Part shown: piece by piece, positions 1 through 64,000 of the stretch
Layout of the letters: each line of letters begins with the position of its first letter
Numbering within the stretch: the first letter of the stretch is position 1
NCBI RefSeq assembly: GCF_001642735.1
Contig: NZ_LWHM01000033.1
Location: 248,001-312,000, forward strand
Direction: 5' to 3'
Length of the DNA: 64,000 nt
Source: Pseudohongiella nitratireducens
GTDB lineage: Bacteria; Pseudomonadota; Gammaproteobacteria; Pseudomonadales; Pseudohongiellaceae
The notes under the pieces: model-generated
Seen by the model: the letters and a program-made list of their open reading frames with translations, nothing else
The model's database searches: none
What the model was told of the DNA's origin: nothing
Position numbers and translations under genes: made by a program

Positions 1-30
1 GAGTACCTGTTCTGGCCAGGGGACTTCTAA
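1..30 (+). CDS. C-terminal end of an upstream gene (partial)
   Basis: Frame 1 reads nine codons (EYLFWPGDF) and then TAA at 28-30. The stop shares its last A with the ATG of the next gene, a TAATG junction typical of translational coupling. Nine residues are too few to assign a family, and it is also possible that this frame is not coding. The call rests on the tight stop/start junction alone. Confidence 0.45.
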   Translation, partial: EYLFWPGDF

Positions 31-506
31 TGCTGGACAGTGAGTTCTGGTTACAACTGGAGTATACCTCGCTCGCTGGTGCGATTGGTGCGACCTGGCT
101 GTTTCCGCTTTTTAATTCACTTCATGTACTTGCCTTTGCCTTCATGCTGGCAGCCTTGTTCTGGCTGGATCTGGGGTTGATGATGGGCCGCTGGCAGCAG
201 GTTCCGGTAAAAGAGACGATGCGCAGCTGGTTGCCCTGGATCTGGGTCAGCTTTAGTGCGTCGGTCGTAACGGGAGGCGCGTTGTTTATTACCCGTGCCA
301 GCGCACATGTGCTGAACCCGGCATTTCAGTGGAAAATGCTGCTCATGCTGGCTGCGGGTTTAAATATGTTGCTTCTGCATCTTAGTCTGCGCAAACTGGC
401 GAGTACAGACGCCCCCGGAACGTTAGCAGCCTGGCAGGCTGGCCTGTCACTGTTGCTGTGGTCAGGTGTTGTACTGTCGGGGCGCTGGATAGGGCATATT
501 GTTTAA
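30..506 (+). CDS. Small four-helix membrane protein (DUF6644-like)
   Basis: A 158-residue hydrophobic protein with about four transmembrane segments near residues 18-46, 68-90, 98-118 and 134-156. Conserved-looking features are a His in the first helix (FNSLHVLAF) and FQWKMLLML before the third. The pattern resembles the DUF6644 family of uncharacterised proteobacterial inner-membrane proteins. That assignment is from memory of the family pattern, not a search. The ATG overlaps the preceding stop, and GGGG at 19-22 could serve as ribosome binding site. The thiolase gene follows after 27 bases on the same strand. No function can be proposed from the sequence. Confidence 0.7.
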   Translation: MLDSEFWLQLEYTSLAGAIGATWLFPLFNSLHVLAFAFMLAALFWLDLGLMMGRWQQVPVKETMRSWLPWIWVSFSASVVTGGALFITRASAHVLNPAFQWKMLLMLAAGLNMLLLHLSLRKLASTDAPGTLAAWQAGLSLLLWSGVVLSGRWIGHIV

Positions 507-533
507 TATATTGCGCGGTGATAGGTGATCAGC

Positions 534-1745
534 ATGAGTGAAAGCTATTCTCAAGCCTACATTGTAGATGGTGTCCGGACCGCATCCGGACGCCGTAACG
601 GTTCTCTAAGCCAGGTACATCCTGTCGATCTGGGAGCAGCCGTTGTTGATGAATTGCTGGACCGTATTCGGATTCCCGGCGATGTCATTGATGACGTCAT
701 TTTTGGCTGTGTCAGTCAAATGGGAGCGCAAGCCAACAATATTGCCCGCAATGTGGTGCTGGCTTCCCGGTTGCCTCTGGAGGTTCCCGGCGTCACGGTA
801 GATCGCCAGTGCGGCTCATCCTTGCAGGCAATCCAGTTTGGTGCCCAGGCTGTCATGTCAGGCACGCAGGATTTAATCATTTGCGGTGGCGTTGAAGTGA
901 TGAGTCTTCTGCCGTTGGGCAGTACAGTGAGTGACGTGCAATCCCTGGGGAGAGGGGCGCCCAGAGGAGAACGCATAGACGAGCGTTACCCGGGTGTCGA
1001 GTTCAGTCAGTTTATTGGCGCTGAATTGCTGGCTAAAAAATACCATTTAAGTCGTCTGGAAATGGAAAAGTTTGCGGTACTGAGTCATCAGCGGGCAGCA
1101 AAAGCCATACAAAACGGGTTTTTCGATCAGGAAATCGTTCCTGTTGAGGTTCTCTCTGGTGCAGTTGGCGATGAAGGCAGCCGGGTTTTTAACGTTGATG
1201 AAGGGGTTCGCTTTGATGCCAGCCTCAGTGCCATGCAAAGTCTCTCTCCGCTACAGGAAGGGGGCTTGATTACTGCAGCAACGGCCAGCCAGATAAGTGA
1301 TGGAGCAGCTGCCGTTCTCATCGCCAATCAGCGTGCCGTTGCCCGCTATGATTTGCCCGTCAGGGCGCGAATTCATACCATGACAGTGACGGGCTCCGAC
1401 CCTGAACTGATGCTGGAGGGACCTATCCCGGCAACTGAGCGCCTGCTGGACAGAGCAGGCATCACACTGGATGATATTGATCTCTACGAAGTCAATGAAG
1501 CCTTCGCTTCCGTCCCATTAGCCTGGGTTAAAGCCATGGATGCCGATATCAGGCGACTGAATGTCAATGGTGGTGCCATCGCACTGGGGCATCCGCTGGG
1601 GGCGACTGGCGCAAAGTTAATGACAACTTTACTGTCAACACTCGAGAGGCGGGAATTGCGCCTGGGACTACTGGTAATTTGTGAGGGCGGAGGCACAGCC
1701 AATGCCTGTTTAATAGAACGTTTGGAACTACCACTGGATTTATGA
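534..1745 (+). CDS. Thiolase (acetyl-CoA C-acyltransferase)
   Basis: A 403-residue thiolase catalysing reversible condensation or cleavage of 3-ketoacyl-CoA and acetyl-CoA in the cytoplasm. The nucleophilic Cys93 lies in DRQCGSS, the general-base His353 in GHPLGATG, and the second Cys383 in CEGGGTANA. The last motif departs from the usual CxGGGxG form. A GTG nine bases upstream is possible, but ATG 534 is preferred because AGGTGA at 522-527 sits six bases before it. The stop overlaps the ATG of selO by four bases (ATGA). Whether it acts in fatty-acid breakdown or biosynthesis cannot be decided, because no beta-oxidation partner is adjacent. Confidence 0.93.
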   Translation: MSESYSQAYIVDGVRTASGRRNGSLSQVHPVDLGAAVVDELLDRIRIPGDVIDDVIFGCVSQMGAQANNIARNVVLASRLPLEVPGVTVDRQCGSSLQAIQFGAQAVMSGTQDLIICGGVEVMSLLPLGSTVSDVQSLGRGAPRGERIDERYPGVEFSQFIGAELLAKKYHLSRLEMEKFAVLSHQRAAKAIQNGFFDQEIVPVEVLSGAVGDEGSRVFNVDEGVRFDASLSAMQSLSPLQEGGLITAATASQISDGAAAVLIANQRAVARYDLPVRARIHTMTVTGSDPELMLEGPIPATERLLDRAGITLDDIDLYEVNEAFASVPLAWVKAMDADIRRLNVNGGAIALGHPLGATGAKLMTTLLSTLERRELRLGLLVICEGGGTANACLIERLELPLDL

Positions 1746-3346
1746 GTTTAACACCTTCGAAATATACCGCCTTTTTACCGGGCCAACAGACAATTGACCA
1801 TTCAGCGAGGCAAACACCTGGCGTTTGCTGGTCGGCTACCCAGCCAACCGTTGTGAGCCAACCCACCTTGATTCATTGGAATACGGAACTGGCTGACGAA
1901 ATAGGTTTGCCGACAGCCTGGCAAGATCCGGAAAATCGCCTGCAATGGCTGAGTGGCAATGCTTTACCGCCTGGCAGTCAGCCTTATGCGATGTGCTATG
2001 GCGGTCACCAGTTTGGCCAATGGGCTGGCCAACTGGGTGATGGCCGGGTCATCAACCTGGGTGACGTATCAGCGCGAGACGGTCAGAACTGGACCTTGCA
2101 ACTCAAGGGAGCCGGACCGACTGCCTATTCGCGGTTCGCTGATGGCAGGGCTGTGCTGCGTTCTTCCGTCAGGGAATATCTTTGCAGTGAAGCGATGGCC
2201 TGTCTGGGGATTCCCACTACCCGCGCACTGAGCCTTGTTTTGACCGGAGACTCTGTCGTCAGGGATGTTTTTTATGACGGTAATCCGGCTCCTGAACAGG
2301 GGGCTATTGTTTGCCGGGCAGCACCGTCTTTTTTGCGTTTCGGTCATTTCGAATTAGCTGCATCGTTGGGAGATTCAGCGATGCTTAAACAGCTGATTCA
2401 TTATGCGCTCTCGAACACTTCAACCGGGCATGTGCCGTTTACTCCTGACTCAGATCTGGATGTTAGTGCCGTCCTGGCATGGTTTGAAACGCTGTGTGAG
2501 CAAACACTTAAACTTGCTGTTGATTGGGCCCGGGTCGGTTTTGTTCACGGTGTATTGAATACGGATAATATGTCAGCCATGGGGTTAACGATCGACTATG
2601 GCCCCTATGGATGGTTAGATGCCTACGACCCCAGCTGGACTCCGAATACCACCGATGCCGGTCAGCGCCGTTACCGGTTTGAGAACCAGGGACGTATTGT
2701 GCAGTGGAACCTGTACCAGTTAGCAAATGCGCTGGCTGTGGTCATTCCTGATCATGAGGCATTACAGTCAATTGTTGAGTCACTGTCATCGCGTTATGAA
2801 AGCCTGTATCAGCAGATGATGTGTCACAAGCTGGGTTTGGAGGAATTCGAACCTCGTCATCAGGGCATCATTAAAATGCTCGAAAATTTGCTGCAGTCTC
2901 AGGAAACCGATATGACAATTTTCTTTGATCGGTTAAAACAGTTTTCAGTTAATGGGCCGCAGGAGAACGAAGGAACCGCCGACTCTGGGAGTCAGGCTGT
3001 TACAGAGCTGCAGCACTGCGTTAATGATGCACTCTATGATGGTAAAGTGCTGGATGACAACCTGCCCTTATACCGACAGTTTGCACTAGAATATCGGTCA
3101 GTGCTCAAAGGAACCAGCCAGGAGCGTCGTCACCAATTGATGTCTTCAAGCAATCCGGCATTTATTTTACGTAACTATCTGGTTCAGCAGGCGATAGAGT
3201 CATTGGATGGAGGCGACCAGCAGCCCTTTGATGAACTGTTCCAGGCTCTGCGGTCTCCTTATCGCGACCAGGGGACATTATCAGCCAAACGACCCGAATG
3301 GGCCAGAAATCACCCGGGTTGTACGGCGTTATCGTGTAGTTCCTGA
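1742..3346 (+). CDS. selO: Protein adenylyltransferase SelO (YdiU family)
   Basis: A 534-residue pseudokinase-fold enzyme of the SelO/YdiU family, known to transfer AMP from ATP to Ser/Thr/Tyr side chains in response to redox stress. Family hallmarks are visible: GGHQFGQWAGQLGDGR near residue 83, the LKGAGPTAYSRFADGRA segment, SSVREYLCSEAM, and the C-terminal half of the active site around HGVLNTDNM and IDYGPYGWLD. The protein ends in CTALSCSS, so it carries the bacterial Cys at the position where eukaryotic SelO has selenocysteine. The start overlaps the thiolase stop by four bases, implying co-translation. Confidence 0.95.
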   Translation: MSLTPSKYTAFLPGQQTIDHSARQTPGVCWSATQPTVVSQPTLIHWNTELADEIGLPTAWQDPENRLQWLSGNALPPGSQPYAMCYGGHQFGQWAGQLGDGRVINLGDVSARDGQNWTLQLKGAGPTAYSRFADGRAVLRSSVREYLCSEAMACLGIPTTRALSLVLTGDSVVRDVFYDGNPAPEQGAIVCRAAPSFLRFGHFELAASLGDSAMLKQLIHYALSNTSTGHVPFTPDSDLDVSAVLAWFETLCEQTLKLAVDWARVGFVHGVLNTDNMSAMGLTIDYGPYGWLDAYDPSWTPNTTDAGQRRYRFENQGRIVQWNLYQLANALAVVIPDHEALQSIVESLSSRYESLYQQMMCHKLGLEEFEPRHQGIIKMLENLLQSQETDMTIFFDRLKQFSVNGPQENEGTADSGSQAVTELQHCVNDALYDGKVLDDNLPLYRQFALEYRSVLKGTSQERRHQLMSSSNPAFILRNYLVQQAIESLDGGDQQPFDELFQALRSPYRDQGTLSAKRPEWARNHPGCTALSCSS

Positions 3347-3431
3347 GTTGTATGTTACTGGTCCATGCTGACAGTGACATTATCCATATTAAGTCCTTTT
3401 TTGGGTAACACTTTGTTACTACTGGCGCTTG

Positions 3432-3437
3432 TATAAA
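3432..3437 (+). promoter_or_regulatory. Possible sigma70 -10 box upstream of the RND operon
   Basis: TATAAA lies 66 bases before the TTG start of the adaptor gene in the 157-base gap after selO. The candidate -35 (ACTTTG, 16 bases upstream) is poor. An inverted repeat GTAAC-N5-GTTAC lies just upstream. Offered only as the best match in the gap. Confidence 0.25.
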
Positions 3438-3503
3438 GTGCGATGATCCATCATGCCGAGTCGGTTTTTCTGACCCTGACTGTATTCGAACGGAGCCAGA
3501 GTT

Positions 3504-4595
3504 TTGCGAGCTATTTTACGTCACCCTCTACTAATACTTTTTCTTATTGCTGTTGTGGTTCTGACTGTTTCAGTTTTCTATAAACTGAATGAGCAGAGTT
3601 CAGGTGCTGGTGGTTTTGCTGGGGGCCCCGGCAGACCCGGTGGTATGGCAGCGACACCTGTGACAGTGGCGACGGTAGGTTATGAAGAAATGATCAATCG
3701 GGTTCAGTCAGTCGGCACGGCCATGGCCAATGAATCGGTCAATGTGACAGCAAAAGTTTCTGATACCGTTAGCCGGGTTCGTTTCAGCGACGGTGATCAG
3801 GTGCAGCGAGGCGATGTTCTGGTGGAACTGACAAACTCTGCTGAAATGGCACGACTTGAAGAGGCGCAATTGGCAGTGGATGATGCGCGTTTGCAGTTTG
3901 ATCGCTTTCAGCCTCTGGCTGACCTGAACCTGGTTTCCCAGTCCGATCTTGATACCGCAGGTAACCGTGTTAATACCGCAGAAGCGAGATTGCAAGGTGT
4001 CGTTGCCGATATGAGTGATCGCCTGATTATGGCACCTTTTGACGGTGTACTGGGCTTCAGGCAGGTCAGTGAAGGATCTCTCGTTTCCCCCAATACTGTC
4101 ATCACGACACTTGATGATATTTCGACGATAAAACTAGACTTCACCGTAGCGGAAGTTTTCCTGGCTGATATCAACGTCGGGGCCAGTATTGAAGCCAAAA
4201 GTATTGTTTACCAGGACCGCACATTCTCTGGTGTGGTTACCGTTGTAGGTTCTCGAATCGATCCTGCGACACGCTCTGTCCAGGTGCGTGCAGAAATACC
4301 TAACCCTGACGGTCAGTTGCGTCCGGGGATGTTGATGACAGTGGATATGTTACTGGATCAACGGGAGACGATTGTTGTTCCTGAAGAAGCGGTAGTGCCG
4401 ATGCAGGGCAGACAATATGTTTATTTGGTTGATGATGAAAATATCGCGCGGCAAACAGTCATAAAAGTCGGTGCCAGGCAGCCTGGGCGCGTTGAGATTC
4501 TTGAAGGGTTAGTGCCTGGTCAGCAGGTGATAACCGAAGGAGTAGGGCAGGTTAGACCTGACACCCCTGTCCGTATTGTTAATAACGCAGGTTAA
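3504..4595 (+). CDS. RND efflux periplasmic adaptor (membrane fusion protein)
   Basis: A 363-residue HlyD/AcrA-family adaptor that would bridge the inner-membrane RND pump encoded next and an outer-membrane TolC channel. The N-terminus has one membrane anchor (residues about 7-24) and no lipobox, followed by a Gly/Pro-rich linker. The split lipoyl domain is visible (VSRVRFSDGDQVQRGDVLVE; later MAPFDGVLGFRQVSEGSLV), with a short alpha hairpin between its halves, then beta-barrel and membrane-proximal domains (IDPATRSVQVRAEI, LRPGMLMTV). The start is TTG with GGAG at 3492-3495. The permease gene follows after 20 bases. No TolC gene or regulator is adjacent, so the substrate is unknown. Confidence 0.93.
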   Translation: MRAILRHPLLILFLIAVVVLTVSVFYKLNEQSSGAGGFAGGPGRPGGMAATPVTVATVGYEEMINRVQSVGTAMANESVNVTAKVSDTVSRVRFSDGDQVQRGDVLVELTNSAEMARLEEAQLAVDDARLQFDRFQPLADLNLVSQSDLDTAGNRVNTAEARLQGVVADMSDRLIMAPFDGVLGFRQVSEGSLVSPNTVITTLDDISTIKLDFTVAEVFLADINVGASIEAKSIVYQDRTFSGVVTVVGSRIDPATRSVQVRAEIPNPDGQLRPGMLMTVDMLLDQRETIVVPEEAVVPMQGRQYVYLVDDENIARQTVIKVGARQPGRVEILEGLVPGQQVITEGVGQVRPDTPVRIVNNAG

Positions 4596-4615
4596 GGGCT
4601 AAGGGGAAAGTCATC

Positions 4616-7600
4616 ATGTTATTGTCTGATGTTTCTGTAAAACGGCCTGTGTTTGCAACTGTTATAAGTTTGCTGCTGGTGGCTTTTGGTTTGATGTCTT
4701 TTTCGCAACTGACAGTACGGGAATACCCCGACACGAGCCCGCCGATTGTTTCTGTAAGCACAAGCTATCCGGGTGCCTCAGCAGAAATTATTGAGCAACA
4801 GATCACGCAGCTGATTGAAGAACAGATTAATGGTATTGAGGGCGTCAATATCATTTCTTCCTCAAGCAGTGATGGTAGTTCGCGTGTATCGGTCGAGTTT
4901 GATGTTGGCCGTGACATAGACCAGGCTGCTAATGATATCCGTGACAAGATATCGCGTGTTACCCGGCGTCTGCCGGAAGACGTTGATCCTCCGATTATTG
5001 CCAAAGCTGATGCTGATTCCCGTCCGATTGCGTTTTTCAACCTTACCAGTACACAAATGAGTTATTTGGAACTCAACGATTACGCTGAACGTTATTTGGT
5101 AGATCAGTTTTCTGTCATTGATGGTGTGGCCAGTGTCAGTGTGATGGGTGGTGGTGGTTATGCCATGCGTGTCTGGCTGGATCGGGTGGCGTTGACCGCT
5201 AGAGGTTTGACGGTAACCGATGTCGAGGCTGCTTTGCGGCGCCAAAACCTGGAATTACCGGCAGGGCGCATTGATTCTCAGGAACGTGAATTTACCGTTC
5301 GCGTTGAGCGGGTTTATCAAACCCCTGAAGACTTCTCTGCCCTGGTCATCGCCAGAGGGGCGGATGGTCACCAGATAACCCTGGGTGAAGTGGCACGTGT
5401 GGAATTAGGTGCAGCCAATACCCGCTCTGACTTTCAGGGTAACGGCGAACAAGCTGTTGGCCTGGGTATCGTAAAACAATCTACTGCCAATAGCCTGAGT
5501 GTTGTTCAGGATACGATGGCGGTTATTGACCGTATCAATACGACCCTGCCTTCCCATATGCAGTTGACACTATCGAATAGTGACGCTCAGTTTATTGAAG
5601 AAGCCATCGACTCCGTGTATTCGACCATATTTATGACGGTGGTCCTGGTCAGTCTTGTTATATACATGTTCCTGGGGTCGTTCCGTAGCATGCTGATCCC
5701 AGCGGTCACGATTCCGGTATGCCTGCTTTCAGCGTTCATTGTGCTTCTTGCTTTTGGTTTGACGATCAATCTGATTACGTTGCTGGCGATGGTACTCAGT
5801 GTGGGTTTGATCGTAGATGATTCCATTGTTGTGTTGGAGAATATTCAGCGTCGCGTGGAGTCAGGAGAACCGCCTTTGCTGGCTGCATATAATGGTGCCA
5901 GACAGGTGGGGTTTGCTGTTATTGCCACTACGCTGGTACTGCTGGCTGTGTTTGTGCCTGTTATCTTTATGGAAGGCAACATGGGGATTCTGTTCTTCGA
6001 GCTAGCGGTGACTATTGGTGGTGCTGTTGTTTTTTCCACTGTGCTGGCTCTGTCACTGACACCCATGATGGCTTCCAAATTGTTAAAACAGCATGCCAGT
6101 GAGAGTTTTCTGACCCGGGCTGTTGACCGGTTTTTCAGCTGGTTGCAACGTGGCTATCACCAGTCGCTCGAGTATTGTTTACGCTTCCGTGCCGCAGTCG
6201 TCCTTGGGCTTTGTGTGATTGCCGGGCTGGTTGTTTTGCTTTGGCAAAGTGTCCCTTCTGAGTTCTCTCCGCAGGAGGATCAAGGCGTATTGATGGCGAT
6301 GATGCAAGGCCCTGAAGGTGCCAGTATGGAATACATGAGAGAACAGTCTGAACTTATGCAGGAGACATTGACTGCCTATCTCGAACGGGGTGAAATCGAA
6401 AGTTTTGTCACCATGATGCCTGGATTTGGCGGAGGCAGCGGCGTTAACAGCGGCATGAGTATCATCGCATTGCCTGATTGGCAAAACCGGCCCAAAGCTA
6501 CAGGGCAGGTGATGAGTGAGTTGATGGATACCTGGCAAGAAATTCCCGGCGTCAGAATCAATGCCTTCATGCGCTCGGGTCTGGTGCGCGGAGGTGGTGG
6601 TCAGCCCGTGCAATTTGTTCTGGGCGGCCGCAGCTACCAGGAGCTGGCCCAGTGGCGGGATATCGTAATAAGCCGTGCTGATGCCAGTGGTCTGTTTTCG
6701 CCGATGCGTTCGGACTTTCTGGAAACAAGGCCCAGTCTGACAATTACTGTCAATAAAACCCGCGCAGCCGACCTGGGTGTTTCCATCCAAAGTATTGGTC
6801 GCACGTTACAGGCCATGATGAGTGAAAGCCGGGTTACCACCTATGTTGATGGTGGTGAAGAATATGATGTGATTTTGCAGGCTGAAGATGCGCAACGGGC
6901 ATCTCCTGATGACCTGACCAACATATATGTTCGTTCCGAAAATACGGGTCAGTTGATACCCATGTCAAACCTGATCACGGTAGAAAACAGTTCGTCACCT
7001 AATACGTTGAACCGTTATAACCGAACCCGGGCTATTACAGTCAGCGCCGATTTGCAGCCCGGAGTCACATTGGATGAGGGATTGGCTTTTCTGGAAAATG
7101 TGGTGTTGGAGGAACTTCCAGAGCACGCCCAGATTGATTACAAAGGGGAGTCGCTGGAACTGAAAGAAGCCAGCGGCGGCTTGCTGTTTATTTTCTCTAT
7201 GGCGCTGCTGGTGGTTTTCCTGGTGCTTGCTGCCCAGTTTGAAAGTTTTATCCATCCGATGATCATTATGACAACTGTACCTTTGGCAATTTTCGGTGCC
7301 TTGATCGGCCTGTTGTTAACCGATGGAACGCTGAATATTTACACCAATATTGGCTTGATCGTTCTGGTGGGTATTGCCAGTAAAAACGGTATTCTCATTG
7401 TCGAGTTTGCCAACCAGCAGCGGGATGAGGGCCTATCGTTTCGCGACGCTTTAATTCAAGCCTGTGATATGCGTTTGCGACCCGTCATCATGACAGCACT
7501 GTCTACCCTTGTTGGCGCGCTGCCGTTGATTCTGGCTGCCGGAGCAGGTTCAGAGAGCCGGATTCTGCTGGGTACGGTTATTTTCTCAGGTGTTTTGATG

Positions 7601-7771
7601 ACCACCATCATGACTTTGTTTGTGGTACCAGTTGTGTATGATCTGATGGCACGACACACGGGCTCGCCTGAGGCCGTCTCCCGTAAGCTGGATGACATGC
7701 AAAGCCAGCGCACAAGGGATAACAGCAGCGATAATTCAGCTACGGTGGCAGGGCCAGAAAGCGGCGCCTGA
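4616..7771 (+). CDS. RND multidrug efflux permease (AcrB/HAE1 type)
   Basis: A 1051-residue proton-driven resistance-nodulation-division transporter with the usual 12-helix plan. One helix (about 13-29) precedes the first large periplasmic domain, a helix bundle spans about 335-560, a second periplasmic domain spans about 560-860, and the C-terminal bundle follows. The proton-relay pair Asp401-Asp402 is in VGLIVDDSIVVLENI and the matching Lys923 in GIASKNGILIVEF. REYPDTSPPIV near the N-terminus is typical of the hydrophobe/amphiphile branch rather than heavy-metal pumps. Translation starts at ATG 4616 with GGGGAAA upstream. Co-transcribed with the adaptor gene. It ends 18 bases from convergent ygfZ, leaving little room for a terminator. 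Confidence 0.95.
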   Translation: MLLSDVSVKRPVFATVISLLLVAFGLMSFSQLTVREYPDTSPPIVSVSTSYPGASAEIIEQQITQLIEEQINGIEGVNIISSSSSDGSSRVSVEFDVGRDIDQAANDIRDKISRVTRRLPEDVDPPIIAKADADSRPIAFFNLTSTQMSYLELNDYAERYLVDQFSVIDGVASVSVMGGGGYAMRVWLDRVALTARGLTVTDVEAALRRQNLELPAGRIDSQEREFTVRVERVYQTPEDFSALVIARGADGHQITLGEVARVELGAANTRSDFQGNGEQAVGLGIVKQSTANSLSVVQDTMAVIDRINTTLPSHMQLTLSNSDAQFIEEAIDSVYSTIFMTVVLVSLVIYMFLGSFRSMLIPAVTIPVCLLSAFIVLLAFGLTINLITLLAMVLSVGLIVDDSIVVLENIQRRVESGEPPLLAAYNGARQVGFAVIATTLVLLAVFVPVIFMEGNMGILFFELAVTIGGAVVFSTVLALSLTPMMASKLLKQHASESFLTRAVDRFFSWLQRGYHQSLEYCLRFRAAVVLGLCVIAGLVVLLWQSVPSEFSPQEDQGVLMAMMQGPEGASMEYMREQSELMQETLTAYLERGEIESFVTMMPGFGGGSGVNSGMSIIALPDWQNRPKATGQVMSELMDTWQEIPGVRINAFMRSGLVRGGGGQPVQFVLGGRSYQELAQWRDIVISRADASGLFSPMRSDFLETRPSLTITVNKTRAADLGVSIQSIGRTLQAMMSESRVTTYVDGGEEYDVILQAEDAQRASPDDLTNIYVRSENTGQLIPMSNLITVENSSSPNTLNRYNRTRAITVSADLQPGVTLDEGLAFLENVVLEELPEHAQIDYKGESLELKEASGGLLFIFSMALLVVFLVLAAQFESFIHPMIIMTTVPLAIFGALIGLLLTDGTLNIYTNIGLIVLVGIASKNGILIVEFANQQRDEGLSFRDALIQACDMRLRPVIMTALSTLVGALPLILAAGAGSESRILLGTVIFSGVLMTTIMTLFVVPVVYDLMARHTGSPEAVSRKLDDMQSQRTRDNSSDNSATVAGPESGA

Positions 7772-7789
7772 CGAGGCTGTTTTCTGATG

Positions 7790-8662
7790 TTAGTTTGTGA
7801 TTGTCTCGATATCAGGATGACGACGAGTGTCATCAGTAGAGGCAATCACAAGCTGGACAACACGTTCACCATCTTCAGCCGTGAAAACAATATTGTCTGC
7901 TTTGTTAATCCCGAAGTCTGATACCTCAGAATTTGACGGACGCTGCAGCCGATACAGGCGTTGTTTGGCTTCTGCCCGATAATACATTCTGGCAATGACT
8001 TCCTGGCCGGTATAACAGCCTTTCTTGAAATTAACGGTTCCGTTGAGATCATAATTCAGTAACTGCGGCGTATATTTTTCGCTGATTTCCGGGCGAATCA
8101 TGACCCAGGCGGATTCTGTGCTGGCCACTGCCCAGTGCTCTGGGCTGGCCGGTTCCAGGGTATCGGGTAATTGAGCCATTAATGCTGAGGCATTGGACTC
8201 ACCAGCGACAAAGAGTTCGTAGCGGGTGCCAAGCCGGTCGGTTTTATCCAGGCAAACTGCGAAGTTGCTGTCATCATTCAGGATCGTGTTTGTTGCCAGC
8301 GCCTTGGCGGCATCAGAGGAGGCTGCGTCCGCCATTCGCCAAAGCTGATACTGCTCTGTGACGATGCTTAGCTGGCAATCAAAGAACACCATGTATTTGT
8401 TCAACGTATTAGCAATAATGTCTGCCATCCCCTGACCAGCACACAGATAAATCACATCATTACATTGCCATACCCGCATACTGGCTACCACGCGTCCTTT
8501 CAGGTTGCAAAGGGCACCAGGCAATATTTGTCCGTCCTGCAACTGATCCATATCACAGCTCAACTGCCCCTGCAGAAAACGCCTGCCATCTTTCCCGCTA
8601 AGAGCAAGTAATGAGAAGTTGGTAGTGGTGTCTTCGTTGTTTAACATCATATTGGCCATCAT
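7790..8662 (-). CDS. ygfZ: Folate-binding Fe-S cluster assembly factor YgfZ
   Basis: About 290 residues, GcvT-like fold. YgfZ proteins bind tetrahydrofolate and help assemble or repair certain Fe-S enzymes such as MiaB. The family signature K-G-C-Y-x-G-Q-E is present as KKGCYTGQEVIARMYYR, with the conserved Cys. The reading frame extends upstream to a TTG at 8704, but the ATGs at 8662 and 8659 are preferred because AAAAGGC immediately precedes them and family members start close to the first beta strand (FSLLALSGKDGRRFLQGQ). It is divergent from sdhE 111 bases away, the same pairing as in Escherichia coli ygfZ/sdhE. Confidence 0.92.
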   Translation of the reverse strand: MMANMMLNNEDTTTNFSLLALSGKDGRRFLQGQLSCDMDQLQDGQILPGALCNLKGRVVASMRVWQCNDVIYLCAGQGMADIIANTLNKYMVFFDCQLSIVTEQYQLWRMADAASSDAAKALATNTILNDDSNFAVCLDKTDRLGTRYELFVAGESNASALMAQLPDTLEPASPEHWAVASTESAWVMIRPEISEKYTPQLLNYDLNGTVNFKKGCYTGQEVIARMYYRAEAKQRLYRLQRPSNSEVSDFGINKADNIVFTAEDGERVVQLVIASTDDTRRHPDIETITN

Positions 8663-8773
8663 GCCTTTTCGTTGGTTGTTCGATTTCGGGTGCAGATCCA
8701 GCAAGCCTGCGCAGATTGCGTTAGAATAGCTATATTACTACAGCATCTGCTGTCAGCCTGTCAGAGAGAAGTT

Positions 8774-9043
8774 ATGGTATCAGAAATTGCTTATAAGAAG
8801 TTGTTGTGGCACAGCCGTCGCGGGATGTGGGAGCTGGATATTTTACTGCTGCCCTTCGCTGAAACATGCCTGCCAACATTGCCACAGAAATCCCTACAGA
8901 TTTATGCTCGTCTGCTTGCGGAAGAGGATCAGGACCTTTTTGCCTGTCTGGTAGACAGGGTTGAACACCCTGATCCCGAATTAAGAGAGATGGTAGGCCA
9001 AATCAGAGCATTCGCGGCCCGTGAAAAAACCATGCCCCACTGA
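8774..9043 (+). CDS. sdhE: FAD assembly factor SdhE
   Basis: An 89-residue protein of the SdhE/YgfY family, which promotes covalent flavinylation of SdhA and FrdA. The diagnostic RGxxE motif is intact (Arg16, Gly17, Glu20 in RRGMWELD), and the rest is the expected small helical bundle with a DxDLF-like core (EEDQDLFACL). The frame is open further upstream, but ATG 8774 is chosen because GAGAGAAG precedes it and the motif then sits at the family-typical position. The last 23 bases overlap the start of the ygfX-like gene. Confidence 0.94.
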   Translation: MVSEIAYKKLLWHSRRGMWELDILLLPFAETCLPTLPQKSLQIYARLLAEEDQDLFACLVDRVEHPDPELREMVGQIRAFAAREKTMPH

Positions 9044-9512
9044 TCGCAAACAGAACCGGATGGTGACTTTCATGTATTGCCTGGCGGCAATGGCTGTCAT
9101 CGTAGCAGAACCGCCGGCTGTGATTGTATTGCTGGCAATGATGTCATTATTCATTTCCTGGTATCACTGGTTTTTCATCTCGGATAGTGTCACAAAAATC
9201 TCGGTCTTGAATGACACACAGATATTGCTGGAATCAGCGCAAGGGCGATGGATACCCGTCAAAGTCACTTGTCTGTATTACTCGGGTCTGGGGCAGGTGG
9301 TCTATTGCCAGGAGTTTGCCAGCTCCAGGCGTGCCGGGTTTGTCAGGCGGCTGTGGACAGTCGTGAGTATCTTGCCAGCTACGTTGACAGCCGTTGACAA
9401 CCTTCGCAAAGAACGTTGTCAGTTACAGACTCAACTGGCTGATCCGGTAAGCGGCGATAACACGGTGTCATGCGCTTCCGGCAGACGATCCGGTACATCA
9501 ATATTGAAATGA
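9021..9512 (+). CDS. YgfX/CptA-like small membrane protein
   Basis: A 163-residue protein with a hydrophobic pair of helices at about residues 15-46, followed by a soluble part with QGRWIPVKV. Size, topology and position directly after sdhE match YgfX (CptA), known in E. coli as a membrane protein that can inhibit cell division and work with SdhE/CptB. Sequence similarity is weak by eye, so the name is mainly from context. The GTG start lies inside sdhE; ATG 9060 is an alternative. The last 82 bases run antisense to the 3' end of nadB, and the final 30 residues look unstructured and poorly conserved. Confidence 0.7.
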
Positions 9513-11074
9513 AGGCCCCGGCTTTCGTGACGCAGCCTGGCTGAGTCGACAATCAAGCGCGCAACCAAAATCAGGTTCCTCAATTCCAGCAGGTCTCTGG
9601 AAACACGATGGCTGGCATAGTAGTCCCGCACTTCCTGTTCCAGCAGCAGCAAGCGATTGTGGGCCCGGTCAAGACGCCGGTTACTGCGCACGATTCCTAC
9701 GTAATCCCACATCATCCGGCGTAACTCATCCCAGTTATGCGCGACTACCACTTCCTCATGAGACTGGGTAACTCGACTGTGGTCCCATTCTGGAATTTCA
9801 GGTTTGCCACCCTGGTCGCTTTGCAACTTTGCCAGAATGTCGTCTGCTGCACCAAACGCCAGTACAAAGCATTCCAGCAACGAGTTGCTGGCCATCCTGT
9901 TGGCGCCATGTAATCCAGTACAACTGGTCTCGCCAATTGCATATAGCCCGGGGATATCACTGCGACCAAACTTGTCAACTGCAACACCGCCACAAGTATA
10001 GTGAGCGGCAGGGACTACCGGTATACGCTCTTTGGTGATATCAATGCCATACTCAAGACAGCGTGCGTGAATGGTTGGGAAATGACTTTTAATAAACTCG
10101 GTGGGTTTGTGGCTGATGTTCAGATAAACGCAGTCGCAACCCAGGCGCTTCATCTCATGATCGATTGCCCTGGCAACAATATCGCGAGGTGCGAGTTCTG
10201 CACGATCGTCAAATTGCGGCATAAATCGGGTGCCGTCAGGTAATTCAAGCGTGGCGCCTTCGCCGCGAAGTGCCTCACTGATCAAAAACGATTTTGCGTG
10301 TGGGTGAAACAAACAGGTTGGGTGGAACTGATTAAATTCCATGTTGCTGACACGGCAGCCAGCGCGCCAGGCCATTGCAATACCATCGCCGGTCGCACTG
10401 TCCGGGTTGGTGGTGTAAAGGTAGGCTTTGCTTGCACCGCCACTGGCAAGGACAACACAGCGTGCTTTAAACGTTTCAACTTCTTCAGTATCGTTGTTAT
10501 AGACATAAGCGCCGATACACGCTTTTCCATCCAGCCCCAGTTTTTCCTCGGTTATCAAATCAACAGCCAGGTGTCTTTCAAAGAGGGTAATGCCAGCAGT
10601 GTTCAATGCCTTGTCACGCAACGTTTCAAAAACAGCTCTTCCTGTCGCATCGGTTGCATGAATAATCCGGCGATGACTGTGGCCACCTTCCCGGGTCAGG
10701 TGCAGCGGCTTCAGGTTATGGCTGTTCAATGGTTGCTGGTCAGTGCCCGGGTGAGCATCGTCAGGTGGAATAACTGTAAAAGGGACCCCTTGTTCTACCA
10801 ACCAGGCAATCGCTTCCTGGCTATGTTCTACGATATGTTTAACCATATTGTAGTTGCATAATCCGGCGCCGGAGTTCAATGTGTCTTCGATATGGGCATC
10901 AATGCTGTCATTTTCATCCAGTACGGCGGCAATCCCACCTTGCGCCCAGAAAGTAGCACCCTGGTTCAATTGTCCCTTGCTCAGTACTGCAACGCGTGCT
11001 TTATCTGCCGTTTTAAGCGCAAGACTTAAACCTGCAGCACCACTGCCAATGATTAAAATATCAAAATCGTGCAC
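9431..11074 (-). CDS. nadB: L-aspartate oxidase NadB
   Basis: A 547-residue FAD enzyme oxidising L-aspartate to iminoaspartate, the first step of NAD biosynthesis. The N-terminal dinucleotide fold reads [16 protein letters not shown]. Active-site segments of the succinate dehydrogenase/NadB superfamily are visible: THLT-like [23 protein letters not shown], and the substrate-site Arg in [10 protein letters not shown]. It ends with the helical C-terminal domain (RDLLELRNL). The gene is divergent from rpoE with a 136-base gap carrying a sigma-E-type promoter, the order also seen in E. coli and Pseudomonas. Confidence 0.97.
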
Positions 11075-11127
11075 GCTAAATGCTCCTGAAGATGGTGGTG
11101 CGGGGATTCAGAATTCTATAGACTCTG

Positions 11128-11155
11128 GGAACTTTTGCAAAGATAGTCAGTCTTT
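11128..11155 (+). promoter_or_regulatory. Sigma-E-type promoter upstream of rpoE
   Basis: A perfect sigma-E -35 element GGAACTT (11128-11134) is followed after 16 bases by TCTTT (11151-11155), a partial match to the TCTGA -10 element. It lies 56 bases before the rpoE ATG. The 16-base spacing equals that in known sigma-E promoters such as degP. This predicts autoregulation of the rpoE operon, as is known for rpoE/algU. Confidence 0.75.
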
Positions 11156-11210
11156 TGGTGCGTTCTGGATAAATACTTACTAATGGGGTCAGGGTACTGC
11201 AGTCGAACCT

Positions 11211-11792
11211 ATGGATAATCAAGAAACCGACAATCAGCTCGTAGAACGTGTACTGAAAAACGATACCCAGGCTTTTACCCTGTTAGTGCTAAGGTACCAG
11301 CATAAAGTGCTCGGTCTGATTGGTCGTTTTGTCAAAGACCCTTACGAAGCGGAAGATGTTGCCCAAGAATCTTTTTTGAAGGCGTATCGAGCGTTATCGT
11401 CATTTCGTGGTGATAGTGCCTTCTATACCTGGCTGTATCGGATTGCCGTAAATACGGCCAAGAATTACCTGGTTTCCAAAGGCCGGCGTCCACCGAGTAC
11501 GGATGTGGATGTAAATGATGCTCAACTGGTTGATGACAGCAGTTTGCTGCGAGAGCTGGAAAGCCCCGATGCAGCAATGGAAAAGGAAGATTTGCGAAAA
11601 GTCATACAGCTTGCTATTGAAGAGCTGCCTGAAGAACTGCGAACCGCCTTTAGCCTGCGGGAGTTTTCCGGGTTAAGCTACGAGGATATTACCCAGGTGA
11701 TGGATTGTCCGGTGGGTACGGTAAGATCGCGTATATTTCGTGCCAGGGAGGCAATAGATAAACGAATTCAAGAGTTTAGGTCGGCTAACTGA
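11211..11792 (+). CDS. rpoE: RNA polymerase sigma factor RpoE (AlgU)
   Basis: A 193-residue group IV (ECF) sigma factor for envelope stress. Region 2 is at about residues 10-90 with the core-binding and -10 segments (DPYEAEDVAQESFLKAYRAL, GDSAFYTWLYRIAVNTAKNY). Region 4 is at about 125-185 with the helix-turn-helix that reads the -35 (LSYEDITQVMDCPVGTVRSR). Length and the DQ-type N-terminus match E. coli RpoE and Pseudomonas AlgU closely. It is followed by its anti-sigma gene after a 212-base gap, longer than is usual for this pair. Confidence 0.97.
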   Translation: MDNQETDNQLVERVLKNDTQAFTLLVLRYQHKVLGLIGRFVKDPYEAEDVAQESFLKAYRALSSFRGDSAFYTWLYRIAVNTAKNYLVSKGRRPPSTDVDVNDAQLVDDSSLLRELESPDAAMEKEDLRKVIQLAIEELPEELRTAFSLREFSGLSYEDITQVMDCPVGTVRSRIFRAREAIDKRIQEFRSAN

Positions 11793-11864
11793 TGATCAAA
11801 AGGGAGTTTGCTGGCGGTGACTTGCGTTCTTGCCTGAATTTTATGACAAATTGACCTTAACCAG

Positions 11865-11892
11865 GGAACTCTCTGCCATGGTGTCTGTCAAA
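11865..11892 (+). promoter_or_regulatory. Possible second sigma-E promoter ahead of rseA
   Basis: GGAACTC (11865-11871), 16 bases, then TCAAA (11888-11892), within the 212-base rpoE-rseA gap. The -35 has one mismatch to GGAACTT and the -10 is a variant. Spacing matches the promoter before rpoE. It could let the anti-sigma and protease genes be induced apart from rpoE. Confidence 0.4.
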
Positions 11893-12004
11893 CTGGCATA
11901 GAACGAACGAGATAGTCTTTAAAATTTAGATGGTCTGGAAATGGGCTGACCAGGAACTTATCGGCGTCAGAGACAGACCAGTTAATGAGACAAGAGGGCT
12001 TTTA

Positions 12005-12721
12005 ATGAGTCAGGATCATAGCAACGATTCAAAATCTTCAACCGCCGTATCCGGGCCAGAGGCACTCTCTGCCTTGATGGATGGAGAGTTGTCAGCCTTT
12101 GAATACCGTCGCCTGAATAACGAATTAGAGTCTCATCCTGAGTGGCTTGATCATTGGGAGCGTTTTCACCTGATACGGGATGGCTTGCGAGCAGAACCCT
12201 GGGCTGAACCGTTACCGTCATCACAGTCTCGGGATGGCTTGTCTTTGAGTGAGCGCATTGCCGCTGACGTTGCTAATGAAACACCAGTCCAGCAAACCGG
12301 CCCCCTTGTGAACAAAGCTAATGCAGGTCGCTGGTGGCAAGTCGGCGGCAGAGTGGCTGTCGCTGCAACTGTCGCACTGGCTGTGTTCGCCGGCATGCAA
12401 AATATGCTTTCCACGGAAGGCTCTGGCAGTGCATCACCTGCTATGGCCTGGCAAAATCAGTCTGAATCATCAGTGCCGATGACGGCAGAGACACAGTCCT
12501 CAGCGCAATTGAACCAGAATATAGCTAACACTGCCTCTGTGGTGGACCAGGATGCACAACGTCGCCTGAACGACTATATCCGTAGTGTATCCATACCGTC
12601 GCGCACGGCTGAAGAGTCGACGCCGTTCAATATACTGCGTGAGTCGCCCCTGCTCAGACCGGTCTCAGACCGAGAACTGTTGCCTGTGCCACAGTCCACT
12701 GAAGCAGTCGGTCAGCAATAG
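12005..12721 (+). CDS. rseA: Anti-sigma-E factor RseA (MucA-like)
   Basis: A 238-residue single-pass membrane anti-sigma factor. The cytoplasmic sigma-binding domain has the family opening ALSALMDGELSAFEYRRL and WERFHLIRDGLR. A transmembrane helix lies near residues 116-133 (VAVAATVALAVFAGM), followed by a periplasmic tail containing QRRLNDYIRSVS. It would hold RpoE inactive until cleaved by DegS/RseP-type proteases, which are not in this window. The upstream frame is open from 11930, but ATG 12005 has AAGAGGG 6-7 bases before it and begins at the family-typical point. Unusually, it is followed directly by mucD with no rseB/mucB gene between. Confidence 0.9.
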   Translation: MSQDHSNDSKSSTAVSGPEALSALMDGELSAFEYRRLNNELESHPEWLDHWERFHLIRDGLRAEPWAEPLPSSQSRDGLSLSERIAADVANETPVQQTGPLVNKANAGRWWQVGGRVAVAATVALAVFAGMQNMLSTEGSGSASPAMAWQNQSESSVPMTAETQSSAQLNQNIANTASVVDQDAQRRLNDYIRSVSIPSRTAEESTPFNILRESPLLRPVSDRELLPVPQSTEAVGQQ

Positions 12722-12837
12722 AAACCCAGGCTTCTGCAACACAGCATGGCAGCATGAAAGTTATATCTCAGCATTGAACCCCCGGACGCATCGCGGTATG
12801 TTAAAGTTCTTTGACGACTGACAACTGCGGAGCGTTC

Positions 12838-14283
12838 ATGCATTTCTCTCAAGACCAACGGCTCTCATTCCGGCAACTGGTGTCCACGCTTTCTCCTTTG
12901 GGGCTCTGGTTGTGCCTGGTTATGGCCTTGACTGCCGGAAAAGTATCCGCTCAGGCCATGCTGCCCGATTTCGCCGAGTTGGTTGCCGCGAACTCTCCCA
13001 CCATTGTCAATATCACTACTCGTCAACAGGTCCCCGCGCGTTCAGGCGCAGACAGGGATGATTTGGAAGAATTGCTTCGCCAGCTCCAGCCGGAAGAAGA
13101 GCTGGATTTACCTGATTTGCCGACACGCCCTCGCGGCGGTGTGGGATCTGGCTTTATCATGAGTGAGGATGGTTTCATCATCACTAACCATCATGTCGTC
13201 GCTAATGCTGACCGAATTACCGTCACACTGAATGACAGGCGTGAATTTTTTGCTGAAGTGATTGGCAGCGATGAATTATCGGATGTGGCTCTGCTCAAGA
13301 TAGATGCCGACAACCTGCATGCCGTCCAGTTTGGCAATTCTGATGCATTGCGTGTTGGTGAATGGGTGTTAGCGATTGGTTCACCTTTTGGTCTGGAGTT
13401 TTCCGCAGCAGCAGGTATTGTCAGCGCCAAGTCACGCAGTGTGCCATCTCGTGGCTCCACTAACTATGTGTCTTTTATTCAGACGGATGTGGCGATTAAC
13501 CAGGGCAACTCAGGCGGTCCGTTGTTTAACCTGGAAGGGCAGGTCGTCGGCATTAATTCGCAAATTCTCAGCAGTACCGGTGGCTCAAACGGCATTTCAT
13601 TTGCCATACCCAGCAATATGGCACTCAACGTTATCGAGCAGCTCAAAGAATCGGGAAGTGTCAGCAGGGGGTTGCTGGGGGTTCTGATTAAAGATGTCAA
13701 TTACGGTCTGGCTCAGGCGTATGGCCTGGATGCACCGCTTGGTGCCTTTGTGGATGAGGTGCAGCCTGACAGCCCGGCACAGCGCGCAGGGATTGAAAAT
13801 AACGACATCGTGATTGCCTTTAATGACATTCCGATTAATGAGTCCTCGCAGCTTCCCTATTATGTTGGTCAGGTGAGGCCGGGTACTGAGGCAACAATTA
13901 CGTTGTTAAGGGAAGGCCAGCAACTGGATTTGCCCGTCGTGGTTGGTGCACTGCCCGGTAGCGAACTGGCGCAAGGCGCGAGCCCGCCCAGCCAGCCTCG
14001 GGGTAATACCTTGGCACTGACGGTAGCGCCTGTCATGCCAGAGCAGGCTGAAGGTGTCGCTGAATTGTCCGAAGGCGGTGTCGTGATCGACGAGCTGCGC
14101 CAGGGGCCTGCCCGCCAGGCAGGCCTCTCTTCAGGCGATATCATTGTCATGCTTAACCACCGCTCAGTGACATCTCTGGCTGATTTTGAGGCGGTTGTGG
14201 CTGAATTGCCGGAAACCGGCTATGTGCCCGTGCGTGTCATTCGCAATGGCCGGGGCAGCACACTGGCTATTGAATTGCAGTAG
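12838..14283 (+). CDS. mucD: Periplasmic serine protease MucD (DegP/Do family)
   Basis: A 481-residue S1C protease/chaperone. It has a signal peptide (residues about 1-37, cleaved near VSAQA), a trypsin-like domain with the triad His119 (TNHHVV), Asp149 (LSDVALL) and Ser225 (GNSGGPL), and two PDZ domains at about 275-360 and 390-475 (SRGLLGVLI; GPARQAGLSSGDII). It degrades misfolded envelope proteins, and in Pseudomonas it restrains AlgU signalling. The frame opens at TTG 12811, but ATG 12838 with GGAG six bases ahead gives a proper signal peptide. The position after rseA matches the Pseudomonas algU-mucABCD order with mucB and mucC missing. Confidence 0.95.
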   Translation: MHFSQDQRLSFRQLVSTLSPLGLWLCLVMALTAGKVSAQAMLPDFAELVAANSPTIVNITTRQQVPARSGADRDDLEELLRQLQPEEELDLPDLPTRPRGGVGSGFIMSEDGFIITNHHVVANADRITVTLNDRREFFAEVIGSDELSDVALLKIDADNLHAVQFGNSDALRVGEWVLAIGSPFGLEFSAAAGIVSAKSRSVPSRGSTNYVSFIQTDVAINQGNSGGPLFNLEGQVVGINSQILSSTGGSNGISFAIPSNMALNVIEQLKESGSVSRGLLGVLIKDVNYGLAQAYGLDAPLGAFVDEVQPDSPAQRAGIENNDIVIAFNDIPINESSQLPYYVGQVRPGTEATITLLREGQQLDLPVVVGALPGSELAQGASPPSQPRGNTLALTVAPVMPEQAEGVAELSEGGVVIDELRQGPARQAGLSSGDIIVMLNHRSVTSLADFEAVVAELPETGYVPVRVIRNGRGSTLAIELQ

Positions 14284-14288
14284 CCAAT

Positions 14289-14305
14289 CGTGCACTTGAT
14301 GCACG
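14289..14305 (+). other. Small hairpin after mucD
   Basis: CGTGCA-CTTGA-TGCACG starts five bases after the mucD stop. There is no T-run after it, so it is not a convincing intrinsic terminator. It could stabilise the mucD mRNA end or be an attenuator before lepA. Confidence 0.3.
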
Positions 14306-14376
14306 GAAAGCAACTGACAGTGGCGCTTTGTTCCTGTAGACTTGGCGCCCTCCAGAGTAACGAGTGATTCTCCTAA

Positions 14377-16176
14377 GTGACCGATCTCAGCCGTATACGA
14401 AATTTCTCCATTATTGCTCACATCGACCACGGCAAATCCACCCTGGCAGACCGCTTTATTCAATATTGTGGTGGTCTGACTGACCGGGAAATGGCCGAGC
14501 AAGTGCTTGATTCGCTTGAAATTGAAAAAGAGCGGGGCATCACCATCAAGGCGCAAAGCGTCACCCTGTTTTACAAAGCACGTGATGGTGAGCAATATCA
14601 GCTAAACTTCATTGACACACCCGGACACGTCGACTTTTCCTACGAAGTGTCCCGCTCCCTGGCGGCCTGCGAAGGGGCGTTGCTGGTCGTTGATGCCGGG
14701 CAGGGTGTGGAAGCCCAGTCTGTTGCAACCTGTTATACCGCCATTGAACAGGGGCTGGAAGTGATTCCTGTCTTGAACAAGATGGACCTGCCACAAGCAG
14801 ATCCTGATAAAGTTCGTCAGGAAATTGAAGAAATTATCGGCATCGATGCTTCCCAAGCGGTTCCTGCCAGTGCCAAATCAGGCATGGGCATTGAGGACAT
14901 TCTTGAGGAACTGGTGCGCCTGGTGCCGCCACCCCAGGGTAACAGAGAAGGTGCACTACAAGCCCTGATCATTGACTCCTGGTTTGATAACTACCTCGGG
15001 GTTGTTTCTCTTGTTCGCGTTATGCATGGCTCGCTTAAAAAAGGCGACAAGATCATCGCCAAAAGCATTGGCAAAGGCCATGTTGTCGATCATGTTGGTT
15101 ACTTCGATCCCAAACGCCACAATCTGGATGTATTACAGGCTGGTGAAGTGGGCTATATCATTGCCGGGATCAAGGACATTCAGGGCGCCCCCGTTGGTGA
15201 CACACTGACTCTGGCGTCGACTCCTGATACACCGGCACTGGAAGGTTTCATGAAAGTGCAGCCGCAGGTGTTTGCCGGACTGTATCCGGTTTCTGCGGAT
15301 GACTTTGAAGATTTCCGGGATGCGCTGGAAAAACTGACCCTTAATGATGCGTCCTTGTTTTATGAGCCCGAAAGTTCGGATGCCCTCGGGTTTGGGTTCC
15401 GTTGTGGTTTCCTGGGCATGCTGCACATGGAAATTGTGCAGGAGCGGCTTGAGCGCGAATATGATATTAACCTCATTACCACAGCTCCGACCGTTGTGTA
15501 TGAGGTAGTGACGCGAAACAATGAAGTCGTTAAGGTAGAAAGCCCGTCCGCTTTGCCGCCGACAGCCTCGATCATTGAAACTCGTGAACCGATAGTGCTG
15601 GCCAGCATACTTGTACCTCAGGAACACCTGGGCAATATTATCTCTTTGTGTGTTGCCCGACGTGGTGTGCAGCGTGATATGCAGTTTATCGGCAGCCAGG
15701 TATCTCTCAGTTATGAATTGCCGATGGCGGAAGTGGTCATGGACTTTTTTGATAAACTGAAATCTGCCAGCCGCGGATACGCCTCACTGGATTACCACTT
15801 TATCCGTTTCCAGACTGCCAGCCTGGTTCGTCTTGATGTCATGATCAATGGCGACAGGGTTGATGCGTTAGCGATGATTGTTCATCGCGACCAGGCGCAT
15901 GGCAAGGGGCGTGTGTTAGTGGAAAAAATGAAAGAATTAATACCTAGACAGATGTTTGATGTGGCGATTCAGGCGGCGATTGGCGGTCAGATTGTTGCGC
16001 GCTCAACCGTTAAAGCCTTGCGAAAAAATGTCACAGCCAAATGTTATGGTGGTGACGTAACCCGTAAGAAGAAATTGCTGGAAAAACAAAAAGCCGGTAA
16101 AAAACGCATGAAGCAGGTGGGCAATGTGGAAGTGCCCCAGGAAGCCTTCCTCGCCGTTCTCAAGGTAGACAGTTAA
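14377..16176 (+). CDS. lepA: Elongation factor 4 (LepA)
   Basis: A 599-residue ribosome-associated GTPase. G1 reads [13 protein letters not shown]3 DTPGHVDF and G4 NKMD. The LepA-specific C-terminal domain with basic residues is present ([20 protein letters not shown]). It is thought to act in translation initiation or back-translocation under stress. The start is GTG 14377; no strong ribosome binding site is visible, but the protein begins exactly where LepA proteins do ([15 protein letters not shown]). The stop shares a base with the lepB ATG (TAATG), so the two are coupled as in E. coli and Pseudomonas. Confidence 0.97.
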
Positions 16177-16949
16177 TGGACATCGATTTTTCCCTGGTGC
16201 TGGTAGTTCTGGTCGCAATTTGTGCATTTATCTGGTTGTTGGATCGTTTTCTGCTGGCACCAGGGAGAAAGGCTGCAGAAAATGGTGGGCAGGAGCCTGT
16301 TGTAGTTGAGTACGCGAAGTCTTTCCTGCCGGTTCTGACTATTGTCCTGTTGCTACGATCATTTCTGGTGGAGCCTTTCCAGATTCCGTCCGGCTCCATG
16401 ATACCGACACTTGAAGTCGGTGATTTCATACTGGTAAACAAATACCATTATGGACTGAGACTGCCGGTTATCGGTACCAAAATCATGGAAAATAATGAGC
16501 CTGAACGTGGTGAAGTGATGGTTTTTATCCCTCCGCATGAGAACCAGTATTTTATCAAACGTGTTATTGGCTTGCCCGGCGATACGATTGAATATGTTGA
16601 CAAGGTACTAAGAATTAACGGCGATCCTGTTGCAATCGATGTAGTGGGAGATGTGGCAGTGGAAACATCATCTGGCATGCGTGAAGGCATCCTGTTTAAT
16701 GAAACGATTGGCGATGTGACACATCGCTCACAAATTATTAACCGGGGCAGTCGGGCAGGACGGACCAGTTGGGTCGTTCCTGCTGGACACTACTTCATGA
16801 TGGGGGATAACCGTGATAATAGCGCTGATAGCCGCGTTTGGGGGCCGGTTCCTGAGTCCAATATTGTGGGTAAGGCCTTTGCTGTCTGGATGCATAAAGA
16901 ACCCGGCTTGAACCTGCCCAGCTTCAGTAGAAATCAGTTTATTCAATAA
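16176..16949 (+). CDS. lepB: Signal peptidase I (LepB)
   Basis: A 257-residue inner-membrane protease that removes signal peptides from exported proteins. Transmembrane segments lie near residues 4-28 and 47-65. Catalytic Ser74 is in IPSGSMIPTL and the general-base Lys128 in FIKRVIGLPGD. Downstream boxes MMGDNRDNSADSRVWGPVP are intact. Translation is coupled to lepA. It heads the familiar lepB, DUF4845, rnc, era, recO string. Confidence 0.97.
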   Translation: MDIDFSLVLVVLVAICAFIWLLDRFLLAPGRKAAENGGQEPVVVEYAKSFLPVLTIVLLLRSFLVEPFQIPSGSMIPTLEVGDFILVNKYHYGLRLPVIGTKIMENNEPERGEVMVFIPPHENQYFIKRVIGLPGDTIEYVDKVLRINGDPVAIDVVGDVAVETSSGMREGILFNETIGDVTHRSQIINRGSRAGRTSWVVPAGHYFMMGDNRDNSADSRVWGPVPESNIVGKAFAVWMHKEPGLNLPSFSRNQFIQ

Positions 16950-16974
16950 AGGTTGAACTCAGCCCAGGACTTGC

Positions 16975-17352
16975 ATGAGTGTTCGGAAACCTGGAGTAGA
17001 TACTGACCCATCATTGATAAGCAGAGCCCTGCCAGTTCTGCTGCTGATTCTTGTTGTTCCTGCAATTTATATCGTCTATCGCATAACGCCAGCATACCTG
17101 GATTATCATTATATGGTGACCACGGCCAGGCAAATGGTGCATGCTGGTGAGGCTGAAAGAATGTCGGGCAGTCAGATACTCAATGACTTTAGTGCCAACA
17201 TGCGATTGAATCATATCGACACTTTCCAGGCAGGTTATCTTCGCATTGAGCGTGACTCAGGGAGAACGATGCTGATTTTTGACTATAGCATTGATGTTGA
17301 CATATTAATGGGATGGCATCTGACAATAGATTTTCAGGAGACGGTTCCCTGA
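16975..17352 (+). CDS. DUF4845 single-pass membrane protein
   Basis: A 125-residue protein with one N-terminal transmembrane segment (residues about 18-37, LPVLLLILVVPAIYIVYRI) and a small soluble domain (YDYSIDVDI-like end, strand-rich). Proteins of this family occupy the slot between lepB and rnc in many gammaproteobacteria, Pseudomonas included. The function is unknown. Its stop overlaps the rnc ATG (TGATG), which suggests tight co-expression with RNase III. Confidence 0.88.
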   Translation: MSVRKPGVDTDPSLISRALPVLLLILVVPAIYIVYRITPAYLDYHYMVTTARQMVHAGEAERMSGSQILNDFSANMRLNHIDTFQAGYLRIERDSGRTMLIFDYSIDVDILMGWHLTIDFQETVP

Positions 17353-18044
17353 TGCTTGCTTCGCAATTATCAACACTGCAATCAAAGTTAGGTTATCGTT
17401 TTAACGATAGCAGTCTTCTTAAACAGGCATTAACGCACCGCAGCGTCGGCGCCCAGAACAATCAACGCCTTGAGTTTTTAGGTGATGCCGCCTTGGGGCT
17501 GATCATGGCCGATATACTATTCATGCATCACCCCTCGGCAAGCGAAGGGGATATGAGCAAGGCCAGGGCCAGTCTGGTAAATCGTCAGGCCCTGTCAACA
17601 CTGGGCAGAAAGCTGGGTATCAATGAACTTCTGGTGCTGGGTCTGGGAGAGCGTAAAAGCGGTGGTGCAGACCGGGACTCCAACCTCTGCGACGCGGTGG
17701 AGGCGATTCTGGGAGCGGTTTATAAAGATGGCGGCTATGATGCTTGCTACGAGTGCGTTGACAAGCTAATGCGCGATGATCTGCCGACAGAGTCGCTGGA
17801 TGAGATTAAGGATGCCAAGACACGCTTGCAGGAAATGATGCAGCAACAGGGCTTGCCTTTGCCAGGCTATGAAGTTGCAACAATTGCCGGTGAAGAGCAT
17901 GAACAAAAATTTCATGTTGTGTGCCGGACAGCCTTGTCAGCGCATACAGCAAAAGGGACGGGAAGTAGTCGGCGTAAGGCTGAGCAGGATGCTGCTGTAG
18001 CTATGTTAACGTTGATCAGTGAGTCACCCTCAGGAGAATTTTAA
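17352..18044 (+). CDS. rnc: Ribonuclease III
   Basis: A 230-residue double-stranded-RNA endonuclease that processes 30S rRNA precursor and regulates mRNAs. The catalytic domain carries the signature [16 protein letters not shown] with its acidic residues, and a second acidic site in [19 protein letters not shown] dsRNA-binding domain occupies residues about 157-225 ([32 protein letters not shown]). The frame extends upstream into the previous gene, but ATG 17352 gives the family length. Confidence 0.97.
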
Positions 18045-18045
18045 A

Positions 18046-18945
18046 ATGTCAGATGTGTCGACTGAGCAGGAAAAGCGATGTGGTTTTATTGCCATAGTGG
18101 GGCGGCCGAATGTGGGCAAGTCGACGCTTCTTAACTACCTGCTTGAACAGAAAATCAGTATTACATCCAGAAAACCGCAGACCACCCGGCACCGTGTTAC
18201 CGGCATTCGTTCTGAAGGTGATACACAATTTATTTTTGTTGATACCCCGGGTCTTCATAAAGCAGATCACAAGGCACTGAACCGCGCGATGAATGCTACC
18301 GTGCTGGAAGTACTGAAAGATGTTGATGTTGTGTTGTTCATGGTTGACCGGCTGACATTCAATGAAGAGGACCAGATGGTACTGGATGCCCTGGCATCGA
18401 TCAAAAAGCCGGTGTTGTTGCTGATTAATAAAATTGATTTGCTCGAGCAACGGGAACGTTTGTTGCCCCATATGGATCGCTTATCAAAAAAGCGGGATTT
18501 TGCTGAAATTATCCCATTGACGGTTCTCGGTGGTCATAACCTCGATACGGTACTGGCAACTGTCAGACCGCATTTGCCGGCGTCGCCGTTTTTATTTCCG
18601 GAAGACCAGGTGACAGACCGTTCATCACGTTTTCTGGCAGCAGAACTGATTCGTGAAAAAATTACCCGACAGCTCGGGGATGAGCTGCCGTATGAAGCCA
18701 TGGTTGAAATTGAACGATTCGAGATAAATAAAAACAGCGTTCATATTCATGGTCTGATTCTGGTAGAGAAAGCGGGCCAGAAACAGATCATTATTGGTAA
18801 AGATGGAGAACGTCTTAAATCCATTGGCAAGGCTGCTCGCCTGGATATGGAGACGGCTTTTGACCGTAAAGTCATGCTGCACTTGTGGGTGAAGGTCAAG
18901 TCCGGTTGGGCCGATGACGAACGCGCCCTGCAAAGTCTTAATTAA
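18046..18945 (+). CDS. era: GTPase Era
   Basis: A 299-residue GTPase that binds 16S rRNA near the anti-Shine-Dalgarno region and is needed for 30S assembly. G1 is [13 protein letters not shown]2 in [10 protein letters not shown]3 DTPG, G4 NKID. The KH domain follows with the [13 protein letters not shown] motif near residue 250. ATG 18046 has AGGAGAA 7-8 bases ahead and follows the rnc stop by one base. Co-transcription with rnc and recO is the conserved arrangement. Confidence 0.97.
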
Positions 18946-18963
18946 CCTGAGGTAGCGTTGGCC

Positions 18964-19695
18964 ATGCGTATCGACATGCAGCCAGCATTTGTGCTTCATA
19001 CCCGCCCTTATCGTGATACCAGTCTCCTGGTTGATTTTCTGACCCGGGATCATGGTTTGCTGCGGGCTGTGGCCCGTGGCGTTGCGGGTAGTAGCAAGCG
19101 AAGCAAAACCCGGATGATGTCGTTCCAGCCCTACCTCGTGACATTGTCAGGAAAAACAGAGCTGCTTTCACTGTATCAGAGCGAATACGCAGGTAATGCC
19201 ATTACACTGAAAAGTGATCCCTTGTTTAGTGCCATGTATCTTAACGAGTTACTGGTGCGCACATTGCAGGTGAATGAGGGGCATGCGCATGTTTTTATCC
19301 GCTACGGGCAGGCCTTGTCCGGGCTTCAGTCAGGACATGCCATTGAATCAGTATTACGCCGTTTTGAATGGCGTTTGCTCGAAGAATTGGGTTATGGCAT
19401 TGATACTGATGATCTGGATCCTGCGCTCAGCTATGATTTTGAGGATGCAGCTGGCCTGGTTATTGTGGACCACGAAACAGTTCCCGGCCTGTCATTCCCA
19501 GGGCACTTATTGCAGCGTTTTGCATGCTGGGTTGAAGAAGAGGGTGACAGACCACTGGAAGATGAGTTAGCCAGCTTTGCCAAAGTATTAATGAGACGGC
19601 GACTTGCTCCGCTGCTTGGAGACAAACCCTTGCTGAGCCGAAAGCTTTTTTTGGCAAAAAAACCGCCTGCTCCTGGTGCCAGCTACCAGGGTTGA
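18964..19695 (+). CDS. recO: DNA repair protein RecO
   Basis: A 243-residue recombination mediator of the RecFOR pathway, helping load RecA on SSB-coated gaps. The N-terminal OB-fold reads AFVLHTRPYRDTSLLVDFLT, then the conserved GVAGSSKRSK segment, and the helical C-terminal domain with RRFEWRLLEELGYGID. There is no Cys-rich zinc motif, as usual for proteobacterial forms. TTG 18958, two codons earlier and four bases after GAGGT, is an equally plausible start. It lies 12-18 bases after era. Confidence 0.93.
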   Translation: MRIDMQPAFVLHTRPYRDTSLLVDFLTRDHGLLRAVARGVAGSSKRSKTRMMSFQPYLVTLSGKTELLSLYQSEYAGNAITLKSDPLFSAMYLNELLVRTLQVNEGHAHVFIRYGQALSGLQSGHAIESVLRRFEWRLLEELGYGIDTDDLDPALSYDFEDAAGLVIVDHETVPGLSFPGHLLQRFACWVEEEGDRPLEDELASFAKVLMRRRLAPLLGDKPLLSRKLFLAKKPPAPGASYQG

Positions 19696-19771
19696 CCTAT
19701 CACAGCAGTCCAAATAAAGGTAAAATTACTGCTTTCGAGTTTACCTTGAGTTGAGGTTGTTAGATCAGGTT

Positions 19772-20659
19772 ATGGATTACCCGACGATAGATTCGCAAAT
19801 TGGCCAGACGCCGTTAGTGCGTTTGCAGCGCCTTGCCGGTGAAACGAGCAATACGATACTGCTGAAACTGGAAGGTAATAACCCGGCCGGTTCGGTTAAA
19901 GACAGACCTGCCAGAAACATGATTATGCAGGCCCAGCAGCGTGGTGACATCAAGCCGGGTGATACCCTGATTGAAGCGACCAGCGGCAACACCGGTATCG
20001 CCCTGGCGATGGTGGCTGCTATTCACGGTTATCGTATGGTTCTGATCATGCCTGACAACATGTCTGAAGAGCGCAAATCAGCAATGAGCGCCTATGGCGC
20101 AGAACTTATTCTGGTCAGCGAAACCGAGGGCATGGAAGGTGCTCGCGACCTGGCAGATAAAATGGGCGCCGAGGGTAAAGGCTATGTACTTAATCAGTTT
20201 GCCAACACTGATAACCCGGAAGCTCATTATCTGACGACTGGCCCGGAGATCTGGCAGGCCACCAACGGGACCATCACTCACTTTGTGTCTTCCATGGGGA
20301 CAACAGGGACGATTATGGGAGTATCCCGGTATTTGAAAGAACAAAATCCCGCTATCGAAATTATTGGCCTGCAACCAGAGGATGAGTCCAAAATTCCTGG
20401 TATTCGCCGCTGGCCACTGGCGTATTTGCCTGAGATTTACGATGCGTCACGCGTTGACAGGGTCGTTGATATTTCCCAGAAGGATGCGGAAGAAACCATG
20501 CGCGCACTGGCTCGTGAAGAAGGTATTTTTTGTGGTGTGTCCTCGGGTGGTGCTGTGTTTGGAGCCTTGCAGCTTGCCAGTCAGGTAGAGAATGCAACAA
20601 TTGTCTGTATCATTTGTGACCGCGGCGATCGCTATCTTTCCACGGGTGTCTTCTCTTGA
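19772..20659 (+). CDS. cysM: Cysteine synthase B (O-acetylserine sulfhydrylase B)
   Basis: A 295-residue PLP enzyme making cysteine from O-acetylserine and sulfide, or S-sulfocysteine from thiosulfate. PLP Lys43 lies in NPAGSVKDR, the phosphate-binding loop is SGNTGIALAM, and the CysM-type active-site segment EGNNPAGS plus SSMGTTGTIMG and CGVSSGGAV are intact. Similarity to E. coli CysM extends along the whole chain, ending at DRGDRYLSTGVF. TTG 19751 is a possible upstream start, but ATG 19772 aligns with the family start. It follows recO in the same direction, apart from cysB/cysH 19 kb away. Confidence 0.95.
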   Translation: MDYPTIDSQIGQTPLVRLQRLAGETSNTILLKLEGNNPAGSVKDRPARNMIMQAQQRGDIKPGDTLIEATSGNTGIALAMVAAIHGYRMVLIMPDNMSEERKSAMSAYGAELILVSETEGMEGARDLADKMGAEGKGYVLNQFANTDNPEAHYLTTGPEIWQATNGTITHFVSSMGTTGTIMGVSRYLKEQNPAIEIIGLQPEDESKIPGIRRWPLAYLPEIYDASRVDRVVDISQKDAEETMRALAREEGIFCGVSSGGAVFGALQLASQVENATIVCIICDRGDRYLSTGVFS

Positions 20660-20682
20660 TTCATCTCTGACTAATATTAACA

Positions 20683-20697
20683 GTCAATCATATTGAC
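20683..20697 (+). other. Inverted repeat in the cysM-rlmD gap
   Basis: GTCAAT-CAT-ATTGAC is a perfect 6-bp inverted repeat 36 bases before the rlmD ATG. It could be a protein-binding site. No terminator T-run follows. Confidence 0.3.
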
Positions 20698-20732
20698 ACT
20701 GTATCAATCTAAAATCCGAAAGTGAGAAATAC

Positions 20733-22127
20733 ATGGGAAACAAGCGACGCAGGCGTCAAAAGCTGCCTGCTGAACCTGTTAATATCGCTATTGAGCGAAT
20801 GAGCAATGAGGGGCGTGGTATCGGCACTCTCAGCGGCAAAATTACATTCGTCGATGGCGCACTTCCAGGGGAAGAAGTCACAGCAACCTATACCGGTCGG
20901 CGGTCTCAATATGATGAGTTGAAAACCACTGAAGTGCTGAGCCAGTCAAGTGACCGGGTTACACCGCCCTGTCCGGTGGCATCCATTTGTGGTGGCTGTA
21001 CTCTTCAGCATATGGATAGTGCCGCACAACTTCAATTCAAAGAAGGTGTGCTGCTGAATCACTTGCAGCACAGTGCCAACCAGACAGATTATGAAGTTCT
21101 GCCTGCAATGGCTGGTCCTACGCTATCGTATCGCCGCAAAGCGCGTCTTGGGGTTCGCTACGTGCACCGCAAAGGCGATGTCCTGGTGGGGTTTCGTGAG
21201 CAGGGAAACAGCTTTATTACCAATATGGAGCATTGCCCGGTCCTGGTCTCCCAGGTCGGACAGTTGATCCGGCCACTCCGTGATTTAATCCACAGCATGG
21301 ATACCTGCCGTGAAATACCACAGATAGAAGTGGCAGTCGGTGAGTCTTCAGCACAAAGTGATGAAAATATTGACCAGGATCTGGTGGTCAGCCTGATATT
21401 GCGTCACTTGCAGCCTCTGGCTGACGAGGATCTGGCGCGGTTGAAAGCGTTTGCTGACAAGTATGACATCCAGTGGTTTTTACAATCCGGCGGGCCCGCT
21501 ACAGTCAAACGTTTCTGGCCTGAATCCGGCTCCGACATGCTGAGTTACTTCCTGCCGGTTGCTGACGATAAATCGATTCGGATGCAGTTTTCGCCATCTG
21601 ATTTCACGCAAGTGAATGCCGTGATCAATCGCAAAATGATCAGGCAGGCAATGTCATTACTCGATTTAAAACCTGATGATGTCGTTTTGGACCTGTTCTG
21701 TGGTTTGGGCAATTTCAGCCTGCCTATGGCGCAACACTGTGCTCAGGTGACAGGTGTTGAGGGCAGTCAGGAGATGAGTGAGCGGGCTACTGAGAACGCG
21801 CGCCTGAACAATATTGATAATGCGCGCTTTTTCAGTGCAGACCTGTTCACTGAGTTTGATGGTCAACCCTGGTCAGACCAGCACTACAGTAAAATATTAC
21901 TGGACCCGCCCAGATCTGGCGCCATTGAAATCGTCCAGCGCATTAATGAACTGGCTCCCGATGTGATTGTCTATGTTTCCTGTAATCCGGCCACATTGGC
22001 CAGGGATGCTGGTGAACTGTTGCAGCAGGGATACCAGATGACTCATGCCGGGGTAATGGACATGTTCCCGCACACCGGGCATGTAGAGTCGATGGCGCGG
22101 TTTGTTAGAAAGGGTAGTGGGGCATAA
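20733..22127 (+). CDS. rlmD: 23S rRNA m5U1939 methyltransferase RlmD
   Basis: A 464-residue SAM-dependent enzyme of the RumA/TrmA family. An N-terminal TRAM domain covers residues about 10-70. The 4Fe-4S cysteine cluster follows (CPVASICGGC, with a further Cys near MEHCPVL). The methyltransferase domain has DLFCGLGNFSLPMA, the DPPRSG motif and the nucleophilic Cys in YVSCNPATLARD. The order cysM-rlmD-relA-mazG matches that known from Pseudomonas. Only three bases separate it from relA. Confidence 0.95.
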   Translation: MGNKRRRRQKLPAEPVNIAIERMSNEGRGIGTLSGKITFVDGALPGEEVTATYTGRRSQYDELKTTEVLSQSSDRVTPPCPVASICGGCTLQHMDSAAQLQFKEGVLLNHLQHSANQTDYEVLPAMAGPTLSYRRKARLGVRYVHRKGDVLVGFREQGNSFITNMEHCPVLVSQVGQLIRPLRDLIHSMDTCREIPQIEVAVGESSAQSDENIDQDLVVSLILRHLQPLADEDLARLKAFADKYDIQWFLQSGGPATVKRFWPESGSDMLSYFLPVADDKSIRMQFSPSDFTQVNAVINRKMIRQAMSLLDLKPDDVVLDLFCGLGNFSLPMAQHCAQVTGVEGSQEMSERATENARLNNIDNARFFSADLFTEFDGQPWSDQHYSKILLDPPRSGAIEIVQRINELAPDVIVYVSCNPATLARDAGELLQQGYQMTHAGVMDMFPHTGHVESMARFVRKGSGA

Positions 22128-22130
22128 TTC

Positions 22131-24170
22131 ATGGTACAGGTTCGCGGCGGCTACTCATTCAACCCGGATGGCAGTGTTAATTTTGAGCAATGGCTATCAC
22201 GGTTGGAAAGCTATGTGGCCCTGGATAACCATGATCAATTGCGCCGGGCTTGTGATTTAAGCTGGCAAATCGAACTCTCGGTACGGGCAAGCCAGAATGA
22301 CTGGACACCTGGCGTCAGCAGTTACCATACCGGACTGGAGATGTCAGAGATACTGGCGCAGCTGCACCTCAATGATGAAGCGATCGTTGTTGCGCTTCTC
22401 TATCGTCCTGTCCGTGAAACTCGTTTGTCGTTGCAAACCATTCGCGAGCAATTTGGTGACGCTGTTGCCAATTTGCTGGAAGGGGTGTTACGCATGGCAG
22501 CGATAAATGACACGGATACCAGCAAGCGACGTGTATTGGGTCAGAATGATGTACAAGTCGAAAATGTGCGCAAGATGTTGCTGGCCCTGGTTGATGATGT
22601 TCGTGTTGCGCTGATTAAACTGGCTGAACGAACTTGTGCCATACGTGCTTTGAAACAGGCCGGGGACGAAAAGCGGAAAAGAGTTGCGCGTGAGATTTTC
22701 GATATTTACGCACCTCTGGCTCATCGTCTGGGTATTGGTCAGCTCAAGTGGGAGTTGGAAGACCTGTCCTTCCGTTATCTGGAACCGGAAAATTATAAAT
22801 CCATTGCCAAACTGATTGATGAACGTCGCGTTGACCGGGAACGGTTTATTGCCGAGGTAACAGAAGAACTCAGGCGACAGTTCAACCGCGCTGGTATTGA
22901 TGCGGAAGTCAGTGGGCGCCCCAAGAGTATTTACAGTATCTGGCGCAAGATGCAGCGCAAACAACTGGATTTTGATCAGATATATGATATCAGGGCTGTT
23001 CGGGTATTAGTGCCGGAAACACGGGATTGCTATACCGTTCTGGGTATTGTTCATAACCTGTGGCGTGTCATTCCCAATGAGTTTGATGACTATATTGCCA
23101 ACCCCAAAGCCAATGGTTACCAATCCCTGCACACTGCAGTCATTGGTCCTGAGCAGAAGATACTGGAAGTCCAGATTCGCACATTCAGCATGGATGATGA
23201 TGCGGAACTAGGCGTATGTGCACATTGGCGCTACAAGGAAGGCATCGATGATCCCGGCTATCAGGATGGGTTTGCCGGCAAGATTGAATGGCTGCGCCAG
23301 GTGCTGGCCTGGCACGATGAAATGGGCATGGTCGGCGGCCTGGCAGAACAGTTACGCAATGATGCGGAATCTGATCAGCGCGTTTATGTTTTCACACCAG
23401 AAGGTCATGTCGTGGATATGATGGCCGGAGCGACACCGCTGGATTTTGCATATTACGTTCATACAGAAGTTGGAAATCACTGCTCTGGCGCCCGTGTTAA
23501 TGACAAATTGGTGCCGCTAAACTACCAGTTAAAAACAGGAGACAGAGTTGAGGTTATCTCCAGTGAATTGAATGTACCAAGCCGCGACTGGCTTAAGCCG
23601 CACTTGGGTTTTGCGCAAACACCCAGGGCGCAGGCGAAGATTCAGCAGTGGTTTAAATCACAAGACCGTGAACAGAATCATGAATTTGGACAGATGTGGC
23701 TGGAGACCGAATTTCACCGTGCCGGCCTGGTCAATATTCCCTTTGAAGAAGTTGCTCGCAAGCTGGGTTGTCGCAATGGTGAGGGACTGTTTGTTTCCGT
23801 GGGGACCGGCACTATTACGGTTCCTGAAGTTGTTGAAGTCGCCAGTCAGCTATTAAGCCAGCAGGTCGATGACAGTGCTGTTAAAACGGATGGCAGCGTA
23901 CTGCCCAATGATGAACCGGTAGCGCGAACGGTTGAAATACTGATTAAATCGCAGGATCGCGCTGGATTGCTGCGTGATATTACGACAATACTCGCGAACG
24001 AGTCGATTTATGTGTTATCAATTGCAACCCACAGTGATCGCGTCAACGGGACAGCAGAGTTAAAAATGCAGATTGAACTGACCAGTTGGACACACCTGTT
24101 GAGTGCGCTTGGGAAACTGAATGATATGGAAAGTATCATTGAAGCACGCCGAACTGAAGGGGGAGTGTAA
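22131..24170 (+). CDS. relA: (p)ppGpp synthetase RelA
   Basis: A 679-residue ribosome-dependent alarmone synthetase. The N-terminal pseudo-hydrolase domain lacks the HD pair (SYHTGLEMSEILAQLHL, ALLYRPVRET), so no hydrolysis is expected. The synthetase domain carries GRPKSIYSIWRKMQRK and the EFDD signature (NEFDDYIANPKANGYQS) that separates RelA from bifunctional SpoT/Rel (RFKD). A TGS domain follows (VYVFTPEGHVVDM), then a C-terminal ACT domain (VEILIKSQDRAGLLRDI). It is shorter than the E. coli protein (744), mainly near the N-terminus and in the linker before ACT. Confidence 0.96.
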   Translation: MVQVRGGYSFNPDGSVNFEQWLSRLESYVALDNHDQLRRACDLSWQIELSVRASQNDWTPGVSSYHTGLEMSEILAQLHLNDEAIVVALLYRPVRETRLSLQTIREQFGDAVANLLEGVLRMAAINDTDTSKRRVLGQNDVQVENVRKMLLALVDDVRVALIKLAERTCAIRALKQAGDEKRKRVAREIFDIYAPLAHRLGIGQLKWELEDLSFRYLEPENYKSIAKLIDERRVDRERFIAEVTEELRRQFNRAGIDAEVSGRPKSIYSIWRKMQRKQLDFDQIYDIRAVRVLVPETRDCYTVLGIVHNLWRVIPNEFDDYIANPKANGYQSLHTAVIGPEQKILEVQIRTFSMDDDAELGVCAHWRYKEGIDDPGYQDGFAGKIEWLRQVLAWHDEMGMVGGLAEQLRNDAESDQRVYVFTPEGHVVDMMAGATPLDFAYYVHTEVGNHCSGARVNDKLVPLNYQLKTGDRVEVISSELNVPSRDWLKPHLGFAQTPRAQAKIQQWFKSQDREQNHEFGQMWLETEFHRAGLVNIPFEEVARKLGCRNGEGLFVSVGTGTITVPEVVEVASQLLSQQVDDSAVKTDGSVLPNDEPVARTVEILIKSQDRAGLLRDITTILANESIYVLSIATHSDRVNGTAELKMQIELTSWTHLLSALGKLNDMESIIEARRTEGGV

Positions 24171-25001
24171 GTGACGTCAGCTAAGTCGGCGCAACTGGAA
24201 CAACTTGGACAATTGCTGGAATTGATGCGATGTCTGCGTGATCCCGAAAATGGTTGTGCCTGGGACCGAAAGCAGACCTGGCAATCGCTTTGCCGGCATA
24301 CGCTTGAAGAAGTGTATGAGGTTGTTGATGCCATCGAAGAAGAAGGCCCGGAAAAAGTTTGCGATGAACTGGGCGACCTGCTTTTTCAGATTGTTTTTTA
24401 TGCCCGTATCGCTGAAGAAGAGGGAACGTTCGACCTGGGTGATATCGCTGATAAAGTGACGCAAAAACTACTGACCCGTCATCCTCACCTTTTCCCGGAT
24501 GGAACGTTGGCCAGCTTTGGCTCGCCCAGTGGGTTAAGTGCCGAGCAGGTTGAGCTGCGCTGGGAAGAAATCAAAAATGCCGAGCGCCAAAGCCAAAATG
24601 CTGGCAATGTTTCCGTGCTTGACGATATACCTCGTGCGATGCCAGCACTGGATCGTGCCGGGAAACTGCAAAAAAGAGCGGCTTCCATCGGTTTTGACTG
24701 GGCTGATGAGAAAGGGGTGTTAAAAAAAGTTGAAGAAGAATGGCAAGAACTGGAGGAAGCGTTAGCTTCTGCTGATCAGGATGCAGTTACACATGAGTTA
24801 GGCGACATGCTTTTTACCTGCGTCAACCTTGCCAGGCACTTACGTATTGATCCGGAAAGTGCATTAAGGCAAGCCAATAACCGTTTCGAAAGCCGTTTTA
24901 GACTGGTCGAAGAGCAGGCAAAAGCAACTGACCAGGCATTGGACGAATTAGATGAATCGCAGCTGGATGCCATGTGGCAACGCGCTAAGTTACAAAATTA
25001 A
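24171..25001 (+). CDS. mazG: Nucleoside triphosphate pyrophosphohydrolase MazG
   Basis: A 276-residue all-alpha NTP pyrophosphatase with two tandem MazG domains. Each has the EExxE plus ExxD metal motif: EEVYEVVDAIEEEG with DELGDLLFQIVFYA, and EEEWQELEEALA with HELGDMLFTCVNLARH. It begins CPWD-like with CAWDRKQTWQSL. The GTG start abuts the relA stop, and GGGGGAG lies just upstream. RelA and MazG are functionally linked in E. coli through ppGpp levels, which fits this coupling. Confidence 0.95.
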   Translation: MTSAKSAQLEQLGQLLELMRCLRDPENGCAWDRKQTWQSLCRHTLEEVYEVVDAIEEEGPEKVCDELGDLLFQIVFYARIAEEEGTFDLGDIADKVTQKLLTRHPHLFPDGTLASFGSPSGLSAEQVELRWEEIKNAERQSQNAGNVSVLDDIPRAMPALDRAGKLQKRAASIGFDWADEKGVLKKVEEEWQELEEALASADQDAVTHELGDMLFTCVNLARHLRIDPESALRQANNRFESRFRLVEEQAKATDQALDELDESQLDAMWQRAKLQN

Positions 25002-25047
25002 TCAACGCCAGCGGCTGCAGTACCGAATTCAATTGAACATAAGCTAG

Positions 25048-25719
<672 letters not shown>

Positions 25720-25735
25720 TTATAACCCGCACAAT

Positions 25736-25779
25736 GGCATCGAATGTTATAAAAACGGCATTCGATGCCCCTTTCTTTC
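25736..25779 (+). terminator. Probable intrinsic terminator after adk
   Basis: An 11-bp perfect stem GGCATCGAATG / CATTCGATGCC (25736-25746 and 25759-25769) with a 12-base loop is followed by CCTTTCTTTC. It lies 17 bases after the adk stop. Confidence 0.6.
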
Positions 25780-25788
25780 AGCAAATGC

Positions 25789-25816
25789 TTGCTGATATTT
25801 TTCAAACCCGTATTAT
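25789..25816 (+). promoter_or_regulatory. Candidate promoter for the H1-like gene
   Basis: TTGCTG, 16 bases, TATTAT, about 105 bases before ATG 25922. The -10 matches at five of six positions, the -35 at four. It lies just after the adk terminator, which is consistent with an independent transcript. Confidence 0.35.
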
Positions 25817-25921
25817 GATGCTGTAAGTCACTATATTTTATGTTATTGTGCCGCATAGACGTGCGTGTATTACGTAATCGATTGGGTGTTTTCTTCCAAA
25901 GTTTTCGGAGAGATAAAAAAT

Positions 25922-26908
25922 ATGGCCAACGTAAAATCAAAGAAAAAAACGACAGCCAAGCCAGCAGTCAAGAAAAAGAACACAAAGAATGTAAAGGATG
26001 CTGCACTGGCAAAAGCGGAAGCTGCACAAACTAAAGTAGAAAAGGAACTGGCAGCAGGCAAGAAAAAGTCATTAGCTGCAGAAAAGAAAGTTCAAACAGC
26101 TGCAGCGAAAGCGTCAAAAACTTCCACGGCAGCCAGCAAGAAAGCACTGGCTAATGCTCGTAAGGCTGCAAAACAAGCCTCAGCTAATCTCTCAAAAATT
26201 AATACTAAACTGACTGAAGCTAAAGCGCAGGTCAAAGCATTAGCGGATGCTGCCAAAGCCAAGGCGAAAGCTGAAGCTAAATTGCGAGCAGAAGAGGCCC
26301 GCAAGAAGCGTATTGAAGACAAAGCCCAGGCAGACCTCGAAAAAGCTGTAGAAAAGTTCAGCGCCCAGTGGATGCGCAAGCGTCGTAAAGAGGATGCAGC
26401 GAAAGAAGCTGCCCGCTTGAAGAAAGAGCGCATGAAAGAAAGAGCTGCTGCCAAACGCGCTGCAGAGCGTGCCAAAGTCGCTGCTAAAAAAGCTGCCGAT
26501 AAAGCGCGTGCTGCTGCAAAAGCTAAAGCTGCACGTGAGCGCGCTGCGGCCAAACGTGCTGCAGCCAAAGCCAAAGCGGCAGAACGTGCCAAGCTGGCTC
26601 GCGAAAAGGCAGCCGCTAAAAAAGCTGCGACCAAAGCGAAAGCAGCGAGCAAAAAAGCACCAGCTAAAAAGCGTGCTACCACTGCTACTAAAACAGCAGC
26701 GAAAAAGCCGGCAGCGAAGAAAGCAGCGACCCGCAAATCTCCTGCAGCCAAGAAAGCCACTACCGCTCGCAAGACTACTGCCAAGTCGACAACTGCTACT
26801 AAGCCAGCAGCCAAAAAGACAGCTACACGAAAGACAGCGGCAAAGAAACCTGCTGCGAAGAAGACCACGCCTACTCGCACACGTAAAACCAAGAAAGCCG
26901 CTTCCTAA
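25922..26908 (+). CDS. Lysine/alanine-rich histone H1-like protein (AlgP-like)
   Basis: A 328-residue, strongly basic low-complexity protein built almost entirely of Ala and Lys/Arg. The N-terminal third is lysine-rich with a predicted alanine coiled coil. A middle block at about residues 100-165 is less repetitive and contains the only Trp (EKFSAQWMRKRRKEDA). The C-terminal half is made of degenerate KAAAKKA / KPAAKK repeats. This matches AlgP/Hp1-type proteins, known in Pseudomonas to bind DNA and affect alginate regulation. It probably condenses DNA. ATG 25922 follows GGAGAGATAAAAAAT. It stands alone between a terminator-like hairpin and a strong terminator, splitting adk from tsaB. Confidence 0.88.
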   Translation: MANVKSKKKTTAKPAVKKKNTKNVKDAALAKAEAAQTKVEKELAAGKKKSLAAEKKVQTAAAKASKTSTAASKKALANARKAAKQASANLSKINTKLTEAKAQVKALADAAKAKAKAEAKLRAEEARKKRIEDKAQADLEKAVEKFSAQWMRKRRKEDAAKEAARLKKERMKERAAAKRAAERAKVAAKKAADKARAAAKAKAARERAAAKRAAAKAKAAERAKLAREKAAAKKAATKAKAASKKAPAKKRATTATKTAAKKPAAKKAATRKSPAAKKATTARKTTAKSTTATKPAAKKTATRKTAAKKPAAKKTTPTRTRKTKKAAS

Positions 26909-26932
26909 GCGCGCTTTACCTACCTTGATTAT

Positions 26933-26966
26933 CCAGCCTGCATATCTTTGTGCAGGCTGGTTTTCT
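26933..26966 (+). terminator. Intrinsic terminator
   Basis: A perfect 10-bp GC-rich stem CCAGCCTGCA / TGCAGGCTGG with an 8-base loop is followed by TTTTCT. It lies 24 bases after the H1-like gene and 23 bases before tsaB. Confidence 0.9.
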
Positions 26967-26989
26967 AATTCTCAGCGACTATTCTGATC

Positions 26990-27742
26990 ATGCAGCAACC
27001 CATATTGGCCATTGAGACCACCGGCACTTATTGCTCGGTAGCGTTAGTTGACGCAGGGCAATGTTTCTTCAGTCAGTCAGACCGTAAACGAAGTCATGCT
27101 GATGAGTTGCTTTCGACAATCGATCACTTGCTCAATCAGGCATCTGTTTCCCTGGCTGACTGTGCTGCTATTGCGGTAAATCTTGGTCCAGGTTCATTTA
27201 CAGGTATCAGAATTGGCATAGCTGTCGCACAAGGATTGGCTTTTGGTGCTGATCTCAAAACCTGTGCTGTTTCTGCCCTTCAGGCCATGGTGCTGGATGC
27301 TAGTCAGAAAGAAAAGACGGTAGATATTGAGCAGGTAGTTAAATCTGCTGTCAATCAGGATGGACGTGATGAAACCGTTTGGGCAGTATTGCTGCATGCA
27401 CGGGAAGATGAATTTTATTTTGCCGAGTATAGCCTGGACAGCCGTGGTTATCCTGTGCTGGTCGGTAAAGAATCGGTGATTAACGGAACAGACATTGCTG
27501 CCTGGTTAGCGCTCAGCAAAGACAAAGGTCACCACACGGTTTTTGTCGGTGAAGCCTGGGACAGGATAGAGATGCCAGGGATTACTGCTGTTCCGGCCAG
27601 TGTTAACGCAAAGACTGTTGCCCAGGTTGCTCGCTATAAATTTGATCACAACATCACGCTTGATCCGACGGACCTGGTGCCCAGCTACCTGAAAGACGAG
27701 ATGCATTACCGCACGGTGAGTAATGACAATCAGCCTGCCTGA
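26990..27742 (+). CDS. tsaB: tRNA t6A biosynthesis protein TsaB
   Basis: A 250-residue ASKHA-fold partner of TsaD in making N6-threonylcarbamoyladenosine at A37 of ANN-decoding tRNAs. The family opening is ILAIETTGTYCSVALV, the second motif HADELLSTIDHLL, and the dimer interface NLGPGSFTGIRIGIAVAQGLA. The C-terminal part is degenerate, as usual for TsaB. It starts after the strong terminator, so it needs its own promoter. The 3' end overlaps rsmJ by 20 bases. Confidence 0.95.
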   Translation: MQQPILAIETTGTYCSVALVDAGQCFFSQSDRKRSHADELLSTIDHLLNQASVSLADCAAIAVNLGPGSFTGIRIGIAVAQGLAFGADLKTCAVSALQAMVLDASQKEKTVDIEQVVKSAVNQDGRDETVWAVLLHAREDEFYFAEYSLDSRGYPVLVGKESVINGTDIAAWLALSKDKGHHTVFVGEAWDRIEMPGITAVPASVNAKTVAQVARYKFDHNITLDPTDLVPSYLKDEMHYRTVSNDNQPA

Positions 27743-28424
27743 CACATTACGGTTAGAGAAGATAGATGGATGTTTATCGCTCTATCATGTGGATCGTCCG
27801 CAGGCTTTCATCAATGTCAATTTCTCTTCACCTGCCATGCAATATCGTCGCCAGCAAGCCGTGCGGCAGCAGGCGGTTGTGAAAGCAGCCGGGAAATTGT
27901 TTCTTCTTGATAATGAACCTCCCCGTCTGATTGATGGCACAGCAGGGCTGGGCGTTGATGCTTTTTTGCTAGCGAGTGCTGGATGGCACGTGTTAATGAT
28001 TGAGCAGTCACCCGTCATGCATGCCTTGCTTGCGGACGGGCTTAAGCGTGCTCAGCAGGAAAGTCAGACGTCAGGCGATGCATTATTTACTGCAACCATT
28101 TCGCGCTTGTCACTCAGCCCTTGCGGCGATAGCCGTGCAGCCCTGGCCAGCGTTGACCCGGTCAGCGTGATTTACCTGGATCCCATGTTTCCGGCCCGCA
28201 AGAAAACAGCTCAGGTTAAGAAAGAGCGCTGGTTACTACAGCAGTTGCATGATGAAGATGCAGAAGGAGTGGGGTTGCTGGCGGTGGCAAAACAGCGCGC
28301 CAAAAAGGTCGTTGTCAAAAGGCCCGTGTCAGCCGAGCCTCTTGATAGCGTTCAGCCCAGTTCAATGCTGAGGGGTAAAACAAGTCGTTTTGATATCTAT
28401 GTTGGCAATCTGACTGCGATCTAG
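27723..28424 (+). CDS. rsmJ: 16S rRNA m2G1516 methyltransferase RsmJ
   Basis: A 233-residue SAM-dependent methyltransferase of the RsmJ (YhiQ) family. SAM-binding motif I is LIDGTAGLGVDAFLLASAG, and the catalytic motif is YLDPMFPARKKTAQVKKE, which is diagnostic. It is coupled to tsaB by overlap. It is convergent with dapE, the stops lying only nine bases apart. Confidence 0.93.
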   Translation: MTISLPDTLRLEKIDGCLSLYHVDRPQAFINVNFSSPAMQYRRQQAVRQQAVVKAAGKLFLLDNEPPRLIDGTAGLGVDAFLLASAGWHVLMIEQSPVMHALLADGLKRAQQESQTSGDALFTATISRLSLSPCGDSRAALASVDPVSVIYLDPMFPARKKTAQVKKERWLLQQLHDEDAEGVGLLAVAKQRAKKVVVKRPVSAEPLDSVQPSSMLRGKTSRFDIYVGNLTAI

Positions 28425-28432
28425 TGCATAAG

Positions 28433-29620
28433 TCAGTCGATTAGCAGGCGACGCAATATATCTTCATAAACAGACGAGAGCGTTTCCAGGTCTTTGACAC
28501 TAACGTGCTCATCCACTTTGTGGATAGTGGCATTGCAAGGACCCAGCTCCACTACCTGAGCGCCGGTGGGCGCTATAAAACGACCATCAGATGTGCCGCC
28601 ACTGGTTGAGGTTTGTGTATTGTCACCCGTGACTTGCGCAATGCTCTGCTGAACCGCATCAACGAGCGGGCCTTTCTGAGTCAGAAACGGTTCGCCCGAA
28701 AGTTCCCAGTCAAGGATGTAGTTCAGATCAAAGCCGTCAAGTATGGCTTTGGTGCGATCCTGGATGACTTGCTGGGTCAGTTCCGTTGAGTACCGGAAAT
28801 TAAAAGACACCTTGAGCTCACCAGGAATAACATTGTCAGCACCGGTTCCGCCATTGATGTTAGGTATCTGGAAGCTGGTTGGTGGAAAAGCGTCATTGCC
28901 TTCATCCCAGGTTTCGCGACACAGGGCATCCAGAGGGGCCAGTGCGCGATGTACGGGGTTGTCAGCAAGGTGAGGGTAGGCAACATGACCCTGGGTGCCC
29001 TGAACGGTCAGGCGGCCGTGCAACGAGCCTCGTCTGCCAATCTTGACGATATCACCCAGGCGGGATGTACTGGAGGGCTCACCAACCAGACACCAGTCAA
29101 TGAACTCATCTCGTGCAGACAATGTTTCAACAACCTTTCTGGTTCCATTGATCGCAGGGCCTTCCTCATCGGAAGTGATGAGAAAGGCGATAGAGCCATT
29201 GAGTTCAACGGGTTCAGACAATAATCGTTCGCAGGCAGTCACCATGGCAGCAATACTGCCTTTCATATCAGCCGTGCCACGTCCATACAACATGCCATTG
29301 TGGATAGTCGGCTCAAACGGTGGGAATTGCCAGTCAGACTCCGGCCCGGTGGGTACCACATCGGTATGACCGGCAAAACAGAACAAAGGGCCTTTGTTGC
29401 CCAGGCGAGCCCACAGATTATTAACCTCACCAAATGGCATGGATTCGATCGTAAACCCCAGTGCTTTCAGGCGATCTGCAATCAGGGCATTACACCCTTT
29501 GTCATCGGGTGTTACTGATGGAATTCTGACCAGTGCTTTTGCTAACTCAAGCGTGTCTGAGCAAACAGCTTGGGCATCAGCTGGCGAATTCATATCATTA
29601 CTGTGGTTGTCACTGGGCAT
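28433..29620 (-). CDS. dapE: Succinyl-diaminopimelate desuccinylase DapE
   Basis: A 395-residue M20-family dizinc hydrolase releasing LL-diaminopimelate in lysine and peptidoglycan synthesis. Metal and catalytic residues are recognisable: His in [12 protein letters not shown], bridging Asp in [10 protein letters not shown], Glu pair in [11 protein letters not shown], Glu in VGEPSSTS, and the last His in [12 protein letters not shown]. The dimerisation lid is in between. The N-terminus is about 15 residues longer than in E. coli DapE; ATG 29593 is an alternative start. It is ten bases downstream of dapD in the same operon. Confidence 0.96.
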
Positions 29621-29630
29621 ATATCAGGTC

Positions 29631-30662
29631 TCAGTTGTTCGTGTGCAGTTCATCGTTCAAGGCAATACTGGTTTTATTAGTCTGGCACTCGACAGCGCCA
29701 GAGCAAGAATTGCGTCTGAACAGTAAATCATTTTTACCAGACAGCTCTCGCGCTTTTACCCACTCAACCAACTGCCCCTCATTATCAAGTACGCCCACTT
29801 TGGTGCCTGCGGTGACGTAAAGGCCTGCTTCCACCACGCAACGATCGCCCAGCGCGATACCGATACCGGCATTGGCGCCAATCAGGCAGTCTTTGCCAAC
29901 AGAAATGATGGTGGTGCCACCACCTGACAGGGTGCCCATGGTTGAGCAGCCACCCCCGAGATCACTGCCAGCACCAATTGTCACGCCAGCCGAGATGCGA
30001 CCTTCGATCATGGCTGCAGACTCTGTGCCCGCATTAAAGTTAATGAAACCTTCATGCATGACCGTTGTGCCTTCGCCGACATAAGCGCCAAGACGGACCC
30101 GGGCAGTGTCAGCGATCCTGACACCTGCTGGTACCACATAATTGGCCATTTTCGGAAACTTGTCGACGGACATGACATCAAGCAACTCGCCACGTGCCCG
30201 GGCCTGCAGTTGCCGTGCGCCCAGCTCTTCAATGGCAATGGCGCCCTGGCTGGTCCAGGCAATGTTACGCAGCACTCCGAACGCGCCCTGCAAGTTGACT
30301 GAGTGTGGTTTACACAGTCGGTGAGACAGTAAATGCAGTTTCAAATACACTTCAGCGACAGTTGTCGGGGCAACATCTTCCTCGATGAAAGTCGCTATCA
30401 CACTTTGCCGGTTAACCCGAGCCGACTCCTGTAACTCACCGGGAAGCGGGAAGGTCGGATCGTTAGACAGATCCTGCATGGCCTCGCGGCTCAGTTGTAT
30501 GCACGTATTACCGCTTTGGTACCCGCAAGCCTTGATGATATTGGAAATCGTATCCTTCTCAAGCGATAACATAGGCTGTGGGTAGAAAACTTCGATAATC
30601 TCCCCATTTTCATCCAGTGTTGCCAGACCAATTGCGAAGCTGTGAAGTTTATTCGAGCTCAT
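29631..30662 (-). CDS. dapD: Tetrahydrodipicolinate N-succinyltransferase DapD (long form)
   Basis: A 343-residue enzyme transferring succinyl from succinyl-CoA to tetrahydrodipicolinate. The second half is a left-handed beta helix with hexapeptide repeats (VRLGAYVGEGTTVMHEGF, IEGRISAGVTIGAGSDLGGG). The first half is the large alpha/beta domain of the long, Pseudomonas-type DapD; the E. coli type is 274 residues. Adjacent to dapE, so two successive steps of the succinylase branch are co-transcribed. Confidence 0.94.
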   Translation of the reverse strand: MSSNKLHSFAIGLATLDENGEIIEVFYPQPMLSLEKDTISNIIKACGYQSGNTCIQLSREAMQDLSNDPTFPLPGELQESARVNRQSVIATFIEEDVAPTTVAEVYLKLHLLSHRLCKPHSVNLQGAFGVLRNIAWTSQGAIAIEELGARQLQARARGELLDVMSVDKFPKMANYVVPAGVRIADTARVRLGAYVGEGTTVMHEGFINFNAGTESAAMIEGRISAGVTIGAGSDLGGGCSTMGTLSGGGTTIISVGKDCLIGANAGIGIALGDRCVVEAGLYVTAGTKVGVLDNEGQLVEWVKARELSGKNDLLFRRNSCSGAVECQTNKTSIALNDELHTNN

Positions 30663-30687
30663 AATTCGTACATCCTGTTTCTAATAA

Positions 30688-31035
30688 TTAAATTGATTGA
30701 AGATTGCTGAGATCAGCGTAACCCAGCACCCACTGATCATCGCTGACGCGGACCAGAGGACGTTTGATCAGGGCAGGGTGTTGCGCTGCAATCTTTTTGA
30801 AACCGCTGACGGTCAATGCTGTCTCTTTTTCCTGTTCGGCAAGCTGCCGCCAGGTTGTACCCCGGCGGTTCACCAGTTGCTCCGGCGAAAAGTGCGCCAG
30901 CATGTCATCTATCAGAGATGGCGGAATGCCGTCTTTGCGGTAGTCATGTAGCCGCGCTGGCAGCTGCTGCTCATCCAGCCAGCGTAATGATTTTTTAATC
31001 GTGTCACAGTTTTTTATGCCGTAGACAGTCATCAT
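30688..31035 (-). CDS. ArsC-family reductase-like protein (YffB/Spx type)
   Basis: A 115-residue thioredoxin-fold protein. It begins VYGIKNCDTIKKSLRWLD, with the single Cys of the ArsC/Spx family, and has the NRRGTTWRQL and IKRPLVRV segments. YffB-type members usually sit beside dap genes. They are described as glutathione-dependent thiol reductases, but no physiological substrate is established. Two ATGs lie in tandem at 31035 and 31032; either overlaps the glnD stop. Confidence 0.88.
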   Translation of the reverse strand: MMTVYGIKNCDTIKKSLRWLDEQQLPARLHDYRKDGIPPSLIDDMLAHFSPEQLVNRRGTTWRQLAEQEKETALTVSGFKKIAAQHPALIKRPLVRVSDDQWVLGYADLSNLQSI

Positions 31036-33755
31036 GTAGTCAGCTCTTCCATTAACGTTTTTTTCAGGACCTCTATTTTATCAGGTTCAGTGATAGCCTG
31101 ATCATTCTCATCGGTCACGTAAAACAAATCTTCCACCCGTTCTCCCAGTGTGGCAATTCGAGCATTGAGCAGTTGGATATCCTGTTCCGCAAATACTTTA
31201 CCAATGGCTGCAAGTAACCCAGGCTGATCGATACCATTGACTTCCAGAATAGAAAAATCCTGTTCGTCTTTGTTGATCAGGTCAATCTCGATTTGCTGGC
31301 CAAAATGTTTCAGCTTTCTGGGCTGGCGTTTGCGGGGCACACGCAAATGTGCGGAAGGTTCAGCCAGGTATTCGCAAAGCAGTGATTTTATCTCGGCAAT
31401 GCGGTCGGGATTGTCGCCCAATGCTTCACCATCACTGTTGAGAACAGAGTATGTGTTCATGCAGTAGTTCTTGGCGGAAGTAAAAATACGGGCATCATGG
31501 ATGTTCAGTCCCAGTTGCTCCATTGCAGCGGCACTGCTGGCAAACAAATGACTACGGTTAATGGTGTAGATGAAGATGTGAGTCGCCCCTTCAGCAAGCG
31601 AGTCAGTCGTGTCCTGCACCAGCACCAGCGTTTCCTGGTCAGGGTTGTTGCGGTTGTGTTCGTCAATTGACTCTGTATGCCAGACAATATTGGCCACCGA
31701 TTCGCGGACAAAATATTCGTCGTCAGTGTTTTGCCAGATTGCCAGTACAGCATCACGGTCAACGCCTTTGTCGCTGAGTTTGGTCAGTGCGCTTTCCTGT
31801 TTGTCCTTGATACGATCGGCACGGTCTATCGGGTTTTCCAGACCGCGTCGTAATTCTTTCTTGGTGCTCAGGTAGAGTTGGCGCAGGAGGGATGCGCGCC
31901 AGGCATTCCAAAGCGTAGGGTTGGTCGCATTAATGTCGGCAACGGTCAGTGCATAGAGATAATCCAGGTGTAGTTTGTCACCGACCTGCAGGGCAAAGTC
32001 GTGAATCACTTCCGGGTCTGAGATGTCTCTGCGCTGGGCAGTCATGGACATTAACAGGTGTTTGCCGACCAGCCATGAAACCAGTTTGGCGTCCCAGCTA
32101 CTGAGGTGGTGACGTTCACAGAAGTTCACCGCATCATCCATACCCAGTTGCGAGTGGTCGCCGCCACGGCCTTTGGCGATATCGTGATAAAGGCCGGCAA
32201 TATACAACAGCTCAATTTTTGGCAGTTTATTGGCAATATGGGCTGCAATAGGAAAATTTTCTTCAGCCTCTGGCAGTCGGAAGCGGCGCATGTTTTCAAC
32301 CACCTGCAAGGTATGCGCATCCACTGTGTAAATGTGGAAAAGGTCATGTTGCATTTTACCGGTGATTGCGCCGAATTCTGGCAGGTAGCGTCCAAGTATC
32401 CCATATCGTGCCATTCTGCGAAGCTGGGCAGTGAGGTTATGGGGAGAGCGTAAAAGCTCCATAAACAGTGTGGTGTTGCGGATATCGTGACGGAAGTCGT
32501 CATCAATCAGCTCGCGATGTTCGCGGATCAGCCGGATAGTGGAGGCACGCACGCCCTGAATATCAGGGTTTTGCGCCATGAGTACAAAGACTTCGATCAG
32601 TGCAAAGGGGAAGCGGTTAAAAATCTGATCGTTACACGCCTCGATATAGCTATTGCGAATCTGAAAGCGATTATTGATTTTGCTGATTTCGGTTTTTTCA
32701 CCTGCTCGTAAAATCGCCTCTTCAAAATGCTGCAACAGCAAATCATTCAGCTCCCGGAGCGTCGCCACAGCGCGATAGTACTGCTGCATGAGTTTCTCAA
32801 TGGCCAGGCTTTTGTCGTCATCTTCCAGGCCGAAAATGGCAGCCAGGTCGCGCTGCTTGTCAAACAGCAGGCGGTCTTCTTTTCGCTTTGACAGCAAATG
32901 CAGGCCATAGCGTAATCGCCACAACAGGTTTTCACCTTCGCGTAACTGACTGAATTCATTTTCAGTGAGAAACCCGGGCGCAACCAGTTCGTCCAGGCTG
33001 TCAGCATTAAAATGCCGTTTGGCTATCCAGGCAACAGTCTGGATGTCCCTCAGGCCGCCAGGGGACGTTTTAACGTTAGGCTCCAGGGCATAATCAATAT
33101 CGTAGTACTTATCATGCCGGGCAATCTGTTCATCGCGTTTTGCGGTAAAAAACTCCGGGTCCGGCCATACCTTGTTGTCCTGAGTTGTTGCAATCATTTC
33201 GTCGCGCAGTGAACCGGGCCCGACCAACGTCCGGGACTCCATCAGGCTGGTGGCGACGGTAATGTCTTTCAGCGCTTCACTTCTGCATTGCTTGATTGTC
33301 CTTACGCTCTGGCCAATCTCAAGGTTAATGTCCCAGAGCATGGTGAAGAACTGGCCAATACTTTCCCGGTTTTCCTTGGTGACATCTTTGCGCATCAGCA
33401 GTAGCAAGTCGATGTCAGAATGGGGGTGCAACTCGCCACGGCCATATCCACCGACAGCCAGCAAGCTGATTTCATCACTGGCGTGCCAGTCAAATACACC
33501 CCAGGCTGCCTGTATGATGTGATCAATCACGTAGGCACGACCCTGTACCAGTTCACGAATCTCCCAGCCATTGCGATATGCGTCATCAAAGATCTCTCTC
33601 GCATTATTGAGCAGCTCACGAAAAGCCGCTGTGGCCTTGTCAGCGTGCGCCTGGTTATCCAGTGGAGAGAGGTCCAGTTTTTCCAGCAGGCGTGTTAATG
33701 CCACTGGCGGGCGACTCGTTGCCGTTTCAGCAGTACTCATGTCAGGTAGTCTCAT
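31032..33755 (-). CDS. glnD: Bifunctional uridylyltransferase/uridylyl-removing enzyme GlnD
   Basis: A 907-residue nitrogen sensor that uridylylates PII under nitrogen limitation and removes UMP when glutamine is high. The nucleotidyltransferase motif is GGYGRGELHPHSDIDLLL. The central HD hydrolase domain has YHDIAKGRGGDHSQLG. Two C-terminal ACT domains sense glutamine (YTINRSHLFASSAAAM; VNGIDQPGLLAAIG). It lies directly downstream of map, as in Pseudomonas and E. coli. The start could also be ATG 33740; neither has a clear ribosome binding site. Confidence 0.96.
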   Translation of the reverse strand: MRLPDMSTAETATSRPPVALTRLLEKLDLSPLDNQAHADKATAAFRELLNNAREIFDDAYRNGWEIRELVQGRAYVIDHIIQAAWGVFDWHASDEISLLAVGGYGRGELHPHSDIDLLLLMRKDVTKENRESIGQFFTMLWDINLEIGQSVRTIKQCRSEALKDITVATSLMESRTLVGPGSLRDEMIATTQDNKVWPDPEFFTAKRDEQIARHDKYYDIDYALEPNVKTSPGGLRDIQTVAWIAKRHFNADSLDELVAPGFLTENEFSQLREGENLLWRLRYGLHLLSKRKEDRLLFDKQRDLAAIFGLEDDDKSLAIEKLMQQYYRAVATLRELNDLLLQHFEEAILRAGEKTEISKINNRFQIRNSYIEACNDQIFNRFPFALIEVFVLMAQNPDIQGVRASTIRLIREHRELIDDDFRHDIRNTTLFMELLRSPHNLTAQLRRMARYGILGRYLPEFGAITGKMQHDLFHIYTVDAHTLQVVENMRRFRLPEAEENFPIAAHIANKLPKIELLYIAGLYHDIAKGRGGDHSQLGMDDAVNFCERHHLSSWDAKLVSWLVGKHLLMSMTAQRRDISDPEVIHDFALQVGDKLHLDYLYALTVADINATNPTLWNAWRASLLRQLYLSTKKELRRGLENPIDRADRIKDKQESALTKLSDKGVDRDAVLAIWQNTDDEYFVRESVANIVWHTESIDEHNRNNPDQETLVLVQDTTDSLAEGATHIFIYTINRSHLFASSAAAMEQLGLNIHDARIFTSAKNYCMNTYSVLNSDGEALGDNPDRIAEIKSLLCEYLAEPSAHLRVPRKRQPRKLKHFGQQIEIDLINKDEQDFSILEVNGIDQPGLLAAIGKVFAEQDIQLLNARIATLGERVEDLFYVTDENDQAITEPDKIEVLKKTLMEELTT

Positions 33756-33781
33756 TTGTCAGTGGCGGAGGGTGTCGTAAT

Positions 33782-34558
33782 TTAACCGAATGACTCTTCT
33801 GATCGTATTGTCATGATCTCAAAACCATCCGCTGTCACGGCCAGTGTGTGCTCCCATTGTGCGGAAAGCCGTCGGTCCTTGGTCGTGACCGTCCAACCAT
33901 CAGTTTTGGAAAGCTTGGTGTGACGTGTTCCCAGATTAATCATGGGTTCAATTGTAAAGGTCATGCCTTCTTCAATCACCAGACCCTGGCCAGGTTTGCC
34001 GTAATGCAGGATTTGTGGTTCTTCATGAAAAATTTTGCCAATACCGTGACCACAATATTCGCGCACCACTGAATAGTTGTTGCGCTCAGCATGCTCCTGT
34101 ATAACGTGTCCGATATCCCCCAGCGTGACGCCAGGTTTAACGATTTCAATACCACGATACATGCACTCCTGGGTAATACGGCACAGACGTTTCGCATGTG
34201 GCGCAACATCACCCACGAAGAACATTTTGCTGGTATCACCATGATAACCGTCTTTAATGACCGTCACATCGATATTGATAATATCGCCATTCTTCAGGAT
34301 TTTCGATTCACTGGGAATGCCATGGCAGACAACATGGTTGACTGAAGTGCAGACCGACTTGGGAAAACCGTTATAATTCAATGGGGCAGGGATAGCACCC
34401 TGAACATTGACAATGTAATCGTGGCAGATTCTGTCAAGCTCACCTGTACTGACGCCTGGTTTGACGTATTCACCAATCATTTCCAGTACAGTTGCGGCCA
34501 ACTGGCCAGCAATGCGCATTTTTTCAATTTCGTCCTGAGTCTTGATAATGACAGGCAT
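33782..34558 (-). CDS. map: Methionine aminopeptidase, type I
   Basis: A 258-residue dimetal aminopeptidase removing initiator Met. The metal ligands lie in NIDVTVIKDGYHGDTSKMF (two Asp), YCGHGIGKIFHEEP (His), TIEPM (Glu) and the C-terminal QWEHT (Glu). It lacks the N-terminal extension of larger types. It is first in the map-glnD-yffB-dapD-dapE series. In E. coli and Pseudomonas the divergent neighbour is rpsB-tsf; here it is a DUF533 gene. Confidence 0.97.
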   Translation of the reverse strand: MPVIIKTQDEIEKMRIAGQLAATVLEMIGEYVKPGVSTGELDRICHDYIVNVQGAIPAPLNYNGFPKSVCTSVNHVVCHGIPSESKILKNGDIINIDVTVIKDGYHGDTSKMFFVGDVAPHAKRLCRITQECMYRGIEIVKPGVTLGDIGHVIQEHAERNNYSVVREYCGHGIGKIFHEEPQILHYGKPGQGLVIEEGMTFTIEPMINLGTRHTKLSKTDGWTVTTKDRRLSAQWEHTLAVTADGFEIMTIRSEESFG

Positions 34559-34630
34559 GCCTGTATATTTCCCGGTTAGAATGAATATTGCTATTGTATG
34601 TTTTTACAGCATTTAGTGGAACCCGATAAG

Positions 34631-35377
34631 ATGATAGATCCGAATCAGTTGCTTTCTCAGTTTTTGGGTAAAAATAATGTTGGTAACTCGCACCCGACAA
34701 ATCAGCCGACACAGCAAGGTTCAGGCGGTAACGGTCTAACCGACATGCTGGGTGGCAGTTTTGGTAAAGGGGCAGCGGCAGGAGGCGTGTTAGGCTTGTT
34801 GCTGGGTAACAAGAAGATGCGCAAGATGGGTGGCAAGGCCCTGCTTTATGGCGGTGCAGCTGCAGCAGGACTGGTTGCCTACAAAGCCTGGCAAGGCCGA
34901 CAAGGTGTCGCACAACCATCTGCCAATTATTCTGCAACGGCGCCATCACCGGCAACGTCCACGGCACAGGAGATTCCGCCAGACACAAACCAGTCCTTGC
35001 GGCTGATCAAGGCCATGATTGGTGCCGCTAAAGCGGATGGTCATATTGATGCCAGCGAACAGACTGCTATTTTTCAGCAGGTTGAATCCATGTCGCTGGA
35101 TGCTGAGGCCAAGGCGTGTATTTTCGACTGCTTGTCAAAGCCTGTCTCTCTGGCTGAGCTAAGTGAAGGGGTGGGCACGATGGAAGAGGCGTCTCAGATC
35201 TATGTTGTATCACGTCTGGCAATAGACCTGGATCATCCGGCAGAAAAAGCCTGGCTGGACGCTTTGGCGCAGCGTCTGCAGATTCCTGCAGACCTGCGCC
35301 AAAACCTGGATCAGCCTTTTGTCGAAGTGGAATCGAGCAATGATCGCCTGAGCGACTCGCCACGGCCGATGGCATAG
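34631..35377 (+). CDS. DUF533 (YebE-like) inner-membrane protein
   Basis: A 248-residue protein. A Gly-rich N-terminal region has a hydrophobic stretch ([19 protein letters not shown], then [21 protein letters not shown]), a Pro/Ser/Thr linker at about residues 85-115, and a C-terminal TerB-like helical domain ([18 protein letters not shown]). This is the DUF533/YebE architecture, of unknown function and often in cell-envelope stress regulons. ATG 34631 is preferred over an upstream TTG at 34598. The last 67 bases overlap the ugd gene on the other strand. Confidence 0.82.
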
Positions 35378-36678
35378 TAGGTGAGTCCGGCCGCTTCGAC
35401 TCTGCTGGGCTCATACATGTTTCTGCCATCAAAAATGACTTTGTCGCTGAGCGTTTCGGCCAGCGCGTCAAAATTGGCGGCCCGGAAATGTTGCCATTCG
35501 GTGCAAATAATCAGCGCATCAGCACCCGTCAACGCCGCATCCCTTGTCCCTGTCAGCAGCAGGCCAGGGTGCTGTCCGTATATTCTTTCCACTTCTTCCA
35601 TGGCTTCGGGGTCATAAGCCTGAACTTTGGCACCGGCCTCCCATAGCGCTTCCATGATCTGGCGGCTGGGTGCTTCGCGCATATCATCCGTTTTAGGCTT
35701 GAAAGACAGTCCCCAGAGGGCAAATGTTTTGCCTTTGATGTCACCTTGGTAATGCTGGTTCACCCGGTTGACAAGGTGCAGCTTTTGCTTGGCATTAACC
35801 TGCTCAACTGCATCCAGGATGCGCATTGGCAGGCCGTGTTCGCCGCCGGTGCGTTGTAAGGCCTGGACATCTTTCGGAAAACAGGAGCCACCATAGCCAA
35901 TGCCCGGGTAAATGAACTGGTAACCGATACGGGGGTCGGAGCCAATACCGTGTCGAACCTGTTCCACGTCGGCACCCAGTTCCTCAGCCAGAATGGCGAT
36001 TTCATTCATGAAACTGATTTTTGTCGCTAACATGGCGTTAGCGGCATATTTAGTCAGTTCGGCTGCTCTGATATCCATGAAGATCATGCGATCAGAATTG
36101 CGGTTGAATGGCGCATATAGCTCGGTCATTTGTTTGCGCACATGGTCCGAATCAGTGCCGACGACGATCCGGTCTGGTTTCATGAAGTCATTGACCGCGG
36201 CGCCTTCTTTGAGGAATTCGGGGTTCGACGCAACATCAATAATCAGATCTTTGTTTCTGGTGGTCAGTTCTTCGACAATGGCCGCTTTAACCTTGTCTGA
36301 CGTGCCAACAGGAACGGTAGACTTGGTGATGACTGTTTTACGCACTTCCATGCGTCGTCCCACATCCCTGGCAACTGCAAGTACATATTTCAGGTCTGCT
36401 GAGCCGTCTTCATCGGGCGGTGTGCCGACAGCGATAAAGATAATGTCAGCAAAGGCGACAGCCTCATCGGCATCATCGGTGAAGTGTAAATTGTCCAGTT
36501 TGCTGTTTTCAGCGACGATATTCTCCAACCCGGGTTCATAGATCGGAATAATGCCATTGCGCAATTTTTCGACCTTCTGACTATCCACATCCATGCACAT
36601 TACCTGGTGGCCTGAGTCGGCCAGGCAGCTACCCGTTACAAGGCCTACGTAGCCAGTTCCAAATATCGTTACCTTCAT
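35311..36678 (-). CDS. UDP-glucose 6-dehydrogenase family protein
   Basis: A 455-residue NAD-dependent 4-electron dehydrogenase of the UDP-glucose/GDP-mannose family. The N-terminal Rossmann fold is [20 protein letters not shown], the middle domain carries [10 protein letters not shown], and the catalytic Cys is in [15 protein letters not shown]. The C-terminal domain has [17 protein letters not shown]. It most resembles UDP-glucose dehydrogenases (Ugd/TuaD), which would supply UDP-glucuronate for polysaccharide. GDP-mannose dehydrogenase (AlgD) is less likely. The ATG with AGGGAAG upstream is chosen over a start 11 codons earlier. No polysaccharide cluster is adjacent. Confidence 0.92.
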
Positions 36679-36733
36679 GTAAGAACTTCCCTGACAAATG
36701 TAAAAGACCAAGTTTAGTACAGCTGCTTGTCAC

Positions 36734-36743
36734 TGTCATGACA
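36734..36743 (+). other. Short perfect palindrome between ugd and the patatin gene
   Basis: TGTCATGACA lies 55 bases upstream of the ugd ATG, between two minus-strand genes. It could be an operator for ugd. A small GGGTTATTACCC hairpin (minus strand) lies beside it and may end the patatin transcript weakly. Confidence 0.25.
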
Positions 36744-36764
36744 CATATGGGTAATAACCCGCCG

Positions 36765-37928
36765 CTATTCGTTAAAAAATTTTAATACCTGTTCCCGCTT
36801 GGCCTGGGCGTCAGCAATACCCAGTTTCATCAGGTCACTGCAATAATGATGATCAAACATCAGCAGGCTGGCCAGAGAGTTTGAGTTGGTATCGCGTAAA
36901 AACAGGCGTATCGACTTCGGCAGGCGATGGTAATGCGCATCGGCGATATGGTTAGGATCTTCTGACGGAGTAATACTGAGCAGGTCAATAGGTCGAATGT
37001 CGTGGGCCGGCTTACCCCGGCATTGAGCCAACAGGGCGTTATGACGCTGCAGTGTCGCAATGTCATGCTCCAGTGAGTCAACAAACGCACTATTGAGGAT
37101 ATGCCCAAGGATTTGTGACAGGGACGGCTGGGCGACATCCTCATCTTTCGCGGGGTGTTTGCGCCGGCTGCCGCTAACGCCAATCGCCAGTATTTTTTCA
37201 GCCCCCAAATGAATCGCGGGACTCAGTGGTGCCAATTGACGAATGGCGCCATCACCAAAGTATTCCCGGTTGATTTTGATGGCAGGAAATAACGATGGGA
37301 TAGCTGTTGAGGCCATCAGGTGCTGGTGGCGAAGCTCTGTACGAATGCCAATTCTGTGTGGGCGGCTCCAGTTGTCTACCTCTTTGGTTGACTGAAAAAA
37401 AGAGACAGACTCACCACTGCTATACCCGGAAGCATTCACTACAAGGCTATCCAGGTACCCCAGGGACATGTTTTCACCAACCCGCTCAAGCTTCAGAACG
37501 CTGGATAGCAGCTCCTGCAGAGGCCTGTTATCGAGTAGAGATGGCGCCATCTTGCGACCGCGATTGGCTAGAAATGAGAAAACCCAGTTTGAGGCGCTAC
37601 TGAGCAAACCCGAGGAATCAAGGCGATAAACACGATCAATGGTGATGTTTTCCCAGACATATTCAAGCATTCGCACGGAAGTTTTCAATTTATGTGCATG
37701 GGTCGCCAGTCCGGTGGCGTTTAACGCTCCGGCCGAGGTGCCAGAGATAATACGGAAAGGGTTGGGGCGGTCATCATTAAGTATGCGGGCAATGCCTCTC
37801 ATGACCCCGACCTGGTAAGCAGCTCTTGCTCCGCCACCCGATAATACCAATGCAGTTTGAGGAACAGGTTTATTGTCTTGTCGGCTTAGCATATTATCAC
37901 TGGATTCCTGATCATATTGCGCATGCAT
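36765..37928 (-). CDS. Patatin-like phospholipase
   Basis: A 387-residue serine acyl hydrolase. The oxyanion loop is GGGARAAYQVG, the nucleophile Ser lies in GTSAGAL (GxSxG), and the catalytic Asp in GDGA (YFGDGAIRQ), all in the expected order. No signal peptide is seen, so it is presumably cytosolic or membrane-associated. The C-terminal 130 residues are helical, with RLFLRDTNSNSLASLL. ATG 37892 is an alternative start that removes a poorly ordered leader of 12 residues. It is divergent from the nucleotidase gene. Substrate unknown. Confidence 0.88.
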   Translation of the reverse strand: MHAQYDQESSDNMLSRQDNKPVPQTALVLSGGGARAAYQVGVMRGIARILNDDRPNPFRIISGTSAGALNATGLATHAHKLKTSVRMLEYVWENITIDRVYRLDSSGLLSSASNWVFSFLANRGRKMAPSLLDNRPLQELLSSVLKLERVGENMSLGYLDSLVVNASGYSSGESVSFFQSTKEVDNWSRPHRIGIRTELRHQHLMASTAIPSLFPAIKINREYFGDGAIRQLAPLSPAIHLGAEKILAIGVSGSRRKHPAKDEDVAQPSLSQILGHILNSAFVDSLEHDIATLQRHNALLAQCRGKPAHDIRPIDLLSITPSEDPNHIADAHYHRLPKSIRLFLRDTNSNSLASLLMFDHHYCSDLMKLGIADAQAKREQVLKFFNE

Positions 37929-37957
37929 GTTGCGCTTAACGCTAACACGGATTGAGA

Positions 37958-38893
37958 ATGTCAGACAGACTGGTTATTGCCATTTCTTCACGTGCCTTGT
38001 TCGACCTGAACGAAAGTCACTCTATATTTGAAGAACAGGGCCTGGATGCTTACCAACAATATCAGATTGCTCATGAAAATGAGCCCTTGCAGCCAGGCGG
38101 TGCTTTCAGCCTGGTTCGAAAACTGTTGCGGTTGAATGAAAATCTTGACCGCCAGGCGGTTGAAGTGATTTTACTTTCCAGGAACAGTGCGGATACCGGC
38201 CTGCGAATCTTTAATTCAATTGAACATTACGATCTGGCTATTTCACGTGCTGCCTTTTCCGGCGGTGACAGCCCCTATCGCTATATCGCTGCCTTCAATT
38301 GTCACCTGTTTTTATCCATGGATGGGGCTGATGTCAGACATGCCCTGGAGTCAGGTGTAGCAGCTGCAACTATTTTACCGTCCAACCCCCAAACCAATTC
38401 TTCCGGTCGTTTAAAGTTTGCCTTTGACGGGGATGCGGTACTTTTTTCAGATGAAGCTGAGCGTATCTATAAAACGCAAGGGCTGGAAGCGTTTACCCGC
38501 AGCGAGAAGAATTCGGCTGACCAGCCGCTGTCAGGCGGACCCTTCAAGCCTTTCCTGTCAGCGCTCCAGCAACTGCAAACGGCATTTCCGGCTGGTGAAT
38601 CTCCCATACGTACCTGTCTGGTTACTGCGCGCTCAGCGCCAGCCCACGAGCGTGTCGTAAAGACGTTGCGAGCCTGGAATATTCGTATTGATGAAAGCCT
38701 GTTTCTGGGTGGCATGGAGAAGGGCAGTTTCCTGAAAGCGTTTGATGCGGATGTCTTCTTTGATGATCAGCAAGGACATTGTGAATCAGCGCGAGAGCAT
38801 GTTGCGACAGGTCATGTGCCTCACGGGGTGGCAAATGAGCTGAAAGCACAGAATAAATCAGCAAAAAATAATAAAAAGGATTCATCATCATGA
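37958..38893 (+). CDS. Cytosolic 5'-nucleotidase (NT5C1-like)
   Basis: A 311-residue protein of the 5'-nucleotidase family that includes vertebrate cytosolic 5'-nucleotidase 1A/1B. It opens LVIAISSRALFDLN, then LLSRNSADTGLRIFNS and ISRAAFSGGDSPYRY, and has the HAD-like Asp region KFAFDGDAVLFSDEAE and VFFDDQQGHCESA. Family members hydrolyse AMP and other nucleoside monophosphates. Its ATGA overlap with cysB couples it to the sulfur regulator. ATG 37958 is chosen over TTG 37952. Nucleotide specificity cannot be read from the sequence. Confidence 0.87.
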   Translation: MSDRLVIAISSRALFDLNESHSIFEEQGLDAYQQYQIAHENEPLQPGGAFSLVRKLLRLNENLDRQAVEVILLSRNSADTGLRIFNSIEHYDLAISRAAFSGGDSPYRYIAAFNCHLFLSMDGADVRHALESGVAAATILPSNPQTNSSGRLKFAFDGDAVLFSDEAERIYKTQGLEAFTRSEKNSADQPLSGGPFKPFLSALQQLQTAFPAGESPIRTCLVTARSAPAHERVVKTLRAWNIRIDESLFLGGMEKGSFLKAFDADVFFDDQQGHCESAREHVATGHVPHGVANELKAQNKSAKNNKKDSSS

Positions 38894-39864
38894 AACTTCA
38901 GCAGCTTCGCTATATCTGGGAAGTCGCAGCCCATGGCATGAATGTTTCAGCGGCTGCAGAAGCCTTGCATACGTCGCAGTCCGGTGTCAGCAAACAGATA
39001 CTGGCGCTGGAAGATGAGTTGGGTGTCGAGATATTTATCCGCAACGGCAAACATATCGCAGGCATGACAGCCGGTGGTACGGAGATAGTAGAGCAGGCGG
39101 GGGAGCTGTTGCTGCGAGCCGAGAATATCAAGCGGACGGCGGCGGAGTACAAGAATGAACTGGTTGGCAGCCTGTCGCTGGCGACCACCCATACACAGAG
39201 CCGTTATGTCCTGCCACCGGTGTTGTCAACGTTTATTCGCAAGTTTCCAGATGTGTCGTTGCAGCTGCATCAGGGGACACCGTTACAGATAGCCGAACTG
39301 GCCGCTAAAGGTGTGGCGGATTTTGCCATTGCCACCGAAGCCATGGAACAGTTCAATGACCTGATGATGATGCCATGCTATCAATGGAACCGTGTGGTGC
39401 TTGTTCCTGCTGGCCACCCGCTGGTCGGGCGGGGGAAACTGCAATTGGCCGATCTGGCAGAATTTCCATTGGTAACTTACGTGTTGGGTTTCACGGGTCG
39501 TTCCCGGCTGGATGATGCTTTTGCGAGTAAAGGGTTACAGCCCAAAGTTGTTTTTACCGCCGCGGATGCGGATGTGATCAAGACTTATGTGCGGCTGGGG
39601 ATGGGGATCGGTATTGTGGCCAGCATGGCTTATGATGCTGACAAAGACAGTGACCTGGTGGCACTGGATGCCAGTCATCTCTTTGAGTTCAGTCTGACTA
39701 AAATTGGATTCAGGCGGGGGATGATGTTTCGTGCTTATATGTTTGATTTTGTTGAGATGTTTGCCCCGCATTTGAGCAGGGCTAAAGTCCACGCCGCATT
39801 GAAGTGTTCATCTCAGTCAGAGGTTGATGCGCTGTTCTCGGACAGCGAGGTACCTACGCTCTGA
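38890..39864 (+). CDS. cysB: LysR-type regulator CysB
   Basis: A 324-residue tetrameric activator of sulfate-assimilation genes, responding to N-acetylserine and sulfide. The helix-turn-helix is at residues about 18-40 (NVSAAAEALHTSQSGVSKQI). The effector domain shows the CysB-specific THTQSRYVLP and QLHQGTPLQIAELA segments (residues about 98-145). Its overlap with the nucleotidase stop implies translational coupling. It is convergent with cysH, its likely target, with seven bases between the stops. Confidence 0.96.
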   Translation: MKLQQLRYIWEVAAHGMNVSAAAEALHTSQSGVSKQILALEDELGVEIFIRNGKHIAGMTAGGTEIVEQAGELLLRAENIKRTAAEYKNELVGSLSLATTHTQSRYVLPPVLSTFIRKFPDVSLQLHQGTPLQIAELAAKGVADFAIATEAMEQFNDLMMMPCYQWNRVVLVPAGHPLVGRGKLQLADLAEFPLVTYVLGFTGRSRLDDAFASKGLQPKVVFTAADADVIKTYVRLGMGIGIVASMAYDADKDSDLVALDASHLFEFSLTKIGFRRGMMFRAYMFDFVEMFAPHLSRAKVHAALKCSSQSEVDALFSDSEVPTL

Positions 39865-39871
39865 CCCGACT

Positions 39872-40606
39872 TTATTTGTCAAAGCCAACCAGGTTGACCT
39901 TGTGCAGGCCGCATTCTTTTGCCGTGGCTTCCTCCCACCACCAGCGGCCTTCACGTTCGTGCTGATTAGGGCCAATGGGTTTGGTGCAAGGCTCACAACC
40001 GATGCTGACAAAACCACGATCATGCAGCGGATTGTAAGGCAACTCAAACATCCGAATGTAGTTCCACACCTCAGCCGAGCTCCAGTTAGCAAACGGATTA
40101 AATTTCAATAATGTTTTGCCTGGACCTGCAAAGGTTGTGTCCTGCTGTGCCACCGGGACATCAGCACGAGTCGGGCTTTGATCTTTACGCTGACCGGTAA
40201 TCCAGGCATCGTAACTTCCAAGCTGACGTCGTAACGGCTCGGTTTTACGAATTCCGCAGCACTCTTCATGGCCATCTTCATAAAAACTGAACAACCCCTT
40301 TTCACGAGTCAGTTTCTGGATGGACTCCGTGTTCGGTGACAGGATGGTTAAATTAAGATTGTATTCCTTGCGCACTTTTTCAATAAACGCATAAGTTTCC
40401 GGGTGCAGGCGACCGGTATCCAGAGTGAATACGGGGATATCCTTGCGCAACTTCCAGGCCATGATGACTAAAGCCACATCTTCCGCTCCACTGAACGAAA
40501 CACAGACATTATCGATATCAGTCAGAACCGTCTTCAGAATATCTCTGGGCTCATAATCCTGAAAAGTTGTATTCAGTTCGTCGATGTTGGCTGTGCTGAT
40601 GGTCAT
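39872..40606 (-). CDS. cysH: Adenosine 5'-phosphosulfate reductase (CysH, Fe-S type)
   Basis: A 244-residue reductase making sulfite. Two Cys pairs ([12 protein letters not shown] and GCEPCTKP) are the 4Fe-4S ligands that mark APS reductases, unlike the PAPS reductase of E. coli. The substrate loop [11 protein letters not shown] and the redox-active C-terminal Cys (KECGLH) are present. It would use thioredoxin and release AMP plus sulfite from APS. Length and motifs are as in the Pseudomonas aeruginosa enzyme. A CysB site is expected in the 159-base gap before thrH but cannot be pinned by eye. Confidence 0.95.
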
Positions 40607-40765
40607 ATTGGCTATCCAGAGTACTGTTCGCTATTTGATCTGCTTGCGGGGCGCTGGCAATTGTGCTGCGCCACAGCAAAGGTGCGTATCATACAACGCC
40701 GGGGCTGGTACTTCCATGTCGGGCATACTAAAATGCGCGTTTTTGCATCTGACGAGAGGTGGGTT

Positions 40766-41383
40766 GTGGAGTTAGCTTGTCTGGACCTTGAAGGCGTTCT
40801 AATACCAGAGATATGGATCGACTTTGCTGAAAGAACGGGAATCGACGAGCTTCGTGCCACGACGCGTGATATCCCGGATTATGATGAATTGATGCAGCAA
40901 CGTCTGCGTATTTTGCGGGAAAACAATCTGGGTCTGCCGGATATCCAGGCGGTTATCGATCAGATGGCACCGATTCCGGGTGCCAGAGAATTTATCGACT
41001 GGTTACGTGAGCGCTTCCAGGTCATCATTCTCTCCGACACGTACTACGAGTTCGCTCAGCCCTTGATGCGGCAACTGGGTTTTCCAACCCTGTTTTGTCA
41101 CAAACTGGAAGTCGGCGATGATGGCATGATTACGGATTATCATCTGCGCCAGAAAGACCCCAAACGACAGTCAGTAAAAGCGTTTCACAGCTTGAATTAT
41201 CGTGTGATTGCGGCTGGTGACTCGTATAACGATACGACGATGCTGTCAGAAGCCGATGCCGGTATTTTGTTTAAAGCCCCGGATAATGTCATCGCTGAAT
41301 TCCCTCAGTTTCCAGCAGTCCATGAATATGCTGAGCTGAAAGAAGAATTCCTGAAAGCCAGCCAGCGAGCGCTATCGCTGTAA
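40766..41383 (+). CDS. thrH: Phosphoserine/homoserine phosphotransferase ThrH
   Basis: A 205-residue HAD-superfamily enzyme, known in Pseudomonas as a phosphoserine phosphatase that can also transfer phosphate to homoserine. The nucleophile motif is CLDLEGVL (DxEG in place of DxDG, typical of ThrH), motif II IILSDTYYEF, and motif III/IV AAGDSYNDTTML. The frame runs 35 codons further upstream, but GTG 40766 with GAGAGGTGG ahead gives exactly the family length. Confidence 0.93.
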   Translation: MELACLDLEGVLIPEIWIDFAERTGIDELRATTRDIPDYDELMQQRLRILRENNLGLPDIQAVIDQMAPIPGAREFIDWLRERFQVIILSDTYYEFAQPLMRQLGFPTLFCHKLEVGDDGMITDYHLRQKDPKRQSVKAFHSLNYRVIAAGDSYNDTTMLSEADAGILFKAPDNVIAEFPQFPAVHEYAELKEEFLKASQRALSL

Positions 41384-41415
41384 TACAGATTAGTGTACAG
41401 GTTGGTATTGCAAGG

Positions 41416-42885
41416 TCAGTTAGCCAAGGTCAGTCCGCTCAGTAAGGCGCTGACCTTGTCATGACACTCCTGATACTCTTCCTCTCCATCGGAGTCTGCC
41501 ACAACTCCGCTGCCTCCCCAGCAAAAAATATCCTGTTCAGTGCACTGCATCGTTCTGATTGCGATGTTGCTATCCAGTCTGTTGAATTCGTCCAGATAGA
41601 ATACTGAGCCGCAATAGGCACTACGTGGCACGGTTTCCAATTCAGAGATGATTTGCATGGCACGAATTTTCGGAGCTCCGGTTATCGAGCCACCGGGAAA
41701 TGCGCTGATCAGCAATTGCAGAGCACTGACACCTTTTGGCAGTCTGCCGCGTATTGTGCTGACCAGATGGTGTACCTGACTGAAGCTCTGTAGCTCGAAC
41801 AAAGCATCGACTTTGACAGATCCCGTTGCACAGATCCTGCCCAGGTCATTTCTGAGCAGATCGACTATCATCAGGTTTTCTGCACGGTCTTTTTCGCTTT
41901 GTGTCAGGGATTGAGCAGCGGCACTGTCAATCTCAGGATCAGTGTGGCGAGGCCTCGTGCCCTTAATAGGCTGAGTGAGTACATCGTTTTGATTCACCTG
42001 AATAAACCGTTCTGGTGAGAGGCTTAAAACACCGCCGCCTAAATTGCTGACATAGGCCGAGAAAGGACTGTGACTCAATTTACGCAATGCCAGGTAAGCT
42101 GCTAACGGATCACCTTTATAAGGTGCTGTAAAAGACAGGGCGAGGTTGGTTTGATAGCAGTCGCCCGCATGAATCCAGTGCTGTAATTGGTCAAAAGCCA
42201 TGACGTACTGGCGTTTGGAAACAAGCGGTCTGAAATGAGCTTTGAGCTTAAACTCTGAAATAGAGGCTGTCGCTGGTGGTCGTGATTGTGATGACTTCTC
42301 TAACCAGGGACCTAGGGTCGTCAATAATTTTTCAACGGTTGCGGTACTGCACTCTGGGCGAACAATCAGACGGCTACGCTTTGTTTGGTGATCAACAATG
42401 ACAAACCAGGCGTACCAGCCCATCCATGCATCAGGGACTTCCTGCAGGTGCGTTAAGGCTGGCGTTAGCTGCGATACTCGTTTGTAGCCAGATACTTCAT
42501 GCTGCAAAAAATGGTATCCCATAACACCCATAAAGCCGCCAGCGAAGGGTAATGCCAGCAGTTCTGCGCGGCAGTGAGGGTCCAGGTTATCCGTGTCGAG
42601 ACGGTAGCGATTGAGTATTTGCTGGCAGAGCAGCGGGAAAGACTGCTCTGTGGCGATTGTCCAGGGTTGGCTGGCAGAAGATTTAAACTGAAAAACGGTC
42701 TGATTATTGTCACGGATAGCGCGTAATTCGCACTCAGGCATTGCACTTAGAATGTCATATCGGCCATTGGGGTGTTGGCCCAGCCCGCTGTCCAGACAAG
42801 TGGCACCGCAAAGCTGCCCAATCGTTGCAATCAACGAGGCGCTATCCCGGTGATAGAGCAGGCTGTAGGATGTTATCTTGTGCAT
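41416..42885 (-). CDS. pabB: Aminodeoxychorismate synthase component I (PabB)
   Basis: A 489-residue chorismate-utilising enzyme that converts chorismate to 4-amino-4-deoxychorismate with a PabA glutaminase, in folate synthesis. The active-site Lys of PabB is visible in TQPIKGTRPR, where anthranilate synthases have PIAGT. Downstream are the chorismate/Mg segments DLLRNDLGRICATGSV, SGAPK-like SITGAPKIRAMQII, and AYCGSVFYLD. The ATG overlaps the stop of the preceding secretin-N-like gene by one base (TAATG). Confidence 0.94.
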   Translation of the reverse strand: MHKITSYSLLYHRDSASLIATIGQLCGATCLDSGLGQHPNGRYDILSAMPECELRAIRDNNQTVFQFKSSASQPWTIATEQSFPLLCQQILNRYRLDTDNLDPHCRAELLALPFAGGFMGVMGYHFLQHEVSGYKRVSQLTPALTHLQEVPDAWMGWYAWFVIVDHQTKRSRLIVRPECSTATVEKLLTTLGPWLEKSSQSRPPATASISEFKLKAHFRPLVSKRQYVMAFDQLQHWIHAGDCYQTNLALSFTAPYKGDPLAAYLALRKLSHSPFSAYVSNLGGGVLSLSPERFIQVNQNDVLTQPIKGTRPRHTDPEIDSAAAQSLTQSEKDRAENLMIVDLLRNDLGRICATGSVKVDALFELQSFSQVHHLVSTIRGRLPKGVSALQLLISAFPGGSITGAPKIRAMQIISELETVPRSAYCGSVFYLDEFNRLDSNIAIRTMQCTEQDIFCWGGSGVVADSDGEEEYQECHDKVSALLSGLTLAN

Positions 42886-43664
42886 TAAGGAAGTACGTCA
42901 ACCCTGACGGCAAAATCAGCTGTTTGCTGGAGACTTTGAGTCGGTACCTGCGCATTATCCTGATCCGTTTGGTTGTCCAGGGCAGTTGTAGTTTCTGCGC
43001 CGGTATTGATTGGGTCCAGTGTCACCCACTGCCCCAGGGGCATGGAAACGCGGTATGTTGGCAACAGCGCCTCAATGCCAAAAGTCTGTATATCAGCATG
43101 TACAGTTGAGCCGGTAATTTCAGCTTCAATACGCAACGATGCAGCGGGTTGTGCTGTTGTTTCCAGGTCTCCCTCATTGGTTGTGGCGCTGACTTGGGCA
43201 TTGTCTGTAGTGGTACCCTCAGGAAGTGCAGCGTTGCCAGCCAATGCTAGGACAAACGTATTCATTTCAAATTCCAGTGCCTGCATACTTTGACGGTCAT
43301 CTATGTTCTCACTGGAGGAAAAAGAGGGGTCAATACTGAGTACAAGTCGCCGGGCTGGTACGTCGAATGCATCAAGCGCTCTTTCCAGCTCAACTAAATT
43401 GCCAGCCGTGGTATTGATTACCAGCTTGTCAGCGATCCTGCCGATATCTCCGCGCGGATCCAGCAATGGTCTCAGTCGCTCCAATGCTGTCACAGGTGAG
43501 CGATGCTCAAGCGTTACAATGAGGTTAGCCGCTCTGTTGGTTGCAGCACTGTTATTGTCATCAGATGCAGATTGATTCTGCTGACCCTGCACGTTGCTAC
43601 CGATAAGGGTCAGAGAAAATATCAGAGCCAGTGGGAACAGATGCTTTGCAGTCATTGGTTGCAT
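42885..43664 (-). CDS. Exported protein with a secretin-N-like domain
   Basis: A 259-residue protein with a signal peptide (residues about 1-27, cleaved near NVQGQ). The segment at about residues 47-105 (LIVTLEHRSPVTALERLRP, DKLVINTTAGNLVELE, FDVPARRLVLSID) has the alternating pattern of the secretin N1/NolW ring-building domain: a VxxLRPLLDP helix, then an xLVIxxTxxNL strand and an LDxxPRRLxL strand. There is no secretin barrel domain. The C-terminal half is a Thr/Glu-rich linker followed by strand-forming sequence. It is sandwiched by overlaps between roxA and pabB. Role unknown. Confidence 0.75.
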   Translation of the reverse strand: MQPMTAKHLFPLALIFSLTLIGSNVQGQQNQSASDDNNSAATNRAANLIVTLEHRSPVTALERLRPLLDPRGDIGRIADKLVINTTAGNLVELERALDAFDVPARRLVLSIDPSFSSSENIDDRQSMQALEFEMNTFVLALAGNAALPEGTTTDNAQVSATTNEGDLETTAQPAASLRIEAEITGSTVHADIQTFGIEALLPTYRVSMPLGQWVTLDPINTGAETTTALDNQTDQDNAQVPTQSLQQTADFAVRVDVLP

Positions 43665-44845
43665 TCGGGTTCATCCAGATAAAGTGTTCCGGTCTGGCAA
43701 AGAGACCGGGTTATTTGCTTAATTTTCAGATCATGACGGGATGCCTCGATCCAGTCATCTGCTACCGGCTCAGTCCAGTCAGAGTCACATAAAGACTGTA
43801 CCAGGGACAAGTGTACGCTGTTCAGTTGCAGGGTATTTCCATCCGCAAACAAAAACAAACTATCACCCTCGATGGCATAAGCAAATCTGGCACCGGGTCT
43901 GCGCCATAGCTTTAGTAACTGAGCGTCAGGTGAAGTGCCATAAAGTTCTGCTTCAATACGGTTTAACTCGTCATCATCTGTTTCGTCGAGGATTTCGTCC
44001 CGAGGTGTTGTCATGTTCTGACCAAACCATTGCCGAATGGCTTGGGGGTTATTCGCCAACGCTGACAGGACAGTCTGAAGTGATGCAATGGCGTTCTCGG
44101 GAATTTCAGCCGGGTGGACAGGTAATGCCGGGGCGAAATCACGGTAACGTTTTTCATCGCTTAACTGCTCGGCAATCTGTTCTGCGGCCCCCATGATCAT
44201 ATCAGCATGGGAGGGTGCCCTGAAACCCAGTGAGTAAGTGATGCTATCGCCAATGGCGACTCCATGATGAGCAATACCCGCAGGGACATAGAGTATGTCG
44301 CCGGGGTTCAATAACCATTCGTGCCTGGCTTCAAACTGCTTCAGTAATTTCAAACCACTTGCTGTGTCCAGTGCCGTCTGGCTGTCACAGTGTCCAGCGG
44401 TAAACCATCGCTTCTGGCCGCTACCCTGAATGAGAAATACATCATAATAGTCAAAATGGGCTCCAACACTGGCTCCATCTGAGGAAGCATTCACCATGAC
44501 ATCATCAATACGCCAGTGTGGTAGAAAATCAAATTCGGCCCAGATTTTCCTCAATGTAGGTATACAGTGATCAACTGCCTGGACCAGTAAATTGAAGGGT
44601 TGCTCCCCCAGGCTCAGAAAGTCTGTTTCAGAGAAGGGGCCATTCTTCACCTGCCATGGCTGTGTGTTTGTCTCTGTCAAAATGAGACGAGACTCCATAT
44701 CAGGTTCACAAGCCAAACCTGCCAACTCATCAGCACTCAGCCAATCAGCGAGGTGCGTATTTGCGTTGCTGATCAGGCAGGGTCTCTGTTGCCAGTAATG
44801 CTCGAGAAACCCCTGTCTGTCAAAATTGGCAGGTAGTAGTGACAT
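43652..44845 (-). CDS. roxA: Ribosomal protein L16 arginine hydroxylase (RoxA/YcfD)
   Basis: A 397-residue JmjC-type 2-oxoglutarate/Fe(II) oxygenase. The Fe ligands H-x-D are in VGAHFDYYDVFLIQ, the distal His region in VPAGIAHHGVAIGD, and the dimer and winged-helix parts follow. E. coli YcfD hydroxylates Arg81 of L16, and this protein matches its whole length (YWQQRPCLI near the N-terminus). It sits in the same neighbourhood (purB, hflD, mnmA) as in E. coli. The 3' end overlaps the secretin-N-like gene by 13 bases. Confidence 0.93.
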   Translation of the reverse strand: MSLLPANFDRQGFLEHYWQQRPCLISNANTHLADWLSADELAGLACEPDMESRLILTETNTQPWQVKNGPFSETDFLSLGEQPFNLLVQAVDHCIPTLRKIWAEFDFLPHWRIDDVMVNASSDGASVGAHFDYYDVFLIQGSGQKRWFTAGHCDSQTALDTASGLKLLKQFEARHEWLLNPGDILYVPAGIAHHGVAIGDSITYSLGFRAPSHADMIMGAAEQIAEQLSDEKRYRDFAPALPVHPAEIPENAIASLQTVLSALANNPQAIRQWFGQNMTTPRDEILDETDDDELNRIEAELYGTSPDAQLLKLWRRPGARFAYAIEGDSLFLFADGNTLQLNSVHLSLVQSLCDSDWTEPVADDWIEASRHDLKIKQITRSLCQTGTLYLDEPECNQ

Positions 44846-44892
44846 TTGTTTAGCTGTCTCTGTCTGTGATGTTGCGCGCTATTACCCGGCCG

Positions 44893-46278
<1,386 letters not shown>

Positions 46279-46319
46279 TTAACAATATTAAAGAGGTAAA
46301 CATTAAAATCAGCGCTGCA

Positions 46320-46363
46320 TTAGTGCTGTGTTAGTACTGCGTTAGTACTGAATTAGTGCAGCA
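46320..46363 (-). repeat. Four 11-bp tandem repeats at the 3' end of hflD
   Basis: Plus-strand units TTAGTGCTGTG, TTAGTACTGCG, TTAGTACTGAA and TTAGTGCAGCA sit head to tail at 46320, 46331, 46342 and 46353. On the coding strand each unit ends ACTAA. The first of them supplies the hflD stop codon, and because 11 is not a multiple of three the array puts TAA in all three frames. Confidence 0.85.
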
Positions 46364-47021
46364 TTTTTCGGCGTACTCCGGTGAGGCATTGCCGGATTCG
46401 CTTCTTATAGAAAAACAGGTGCCAACGCCTGCCGCCCAGTTGATGCCACAGAACAGCGGAACGGATGCCGGCAAACAGCAAGGCCCGTATTTGATCCGCT
46501 ACCTGTTGCTCGCGTAAATGTTCCGGGTTACCCGCCACATGAATACGGAAGTTCAGACGGCTGATCGTGTCCTGGTAAAGTCGGGCCAGTGCTGCACAGT
46601 CCGCATGCCAGGCTTGTTCCGGAAGGTCTTCCGGATTTTCATCCTGGTTTTCGGTGGCAGCAAGGTGATTGATTCGCTCGGCCACTGTGTTCATCATGTC
46701 TTTATTTTTTCTCAACTGTTGCTGCAGCACTAGCATGCCAAGCAGATAGCGGACAACATCGGCATGTTGTTTAAGCCCGCTGCTGTCAAAACTTTCCTGC
46801 AATGTTTTCATGCCCGCGTCAAAGTTACCCGGTTCGGGATAGAGAGAGGAGACAGAGTCTGCATCTAACAGATAAACAGGACGTAAACATTGTTGCATCA
46901 ATTGACGGTCAGCTTTGCCCTCAACTGCAAGGTCACGAACCAGCATGGCACATTGAGTGACCACGCTGAGGGCTATGTTTCTGTATTCCCATTCGGAGAA
47001 TCTAGCGTTGGTATGACTCAA
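46353..47021 (-). CDS. hflD: High-frequency lysogenization protein HflD
   Basis: A 222-residue helical membrane-associated protein of the HflD (YcfC) family, known in E. coli to bind lambda CII. The family core is [16 protein letters not shown], then [16 protein letters not shown] and [20 protein letters not shown]. The open frame reaches back to 47102 inside mnmA, but TTG 47021 is the better start. GGGAGGAG lies six bases before it, and the resulting length (E. coli 213) fits. It overlaps mnmA by 20 bases. Confidence 0.9.
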
Positions 47022-48105
47022 TGACCGCTCCTCCCAGGCATATATCCTGGTCATAAAAAACGATTGTCTGGCCCGGTGTGACTGCGCGCTGGGGTGAGTC
47101 AAAGCTCACAGTCAACGTCCCGTTGCCGTCAAGGTCTTCAACGAGACAGGCCTGATCAGGCTGTCTGTAGCGAATCTTGGCATGACAACGCAACGGCAGC
47201 TCAATACCGGCCTCATTAATCCAGTGCACCTGGGTGGCCTTCAGTTGGCTTGAAAAAAGAGCCGGATGGTCATTTCCCTGTGCAACCAGCAGAACATTCC
47301 GCTCGAGGTCCTTGCCGACAACATACCAGGGTGCTTCAGGGTAGGCGTGATGGCCGCCGATACCCAGGCCCTGACGCTGACCATAAGTGTGATACATCAG
47401 ACCTTGATGATGGCCAATTCGCTCACCGTCTGTGGTTTCAATATCACCGGGTTGAGCCGGCAGGTACTGTTGCAAAAAATCTTTAAACTTTCGTTCGCCA
47501 ATGAAACAGATGCCGGTGCTGTCTTTTTTATCACTGGTGACAAAATTATTTTCTGTGGCGATCTGCCTTACCTCGGTTTTATCCAGCTCACCAACCGGAA
47601 AGAGACTGCGCGAGAGGCTTTCATGGTTCACGGCTGACAGGAAATAGGACTGGTCTTTATTATTGTCCAATCCTTTTAACAGACAGCTCTGACCGTTGCG
47701 CTCTCCGCGGCGGGCGTAATGCCCGGTGGCAATAAAGTCAGCACCCAGTTCAAGTGCATATTCCAGAAAGGCCTTAAACTTGATTTCCCGGTTACATAGA
47801 ATGTCCGGGTTTGGCGTTCGCCCCGCCTGGTACTCATGGAGAAAGTGCTCAAATACGCCGTCCCAGTACTCGGCAGCAAAATTTGCGGTATGTAAATGGA
47901 TGCCCAGACGTTCACAGACCGCTTCAGCATCAGCCAGGTCAACTTTGGCTGTGCAGTATTCGGTGCCATCGTCTTCTTCCCAGTTTTTCATGAACAGGCC
48001 TTCCACCTGGTAGCCCTGTTGCTGTAACAACAATGCTGCTACCGAAGAATCGACGCCGCCGGACATGCCGACAATGACCTTGGTGTCTTGTGGACGCGTT
48101 TCCAT
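47002..48105 (-). CDS. mnmA: tRNA-specific 2-thiouridylase MnmA
   Basis: A 367-residue enzyme adding sulfur to U34 of tRNA Lys, Glu and Gln. The PP-loop is [18 protein letters not shown]. The catalytic Cys pair lies in [13 protein letters not shown] and [13 protein letters not shown]. The C-terminal beta-barrel follows. ATG 48105 overlaps the nudJ stop by one base and has GGAGT about ten bases ahead; ATG 48123 is an alternative. The order nudJ-mnmA-hflD-purB is the same as in E. coli. Confidence 0.97.
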
Positions 48106-48629
48106 TAAAAATGCTGACTCCATTTACAGGTGCGGAGAAGTGAAAGAGGGTATGCTGCACCATCAAGGTAATCGAGTATGGCCTGTTTCACAATTGGACT
48201 GCGAAGGTGTGGCGCGGAGTTGATTTCCTTGAGCGTGAACCAGTCGGCCCGCAGAATATCTTCATCCAGCGCCATATCGGGGTGATGTGCAACGGCTTTT
48301 GCCACGAAAGCAAAGCGGATATAGGTTTTGCGCTCCACGGTTGGCAGGGCAGGATCAGCCTGCTTGCTGATTTCCAGTTGATAGATTCCGATAAGCCCGG
48401 TCGGTGCCACTTCCCAGCCTGTTTCTTCCAGAGCTTCCCGAACCGCTGCCTGAAGAATGGTTTCTTCATCTTCCATATGGCCTGCGGGCTGATTCAGAAC
48501 ACGGACATCACCTTCCATTTCCTCAACCATGAGAAAGCGGCGGTCATCAGCGGGAAGGGTACTATCTTCAGGGTGTTCCACGATTACAGCGACGGTGCTG
48601 TGTGGAAACCAGGTTCGGTTGGAGGCCAT
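48105..48629 (-). CDS. nudJ: Nudix phosphatase NudJ-like
   Basis: A 174-residue Nudix hydrolase. The Nudix box [24 protein letters not shown] (start near residue 49) keeps all Gly, Glu and Arg positions. E. coli NudJ (YmfB) acts on thiamine pyrophosphate precursors and nucleoside di- and triphosphates. The name is supported by position upstream of mnmA. It heads the minus-strand series and is divergent from moaC. Confidence 0.92.
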
Positions 48630-48686
48630 GTATAACGTCTATGTCTATTGTCGATGTCTATTCGCGGCTAATGATGCGAGTTTAAT

Positions 48687-48701
48687 AGGTAAAGTTTACC
48701 T
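48687..48701 (+). promoter_or_regulatory. Palindrome in the nudJ-moaC intergenic region
   Basis: AGGTAAA-G-TTTACCT is a perfect 15-base inverted repeat 57 bases after the nudJ start and 95 bases before the moaC ATG. It is a candidate operator for either gene. A 9-base direct repeat ATGTCTATT also occurs twice nearby, around 48640-48662. Confidence 0.4.
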
Positions 48702-48796
48702 GAATTCGGCAAAATTTGCTTGTCTGTCCCTGTTGTGGCGTTCAATTAGACCGCTAAAAAGGCGATAATGGTTTTTATTTGACGCAAGGATTATCC

Positions 48797-49297
48797 ATGA
48801 CGGACACAACGTCACAGAATACCCTGACTCACCTGGATGAACAGGGGCGGGCGAGAATGGTGGATGTCAGCAAAAAAGCTGTCAGTAACCGCATTGCGAT
48901 AGCAAAAGGCCAGGTGTTGATGACGCCTGAGACACTGCAGAAGATCGCCGATGGGGATCATGCCAAAGGTGATGTGCTGGCTGTTGCCAGGGTGGCTGGT
49001 ATCATGGCTGCCAAGAAATGCCCGGAGCTGATTCCCATGTGCCACCCGTTATTGCTCAATCATGTGGAAGTAAACTTTGTGATGGATTGGGACAGAAGCC
49101 GTGTTCTGATTGAGGCCAGTTGTGGTCTTGAGGCGCGTACGGGCGTTGAAATGGAGGCGCTGACAGCAGTATCTGTCGCCGGGCTGACCATTTATGATAT
49201 GTGTAAAGCTGTTGATAAACATATGGTTATCGGTGAAATTCACCTTAGCTATAAAGAAGGTGGCAAATCTGGTGATTTCCACTGGGATAAGGAGTAA
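48797..49297 (+). CDS. moaC: Cyclic pyranopterin monophosphate synthase MoaC
   Basis: A 166-residue enzyme converting the MoaA product to cyclic pyranopterin monophosphate in molybdenum cofactor synthesis. The family motifs [35 protein letters not shown] and the active-site Lys in MCKAVDK are intact. ATG 48797 follows AAGGA at seven bases. It is first of moaC-moaD-moaE. No moaA or moaB is in the window. Confidence 0.97.
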
Positions 49298-49300
49298 CAG

Positions 49301-49555
49301 ATGCTGACGGTTCGCTATTTTGCCAGTTTGCGAGAGGCTCTGGGCTGTGAGGAAGAGAACATCACGCTGGAGCAGAAAGACAATGTGACCGTTTCTGACC
49401 TGGTTGGACTGTTAAGTGCCCGGGGGGAGCCCTGGGATGTATTACAGGATACGGGCCAGGTTCTGGTCGCAGTGAATCAGTCGATCTGCCAGCGAACACA
49501 ACCTTTGCATGGTGATGAAGAGGTTGCTTTCTTTCCGCCGATGACAGGAGGCTGA
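49301..49555 (+). CDS. moaD: Molybdopterin synthase small subunit MoaD
   Basis: An 84-residue ubiquitin-fold sulfur carrier. It ends FFPPMTGG; the C-terminal Gly-Gly becomes the thiocarboxylate that donates sulfur to the pterin. It opens VRYFASLREALG as in other MoaD proteins. It lies three bases after moaC and three before moaE. Confidence 0.95.
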   Translation: MLTVRYFASLREALGCEEENITLEQKDNVTVSDLVGLLSARGEPWDVLQDTGQVLVAVNQSICQRTQPLHGDEEVAFFPPMTGG

Positions 49556-49558
49556 AGC

Positions 49559-50053
49559 GTGGCAGTCGATGACAAAACATGTCGTATCAACATACAGGTC
49601 CAGTCCGATGATTTTGACCTGGGGAGCGAGTATAGCCGGTTGCGACATCAGGCGGATAACCCGGGAGCTATTGTCAGCTTCATTGGCCTGGTCCGGGATT
49701 TTATCGGGGAAGGAACCGAAGGGGAGCAGAGCCTGACGCTGGAGCATTATCCGGGTATGACTGAGAAAGCGCTGCAGGACATCGCAGATCGAGCCTGCAG
49801 CCGTTGGCCGCTTAGCGGGTGTACGATTATTCATCGCGTTGGCAAACTGGTTCCCAGTGAGCAAATTGTTGCCGTTCTTGTGGCCAGCAGCCATCGAGAT
49901 GCGGCTTTTTCCGGTGCGGAATTTATTATGGATTACCTCAAAACAGAGGCACCCTTCTGGAAAAAGCAACAGGCCGGAGATCAGGCAGAATGGGTTGTTA
50001 GTCGTGCGAGTGACTACCAGAGAGCGTCGCGGTGGAAAAATAGCAAACACTAG
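49559..50053 (+). CDS. moaE: Molybdopterin synthase large subunit MoaE
   Basis: A 164-residue catalytic subunit of molybdopterin synthase. It has IVSFIGLVRDF, LTLEHYPGMTEKAL, the HRVGKLVPSEQIV segment and the Lys-containing KTEAPFWKKQ near the C-terminus. The GTG start has AGGAGG 8 bases ahead. The last 17 residues are a basic extension. It ends 64 bases before the cupredoxin gene. Confidence 0.95.
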   Translation: MAVDDKTCRINIQVQSDDFDLGSEYSRLRHQADNPGAIVSFIGLVRDFIGEGTEGEQSLTLEHYPGMTEKALQDIADRACSRWPLSGCTIIHRVGKLVPSEQIVAVLVASSHRDAAFSGAEFIMDYLKTEAPFWKKQQAGDQAEWVVSRASDYQRASRWKNSKH

Positions 50054-50117
50054 TACATTTGGGTATGATGAGAGAACTATTCATAATGTGAGTGCCCCCT
50101 ACATAGAGCTTGAGCAA

Positions 50118-50777
50118 ATGCCATTTCGTTTTCTTTTTCACTACCTGCTCACTATCGCGACGTTTGTCTCAGCCTTTGGCATCTCAACAGCTTACGGTGA
50201 ACGACTACAGGTCATTGACCAGGATGGTAATCCGGTTGCCAATGCCGTCGTCAGTTTTCCATCGCAGGGACCGATCCCGGTACCTGAGTTGAATGCTGTT
50301 ATCGATCAGATTGATAAACAGTTTGCCCCCCATGTTCTAGTGGTCCAAAAAGGGCAGTGGGTGAACTTCCCCAACAGTGATGACATTCGCCATCATGTCT
50401 ATAGTTTCTCTGATCCCAAAACATTTGAGATGCGTCTTTTTAATGGTACAGACTCTGAACCGCAACTCTTTGACCAGCAGGGGATCGTCGTACTGGGCTG
50501 TAATATCCATGATGAGATGCGTGGTTTTATCTACGTGGCTGATCAGGAGAATACGGGTGTTACTGATGCTGGGGGTTATGCGGAAGTACAGGTAAATGGC
50601 AGTGACTTCGATGTCTGGCACGAACGCCTTTCAGCCAGTCAAACGGAAAAGCGAACCATGAGCATTGATTCTCTGATTGACGGATCACCCAGGCAAGTTC
50701 GTATTACCCTGGTGATTGATGCTCAAGCGGAAGAGGATGAGCGCACATTCCGGTCACGTAAATTCGGTAACGACTAA
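50118..50777 (+). CDS. Exported cupredoxin-like protein (methylamine-utilisation-like)
   Basis: A 219-residue protein. It has a signal peptide (residues about 1-27, ending STAYG), a short strand domain resembling carboxypeptidase-regulatory repeats (LQVIDQDGNPVANAVVSF), and then a plastocyanin-like fold at about 68-145. Type I copper ligands are present: His92 or His93 in IRHHVYSF, Cys128, His131 and Met134 in GCNIHDEM. The C-x2-H-x2-M spacing equals that of amicyanin. Such proteins are often labelled methylamine utilization protein, although no mau genes are nearby. The linked downstream genes suggest an envelope copper/redox sensing or electron-transfer role. The frame opens earlier inside moaE; ATG 50118 gives the signal peptide. 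Confidence 0.85.
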   Translation: MPFRFLFHYLLTIATFVSAFGISTAYGERLQVIDQDGNPVANAVVSFPSQGPIPVPELNAVIDQIDKQFAPHVLVVQKGQWVNFPNSDDIRHHVYSFSDPKTFEMRLFNGTDSEPQLFDQQGIVVLGCNIHDEMRGFIYVADQENTGVTDAGGYAEVQVNGSDFDVWHERLSASQTEKRTMSIDSLIDGSPRQVRITLVIDAQAEEDERTFRSRKFGND

Positions 50778-50792
50778 CTAGGCGGTTCGGCA

Positions 50793-53114
50793 GTGGCACA
50801 GCAATCCCTGAATCAGAACATTTTCCGGTTAGTTGTTGGGATTGTCCTGATTACGACAGTCGTCATCCTTGTTAATGTCTGGACATCCACCAACAATCAC
50901 GCACAACAGCAACTTAATCGTGATCTGGATGTGGCCGAAAGTGTGCTGGAAGAAATTCTGGCTAATCGTGAAGAGCAACTGATTAACTCTTCACTGGTTT
51001 TAACGGCTGACTTTGGTTTCAAGCAAGCGGTTGCAACAGAGGATCGCGCGACCATCGATAGCGTTTTACAGAATCATGGCGAGCGTATTGATGCTGACTT
51101 GATGGCACTGACCTCTTTGGACGGTATCAACATTACCAGTACCCCCTCAGTCCTGCCTGTCGGGCAACCATTCCCTCACCAAACTCTGATTACGAATGTA
51201 CTACGCGACGGCGGAGTCTCATCCTACATGCAGGTTGGCAATGAGCTTTACCAGGTCATACTGCTAACGGTGGATGCCCCGTCGCCGATTGCTATTACTT
51301 TGCTCGGCTTTCGCCTGGATGGTGAGTTGCTGTCTCAGTTAAAGAACGTGACACAGCTGGATACCAGTCTGCAGGCAAGTGGCAGCAATAGCAGGCCTTT
51401 ATTTTTAAGCACATTACCAGTGAGCGAGCAGGATAACATCACAGCCTCTATCAGCAGGCAACTGAACTGGCGCGAAGTGGCATTTGGTTTCAGTGATGCG
51501 ATTGTCAGCCGGAAAATGGAACTTGCCAGTGAACACGATCTGTCGATTTCCATCCTGTTGACAGAAGATATAAACAGACTCTTCAATGAATTTTCAACAT
51601 TACAGGCAAACATAGCGATTATTGCGTTCCTGTCTGTGATTTTTGCATTGATCTTTGCAGCACTACTGTCCCGTCGACTGACCCGCCCGCTGTCCCGTCT
51701 TTCCGCTATTGCCGGTCGAATCAGTAGTGGTAATTACGATTACAAAATTGAGCATGAGTCAGACTCCAGAGAGTTTACCAATCTTGCCACGGCCTTTCGT
51801 CAGATGCAGGAAAGCATCAAGGCACGTGAAGAGAGAATAACTTACCAGGCAAACCACGATGCGGTAACTCAATTATATAACCGACACAGCGCTGACCGGA
51901 TACTGCAGAAGAGACTGGAAGACGGTGCTTCTTTTCAGGCGATTGGGGTGAGTATTCTCGGTTTTCGTAACATTAATGATGTGTTTGGCTATCAGAATGG
52001 TGATGTCTGCTTACATCAAATTTCAAGACGCTTATCCGATCTGGGTGGATTTGGCGCAAGATTAACAGGCGGGGAGTTGTTATGGGTTCCAGACAGAGAG
52101 TTTGGTAACGATGAGCTTGAAGCGCTGCGTCACTCTTTGGAACAGCCTGTTAACACTGGTGAGCTGGTCGTTAATATTCAGGTTTCTCTTGGTGTGATGC
52201 TATGCCCACAGCATGCAGATACGGCAGAGGATCTGTTCCGTCGAATGAATATTCTGATGGATACCGCCAAGTTACAGCAACAAATATTAGCTTACGATGA
52301 AGAACTGGATAGAAAGTATCAGCGTCGTTTGTCGGTGGTGACTGAGCTGGAAAGAATGCTGCTGGAGGAAAGGTACGAGTTTTCTTTGCACTATCAACCC
52401 AAAGTCAACTTGCAAACCGGGAAAGTGCAGTCGCTGGAAGCCTTGTTGCGCTGGCACAGTTCTGAGTTAGGATTTATACCTCCTGATGAATTTATTGTTC
52501 TCGCCGAACATGCCGGATTCATTAATCAGATAACTGACTGGGTAGTAACACAGGCAATTAGTGACCTGGCGCTGCTGCAAAGCAAAGACATACCGCTGTC
52601 TGTTTCCGTTAATTTGTCAGCGCAGGACGTCACCAATGCTGATTTGCTGGCGAATATTCAGCAACAACTGAATCAGCAGCAGGTCGCTGAACACAGTTTT
52701 GCTATAGAAATAACCGAGAGTGACCTGCTTAAAGAACCGGAAAAGGCCATCAGGTGCTTAATGGAATACCGGCAACATGGGTTCGAAATTGCCATTGATG
52801 ACTTTGGTACAGGTTACTCATCTCTGGCCTATTTAAAAAGCCTGCCAGTAAATGTTTTGAAAATCGATAAAAGTTTTGTTCTCAATCTTGATCAACAACA
52901 GGAAGATCAACAAATTGTCAGCAGTATTCTTGAGTTGGCAAAAAGTTTTGATTTGCACGTTGTCGCGGAAGGTATAGAGAGCGCTGAATCATTAGCACTT
53001 CTGCATAATTGGGGATGCGAGTGGGGGCAGGGGTATTTTATCAGTAAACCTTTGTCATTCACTGCTCTGCTAGAGTGGTATGAAGTTCATAAAGACACAA
53101 ATTGGGTGGAGTGA
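50793..53114 (+). CDS. Membrane sensor with degenerate GGDEF and intact EAL domains
   Basis: A 773-residue probable c-di-GMP phosphodiesterase. The first membrane helix is at about 12-30, a periplasmic CACHE-like sensor at about 35-270, the second helix at about 275-295, HAMP at about 296-350, GGDEF at about 355-500 and EAL at about 515-765. The GGDEF signature is GGELL (426-430), so cyclase activity is unlikely. The EAL catalytic set is complete: Glu549 (EALLRW), Asn in SVNLSA, Glu in EITESD, Asp669-Asp670 (DDFGTG), Lys690 and Lys693 (KIDKSF), and Glu726 (AEGIE). The start is GTG 50793, 15 bases after the cupredoxin gene, implying one operon. The signal sensed is unknown. Confidence 0.9.
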   Translation: MAQQSLNQNIFRLVVGIVLITTVVILVNVWTSTNNHAQQQLNRDLDVAESVLEEILANREEQLINSSLVLTADFGFKQAVATEDRATIDSVLQNHGERIDADLMALTSLDGINITSTPSVLPVGQPFPHQTLITNVLRDGGVSSYMQVGNELYQVILLTVDAPSPIAITLLGFRLDGELLSQLKNVTQLDTSLQASGSNSRPLFLSTLPVSEQDNITASISRQLNWREVAFGFSDAIVSRKMELASEHDLSISILLTEDINRLFNEFSTLQANIAIIAFLSVIFALIFAALLSRRLTRPLSRLSAIAGRISSGNYDYKIEHESDSREFTNLATAFRQMQESIKAREERITYQANHDAVTQLYNRHSADRILQKRLEDGASFQAIGVSILGFRNINDVFGYQNGDVCLHQISRRLSDLGGFGARLTGGELLWVPDREFGNDELEALRHSLEQPVNTGELVVNIQVSLGVMLCPQHADTAEDLFRRMNILMDTAKLQQQILAYDEELDRKYQRRLSVVTELERMLLEERYEFSLHYQPKVNLQTGKVQSLEALLRWHSSELGFIPPDEFIVLAEHAGFINQITDWVVTQAISDLALLQSKDIPLSVSVNLSAQDVTNADLLANIQQQLNQQQVAEHSFAIEITESDLLKEPEKAIRCLMEYRQHGFEIAIDDFGTGYSSLAYLKSLPVNVLKIDKSFVLNLDQQQEDQQIVSSILELAKSFDLHVVAEGIESAESLALLHNWGCEWGQGYFISKPLSFTALLEWYEVHKDTNWVE

Positions 53115-53118
53115 AAGT

Positions 53119-53967
53119 ATGCAAAGATATAAACGTCTGCCAATCTATTGCCTATTGCCAATGGTGCTTGTATCGGCGCCTGTTTTTTCAGCAGATGGCA
53201 AATTAATTGGCACTGCAGGGCTGACGCAAATAGAGGGCGCTGGCGGTGGTGGTCTGGTGCCCTGGGCGACGTTATCAGGATATGATTCTGAGGATCAGAT
53301 TTCAGCCAGCTCTGCCGTGACGGTCGTTGATGTCGATGACTACCGTTTGAATGCATTTGGTATGAGTGCCTCTTTTTATGATCGTGCTGAAATCAGCCTG
53401 TCACATCAGCGCTTTGATCTTAAATCCCTTGGCGGCACGATACGCCAGAACATTGTTGGCATGAAGTATCGTCTGTACGGAGATGTGGTTTACTCAGAGC
53501 TGCCGCAAATCAGTATTGGTTTGCAGCATAAACAATTGTCCGACACGGCTGTCGCTGAAGCACTGGGTGCCGATGATGATCAGGGCACAGATATTTACCT
53601 GGCAGCAACGAAAGTTCACCTGGGAGCCATTGGCGGCTATAACGCTGTCTGGAATTTAACAGCCAGAGCGACCAAAGCCAACGAAATGGGGCTGTTAGGT
53701 TTCGGTGGTACTCAGAACTCCGATTATGAGCTGCAACTGGAGGCATCAGCAGGCATTCTGTTTTCACGTAACCTGGCAGTCGGTGTTGAATACCGGCAAA
53801 AGCCCGATAATCTGGGTTTGGGGGAAGATGACTGGGTGGATGCATTTGTCAGCTATATTCCCAGTAAGTCGGTTAGTATCACTGCCGCGACAGCTAATCT
53901 GGGAGCCATTGCCGGTGCGCCCGGGCAAAGCGGATTTTATCTGTCATTGAATGCACAACTGTGGTGA
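53119..53967 (+). CDS. DUF3034 probable outer-membrane beta-barrel protein
   Basis: A 282-residue protein with a signal peptide (residues about 1-25, ending VFSAD), then GLTQIEGAGGGGLVPWATL, a segment I recognise from the DUF3034 family. The rest alternates polar and hydrophobic residues in strand-length runs (AEISLSHQRF, VWNLTARATKA, LAVGVEYRQKP) and ends LSLNAQLW, with a terminal aromatic residue as in outer-membrane barrels. GGAGTGA precedes ATG 53119, four bases after the EAL gene stop. The function is unknown; a pore or a stator for a periplasmic partner is possible. Confidence 0.82.
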   Translation: MQRYKRLPIYCLLPMVLVSAPVFSADGKLIGTAGLTQIEGAGGGGLVPWATLSGYDSEDQISASSAVTVVDVDDYRLNAFGMSASFYDRAEISLSHQRFDLKSLGGTIRQNIVGMKYRLYGDVVYSELPQISIGLQHKQLSDTAVAEALGADDDQGTDIYLAATKVHLGAIGGYNAVWNLTARATKANEMGLLGFGGTQNSDYELQLEASAGILFSRNLAVGVEYRQKPDNLGLGEDDWVDAFVSYIPSKSVSITAATANLGAIAGAPGQSGFYLSLNAQLW

Positions 53968-53974
53968 GCTATTT

Positions 53975-54388
53975 ATGAGATTACTGATTGTTATTCTGCT
54001 CTTCGGCCTTACAACCGCCTGTGTCACTTCCTCACAAAGCCTTTATGCTGAGCTTGGCGGCGAGGATAAAGTCGATGAAGTGGTCGAGAATTTTATTACA
54101 GAGATTGAATTTGATCCGATGATGTATGATTATTTTAAAGACTCTGATATCGGTCGGTTTCGGGAAAAGTTCACAGAACACTTTTGTATGTTGACTGGCG
54201 GCCCTTGTGAGTACACAGGGGATACGATGGAGCAGGTCCATACCGGCATGGAAATTTCAGAAGCGAACTTTAATCATGCAGTCGACTTGCTGATATCGGC
54301 CATGAACAAGGCCAACATACCACACCGTCTGCAAAATCGCGTATTGGCCACCATGGCGCCACTGCGTGGTTCAATTATTTATATCTGA
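53975..54388 (+). CDS. Lipoprotein group I truncated hemoglobin
   Basis: A 137-residue protein. The lipobox LTTAC places the lipidated Cys at residue 16, so mature protein would be membrane-anchored on the periplasmic side. The rest is a truncated globin: SLYAELGGEDKVDEVVENF at the A/B helices, YFKDSDIGRFREKFTEHF, and the proximal His89 in QVHTGMEIS. Group I forms are known for O2 and NO binding or NO dioxygenation, usually in the cytoplasm. Export is therefore unusual. ATG 53975 is chosen because the signal then starts correctly. It follows DUF3034 by seven bases. Confidence 0.88.
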   Translation: MRLLIVILLFGLTTACVTSSQSLYAELGGEDKVDEVVENFITEIEFDPMMYDYFKDSDIGRFREKFTEHFCMLTGGPCEYTGDTMEQVHTGMEISEANFNHAVDLLISAMNKANIPHRLQNRVLATMAPLRGSIIYI

Positions 54389-54526
54389 TGTTGTTGCAGG
54401 CACTTCGTCATGCCGCTCCTGACGATCGCACACTGTAAGATTACTATGACAGCTTCTCGGTTTACGCTGATTCCCTGATACGAAAAGAACCATTATAACG
54501 TATGAAAAATCGCGATAACCGAGGGC

Positions 54527-56060
54527 TTGATATTGTTGCTTTTCTTGCTGACAGTGCTCATGGGGCTGACTCTTCTCGTTTTTTTCTATCTGTCAGTCAG
54601 CAAGAGACGTGAATCGCGTTTACACCAATTGCTTGAGCAACTGGCCTCAGGTGAAATCCTCAATCGTGCGTTGCTGCTTGATGCCAATGTGCAGAACCAC
54701 GCCTTGTCAAAACCGCTGTTACGTTTTCTGGATAATATGCTGCGCCGCGAGGCGCGCTTACAGGAACTGACAAAACAGGACTTTCTCACCACATTCAAAA
54801 CGCAAAATGGTTCGCAGTCTTTTGTGACTCAGAAATTGGCCATGCGCCATTCTCCATTTGATGCCGTGTCTGTGAGGATTAATAACCTGCGCATCATCAA
54901 CGATATCTATGGCTTTCACCACGGCGACAACTGCATTAAGGAAGTAGCAAACAGACTGGCCGCTATTCCGGGCAGTGGCATAAGAATGGATAGCGGTGAT
55001 TTATTATGGTTATCAGAGACTACGATAAACGCCTCAGAGTCAGAGGCTCTGGTCGACAGCTTATCCTTGCCTGTGATGTCAGCGGGAAGCACTATCGCAA
55101 TAGATTTAGTCCTGGGTATCGTCAATTGTCCGGCACAGGCTGACGGCTGTGAGGCACTATTTCGGCGGGCCTGGCTAACTCTCGAGCAAGCCTGTCAATC
55201 CAGGTGTCGGTTTAATCACTATTGCGCCAGCCTGGACAAAACGTACTTGCGAAGATTATTGATCATTGCCGAGTTGGAGTCCGTGTTTAATGGCAGGGAC
55301 TCTGAGTTCAGCTTGTTCTACCAGCCTAAAATGAACCTCGCAACGGGACAGGTTGAGGCCGCAGAAGCACTCATTCGTTGGCATAATCCGGTGCTGGGTA
55401 ATGTGTTTCCCGATGAGTTTATTCCACTTGCTGAACAGACAGGTTTGCTGTCTAAAATCAGCTACTGGGTTGTCAGTCAGGCGGTGCGTGATTTGCTTGT
55501 TTTTCGTGAGAGAGATGTACCGATTTCAGTTTCAATTAATGTATCTGCCGACGACATTACTGATCCCCGTTTGTTGGAACACGCTGTGCATTTGCTGCAG
55601 GTAAATGGTTTGCCTGCTTCACAACTAAGTTTTGAACTGACAGAAAGTCAGTTGCTGGAGAATCCGGATCAGGCCATCATTCACCTGACTGAATTTAGAA
55701 AACATGGCTTTCGCCTTGCGATAGATGATTTCGGGACAGGATATTCCTCACTGGCATACCTGAAACGCTTGCCTGTCGATGAGCTTAAAATTGATAAAAG
55801 CATTTGTAATGCAACTGGATACACAACCGGATGATCAAAGTATTGTGCAGGCCATTCTGACGTTGGCACAACGCTTTCAGCTGGCCGTAGTAGCAGAGGG
55901 GGTGGAGGTGCCAGCGTCCTTGTCTTTGTTGCATCAATGGGGGTGCCATTGGGCGCAAGGCTACCTGGTAAGCCGGCCTTTACCACAAGAGCGTTTTATC
56001 GAATGGTTTGTTAGCGACGAATCCCGGACATGGCAGCAGCCATATCGTCTGGAACAGTAA
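54527..56060 (+). pseudogene. Second GGDEF/EAL protein, frameshifted near the 3' end
   Basis: The first frame (54527-55834) encodes one N-terminal helix (residues about 2-21), no large sensor domain, a degenerate GGDEF (signature SGDLL) and most of an EAL domain: EALIRWH, ELTESQ, DDFGTGYSS and KIDKS. After Ser425 it reads ICNATGYTTG and stops. The missing EAL end (FVMQLDTQPDDQSIV, AEGVE, GAQGYLVSRPL) continues in the next frame from 55803 to 56060. Removing one A at 55802 joins them into about 510 residues. The upstream paralogue shows KIDKSFVLNLD at this point. It is either a recent null mutation or a sequence error. The start is TTG 54527 or 54533. Confidence 0.88.
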
Positions 56061-56589
56061 GCTGTCGGTATTCACCTGGTTGTAACCCGCCAAGATCCCA
56101 GGGACCAATGCTGGCTCGTATCAAACGTAATGTCGGGAACCCGACAGCTGCAGTCATCCGACGAACCTGCCTGTTTTTGCCTTCACTGATCGTGAGTTCA
56201 ATCCATGTCGTGGGAATGTACTTGCGTTCTCGGATAGGCGGATATCGCTCCCAGATTTCAGGTTCAGAAATCCGTCTGGCTGAGGCGGGTCGTGTTTTAC
56301 CATCTTTCAGCAGCACACCACTTTTGAGCTGCGAAATAGCCTGGTCAGAAATATCCCCTTCAACCTGGGCCCAGTACGTTTTTGGCAGTTTGAATTTGGG
56401 ATGTGAGACCTGGTGCTGAAATTTACCTGATGAAGTCAGCAGCAAGAGGCCTTCTGAGTCTTTATCCAGACGTCCCGCGGCATAGTAACCAGGCAAGCGA
56501 ATGTAGTGTCCTAATGCTTGTTCAGGTACGTCGTGGGTGAATTGCGAAAGCACATTGAAGGGTTTGTTGAACAAAATGATATCAGCCAT
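56011..56589 (-). CDS. Pseudouridine synthase, RluE-like (RsuA family)
   Basis: A 192-residue single-domain pseudouridine synthase without the S4 domain. The catalytic Asp is in GRLDKDSEGLLLLT; other motifs are LFNKPFNVLSQFT, KTYWAQVEG and EGKNRQVRRMTAAVG. The lack of S4 and the PF-NVLSQF opening fit RluE, which makes pseudouridine 2457 in 23S rRNA. The 3' end overlaps the broken EAL gene by 50 bases on the other strand. Confidence 0.88.
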   Translation of the reverse strand: MADIILFNKPFNVLSQFTHDVPEQALGHYIRLPGYYAAGRLDKDSEGLLLLTSSGKFQHQVSHPKFKLPKTYWAQVEGDISDQAISQLKSGVLLKDGKTRPASARRISEPEIWERYPPIRERKYIPTTWIELTISEGKNRQVRRMTAAVGFPTLRLIRASIGPWDLGGLQPGEYRQLTVPDDMAAAMSGIRR

Positions 56590-56682
56590 GGCTTATTATA
56601 CCCTGTGCCGGGGCAGTTTTCTTGAACCATATGGGGGCTTATGCCGACAAAGTTCACAATAGTGCCGGTCAAAGAAGGGTAG

Positions 56683-56724
56683 GGCCGGGTAGCAACACTG
56701 ACGCTGTCAGATTACTGCCCGGCC
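56683..56724 (-). terminator. Nested hairpin downstream of the cold-shock gene
   Basis: Outer arms GGCCGGG (56683-56689) and CCCGGCC (56718-56724) enclose inner arms CTGAC / GTCAG (56698-56702, 56706-56710) around a 3-base loop; several bases between can also pair. It lies 23 bases after the csp stop (minus strand), and CCCTTCTTT follows in that direction. Probably the csp terminator. Confidence 0.55.
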
Positions 56725-56746
56725 TTGGGTCATGCAGTAACCTGTA

Positions 56747-56968
56747 TCAGGCTTGGGATTGCACTGAAACCGGTTTGATATTGGTTGCATGAAGGCCTTT
56801 TGGGCCCTCCAGGGTTTCGAATGTCACATGCTGGCCGGCTTTCAGGGTTTTATAGCCGTCCATTCCAATTGCCGAGTAGTGCGCGAAGAGGTCTCCACCC
56901 CCGTCATCCGGCAGAATGAATCCAAACCCTTTTGCATTGTTGAACCATTTGACTTGCCCCGTTGCCAT
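56747..56968 (-). CDS. Cold-shock domain protein (CspA/CspD family)
   Basis: A 73-residue OB-fold nucleic-acid-binding protein. RNP1 is KGFGFI and RNP2 LFAHYSAI, in which the usual VHF is AHY. It opens ATGQVKWFNNAKGFGFI. GGAGT is 7-8 bases before the ATG. Its position next to clpS-clpA matches cspD in E. coli and Pseudomonas. CspD is known as a growth-phase replication inhibitor, but the sequence alone cannot separate CspD from other paralogues. Confidence 0.92.
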   Translation of the reverse strand: MATGQVKWFNNAKGFGFILPDDGGGDLFAHYSAIGMDGYKTLKAGQHVTFETLEGPKGLHATNIKPVSVQSQA

Positions 56969-57280
56969 TATAAAACTCCATTAACGTATATTTTAATTTT
57001 AATTGTGTTACACGCCAGGCATAGCAAACCTGAGTGTTAGTCCATAACAAAAACAACACATCCGTGTTAAAGACTATTATTCATCATTTTTTTCTAAATG
57101 CAACAGGATGCAATGAAAGGGTGACAAAATCAGGTGGTTTAGGGCGAAATAAGGCGAAAAAGCCTCTCGAGTGTCGGTAAATGGGTGTGATACACACCCA
57201 AGAGGCAATACAGTGATAACATACGACGTATTACCGAGACTAGTAAATCCCATGATGCGAGCAGAGGCAAGCAGTTTATT
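56969..57280. other. 312-base intergenic region between csp and clpS
   Basis: The longest gene-free stretch here, holding both divergent 5' regions. The csp side is AT-rich with an inverted repeat AACAC-ATCC-GTGTT near 57054-57067 and would give csp a leader of some length. A perfect 19-base palindrome lies at 57182-57200 on the clpS side. No clear sigma70 promoter pair, tRNA or small ORF was found. Confidence 0.6.
57182..57200 (+). promoter_or_regulatory. Perfect palindrome upstream of clpS
   Basis: TGGGTGTG-ATA-CACACCCA, 8-bp arms with a 3-base centre, 81 bases before the clpS ATG. Its symmetry and GC-rich arms suit a dimeric repressor site or a leader hairpin. There is no T-run after it, so a terminator is unlikely. 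Confidence 0.5.
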
Positions 57281-57643
57281 ATGCAAGGCAGTTTTTCAGA
57301 TAGTTATTGCCAGGATAAAGGCGGAAATTCCGGCTCTCAGGACTCAGACCGTGGTGTAGCAACGGCAACGGCTCCACCCAAGCTGGCCAGGCCACCCAAA
57401 TACAAAGTGCTATTGAATAATGATGACTACACCCCCATGGAATTTGTTGTGGATGTACTGGTAAAGTTCTTCTATATGCCAGTCGAAAAAGCCACCCAGA
57501 TTATGTTGAAGGTACATACTGAAGGAAAAGCTGTTTGTGGGGTTTATAGTCGGGACATTGCAGAGACAAAGGCCGATCAGGTCAACAGCTATTCGCGAGA
57601 GAATCAGCAACCTTTGCTTTGCCACATTGAAGTAGATCAGTAA
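57281..57643 (+). CDS. clpS: ClpAP adaptor ClpS
   Basis: A 120-residue adaptor delivering N-degron substrates to ClpAP. A flexible N-terminal tail of about 35 residues precedes the core: [20 protein letters not shown] forms the N-degron pocket (NDD, Met), and [15 protein letters not shown] contributes the His. It lies 12 bases upstream of clpA. The ATG has only a weak ribosome binding site. Aat, which creates its substrates, is encoded 3 kb downstream. Confidence 0.96.
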
Positions 57644-57655
57644 GGAGCAGTATTA

Positions 57656-59944
57656 ATGTTAAGCCGTGATCTCGAAGTCACTCTGAACGATGCTTTTGCC
57701 AGTGCACGCAGCAAGCGTCATGAATACATGACTGTCGAGCATTTATTGCTGGCCTTGCTTGATAACGAGATGGCCGCCAGTGTGCTCATTCAGTGTGGTG
57801 CAGAGCTTGATACGCTGCGCAGTGGGCTTGAGGAGTACATAGACGCCACTACGCCAGTACTGGCCGAGCAGGATGAGTCGCGTGATACCCAGCCCACGCT
57901 GGGCTTTCAACGGGTCTTGCAGCGAGCCGTTTTCCATGTGCAGTCTTCCGGTCGCCAGGAAGTCAGTGGTGCCAATGTGCTTGTCGCCATTTTCAGTGAA
58001 CAGGAAAGCCAGGCTGTCTATCTGTTGGCTCGCCAGGATATAGAAAGGCTGGATGTGGTTAACTTCATCAGCCATGGCATCAGCCCGCATGACGAGGAGG
58101 GGGGTGAAGACCCAACCGGCTCCATGGAAGATGAGGAAGGCAATGAGCCACAAAGTGCATTGTCTGCCTATGCGAGCAATCTGAATGAGAAAGCCCGGGC
58201 TGGTCGAATAGACCCTTTGATTGGTCGTGATACTGAAGTGATGCGTCTGATCCAGATCCTTTGTCGACGACGGAAAAATAACCCGCTGCTGGTTGGCGAA
58301 TCAGGTGTCGGTAAAACAGCTGTCGTGGAAGGGCTGGCCAGGCAGATCGTAGAAGATAAAGTACCCGATGTCCTTAAAGACCAGGTGATATATTCACTGG
58401 ATATGGGGGCATTGCTGGCGGGCACCAAGTACCGTGGTGATTTTGAGAAGCGTCTGAAAAAACTGCTCTCAGAGCTGTCCAGTAACCCGGATTCCATTCT
58501 GTTTATCGATGAAATCCATACCATCATTGGAGCCGGGGCGGCCTCAGGTGGCGTTATGGATGCTTCCAACCTGCTGAAACCGGCACTGGCTTCTGGTGAA
58601 CTGCGTTGTGTGGGTTCTACCACTTATCAGGAATACCGGGGGATTTTCGACAAGGATCGCGCATTGTCTCGGCGCTTCCAGAAAATTGATGTTGAAGAAC
58701 CAGATGTTGAGACGACGTACCGTATTCTGAAAGGGTTGAAGTCCCGTTTTGAAGAACACCATGAGCTCAGGTACAGCGATAACGCGTTGAAAGTGGCCTC
58801 TGAGCTGGCTGGCAAGTATATCAATGACCGGTTTATGCCTGACAAGGCAATTGATGTCATGGACGAGGCCGGCGCCTGGCAACGCCTGCAGCCGGACAGC
58901 CGGCGCAAGAAACTGATCCAGGCACCTGACATGGAGAAAGTTGTCGCATCCATTGCCCGCATTCCACCAAAACAGGTCAGCAGCTCAGATGTTGAAGCCC
59001 TGAGAAACCTGGATGCCAACCTGAAGATGGTTGTTTTTGGCCAGGATGAAGCAATTTCTTCTGTGTCCACGGCTATCAAGCTTTCCCGAGCCGGCCTGGG
59101 TGTTCCTGACAAGCCAATTGGTTCCTATCTGTTTACCGGTCCCACCGGTGTAGGTAAAACAGAGGTAAGCCGGCAACTGGCCAGAATTCTGGGTATTGAG
59201 TTGCTGCGTTTTGATATGTCTGAGTACATGGAACGCCATACGGTTTCACGTCTGATCGGTGCGCCGCCTGGCTATGTCGGTTTTGACCAGGGCGGTTTGA
59301 TGACCGAAGCGGTCACCAAGCATCCACACTGTGTGTTACTGCTCGATGAAATCGAAAAGGCGCATCCGGATGTATTCAACCTGCTGCTGCAGGTAATGGA
59401 CCACGGTACGCTGACCGATAACAACGGTCGCAAAGCCGACTTCCGCAATGTGATTCTGATCATGACCAGTAATGCCGGTGCACAGGAAATGTCCCGACGT
59501 TCCATTGGCTTCACTACCCAGGATCACAGTGCTGATGGTCTTGAGGTGATCAAGCGTAACTTCACACCGGAGTTCCGCAACCGCCTGGATGCCATTGTGC
59601 AGTTCGGTCCACTCGATGAAGAAACCATTCGCACGGTGGTTGATAAGTTCCTGGTGGAGCTGCAGGTTCAACTGGATGACAAGAAGGTAACCCTCATGGT
59701 TGATGATTCAGCCAGGGACTGGTTCGCCAAACATGGTTATGATCCGGTCATGGGCGCCAGGCCGATGGGACGTTTGATTCAGGACAAGCTCAAGAAAGCC
59801 CTGGCAGAAGAAATCCTGTTTGGCAATCTCAAAGACGGTGGTCAGGTCAGTGTCTCAATCGAGGATAATGAAGTGAAGCTGACTATTAAGGACCGGGCAG
59901 GGAAATCAGGTAAGAAGTCACAACCTTCTGCGTCAACCACCTGA
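57656..59944 (+). CDS. clpA: ClpA ATPase, subunit of ClpAP protease
   Basis: A 762-residue AAA+ unfoldase. The N-domain has two repeats (residues 1-145), which bind ClpS. Walker A of D1 is near residue 214 (GESGVGKTAVVEG) with Walker B SILFIDEIHTIIGAG. D2 Walker A is near 495 (GPTGVGKTEVSRQ) with Walker B VLLLDEIEKAHPD. No ClpB-type middle domain is present. The ClpP-binding IGL-like loop sits in D2 (IGFTTQDHS region). A Gly/Glu-rich linker at about 143-165 joins N-domain and D1. Confidence 0.97.
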   Translation: MLSRDLEVTLNDAFASARSKRHEYMTVEHLLLALLDNEMAASVLIQCGAELDTLRSGLEEYIDATTPVLAEQDESRDTQPTLGFQRVLQRAVFHVQSSGRQEVSGANVLVAIFSEQESQAVYLLARQDIERLDVVNFISHGISPHDEEGGEDPTGSMEDEEGNEPQSALSAYASNLNEKARAGRIDPLIGRDTEVMRLIQILCRRRKNNPLLVGESGVGKTAVVEGLARQIVEDKVPDVLKDQVIYSLDMGALLAGTKYRGDFEKRLKKLLSELSSNPDSILFIDEIHTIIGAGAASGGVMDASNLLKPALASGELRCVGSTTYQEYRGIFDKDRALSRRFQKIDVEEPDVETTYRILKGLKSRFEEHHELRYSDNALKVASELAGKYINDRFMPDKAIDVMDEAGAWQRLQPDSRRKKLIQAPDMEKVVASIARIPPKQVSSSDVEALRNLDANLKMVVFGQDEAISSVSTAIKLSRAGLGVPDKPIGSYLFTGPTGVGKTEVSRQLARILGIELLRFDMSEYMERHTVSRLIGAPPGYVGFDQGGLMTEAVTKHPHCVLLLDEIEKAHPDVFNLLLQVMDHGTLTDNNGRKADFRNVILIMTSNAGAQEMSRRSIGFTTQDHSADGLEVIKRNFTPEFRNRLDAIVQFGPLDEETIRTVVDKFLVELQVQLDDKKVTLMVDDSARDWFAKHGYDPVMGARPMGRLIQDKLKKALAEEILFGNLKDGGQVSVSIEDNEVKLTIKDRAGKSGKKSQPSASTT

Positions 59945-59958
59945 GCCCGAGCGTGAAA

Positions 59959-59996
59959 CAGCGCTGCTAGCCAGAGCTATAAGGCGGGCAGCGCTG
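59959..59996. terminator. Hairpin between convergent clpA and infA
   Basis: CAGCGCTGC (59959-59967) and GCAGCGCTG (59988-59996) form a 9-bp stem with a 20-base loop in the 54-base gap between the two stops. It could serve both strands. T-runs are short, so confidence is modest. Confidence 0.4.
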
Positions 59997-59998
59997 AA

Positions 59999-60217
59999 TT
60001 AACGTGCGCGATAGGTAATGCGGCCTTTGGTAAGGTCGTAGGGAGTCAGTTCGACTTTAACCATATCGCCTGTCAGGATGCGGATGTAGTTCTTGCGCAT
60101 TTTGCCTGAGATGTGAGCCGTCACAATGTGGCCATTCTCAAGTTTTACGCGGAACATAGTGTTTGGCAAAGTATCTACGACTTCACCTTCCATCTCAATT
60201 TGGTCTTCTTTCGCCAT
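59999..60217 (-). CDS. infA: Translation initiation factor IF-1
   Basis: A 72-residue OB-fold factor that binds the 30S A site. It reads [19 protein letters not shown] and ends [12 protein letters not shown], nearly identical to the common proteobacterial sequence. The frame extends 48 codons upstream, but ATG 60217 is the family start. It lies 76 bases downstream of aat. Confidence 0.97.
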
Positions 60218-60293
60218 TGAATCGAAAGTCTCACTCAGTAAAAAATAAGCGCGCATTGTGCCTGATTTATGCGCAAATGGCAAAAAAATCTGT

Positions 60294-62092
<1,799 letters not shown>

Positions 62093-62153
62093 TCAGCGAG
62101 AATATCAAGGGAAGGCTTTATGCTATGCTGTCAGGGATGTGCTCCAATTGCGC

Positions 62154-62181
62154 TTTACAAGCGATGTAAAAAGCTTATGAT
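62154..62181 (+). promoter_or_regulatory. Sigma70-type promoter for ftsK
   Basis: TTTACA (62154-62159), a 16-base spacer and TATGAT (62176-62181), each matching the consensus at five of six positions, 65 bases before the ftsK ATG. Confidence 0.55.
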
Positions 62182-62245
62182 GGCACAAATACATCTTGAT
62201 ATTTGATTAAGTAATATTCGCAACATGTTGATAGTTTTATAAAAT

Positions 62246-64000
62246 ATGGCTAAGTCGAAAGCAGGTACGGAAAATAACGAGGAACGTTTGGCCAGAATTG
62301 GCCAGCGCATGGCAAGGGAAGGTGGCCTGATTGCAGCAGTACTGCTCGGAATCGTCCTGTTTCTAGCCCTACTGACGTATTCTCCCCAGGACCCCGGTTT
62401 TACTACCACAGGTTCCGGGTTACCGGTAGAGAATGCGGTCGGCAATATGGGGGCCTGGCTGGCTGACGTATTGCTGCACCTGTTCGGCTATTTTGCCTAC
62501 ATGTTTCCCTTTGCACTGGGGCTGAAGGTGTTCCGCCTGTTTCGCCGCAAGGACCCGGATCGTCCCATTTCCTGGACACTCACTACCATCAAGGTCATAG
62601 GCATTTTGCTGCTGGCAGTCGGTGCCTGTACCCTGGCGACGTTGCATTTTTCTATTCCTGACGGGGACCCCTGGCCAGCCGGTGGTTACCTGGGTAATGC
62701 CATAGCTGATGCCACCGTACCGGTCCTGGCGTTGCTGGGCAGCACACTGGTTTTCCTGGCTGTGTTCCTGTTTGGTCTGACGATCAGTTTTGAAATTTCC
62801 TGGTTGCATGTAGTTGATCGAATTGGTTATGCCACGCTTTGGCTGGGTAGTGAAATCTCATCGCGCTGGGCACAATGGCGGGAAAAGAAGCAGGAAACGG
62901 ACAAGGTCAAGCAGGCAGTTGAACGCCGCAAAAAAGCACTGGATGTCCGTATAGAAAAGGAAAAAACCCGCAAACCGCCTAAAATTGAACCGGTTATCTC
63001 CGCACCGCCGGCCCGCAGTCAGCGGGTGGAAAAGGAGCGTCAGGGGAAATTGTTCAAGCAGCCTGAGCCTGGCGAATTACCTGCCATTGGCTTGCTGGAT
63101 GAGAACAAGCAACTGGGCAAAAAAGGCTATTCCCAGGAATCGCTCGAAGCGATGTCGAAGCTGCTGGAAATCAAACTGCAGGACTTTGGTATCGAGGTGG
63201 AAGTGACTGCCGTCCATCCCGGTCCGGTCATTACCCGCTTTGAGGTACAACCCGCCCCTGGCGTCAAAGCCAGCCGCATCACCAGCCTGGGTCGCGATCT
63301 GGCTCGCTCGCTGGCGGTGGTCAGTGTCCGGGTTGTCGAGGTGATTCCCGGCAAAACGGTTATTGGTATTGAAATACCGAATGAACAGCGTGAAATGATC
63401 TTGCTGAGTCAGGTGCTGGCTTCGCCTGAGTTTGATAAGGCCGCATCTGCGCTCAGCATGGCGCTGGGGCACGATATCGTGGGGAAACCTGTGATTGTGG
63501 ATCTGGGGAAAATGCCGCATTTGCTGGTTGCCGGCACCACCGGTTCAGGTAAATCGGTAGGTATCAATGCCATGATTCTCAGCCTGCTTTACAAGTCCTC
63601 TCCCGAGCATGTCAGAGTGATCATGATAGACCCGAAGATGCTGGAGTTATCCGTTTACGACGGCATTCCGCACCTGCTGACACCGGTAGTGACCGACATG
63701 AAAGACGCGGCAAATGCCCTGCGCTGGTCGGTCGCCGAGATGGAGAGACGCTACAAGTTGATGTCAGCACTGGGTGTCAGAAACCTGGCAGGCTATAACA
63801 AGAAAGTACAGGATGCGATCAAGCAGGGTGAGCCGATTATTGATCCGATCTGGAAACCCGACCCGATGCAGCTTCAGGATGACCAGGAAGCTCCGGCGCT
63901 GGAACCGTTGCCCAATATCGTCGTGATTGTCGACGAATTGGCTGACATGATGATGGTGGTCGGCAAAAAAGTGGAAGAACTGATTGCCCGTATCGCCCAG
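62246..64000 (+). CDS. ftsK: DNA translocase FtsK (5' part, runs off the window)
   Basis: 585 codons are present without a stop, open at the window edge. The N-terminus is [19 protein letters not shown], then four membrane helices between residues about 27 and 190; the first ends in [13 protein letters not shown], a family mark. A charged linker lies at about 210-280, then the motor domain begins, with Walker A in [15 protein letters not shown] near residue 433 and Walker [14 protein letters not shown] near the end. FtsK couples chromosome dimer resolution to division at the septum. The linker is short, as in Pseudomonas-type FtsK. Confidence 0.96.

Follow-up and report, generated by a model that had tools for sequence, protein, structure and literature searches.

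The locus and its setting

We analysed a 64,000-nucleotide stretch of the Pseudohongiella nitratireducens genome (contig NZ_LWHM01000033.1, positions 248,001 to 312,000), referred to here as the window. Within it, four same-strand open reading frames (ORFs) spaced by 15, 4 and 7 nt encode a cupredoxin (CUP), a receptor with dCache_3, HAMP, GGDEF and EAL domains, a DUF3034 protein and an exported truncated globin (Table 1). The original prediction had described five consecutive same-strand genes, the first four lying 4-15 nt apart. This description holds for the first four, including their spacing, whereas the fifth consists of two ORFs in different frames (54527-55834 and 55779-56060), which cover positions 10-179 and 172-236 of the EAL profile.

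Table 1. Genes of the cassette and the segment that carries them, in window positions
Feature	Position	Strand	Basis
Exported cupredoxin (CUP)	50118..50777	+	Family profile, AlphaFold2 fold, ligand alignment
Inner-membrane receptor, dCache_3-HAMP-degenerate GGDEF-EAL, GTG start	50793..53114	+	Pfam, residue alignments
DUF3034, predicted outer-membrane beta-barrel	53119..53967	+	Pfam, alignment, structure model
Exported group 1 truncated haemoglobin, probably lipid-anchored	53975..54388	+	Pfam, family profile, alignment
GGDEF-EAL paralogue that lacks a sensor domain, interrupted by a frameshift near 55,800	54527..56060	+	Two ORFs
Inserted segment, from moaE to the rsuA-like gene	50054..56060	.	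Comparison with related genomes, trees

Because its EAL profile is split over two frames, we consider the fifth gene to be either a pseudogene or an assembly error. It starts 138 nt beyond the globin gene and its two ORFs share 42% and 51% identity with the GGDEF-EAL half of the receptor. No GGDEF-EAL paralogue follows the globin in the mapped cassettes of relatives, and the fifth gene lies inside an inserted segment but outside the conserved cassette.

The boundaries of this segment can be read from related genomes: moaE and the rsuA-like gene adjoin in 12 of the 13 examined (the 13th is unclear), and the end of the segment overlaps the rsuA-like ORF by 50 nt. All ten congeners examined carry a cyclase-type cassette at another place, which the window strain lacks; the window strain instead holds an Alteromonadaceae-like EAL-type cassette between moaE and the rsuA-like gene. 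Together with the trees, these sites indicate a horizontal origin of the segment. The receptor tree used 81 of 129 rows, four partial or doubtful receptor rows having been dropped, and a second tree used 71 of 111; both were quick trees (SH-aLRT only) with long branches flagged. The composition of the segment differs little (GC content of 47.1% versus 50.3%). Scans for promoters (5 sites against 8.9 expected) and for terminator-like sites (10 against 6.0 expected) were uninformative, and NCBIfam gave no equivalog above its cut-off among the matches listed (for the two EAL proteins the listing covered 25 of 44 and 25 of 27 families).

Conservation of the four-gene unit

The original prediction had parts of this gene set recurring together in other gammaproteobacteria, and neighbourhood counts bear this out. 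Among 80 named DUF3034 loci, picked by two DUF3034 peptide patterns, CUP is found in 73, the receptor in 69 and the globin in 79; rare co-occurrence of the homologues, which would have spoken against a unit, is not what we see. The order CUP-receptor-DUF3034-globin is kept in 59 of the 80 (with L128 scored as lacking the receptor, which is present there but masked by the choice of ORF), and within these ordered loci the gaps, counted from longest-ORF starts, are at most 60 nt at 59/59, 59/59 and 58/59 of the three junctions. Incomplete sets also occur: seven loci (five in Marinomonas, one each in Paraglaciecola and Rheinheimera) have CUP, DUF3034 and globin and no receptor within the stretch examined, three have the receptor without CUP, and four have DUF3034 and globin alone, two of these being cut near contig ends. 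The three plasmid records that were opened, from alpha- and betaproteobacterial plasmids, hold the same four genes in other orders, and CUP accompanies DUF3034 in 12 of 13 plasmid records; a scan of viral contigs for DUF3034 gave no match.

A class sample gave 18 DUF3034 matches; within 5 kb of them, CUP occurs in 11 cases, the receptor in 10 and a strong globin in 12. Globin matches as such are common (102 of 369 genomes), and proximity to DUF3034 holds for all 11 globins of at least 160 bits and for 12 of the 18 of at least 120 bits, while three strong globins (L160-L162) stand alone. Could the arrangement be a chance or housekeeping neighbourhood that forms no functional unit? Five of the 18 DUF3034 matches do lack all three partners (L045-L049, four of them on contigs shorter than 13 kb), but linkage is seen across three classes despite different flanks, orders and orientations, and we give this explanation next to no weight. 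Judged by sequence comparison, the quartet is a real conserved gene unit.

The cupredoxin

CUP has no Pfam family above cut-off. Run against PDB sequences, its family profile picks up copper nitrite reductase, blue-copper proteins and amicyanin, and its AlphaFold2 model (mean pLDDT of 88.8) finds cupredoxins as best fold matches, in agreement with the exported amicyanin-like copper protein that had been proposed. The type-1 copper ligand set H92, C128, H131 and M134 is kept in 47/47 aligned rows (besides the window sequence, alignment A5 contained 46 of 58 references, A6 48 of 66 and A7 50 of 70). With these ligands set in a predicted cupredoxin fold, CUP has a type-1 copper site by sequence and model, and copper binding is predicted. 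Besides these profile and fold matches, CUP shares with amicyanin and NirK-type cupredoxins a Cys-x2-His-x2-Met loop, which we take to resemble the amicyanin loop; it differs from them in its length of about 219 residues, with an alignment to the cupredoxin fold over only about 100 of them, and in its genetic tie to receptors, with no methylamine dehydrogenase gene noticed nearby. CUP orthologues are annotated as 'methylamine utilization protein' or 'carboxypeptidase regulatory-like'; we dropped the former name as functional evidence since no dehydrogenase gene was noticed. CCP_MauG genes adjoin CUP at two loci (L257 and L258).

A conserved type-1 ligand set, together with the barrel-like partner found in many loci, is what one would expect of copper acquisition or homeostasis, in which copper, free or complexed, would enter through the barrel and be bound in the periplasm by the cupredoxin, with the receptor reporting copper status and the globin protecting against damage driven by copper or NO. 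However, a type-1 site built from His, Cys, His and Met usually marks electron transfer and not transport, inspection of the neighbourhoods by eye turned up no gene for a copper ATPase, a metallochaperone or a multicopper oxidase, and the globin is as constant as the other members in DUF3034 loci. We regard a copper-handling role as unlikely. It overlaps in part with the envelope-receptor reading set out below.

The predicted DUF3034 barrel and the exported globin

DUF3034 is predicted to be an outer-membrane beta-barrel, as had been proposed: its structure model forms a 12-stranded barrel after the leader, and its best matches include FapF, KdgM and OmpG. Near the N-terminus lies a conserved glycine-rich GGG-x2-PW segment, modelled with low confidence. 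Conservation of such peptides within the 80 loci is partly a matter of selection, because those peptides picked the loci, and the glycine triplet and the Trp are also invariant in an independent 17-row alignment.

The family profile of the globin has group 1 truncated haemoglobins as its top matches. The proximal His is present in 51/51 rows and a pair of Cys in 50/51, and the CD1 Phe is present. The original prediction of a membrane-anchored truncated haemoglobin is sound as to globin type and export, while the lipid anchor is only probable: at the lipobox position the window protein reads TTAC, which departs from the textbook form, and a relaxed pattern is matched by 37 of the 51 family rows, with a Cys after the leader still present in 7 of the 14 rows outside it. 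This globin resembles trHbN and its kin in profile match, proximal His and CD1 Phe, and differs in being exported, in its two nearly invariant Cys and in its distal positions (assigned by hand from profile-match alignments), which are apolar in 51/51 rows: I/L/V/M at B10, F/L/I at E7 and L/F/M/I at E11. In trHbN a Tyr/Gln set of polar distal residues at B10 and E11 holds O2; measured against that background, the apolar haem pocket speaks against simple O2 storage.

A further reading is an envelope redox path to the cell surface, with cupredoxin and haem carriers, the barrel as porin and the receptor monitoring electron flow. One alternative barrel family is weakly MtrB_PioB-like, below cut-off, and the CCP_MauG partner at L257 and L258 is a di-haem protein. 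On the other hand, the haem protein of the cassette is a globin rather than a c-type cytochrome, and neither a multihaem cytochrome nor a surface reductase was noticed by eye. Such a path appears improbable to us.

The receptor and its outputs

In the window receptor, dCache_3 (PF14827; 38.4 bits against a cut-off of 25.7) and HAMP (47.1 against 25) exceed their Pfam cut-offs, in line with the predicted membrane GGDEF/EAL protein with a periplasmic sensor. Its GGDEF motif is degenerate (TGGEL), so that the GG(D/E)EF signature of active diguanylate cyclases is absent; GGDEF is present in 27 of 76 aligned receptor rows. The EAL catalytic Glu/Asn/Asp/Lys/Gln set, at the positions which we take to be catalytic, is complete, and eight core EAL positions are kept in 75/75 homologues. 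Since the GGDEF domain is degenerate and the EAL domain complete, the predicted output of the window receptor is c-di-GMP hydrolysis only.

Across the receptor family the outputs comprise GGDEF-EAL, class III cyclase, Ser/Thr kinase and histidine kinase. The histidine-kinase receptors have a response regulator gene nearby, and in the PAS-rich hybrid kinases a CCP_MauG gene lies between kinase and CUP. The receptor tree requires five output changes, four being the minimum possible for its five labels.

The cupredoxin-receptor pair

In 369 genomes, the receptor lies within 5 kb at 27 of the 30 CUP places of at least 120 bits, and DUF3034 at 11 of the 30. Conversely, CUP is found at 26 of the 29 receptor places of at least 200 bits, a count that is biased because the receptor profile (A4) was built entirely from CUP loci (17 rows). 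The linkage count took in 59 CUP places (all those of at least 95 bits and selected weaker ones, including ones on receptor contigs), 51 receptor places (a second fragment row of G085 being omitted), all 18 DUF3034 and the 19 strongest globin places; 17 of the 51 receptor places have no CUP within 5 kb, although two of these (G334 and G090) adjoin a weaker CUP. A fresh sample of 53 CUP places (60 less 7 previously examined), searched with a receptor model built from 12 DUF3034-linked rows, has the receptor at 43, within 20 nt at 39 of these, and DUF3034 at 29; the receptor is also present at 16 of the 24 places without DUF3034, and 10 of the 53 lack the receptor. Among the ORFs examined, none joins two cassette families, and CUP-receptor fusions are likewise absent.

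From these comparisons, the core that persists where DUF3034 is absent is the cupredoxin with the dCache-HAMP receptor, DUF3034 and globin marking one subtype. The original prediction had envisaged O2, NO or copper redox state as candidate stimuli, read out as c-di-GMP hydrolysis, which is indeed the predicted output here but only one of several within the same receptor family. Because the output varies and the pair persists without DUF3034, a focus on c-di-GMP is too narrow.

It may be asked whether the cupredoxin belongs to the sensor at all. The dCache_3 domain could bind a small molecule directly, with cupredoxin, barrel and globin as effectors of the same response, for example in electron transfer or detoxification within the envelope. 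A 2022 review describes dCACHE domains of c-di-GMP enzymes that sense amino acids, citrate and AI-2 (PMC8846402), and CUP occurs beside a family-B barrel without an adjacent receptor at five loci (L148, L217, L231, L236 and L242). Against this, CUP stays while the output of the receptor varies, and in a subfamily of receptors of 901-990 residues CUP adjoins the receptor with neither DUF3034 nor globin mapped (8/8 loci, CUP weak). Direct binding with a separate effector role seems to us an unlikely account.

A model for signalling across the envelope

We favour the reading that the cassette encodes an envelope-spanning receptor with a cupredoxin input, a feed by barrel and globin, and a modular output, and we put its probability at roughly 0.55. 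Within it, the dCache domain probably takes its immediate periplasmic input from the cupredoxin, whose metal, redox or liganded state would set the HAMP signal. More tentatively, the barrel may admit, and the exported globin handle, a small redox-active ligand on which the state of the cupredoxin would depend, candidates being NO, O2 products, peroxide or sulfide. The receptor output would be c-di-GMP hydrolysis in the window strain, whereas the receptor homologue that accompanies the same trio in its congeners is predicted to synthesize a cyclic nucleotide. A wider generalization, for which we would offer slightly less than even odds, is a class of copper-protein-gated receptors in which a cupredoxin input and a dCache-HAMP module are combined with exchanged outputs, and an interchangeable outer-membrane or haem partner feeds the cupredoxin. 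If true, this would be a general redox or copper-ligand sensor acting across both membranes.

Under this model, c-di-GMP enzymes, cyclases and kinases of unknown stimulus gain an input that can be tested, and the cassette provides a context for DUF3034. Since the outputs differ within one receptor family, an assay of the sensing step could use whichever output is convenient. The window strain and its congeners also amount to a natural experiment, with a homologous envelope trio and two second-messenger enzymes in one genus.

Comparison with known systems

The original prediction knew of no assigned function for this gene set, and we found none either: the open-licence PMC literature, judged by titles and abstract openings among the matches listed, contains no description of the cassette. 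In the same literature we found no mention of PF11231, a single mention of DUF3034 in each of two papers, and no text that joins 'truncated hemoglobin', 'c-di-GMP' and 'cupredoxin'; the main text of the 2022 census of c-di-GMP stimuli (PMC8846402) has neither 'cupredoxin' nor 'copper'. That this copper protein and its receptor are joined to quite different outputs in other bacteria suggests an envelope sensor of a kind not described before.

One close parallel is in layout. YfiBNR and HmsCDE are described as an outer-membrane part, a controlling periplasmic protein and a c-di-GMP enzyme that sits in the inner membrane and has a periplasmic domain (PMC2837407, PMC5550408), and in HmsCDE the periplasmic redox state is described as acting through the periplasmic partner (PMC5550408). 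The cassette shares this three-compartment layout of outer membrane, periplasm and inner-membrane enzyme. It differs from these systems, as described there, in that a cupredoxin takes the place of the periplasmic partner, a barrel and a globin are added, and its enzyme has a degenerate GGDEF and an EAL domain rather than a cyclase, with other outputs in relatives. No cassette protein matches a YfiR-like repressor (Pfam, and the NCBIfam matches listed) or OmpA (Pfam), its outer-membrane protein being DUF3034 and its presumed lipoprotein the globin. Globin-coupled sensors such as DgcO and its kin, as presented in the review (PMC8846402), also place a globin in a c-di-GMP setting, but these sensors carry the globin as a domain of the enzyme itself, whereas the group 1 truncated globin of the cassette is exported and has a gene of its own. 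With dCache_3 receptors in general, the receptor shares Pfam dCache_3 and HAMP domains above cut-off; what sets this subfamily apart is its genetic tie to a cupredoxin and its range of outputs, which in different members are c-di-GMP, a cyclic nucleotide, a Ser/Thr kinase or a histidine kinase.

Layout and protein features

The first four genes of the locus encode an exported cupredoxin (CUP), an inner-membrane dCache_3-HAMP receptor, a DUF3034 barrel and an exported group 1 truncated globin (together the quartet, or cassette). As originally predicted, they lie tightly packed on one strand, with intergenic gaps of 15, 4 and 7 nt. The fifth gene, an EAL gene that the prediction had taken for a single ORF, is split across two reading frames, and its pieces share 42% and 51% identity with the GGDEF-EAL half of the receptor (gene 2). 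Upstream of the cassette lie moaC, moaD and moaE (moaE by Pfam, the others by eye).

Genes of the cassette and the adjoining paralogue, in window coordinates
Feature	Position	Strand	Basis
Gene 1, cupredoxin (CUP)	50118-50777	+	ORF; no Pfam family above cut-off
Gene 2, dCache_3-HAMP-GGDEF-EAL receptor	50793-53114	+	Pfam
Gene 3, DUF3034	53119-53967	+	Pfam, 354 bits
Gene 4, bacterial globin	53975-54388	+	Pfam
GGDEF-EAL paralogue without sensor domain, frameshift near 55,800	54527-56060	+	Two ORF pieces

The AlphaFold2 model of gene 1 (mean pLDDT 88.8) matches the cupredoxin fold across ~100 of 219 residues, and in the PDB its family profile finds amicyanin, blue-copper proteins and copper nitrite reductase; 47/47 aligned cupredoxins have the full set of four type-1 copper ligands. 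The core EAL residues of the receptor are kept in 75/75 homologues, and its GGDEF motif is intact in 27 of 76 aligned rows. This motif is degenerate in the window protein, which retains the EAL core and is therefore predicted from its sequence to be a phosphodiesterase only. DUF3034 is modelled with 12 strands, and the best structural matches to the model include FapF, KdgM and OmpG. Eight invariant residues fall in T32-W49, within a segment of low prediction confidence (21-55) and in the same region from which a peptide was used in part to choose the 80 loci described below; a separate 17-row alignment likewise shows no variation in the glycine triplet and the Trp. In the globin family, the proximal His and CD1 Phe occur in 51/51 aligned rows and a Cys pair in 50/51, while the positions that we assigned to B10, E7 and E11 carry exclusively apolar residues. 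A loose lipobox pattern matches 37 of the 51 globins, and seven of the other 14 have a Cys after the leader.

Conservation of the quartet

We put the probability that the quartet is a real functional unit at about 95%. DUF3034 was present in 18 of 369 sampled gammaproteobacterial genomes versus 0/14 control genomes, and in 15/37 relatives. A contig scan gave at least 548 DUF3034-encoding stretches, and among the best 80 of these CUP was found at 73, the receptor at 69 and the globin at 79 (the exception lying at a contig end). The order CUP-receptor-DUF3034-globin was seen in 59 of these 80, with junctions of ≤60 nt in 59/59, 59/59 and 58/59. Exceptions within the same 80 were the trio without receptor (seven), the receptor without CUP (three), and DUF3034 and globin alone (four, two of them truncated near contig ends). 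The genes flanking the cassette vary by lineage. Within 5 kb of the 18 class hits we found CUP at 11, the receptor at 10 and a strong globin at 12; five had none of these within that distance (L045-L049), four of them on contigs <13 kb.

Plasmid records with DUF3034 also carried CUP in 12/13 cases. In the three that were opened the quartet content was the same and the order rearranged, being DUF3034-globin-CUP-EAL in two Caballeronia plasmids and EAL-CUP divergent from DUF3034-globin in a Novosphingobium plasmid; three classes, including that of the window, are represented.

Two loci have unusual surroundings. In a Methylophaga MAG (L089, 4044-9737) the quartet is adjoined on the opposite strand by a homologous GGDEF-only receptor, possibly forming opposed synthesis and hydrolysis arms. 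At L036 (6373-8775) a direct repeat array of overlapping 117-aa ORFs, nearly identical and stepped by 281 nt, adjoins the cassette and lies beside a Ppx/GppA-like gene (by eye).

The cupredoxin-receptor pair and its partners

CUP was detected at E ≤ 1e-10 in 78/369 class genomes. With a receptor profile built from CUP-linked rows, 27 of the 30 CUP places of ≥120 bits lay within 5 kb of the receptor, and 11 within 5 kb of DUF3034; conversely, CUP lay within 5 kb of 26/29 receptor places of ≥200 bits, and of 34/51 receptor places overall. Among 17 CUP loci without DUF3034 (L143-L159) the receptor was present in 15, with outputs (Pfam being run on some proteins) of GGDEF-EAL in six, class III cyclase in four, Ser/Thr kinase in four and histidine kinase in one. 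Another 53 CUP places, newly drawn from a 398-genome phylum set, had the receptor at 43 (39 EAL, two cyclase, two other) and DUF3034 at 29, all 29 with the globin; 16 of the 24 places without DUF3034 had a receptor. The two remaining receptors belong to the PAS-rich hybrid histidine kinases, and a gene for a CCP_MauG di-haem protein separates each of them from CUP. These di-haem peroxidase-like genes lie at L257 5681-6694 and L258 7401-7739 (the latter a short ORF).

A weak CUP accompanies a GGDEF-EAL receptor subfamily of 901-990 aa in 8/8 loci (L163-L167, L178-L180), with a phosphoenolpyruvate carboxylase (ppc)-like neighbour in 7/8 and, on the opposite flank, an argininosuccinate lyase-like gene in at least four (both by eye); no gene in these eight locus maps was labelled as barrel (DUF3034) or globin. 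At two kinase-type loci a neighbouring gene is PP2C-like (L158, Pfam; L181, by eye), and the histidine-kinase locus L147 has a response regulator gene. At L155 (4368-9905) a CUP relative without receptor has as neighbours two proteins that look exported and, judged by eye, a transporter of the RND type.

Built from 81 receptor domains, a quick tree whose deep placements are unsure owing to long branches requires five output changes (the minimum for its five labels being four), and 0/200 shuffles gave as few.

We also compared 21 barrel-like candidates, likely outer-membrane barrels. Eleven from CUP loci form one family (family B, 403-432 aa, porin similarity weak at most); the other groups are a four-member family of ~300 aa and two pairs with kinases. 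Family B is found with a cyclase (L144), a histidine kinase (L147) and GGDEF-EAL receptors (L152, L153, L156, L241), or without an adjacent receptor (L148, L217, L231, L236, L242); partner and output therefore vary independently. On a Comamonas plasmid (L205, 4943-8897) DUF4394, CUP and EAL genes are consecutive, the DUF4394 gene occupying the spot of the barrel gene in other loci.

History of the locus in Pseudohongiella

DUF3034 occurs in 11 of 14 congeners. In all ten congeners with fetched loci, the trio (the quartet minus the receptor) is next to a dCache-HAMP-cyclase gene in divergent orientation (Pfam identifies the cyclase in two), with the same gene cluster, c7, beyond the cyclase in 10/10 and recX- and recA-like genes after the globin in 9/10. 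In the window genome this cassette type is absent, and 61 nt separate the recX-like gene from the c7 homologue. Conversely, 12 of the 13 related genomes compared have moaE and an rsuA-like gene as neighbours, and the remaining one, from another family, yielded moaE only; in the window genome ~6 kb lies between the two genes. The fifth, split gene is in a segment unique to this genome and may therefore have been co-acquired or duplicated with the cassette.

Trees place two of the window proteins with Alteromonadaceae sequences: DUF3034 clusters with three rows from that family (SH-aLRT 97), apart from the congeners, and in the 81-domain tree above the receptor joins four of GGDEF-EAL type from Alteromonadaceae loci (SH-aLRT 96). 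CUP, the receptor, DUF3034 and a strong globin are each found at a single place in the genome. Our reading is that one cassette type was lost or lacking, and that a second type, whose output differs, was acquired.

Possible mechanism

Given that the cupredoxin is retained where outputs and outer-membrane partners are exchanged, the simplest explanation is that this protein would act as the periplasmic input subunit of the dCache-HAMP receptor. We lean towards direct coupling of cupredoxin and dCache domain as probable; that barrel and globin would pass on a redox or gas stimulus is a more tentative suggestion.

No description of the cupredoxin-receptor pair or the quartet was found among the titles and abstracts listed for open-licence papers, some of the lists being limited in length, and the words "cupredoxin" and "copper" are absent from the accessible part of PMC8846402. 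Periplasmic proteins that govern c-di-GMP enzymes of the inner membrane are reported for YfiBNR (PMC2837407) and HmsCDE (PMC5550408), in the latter depending on redox state. Although the cassette lacks the features that mark members of those systems, by analogy it may work in a similar way.
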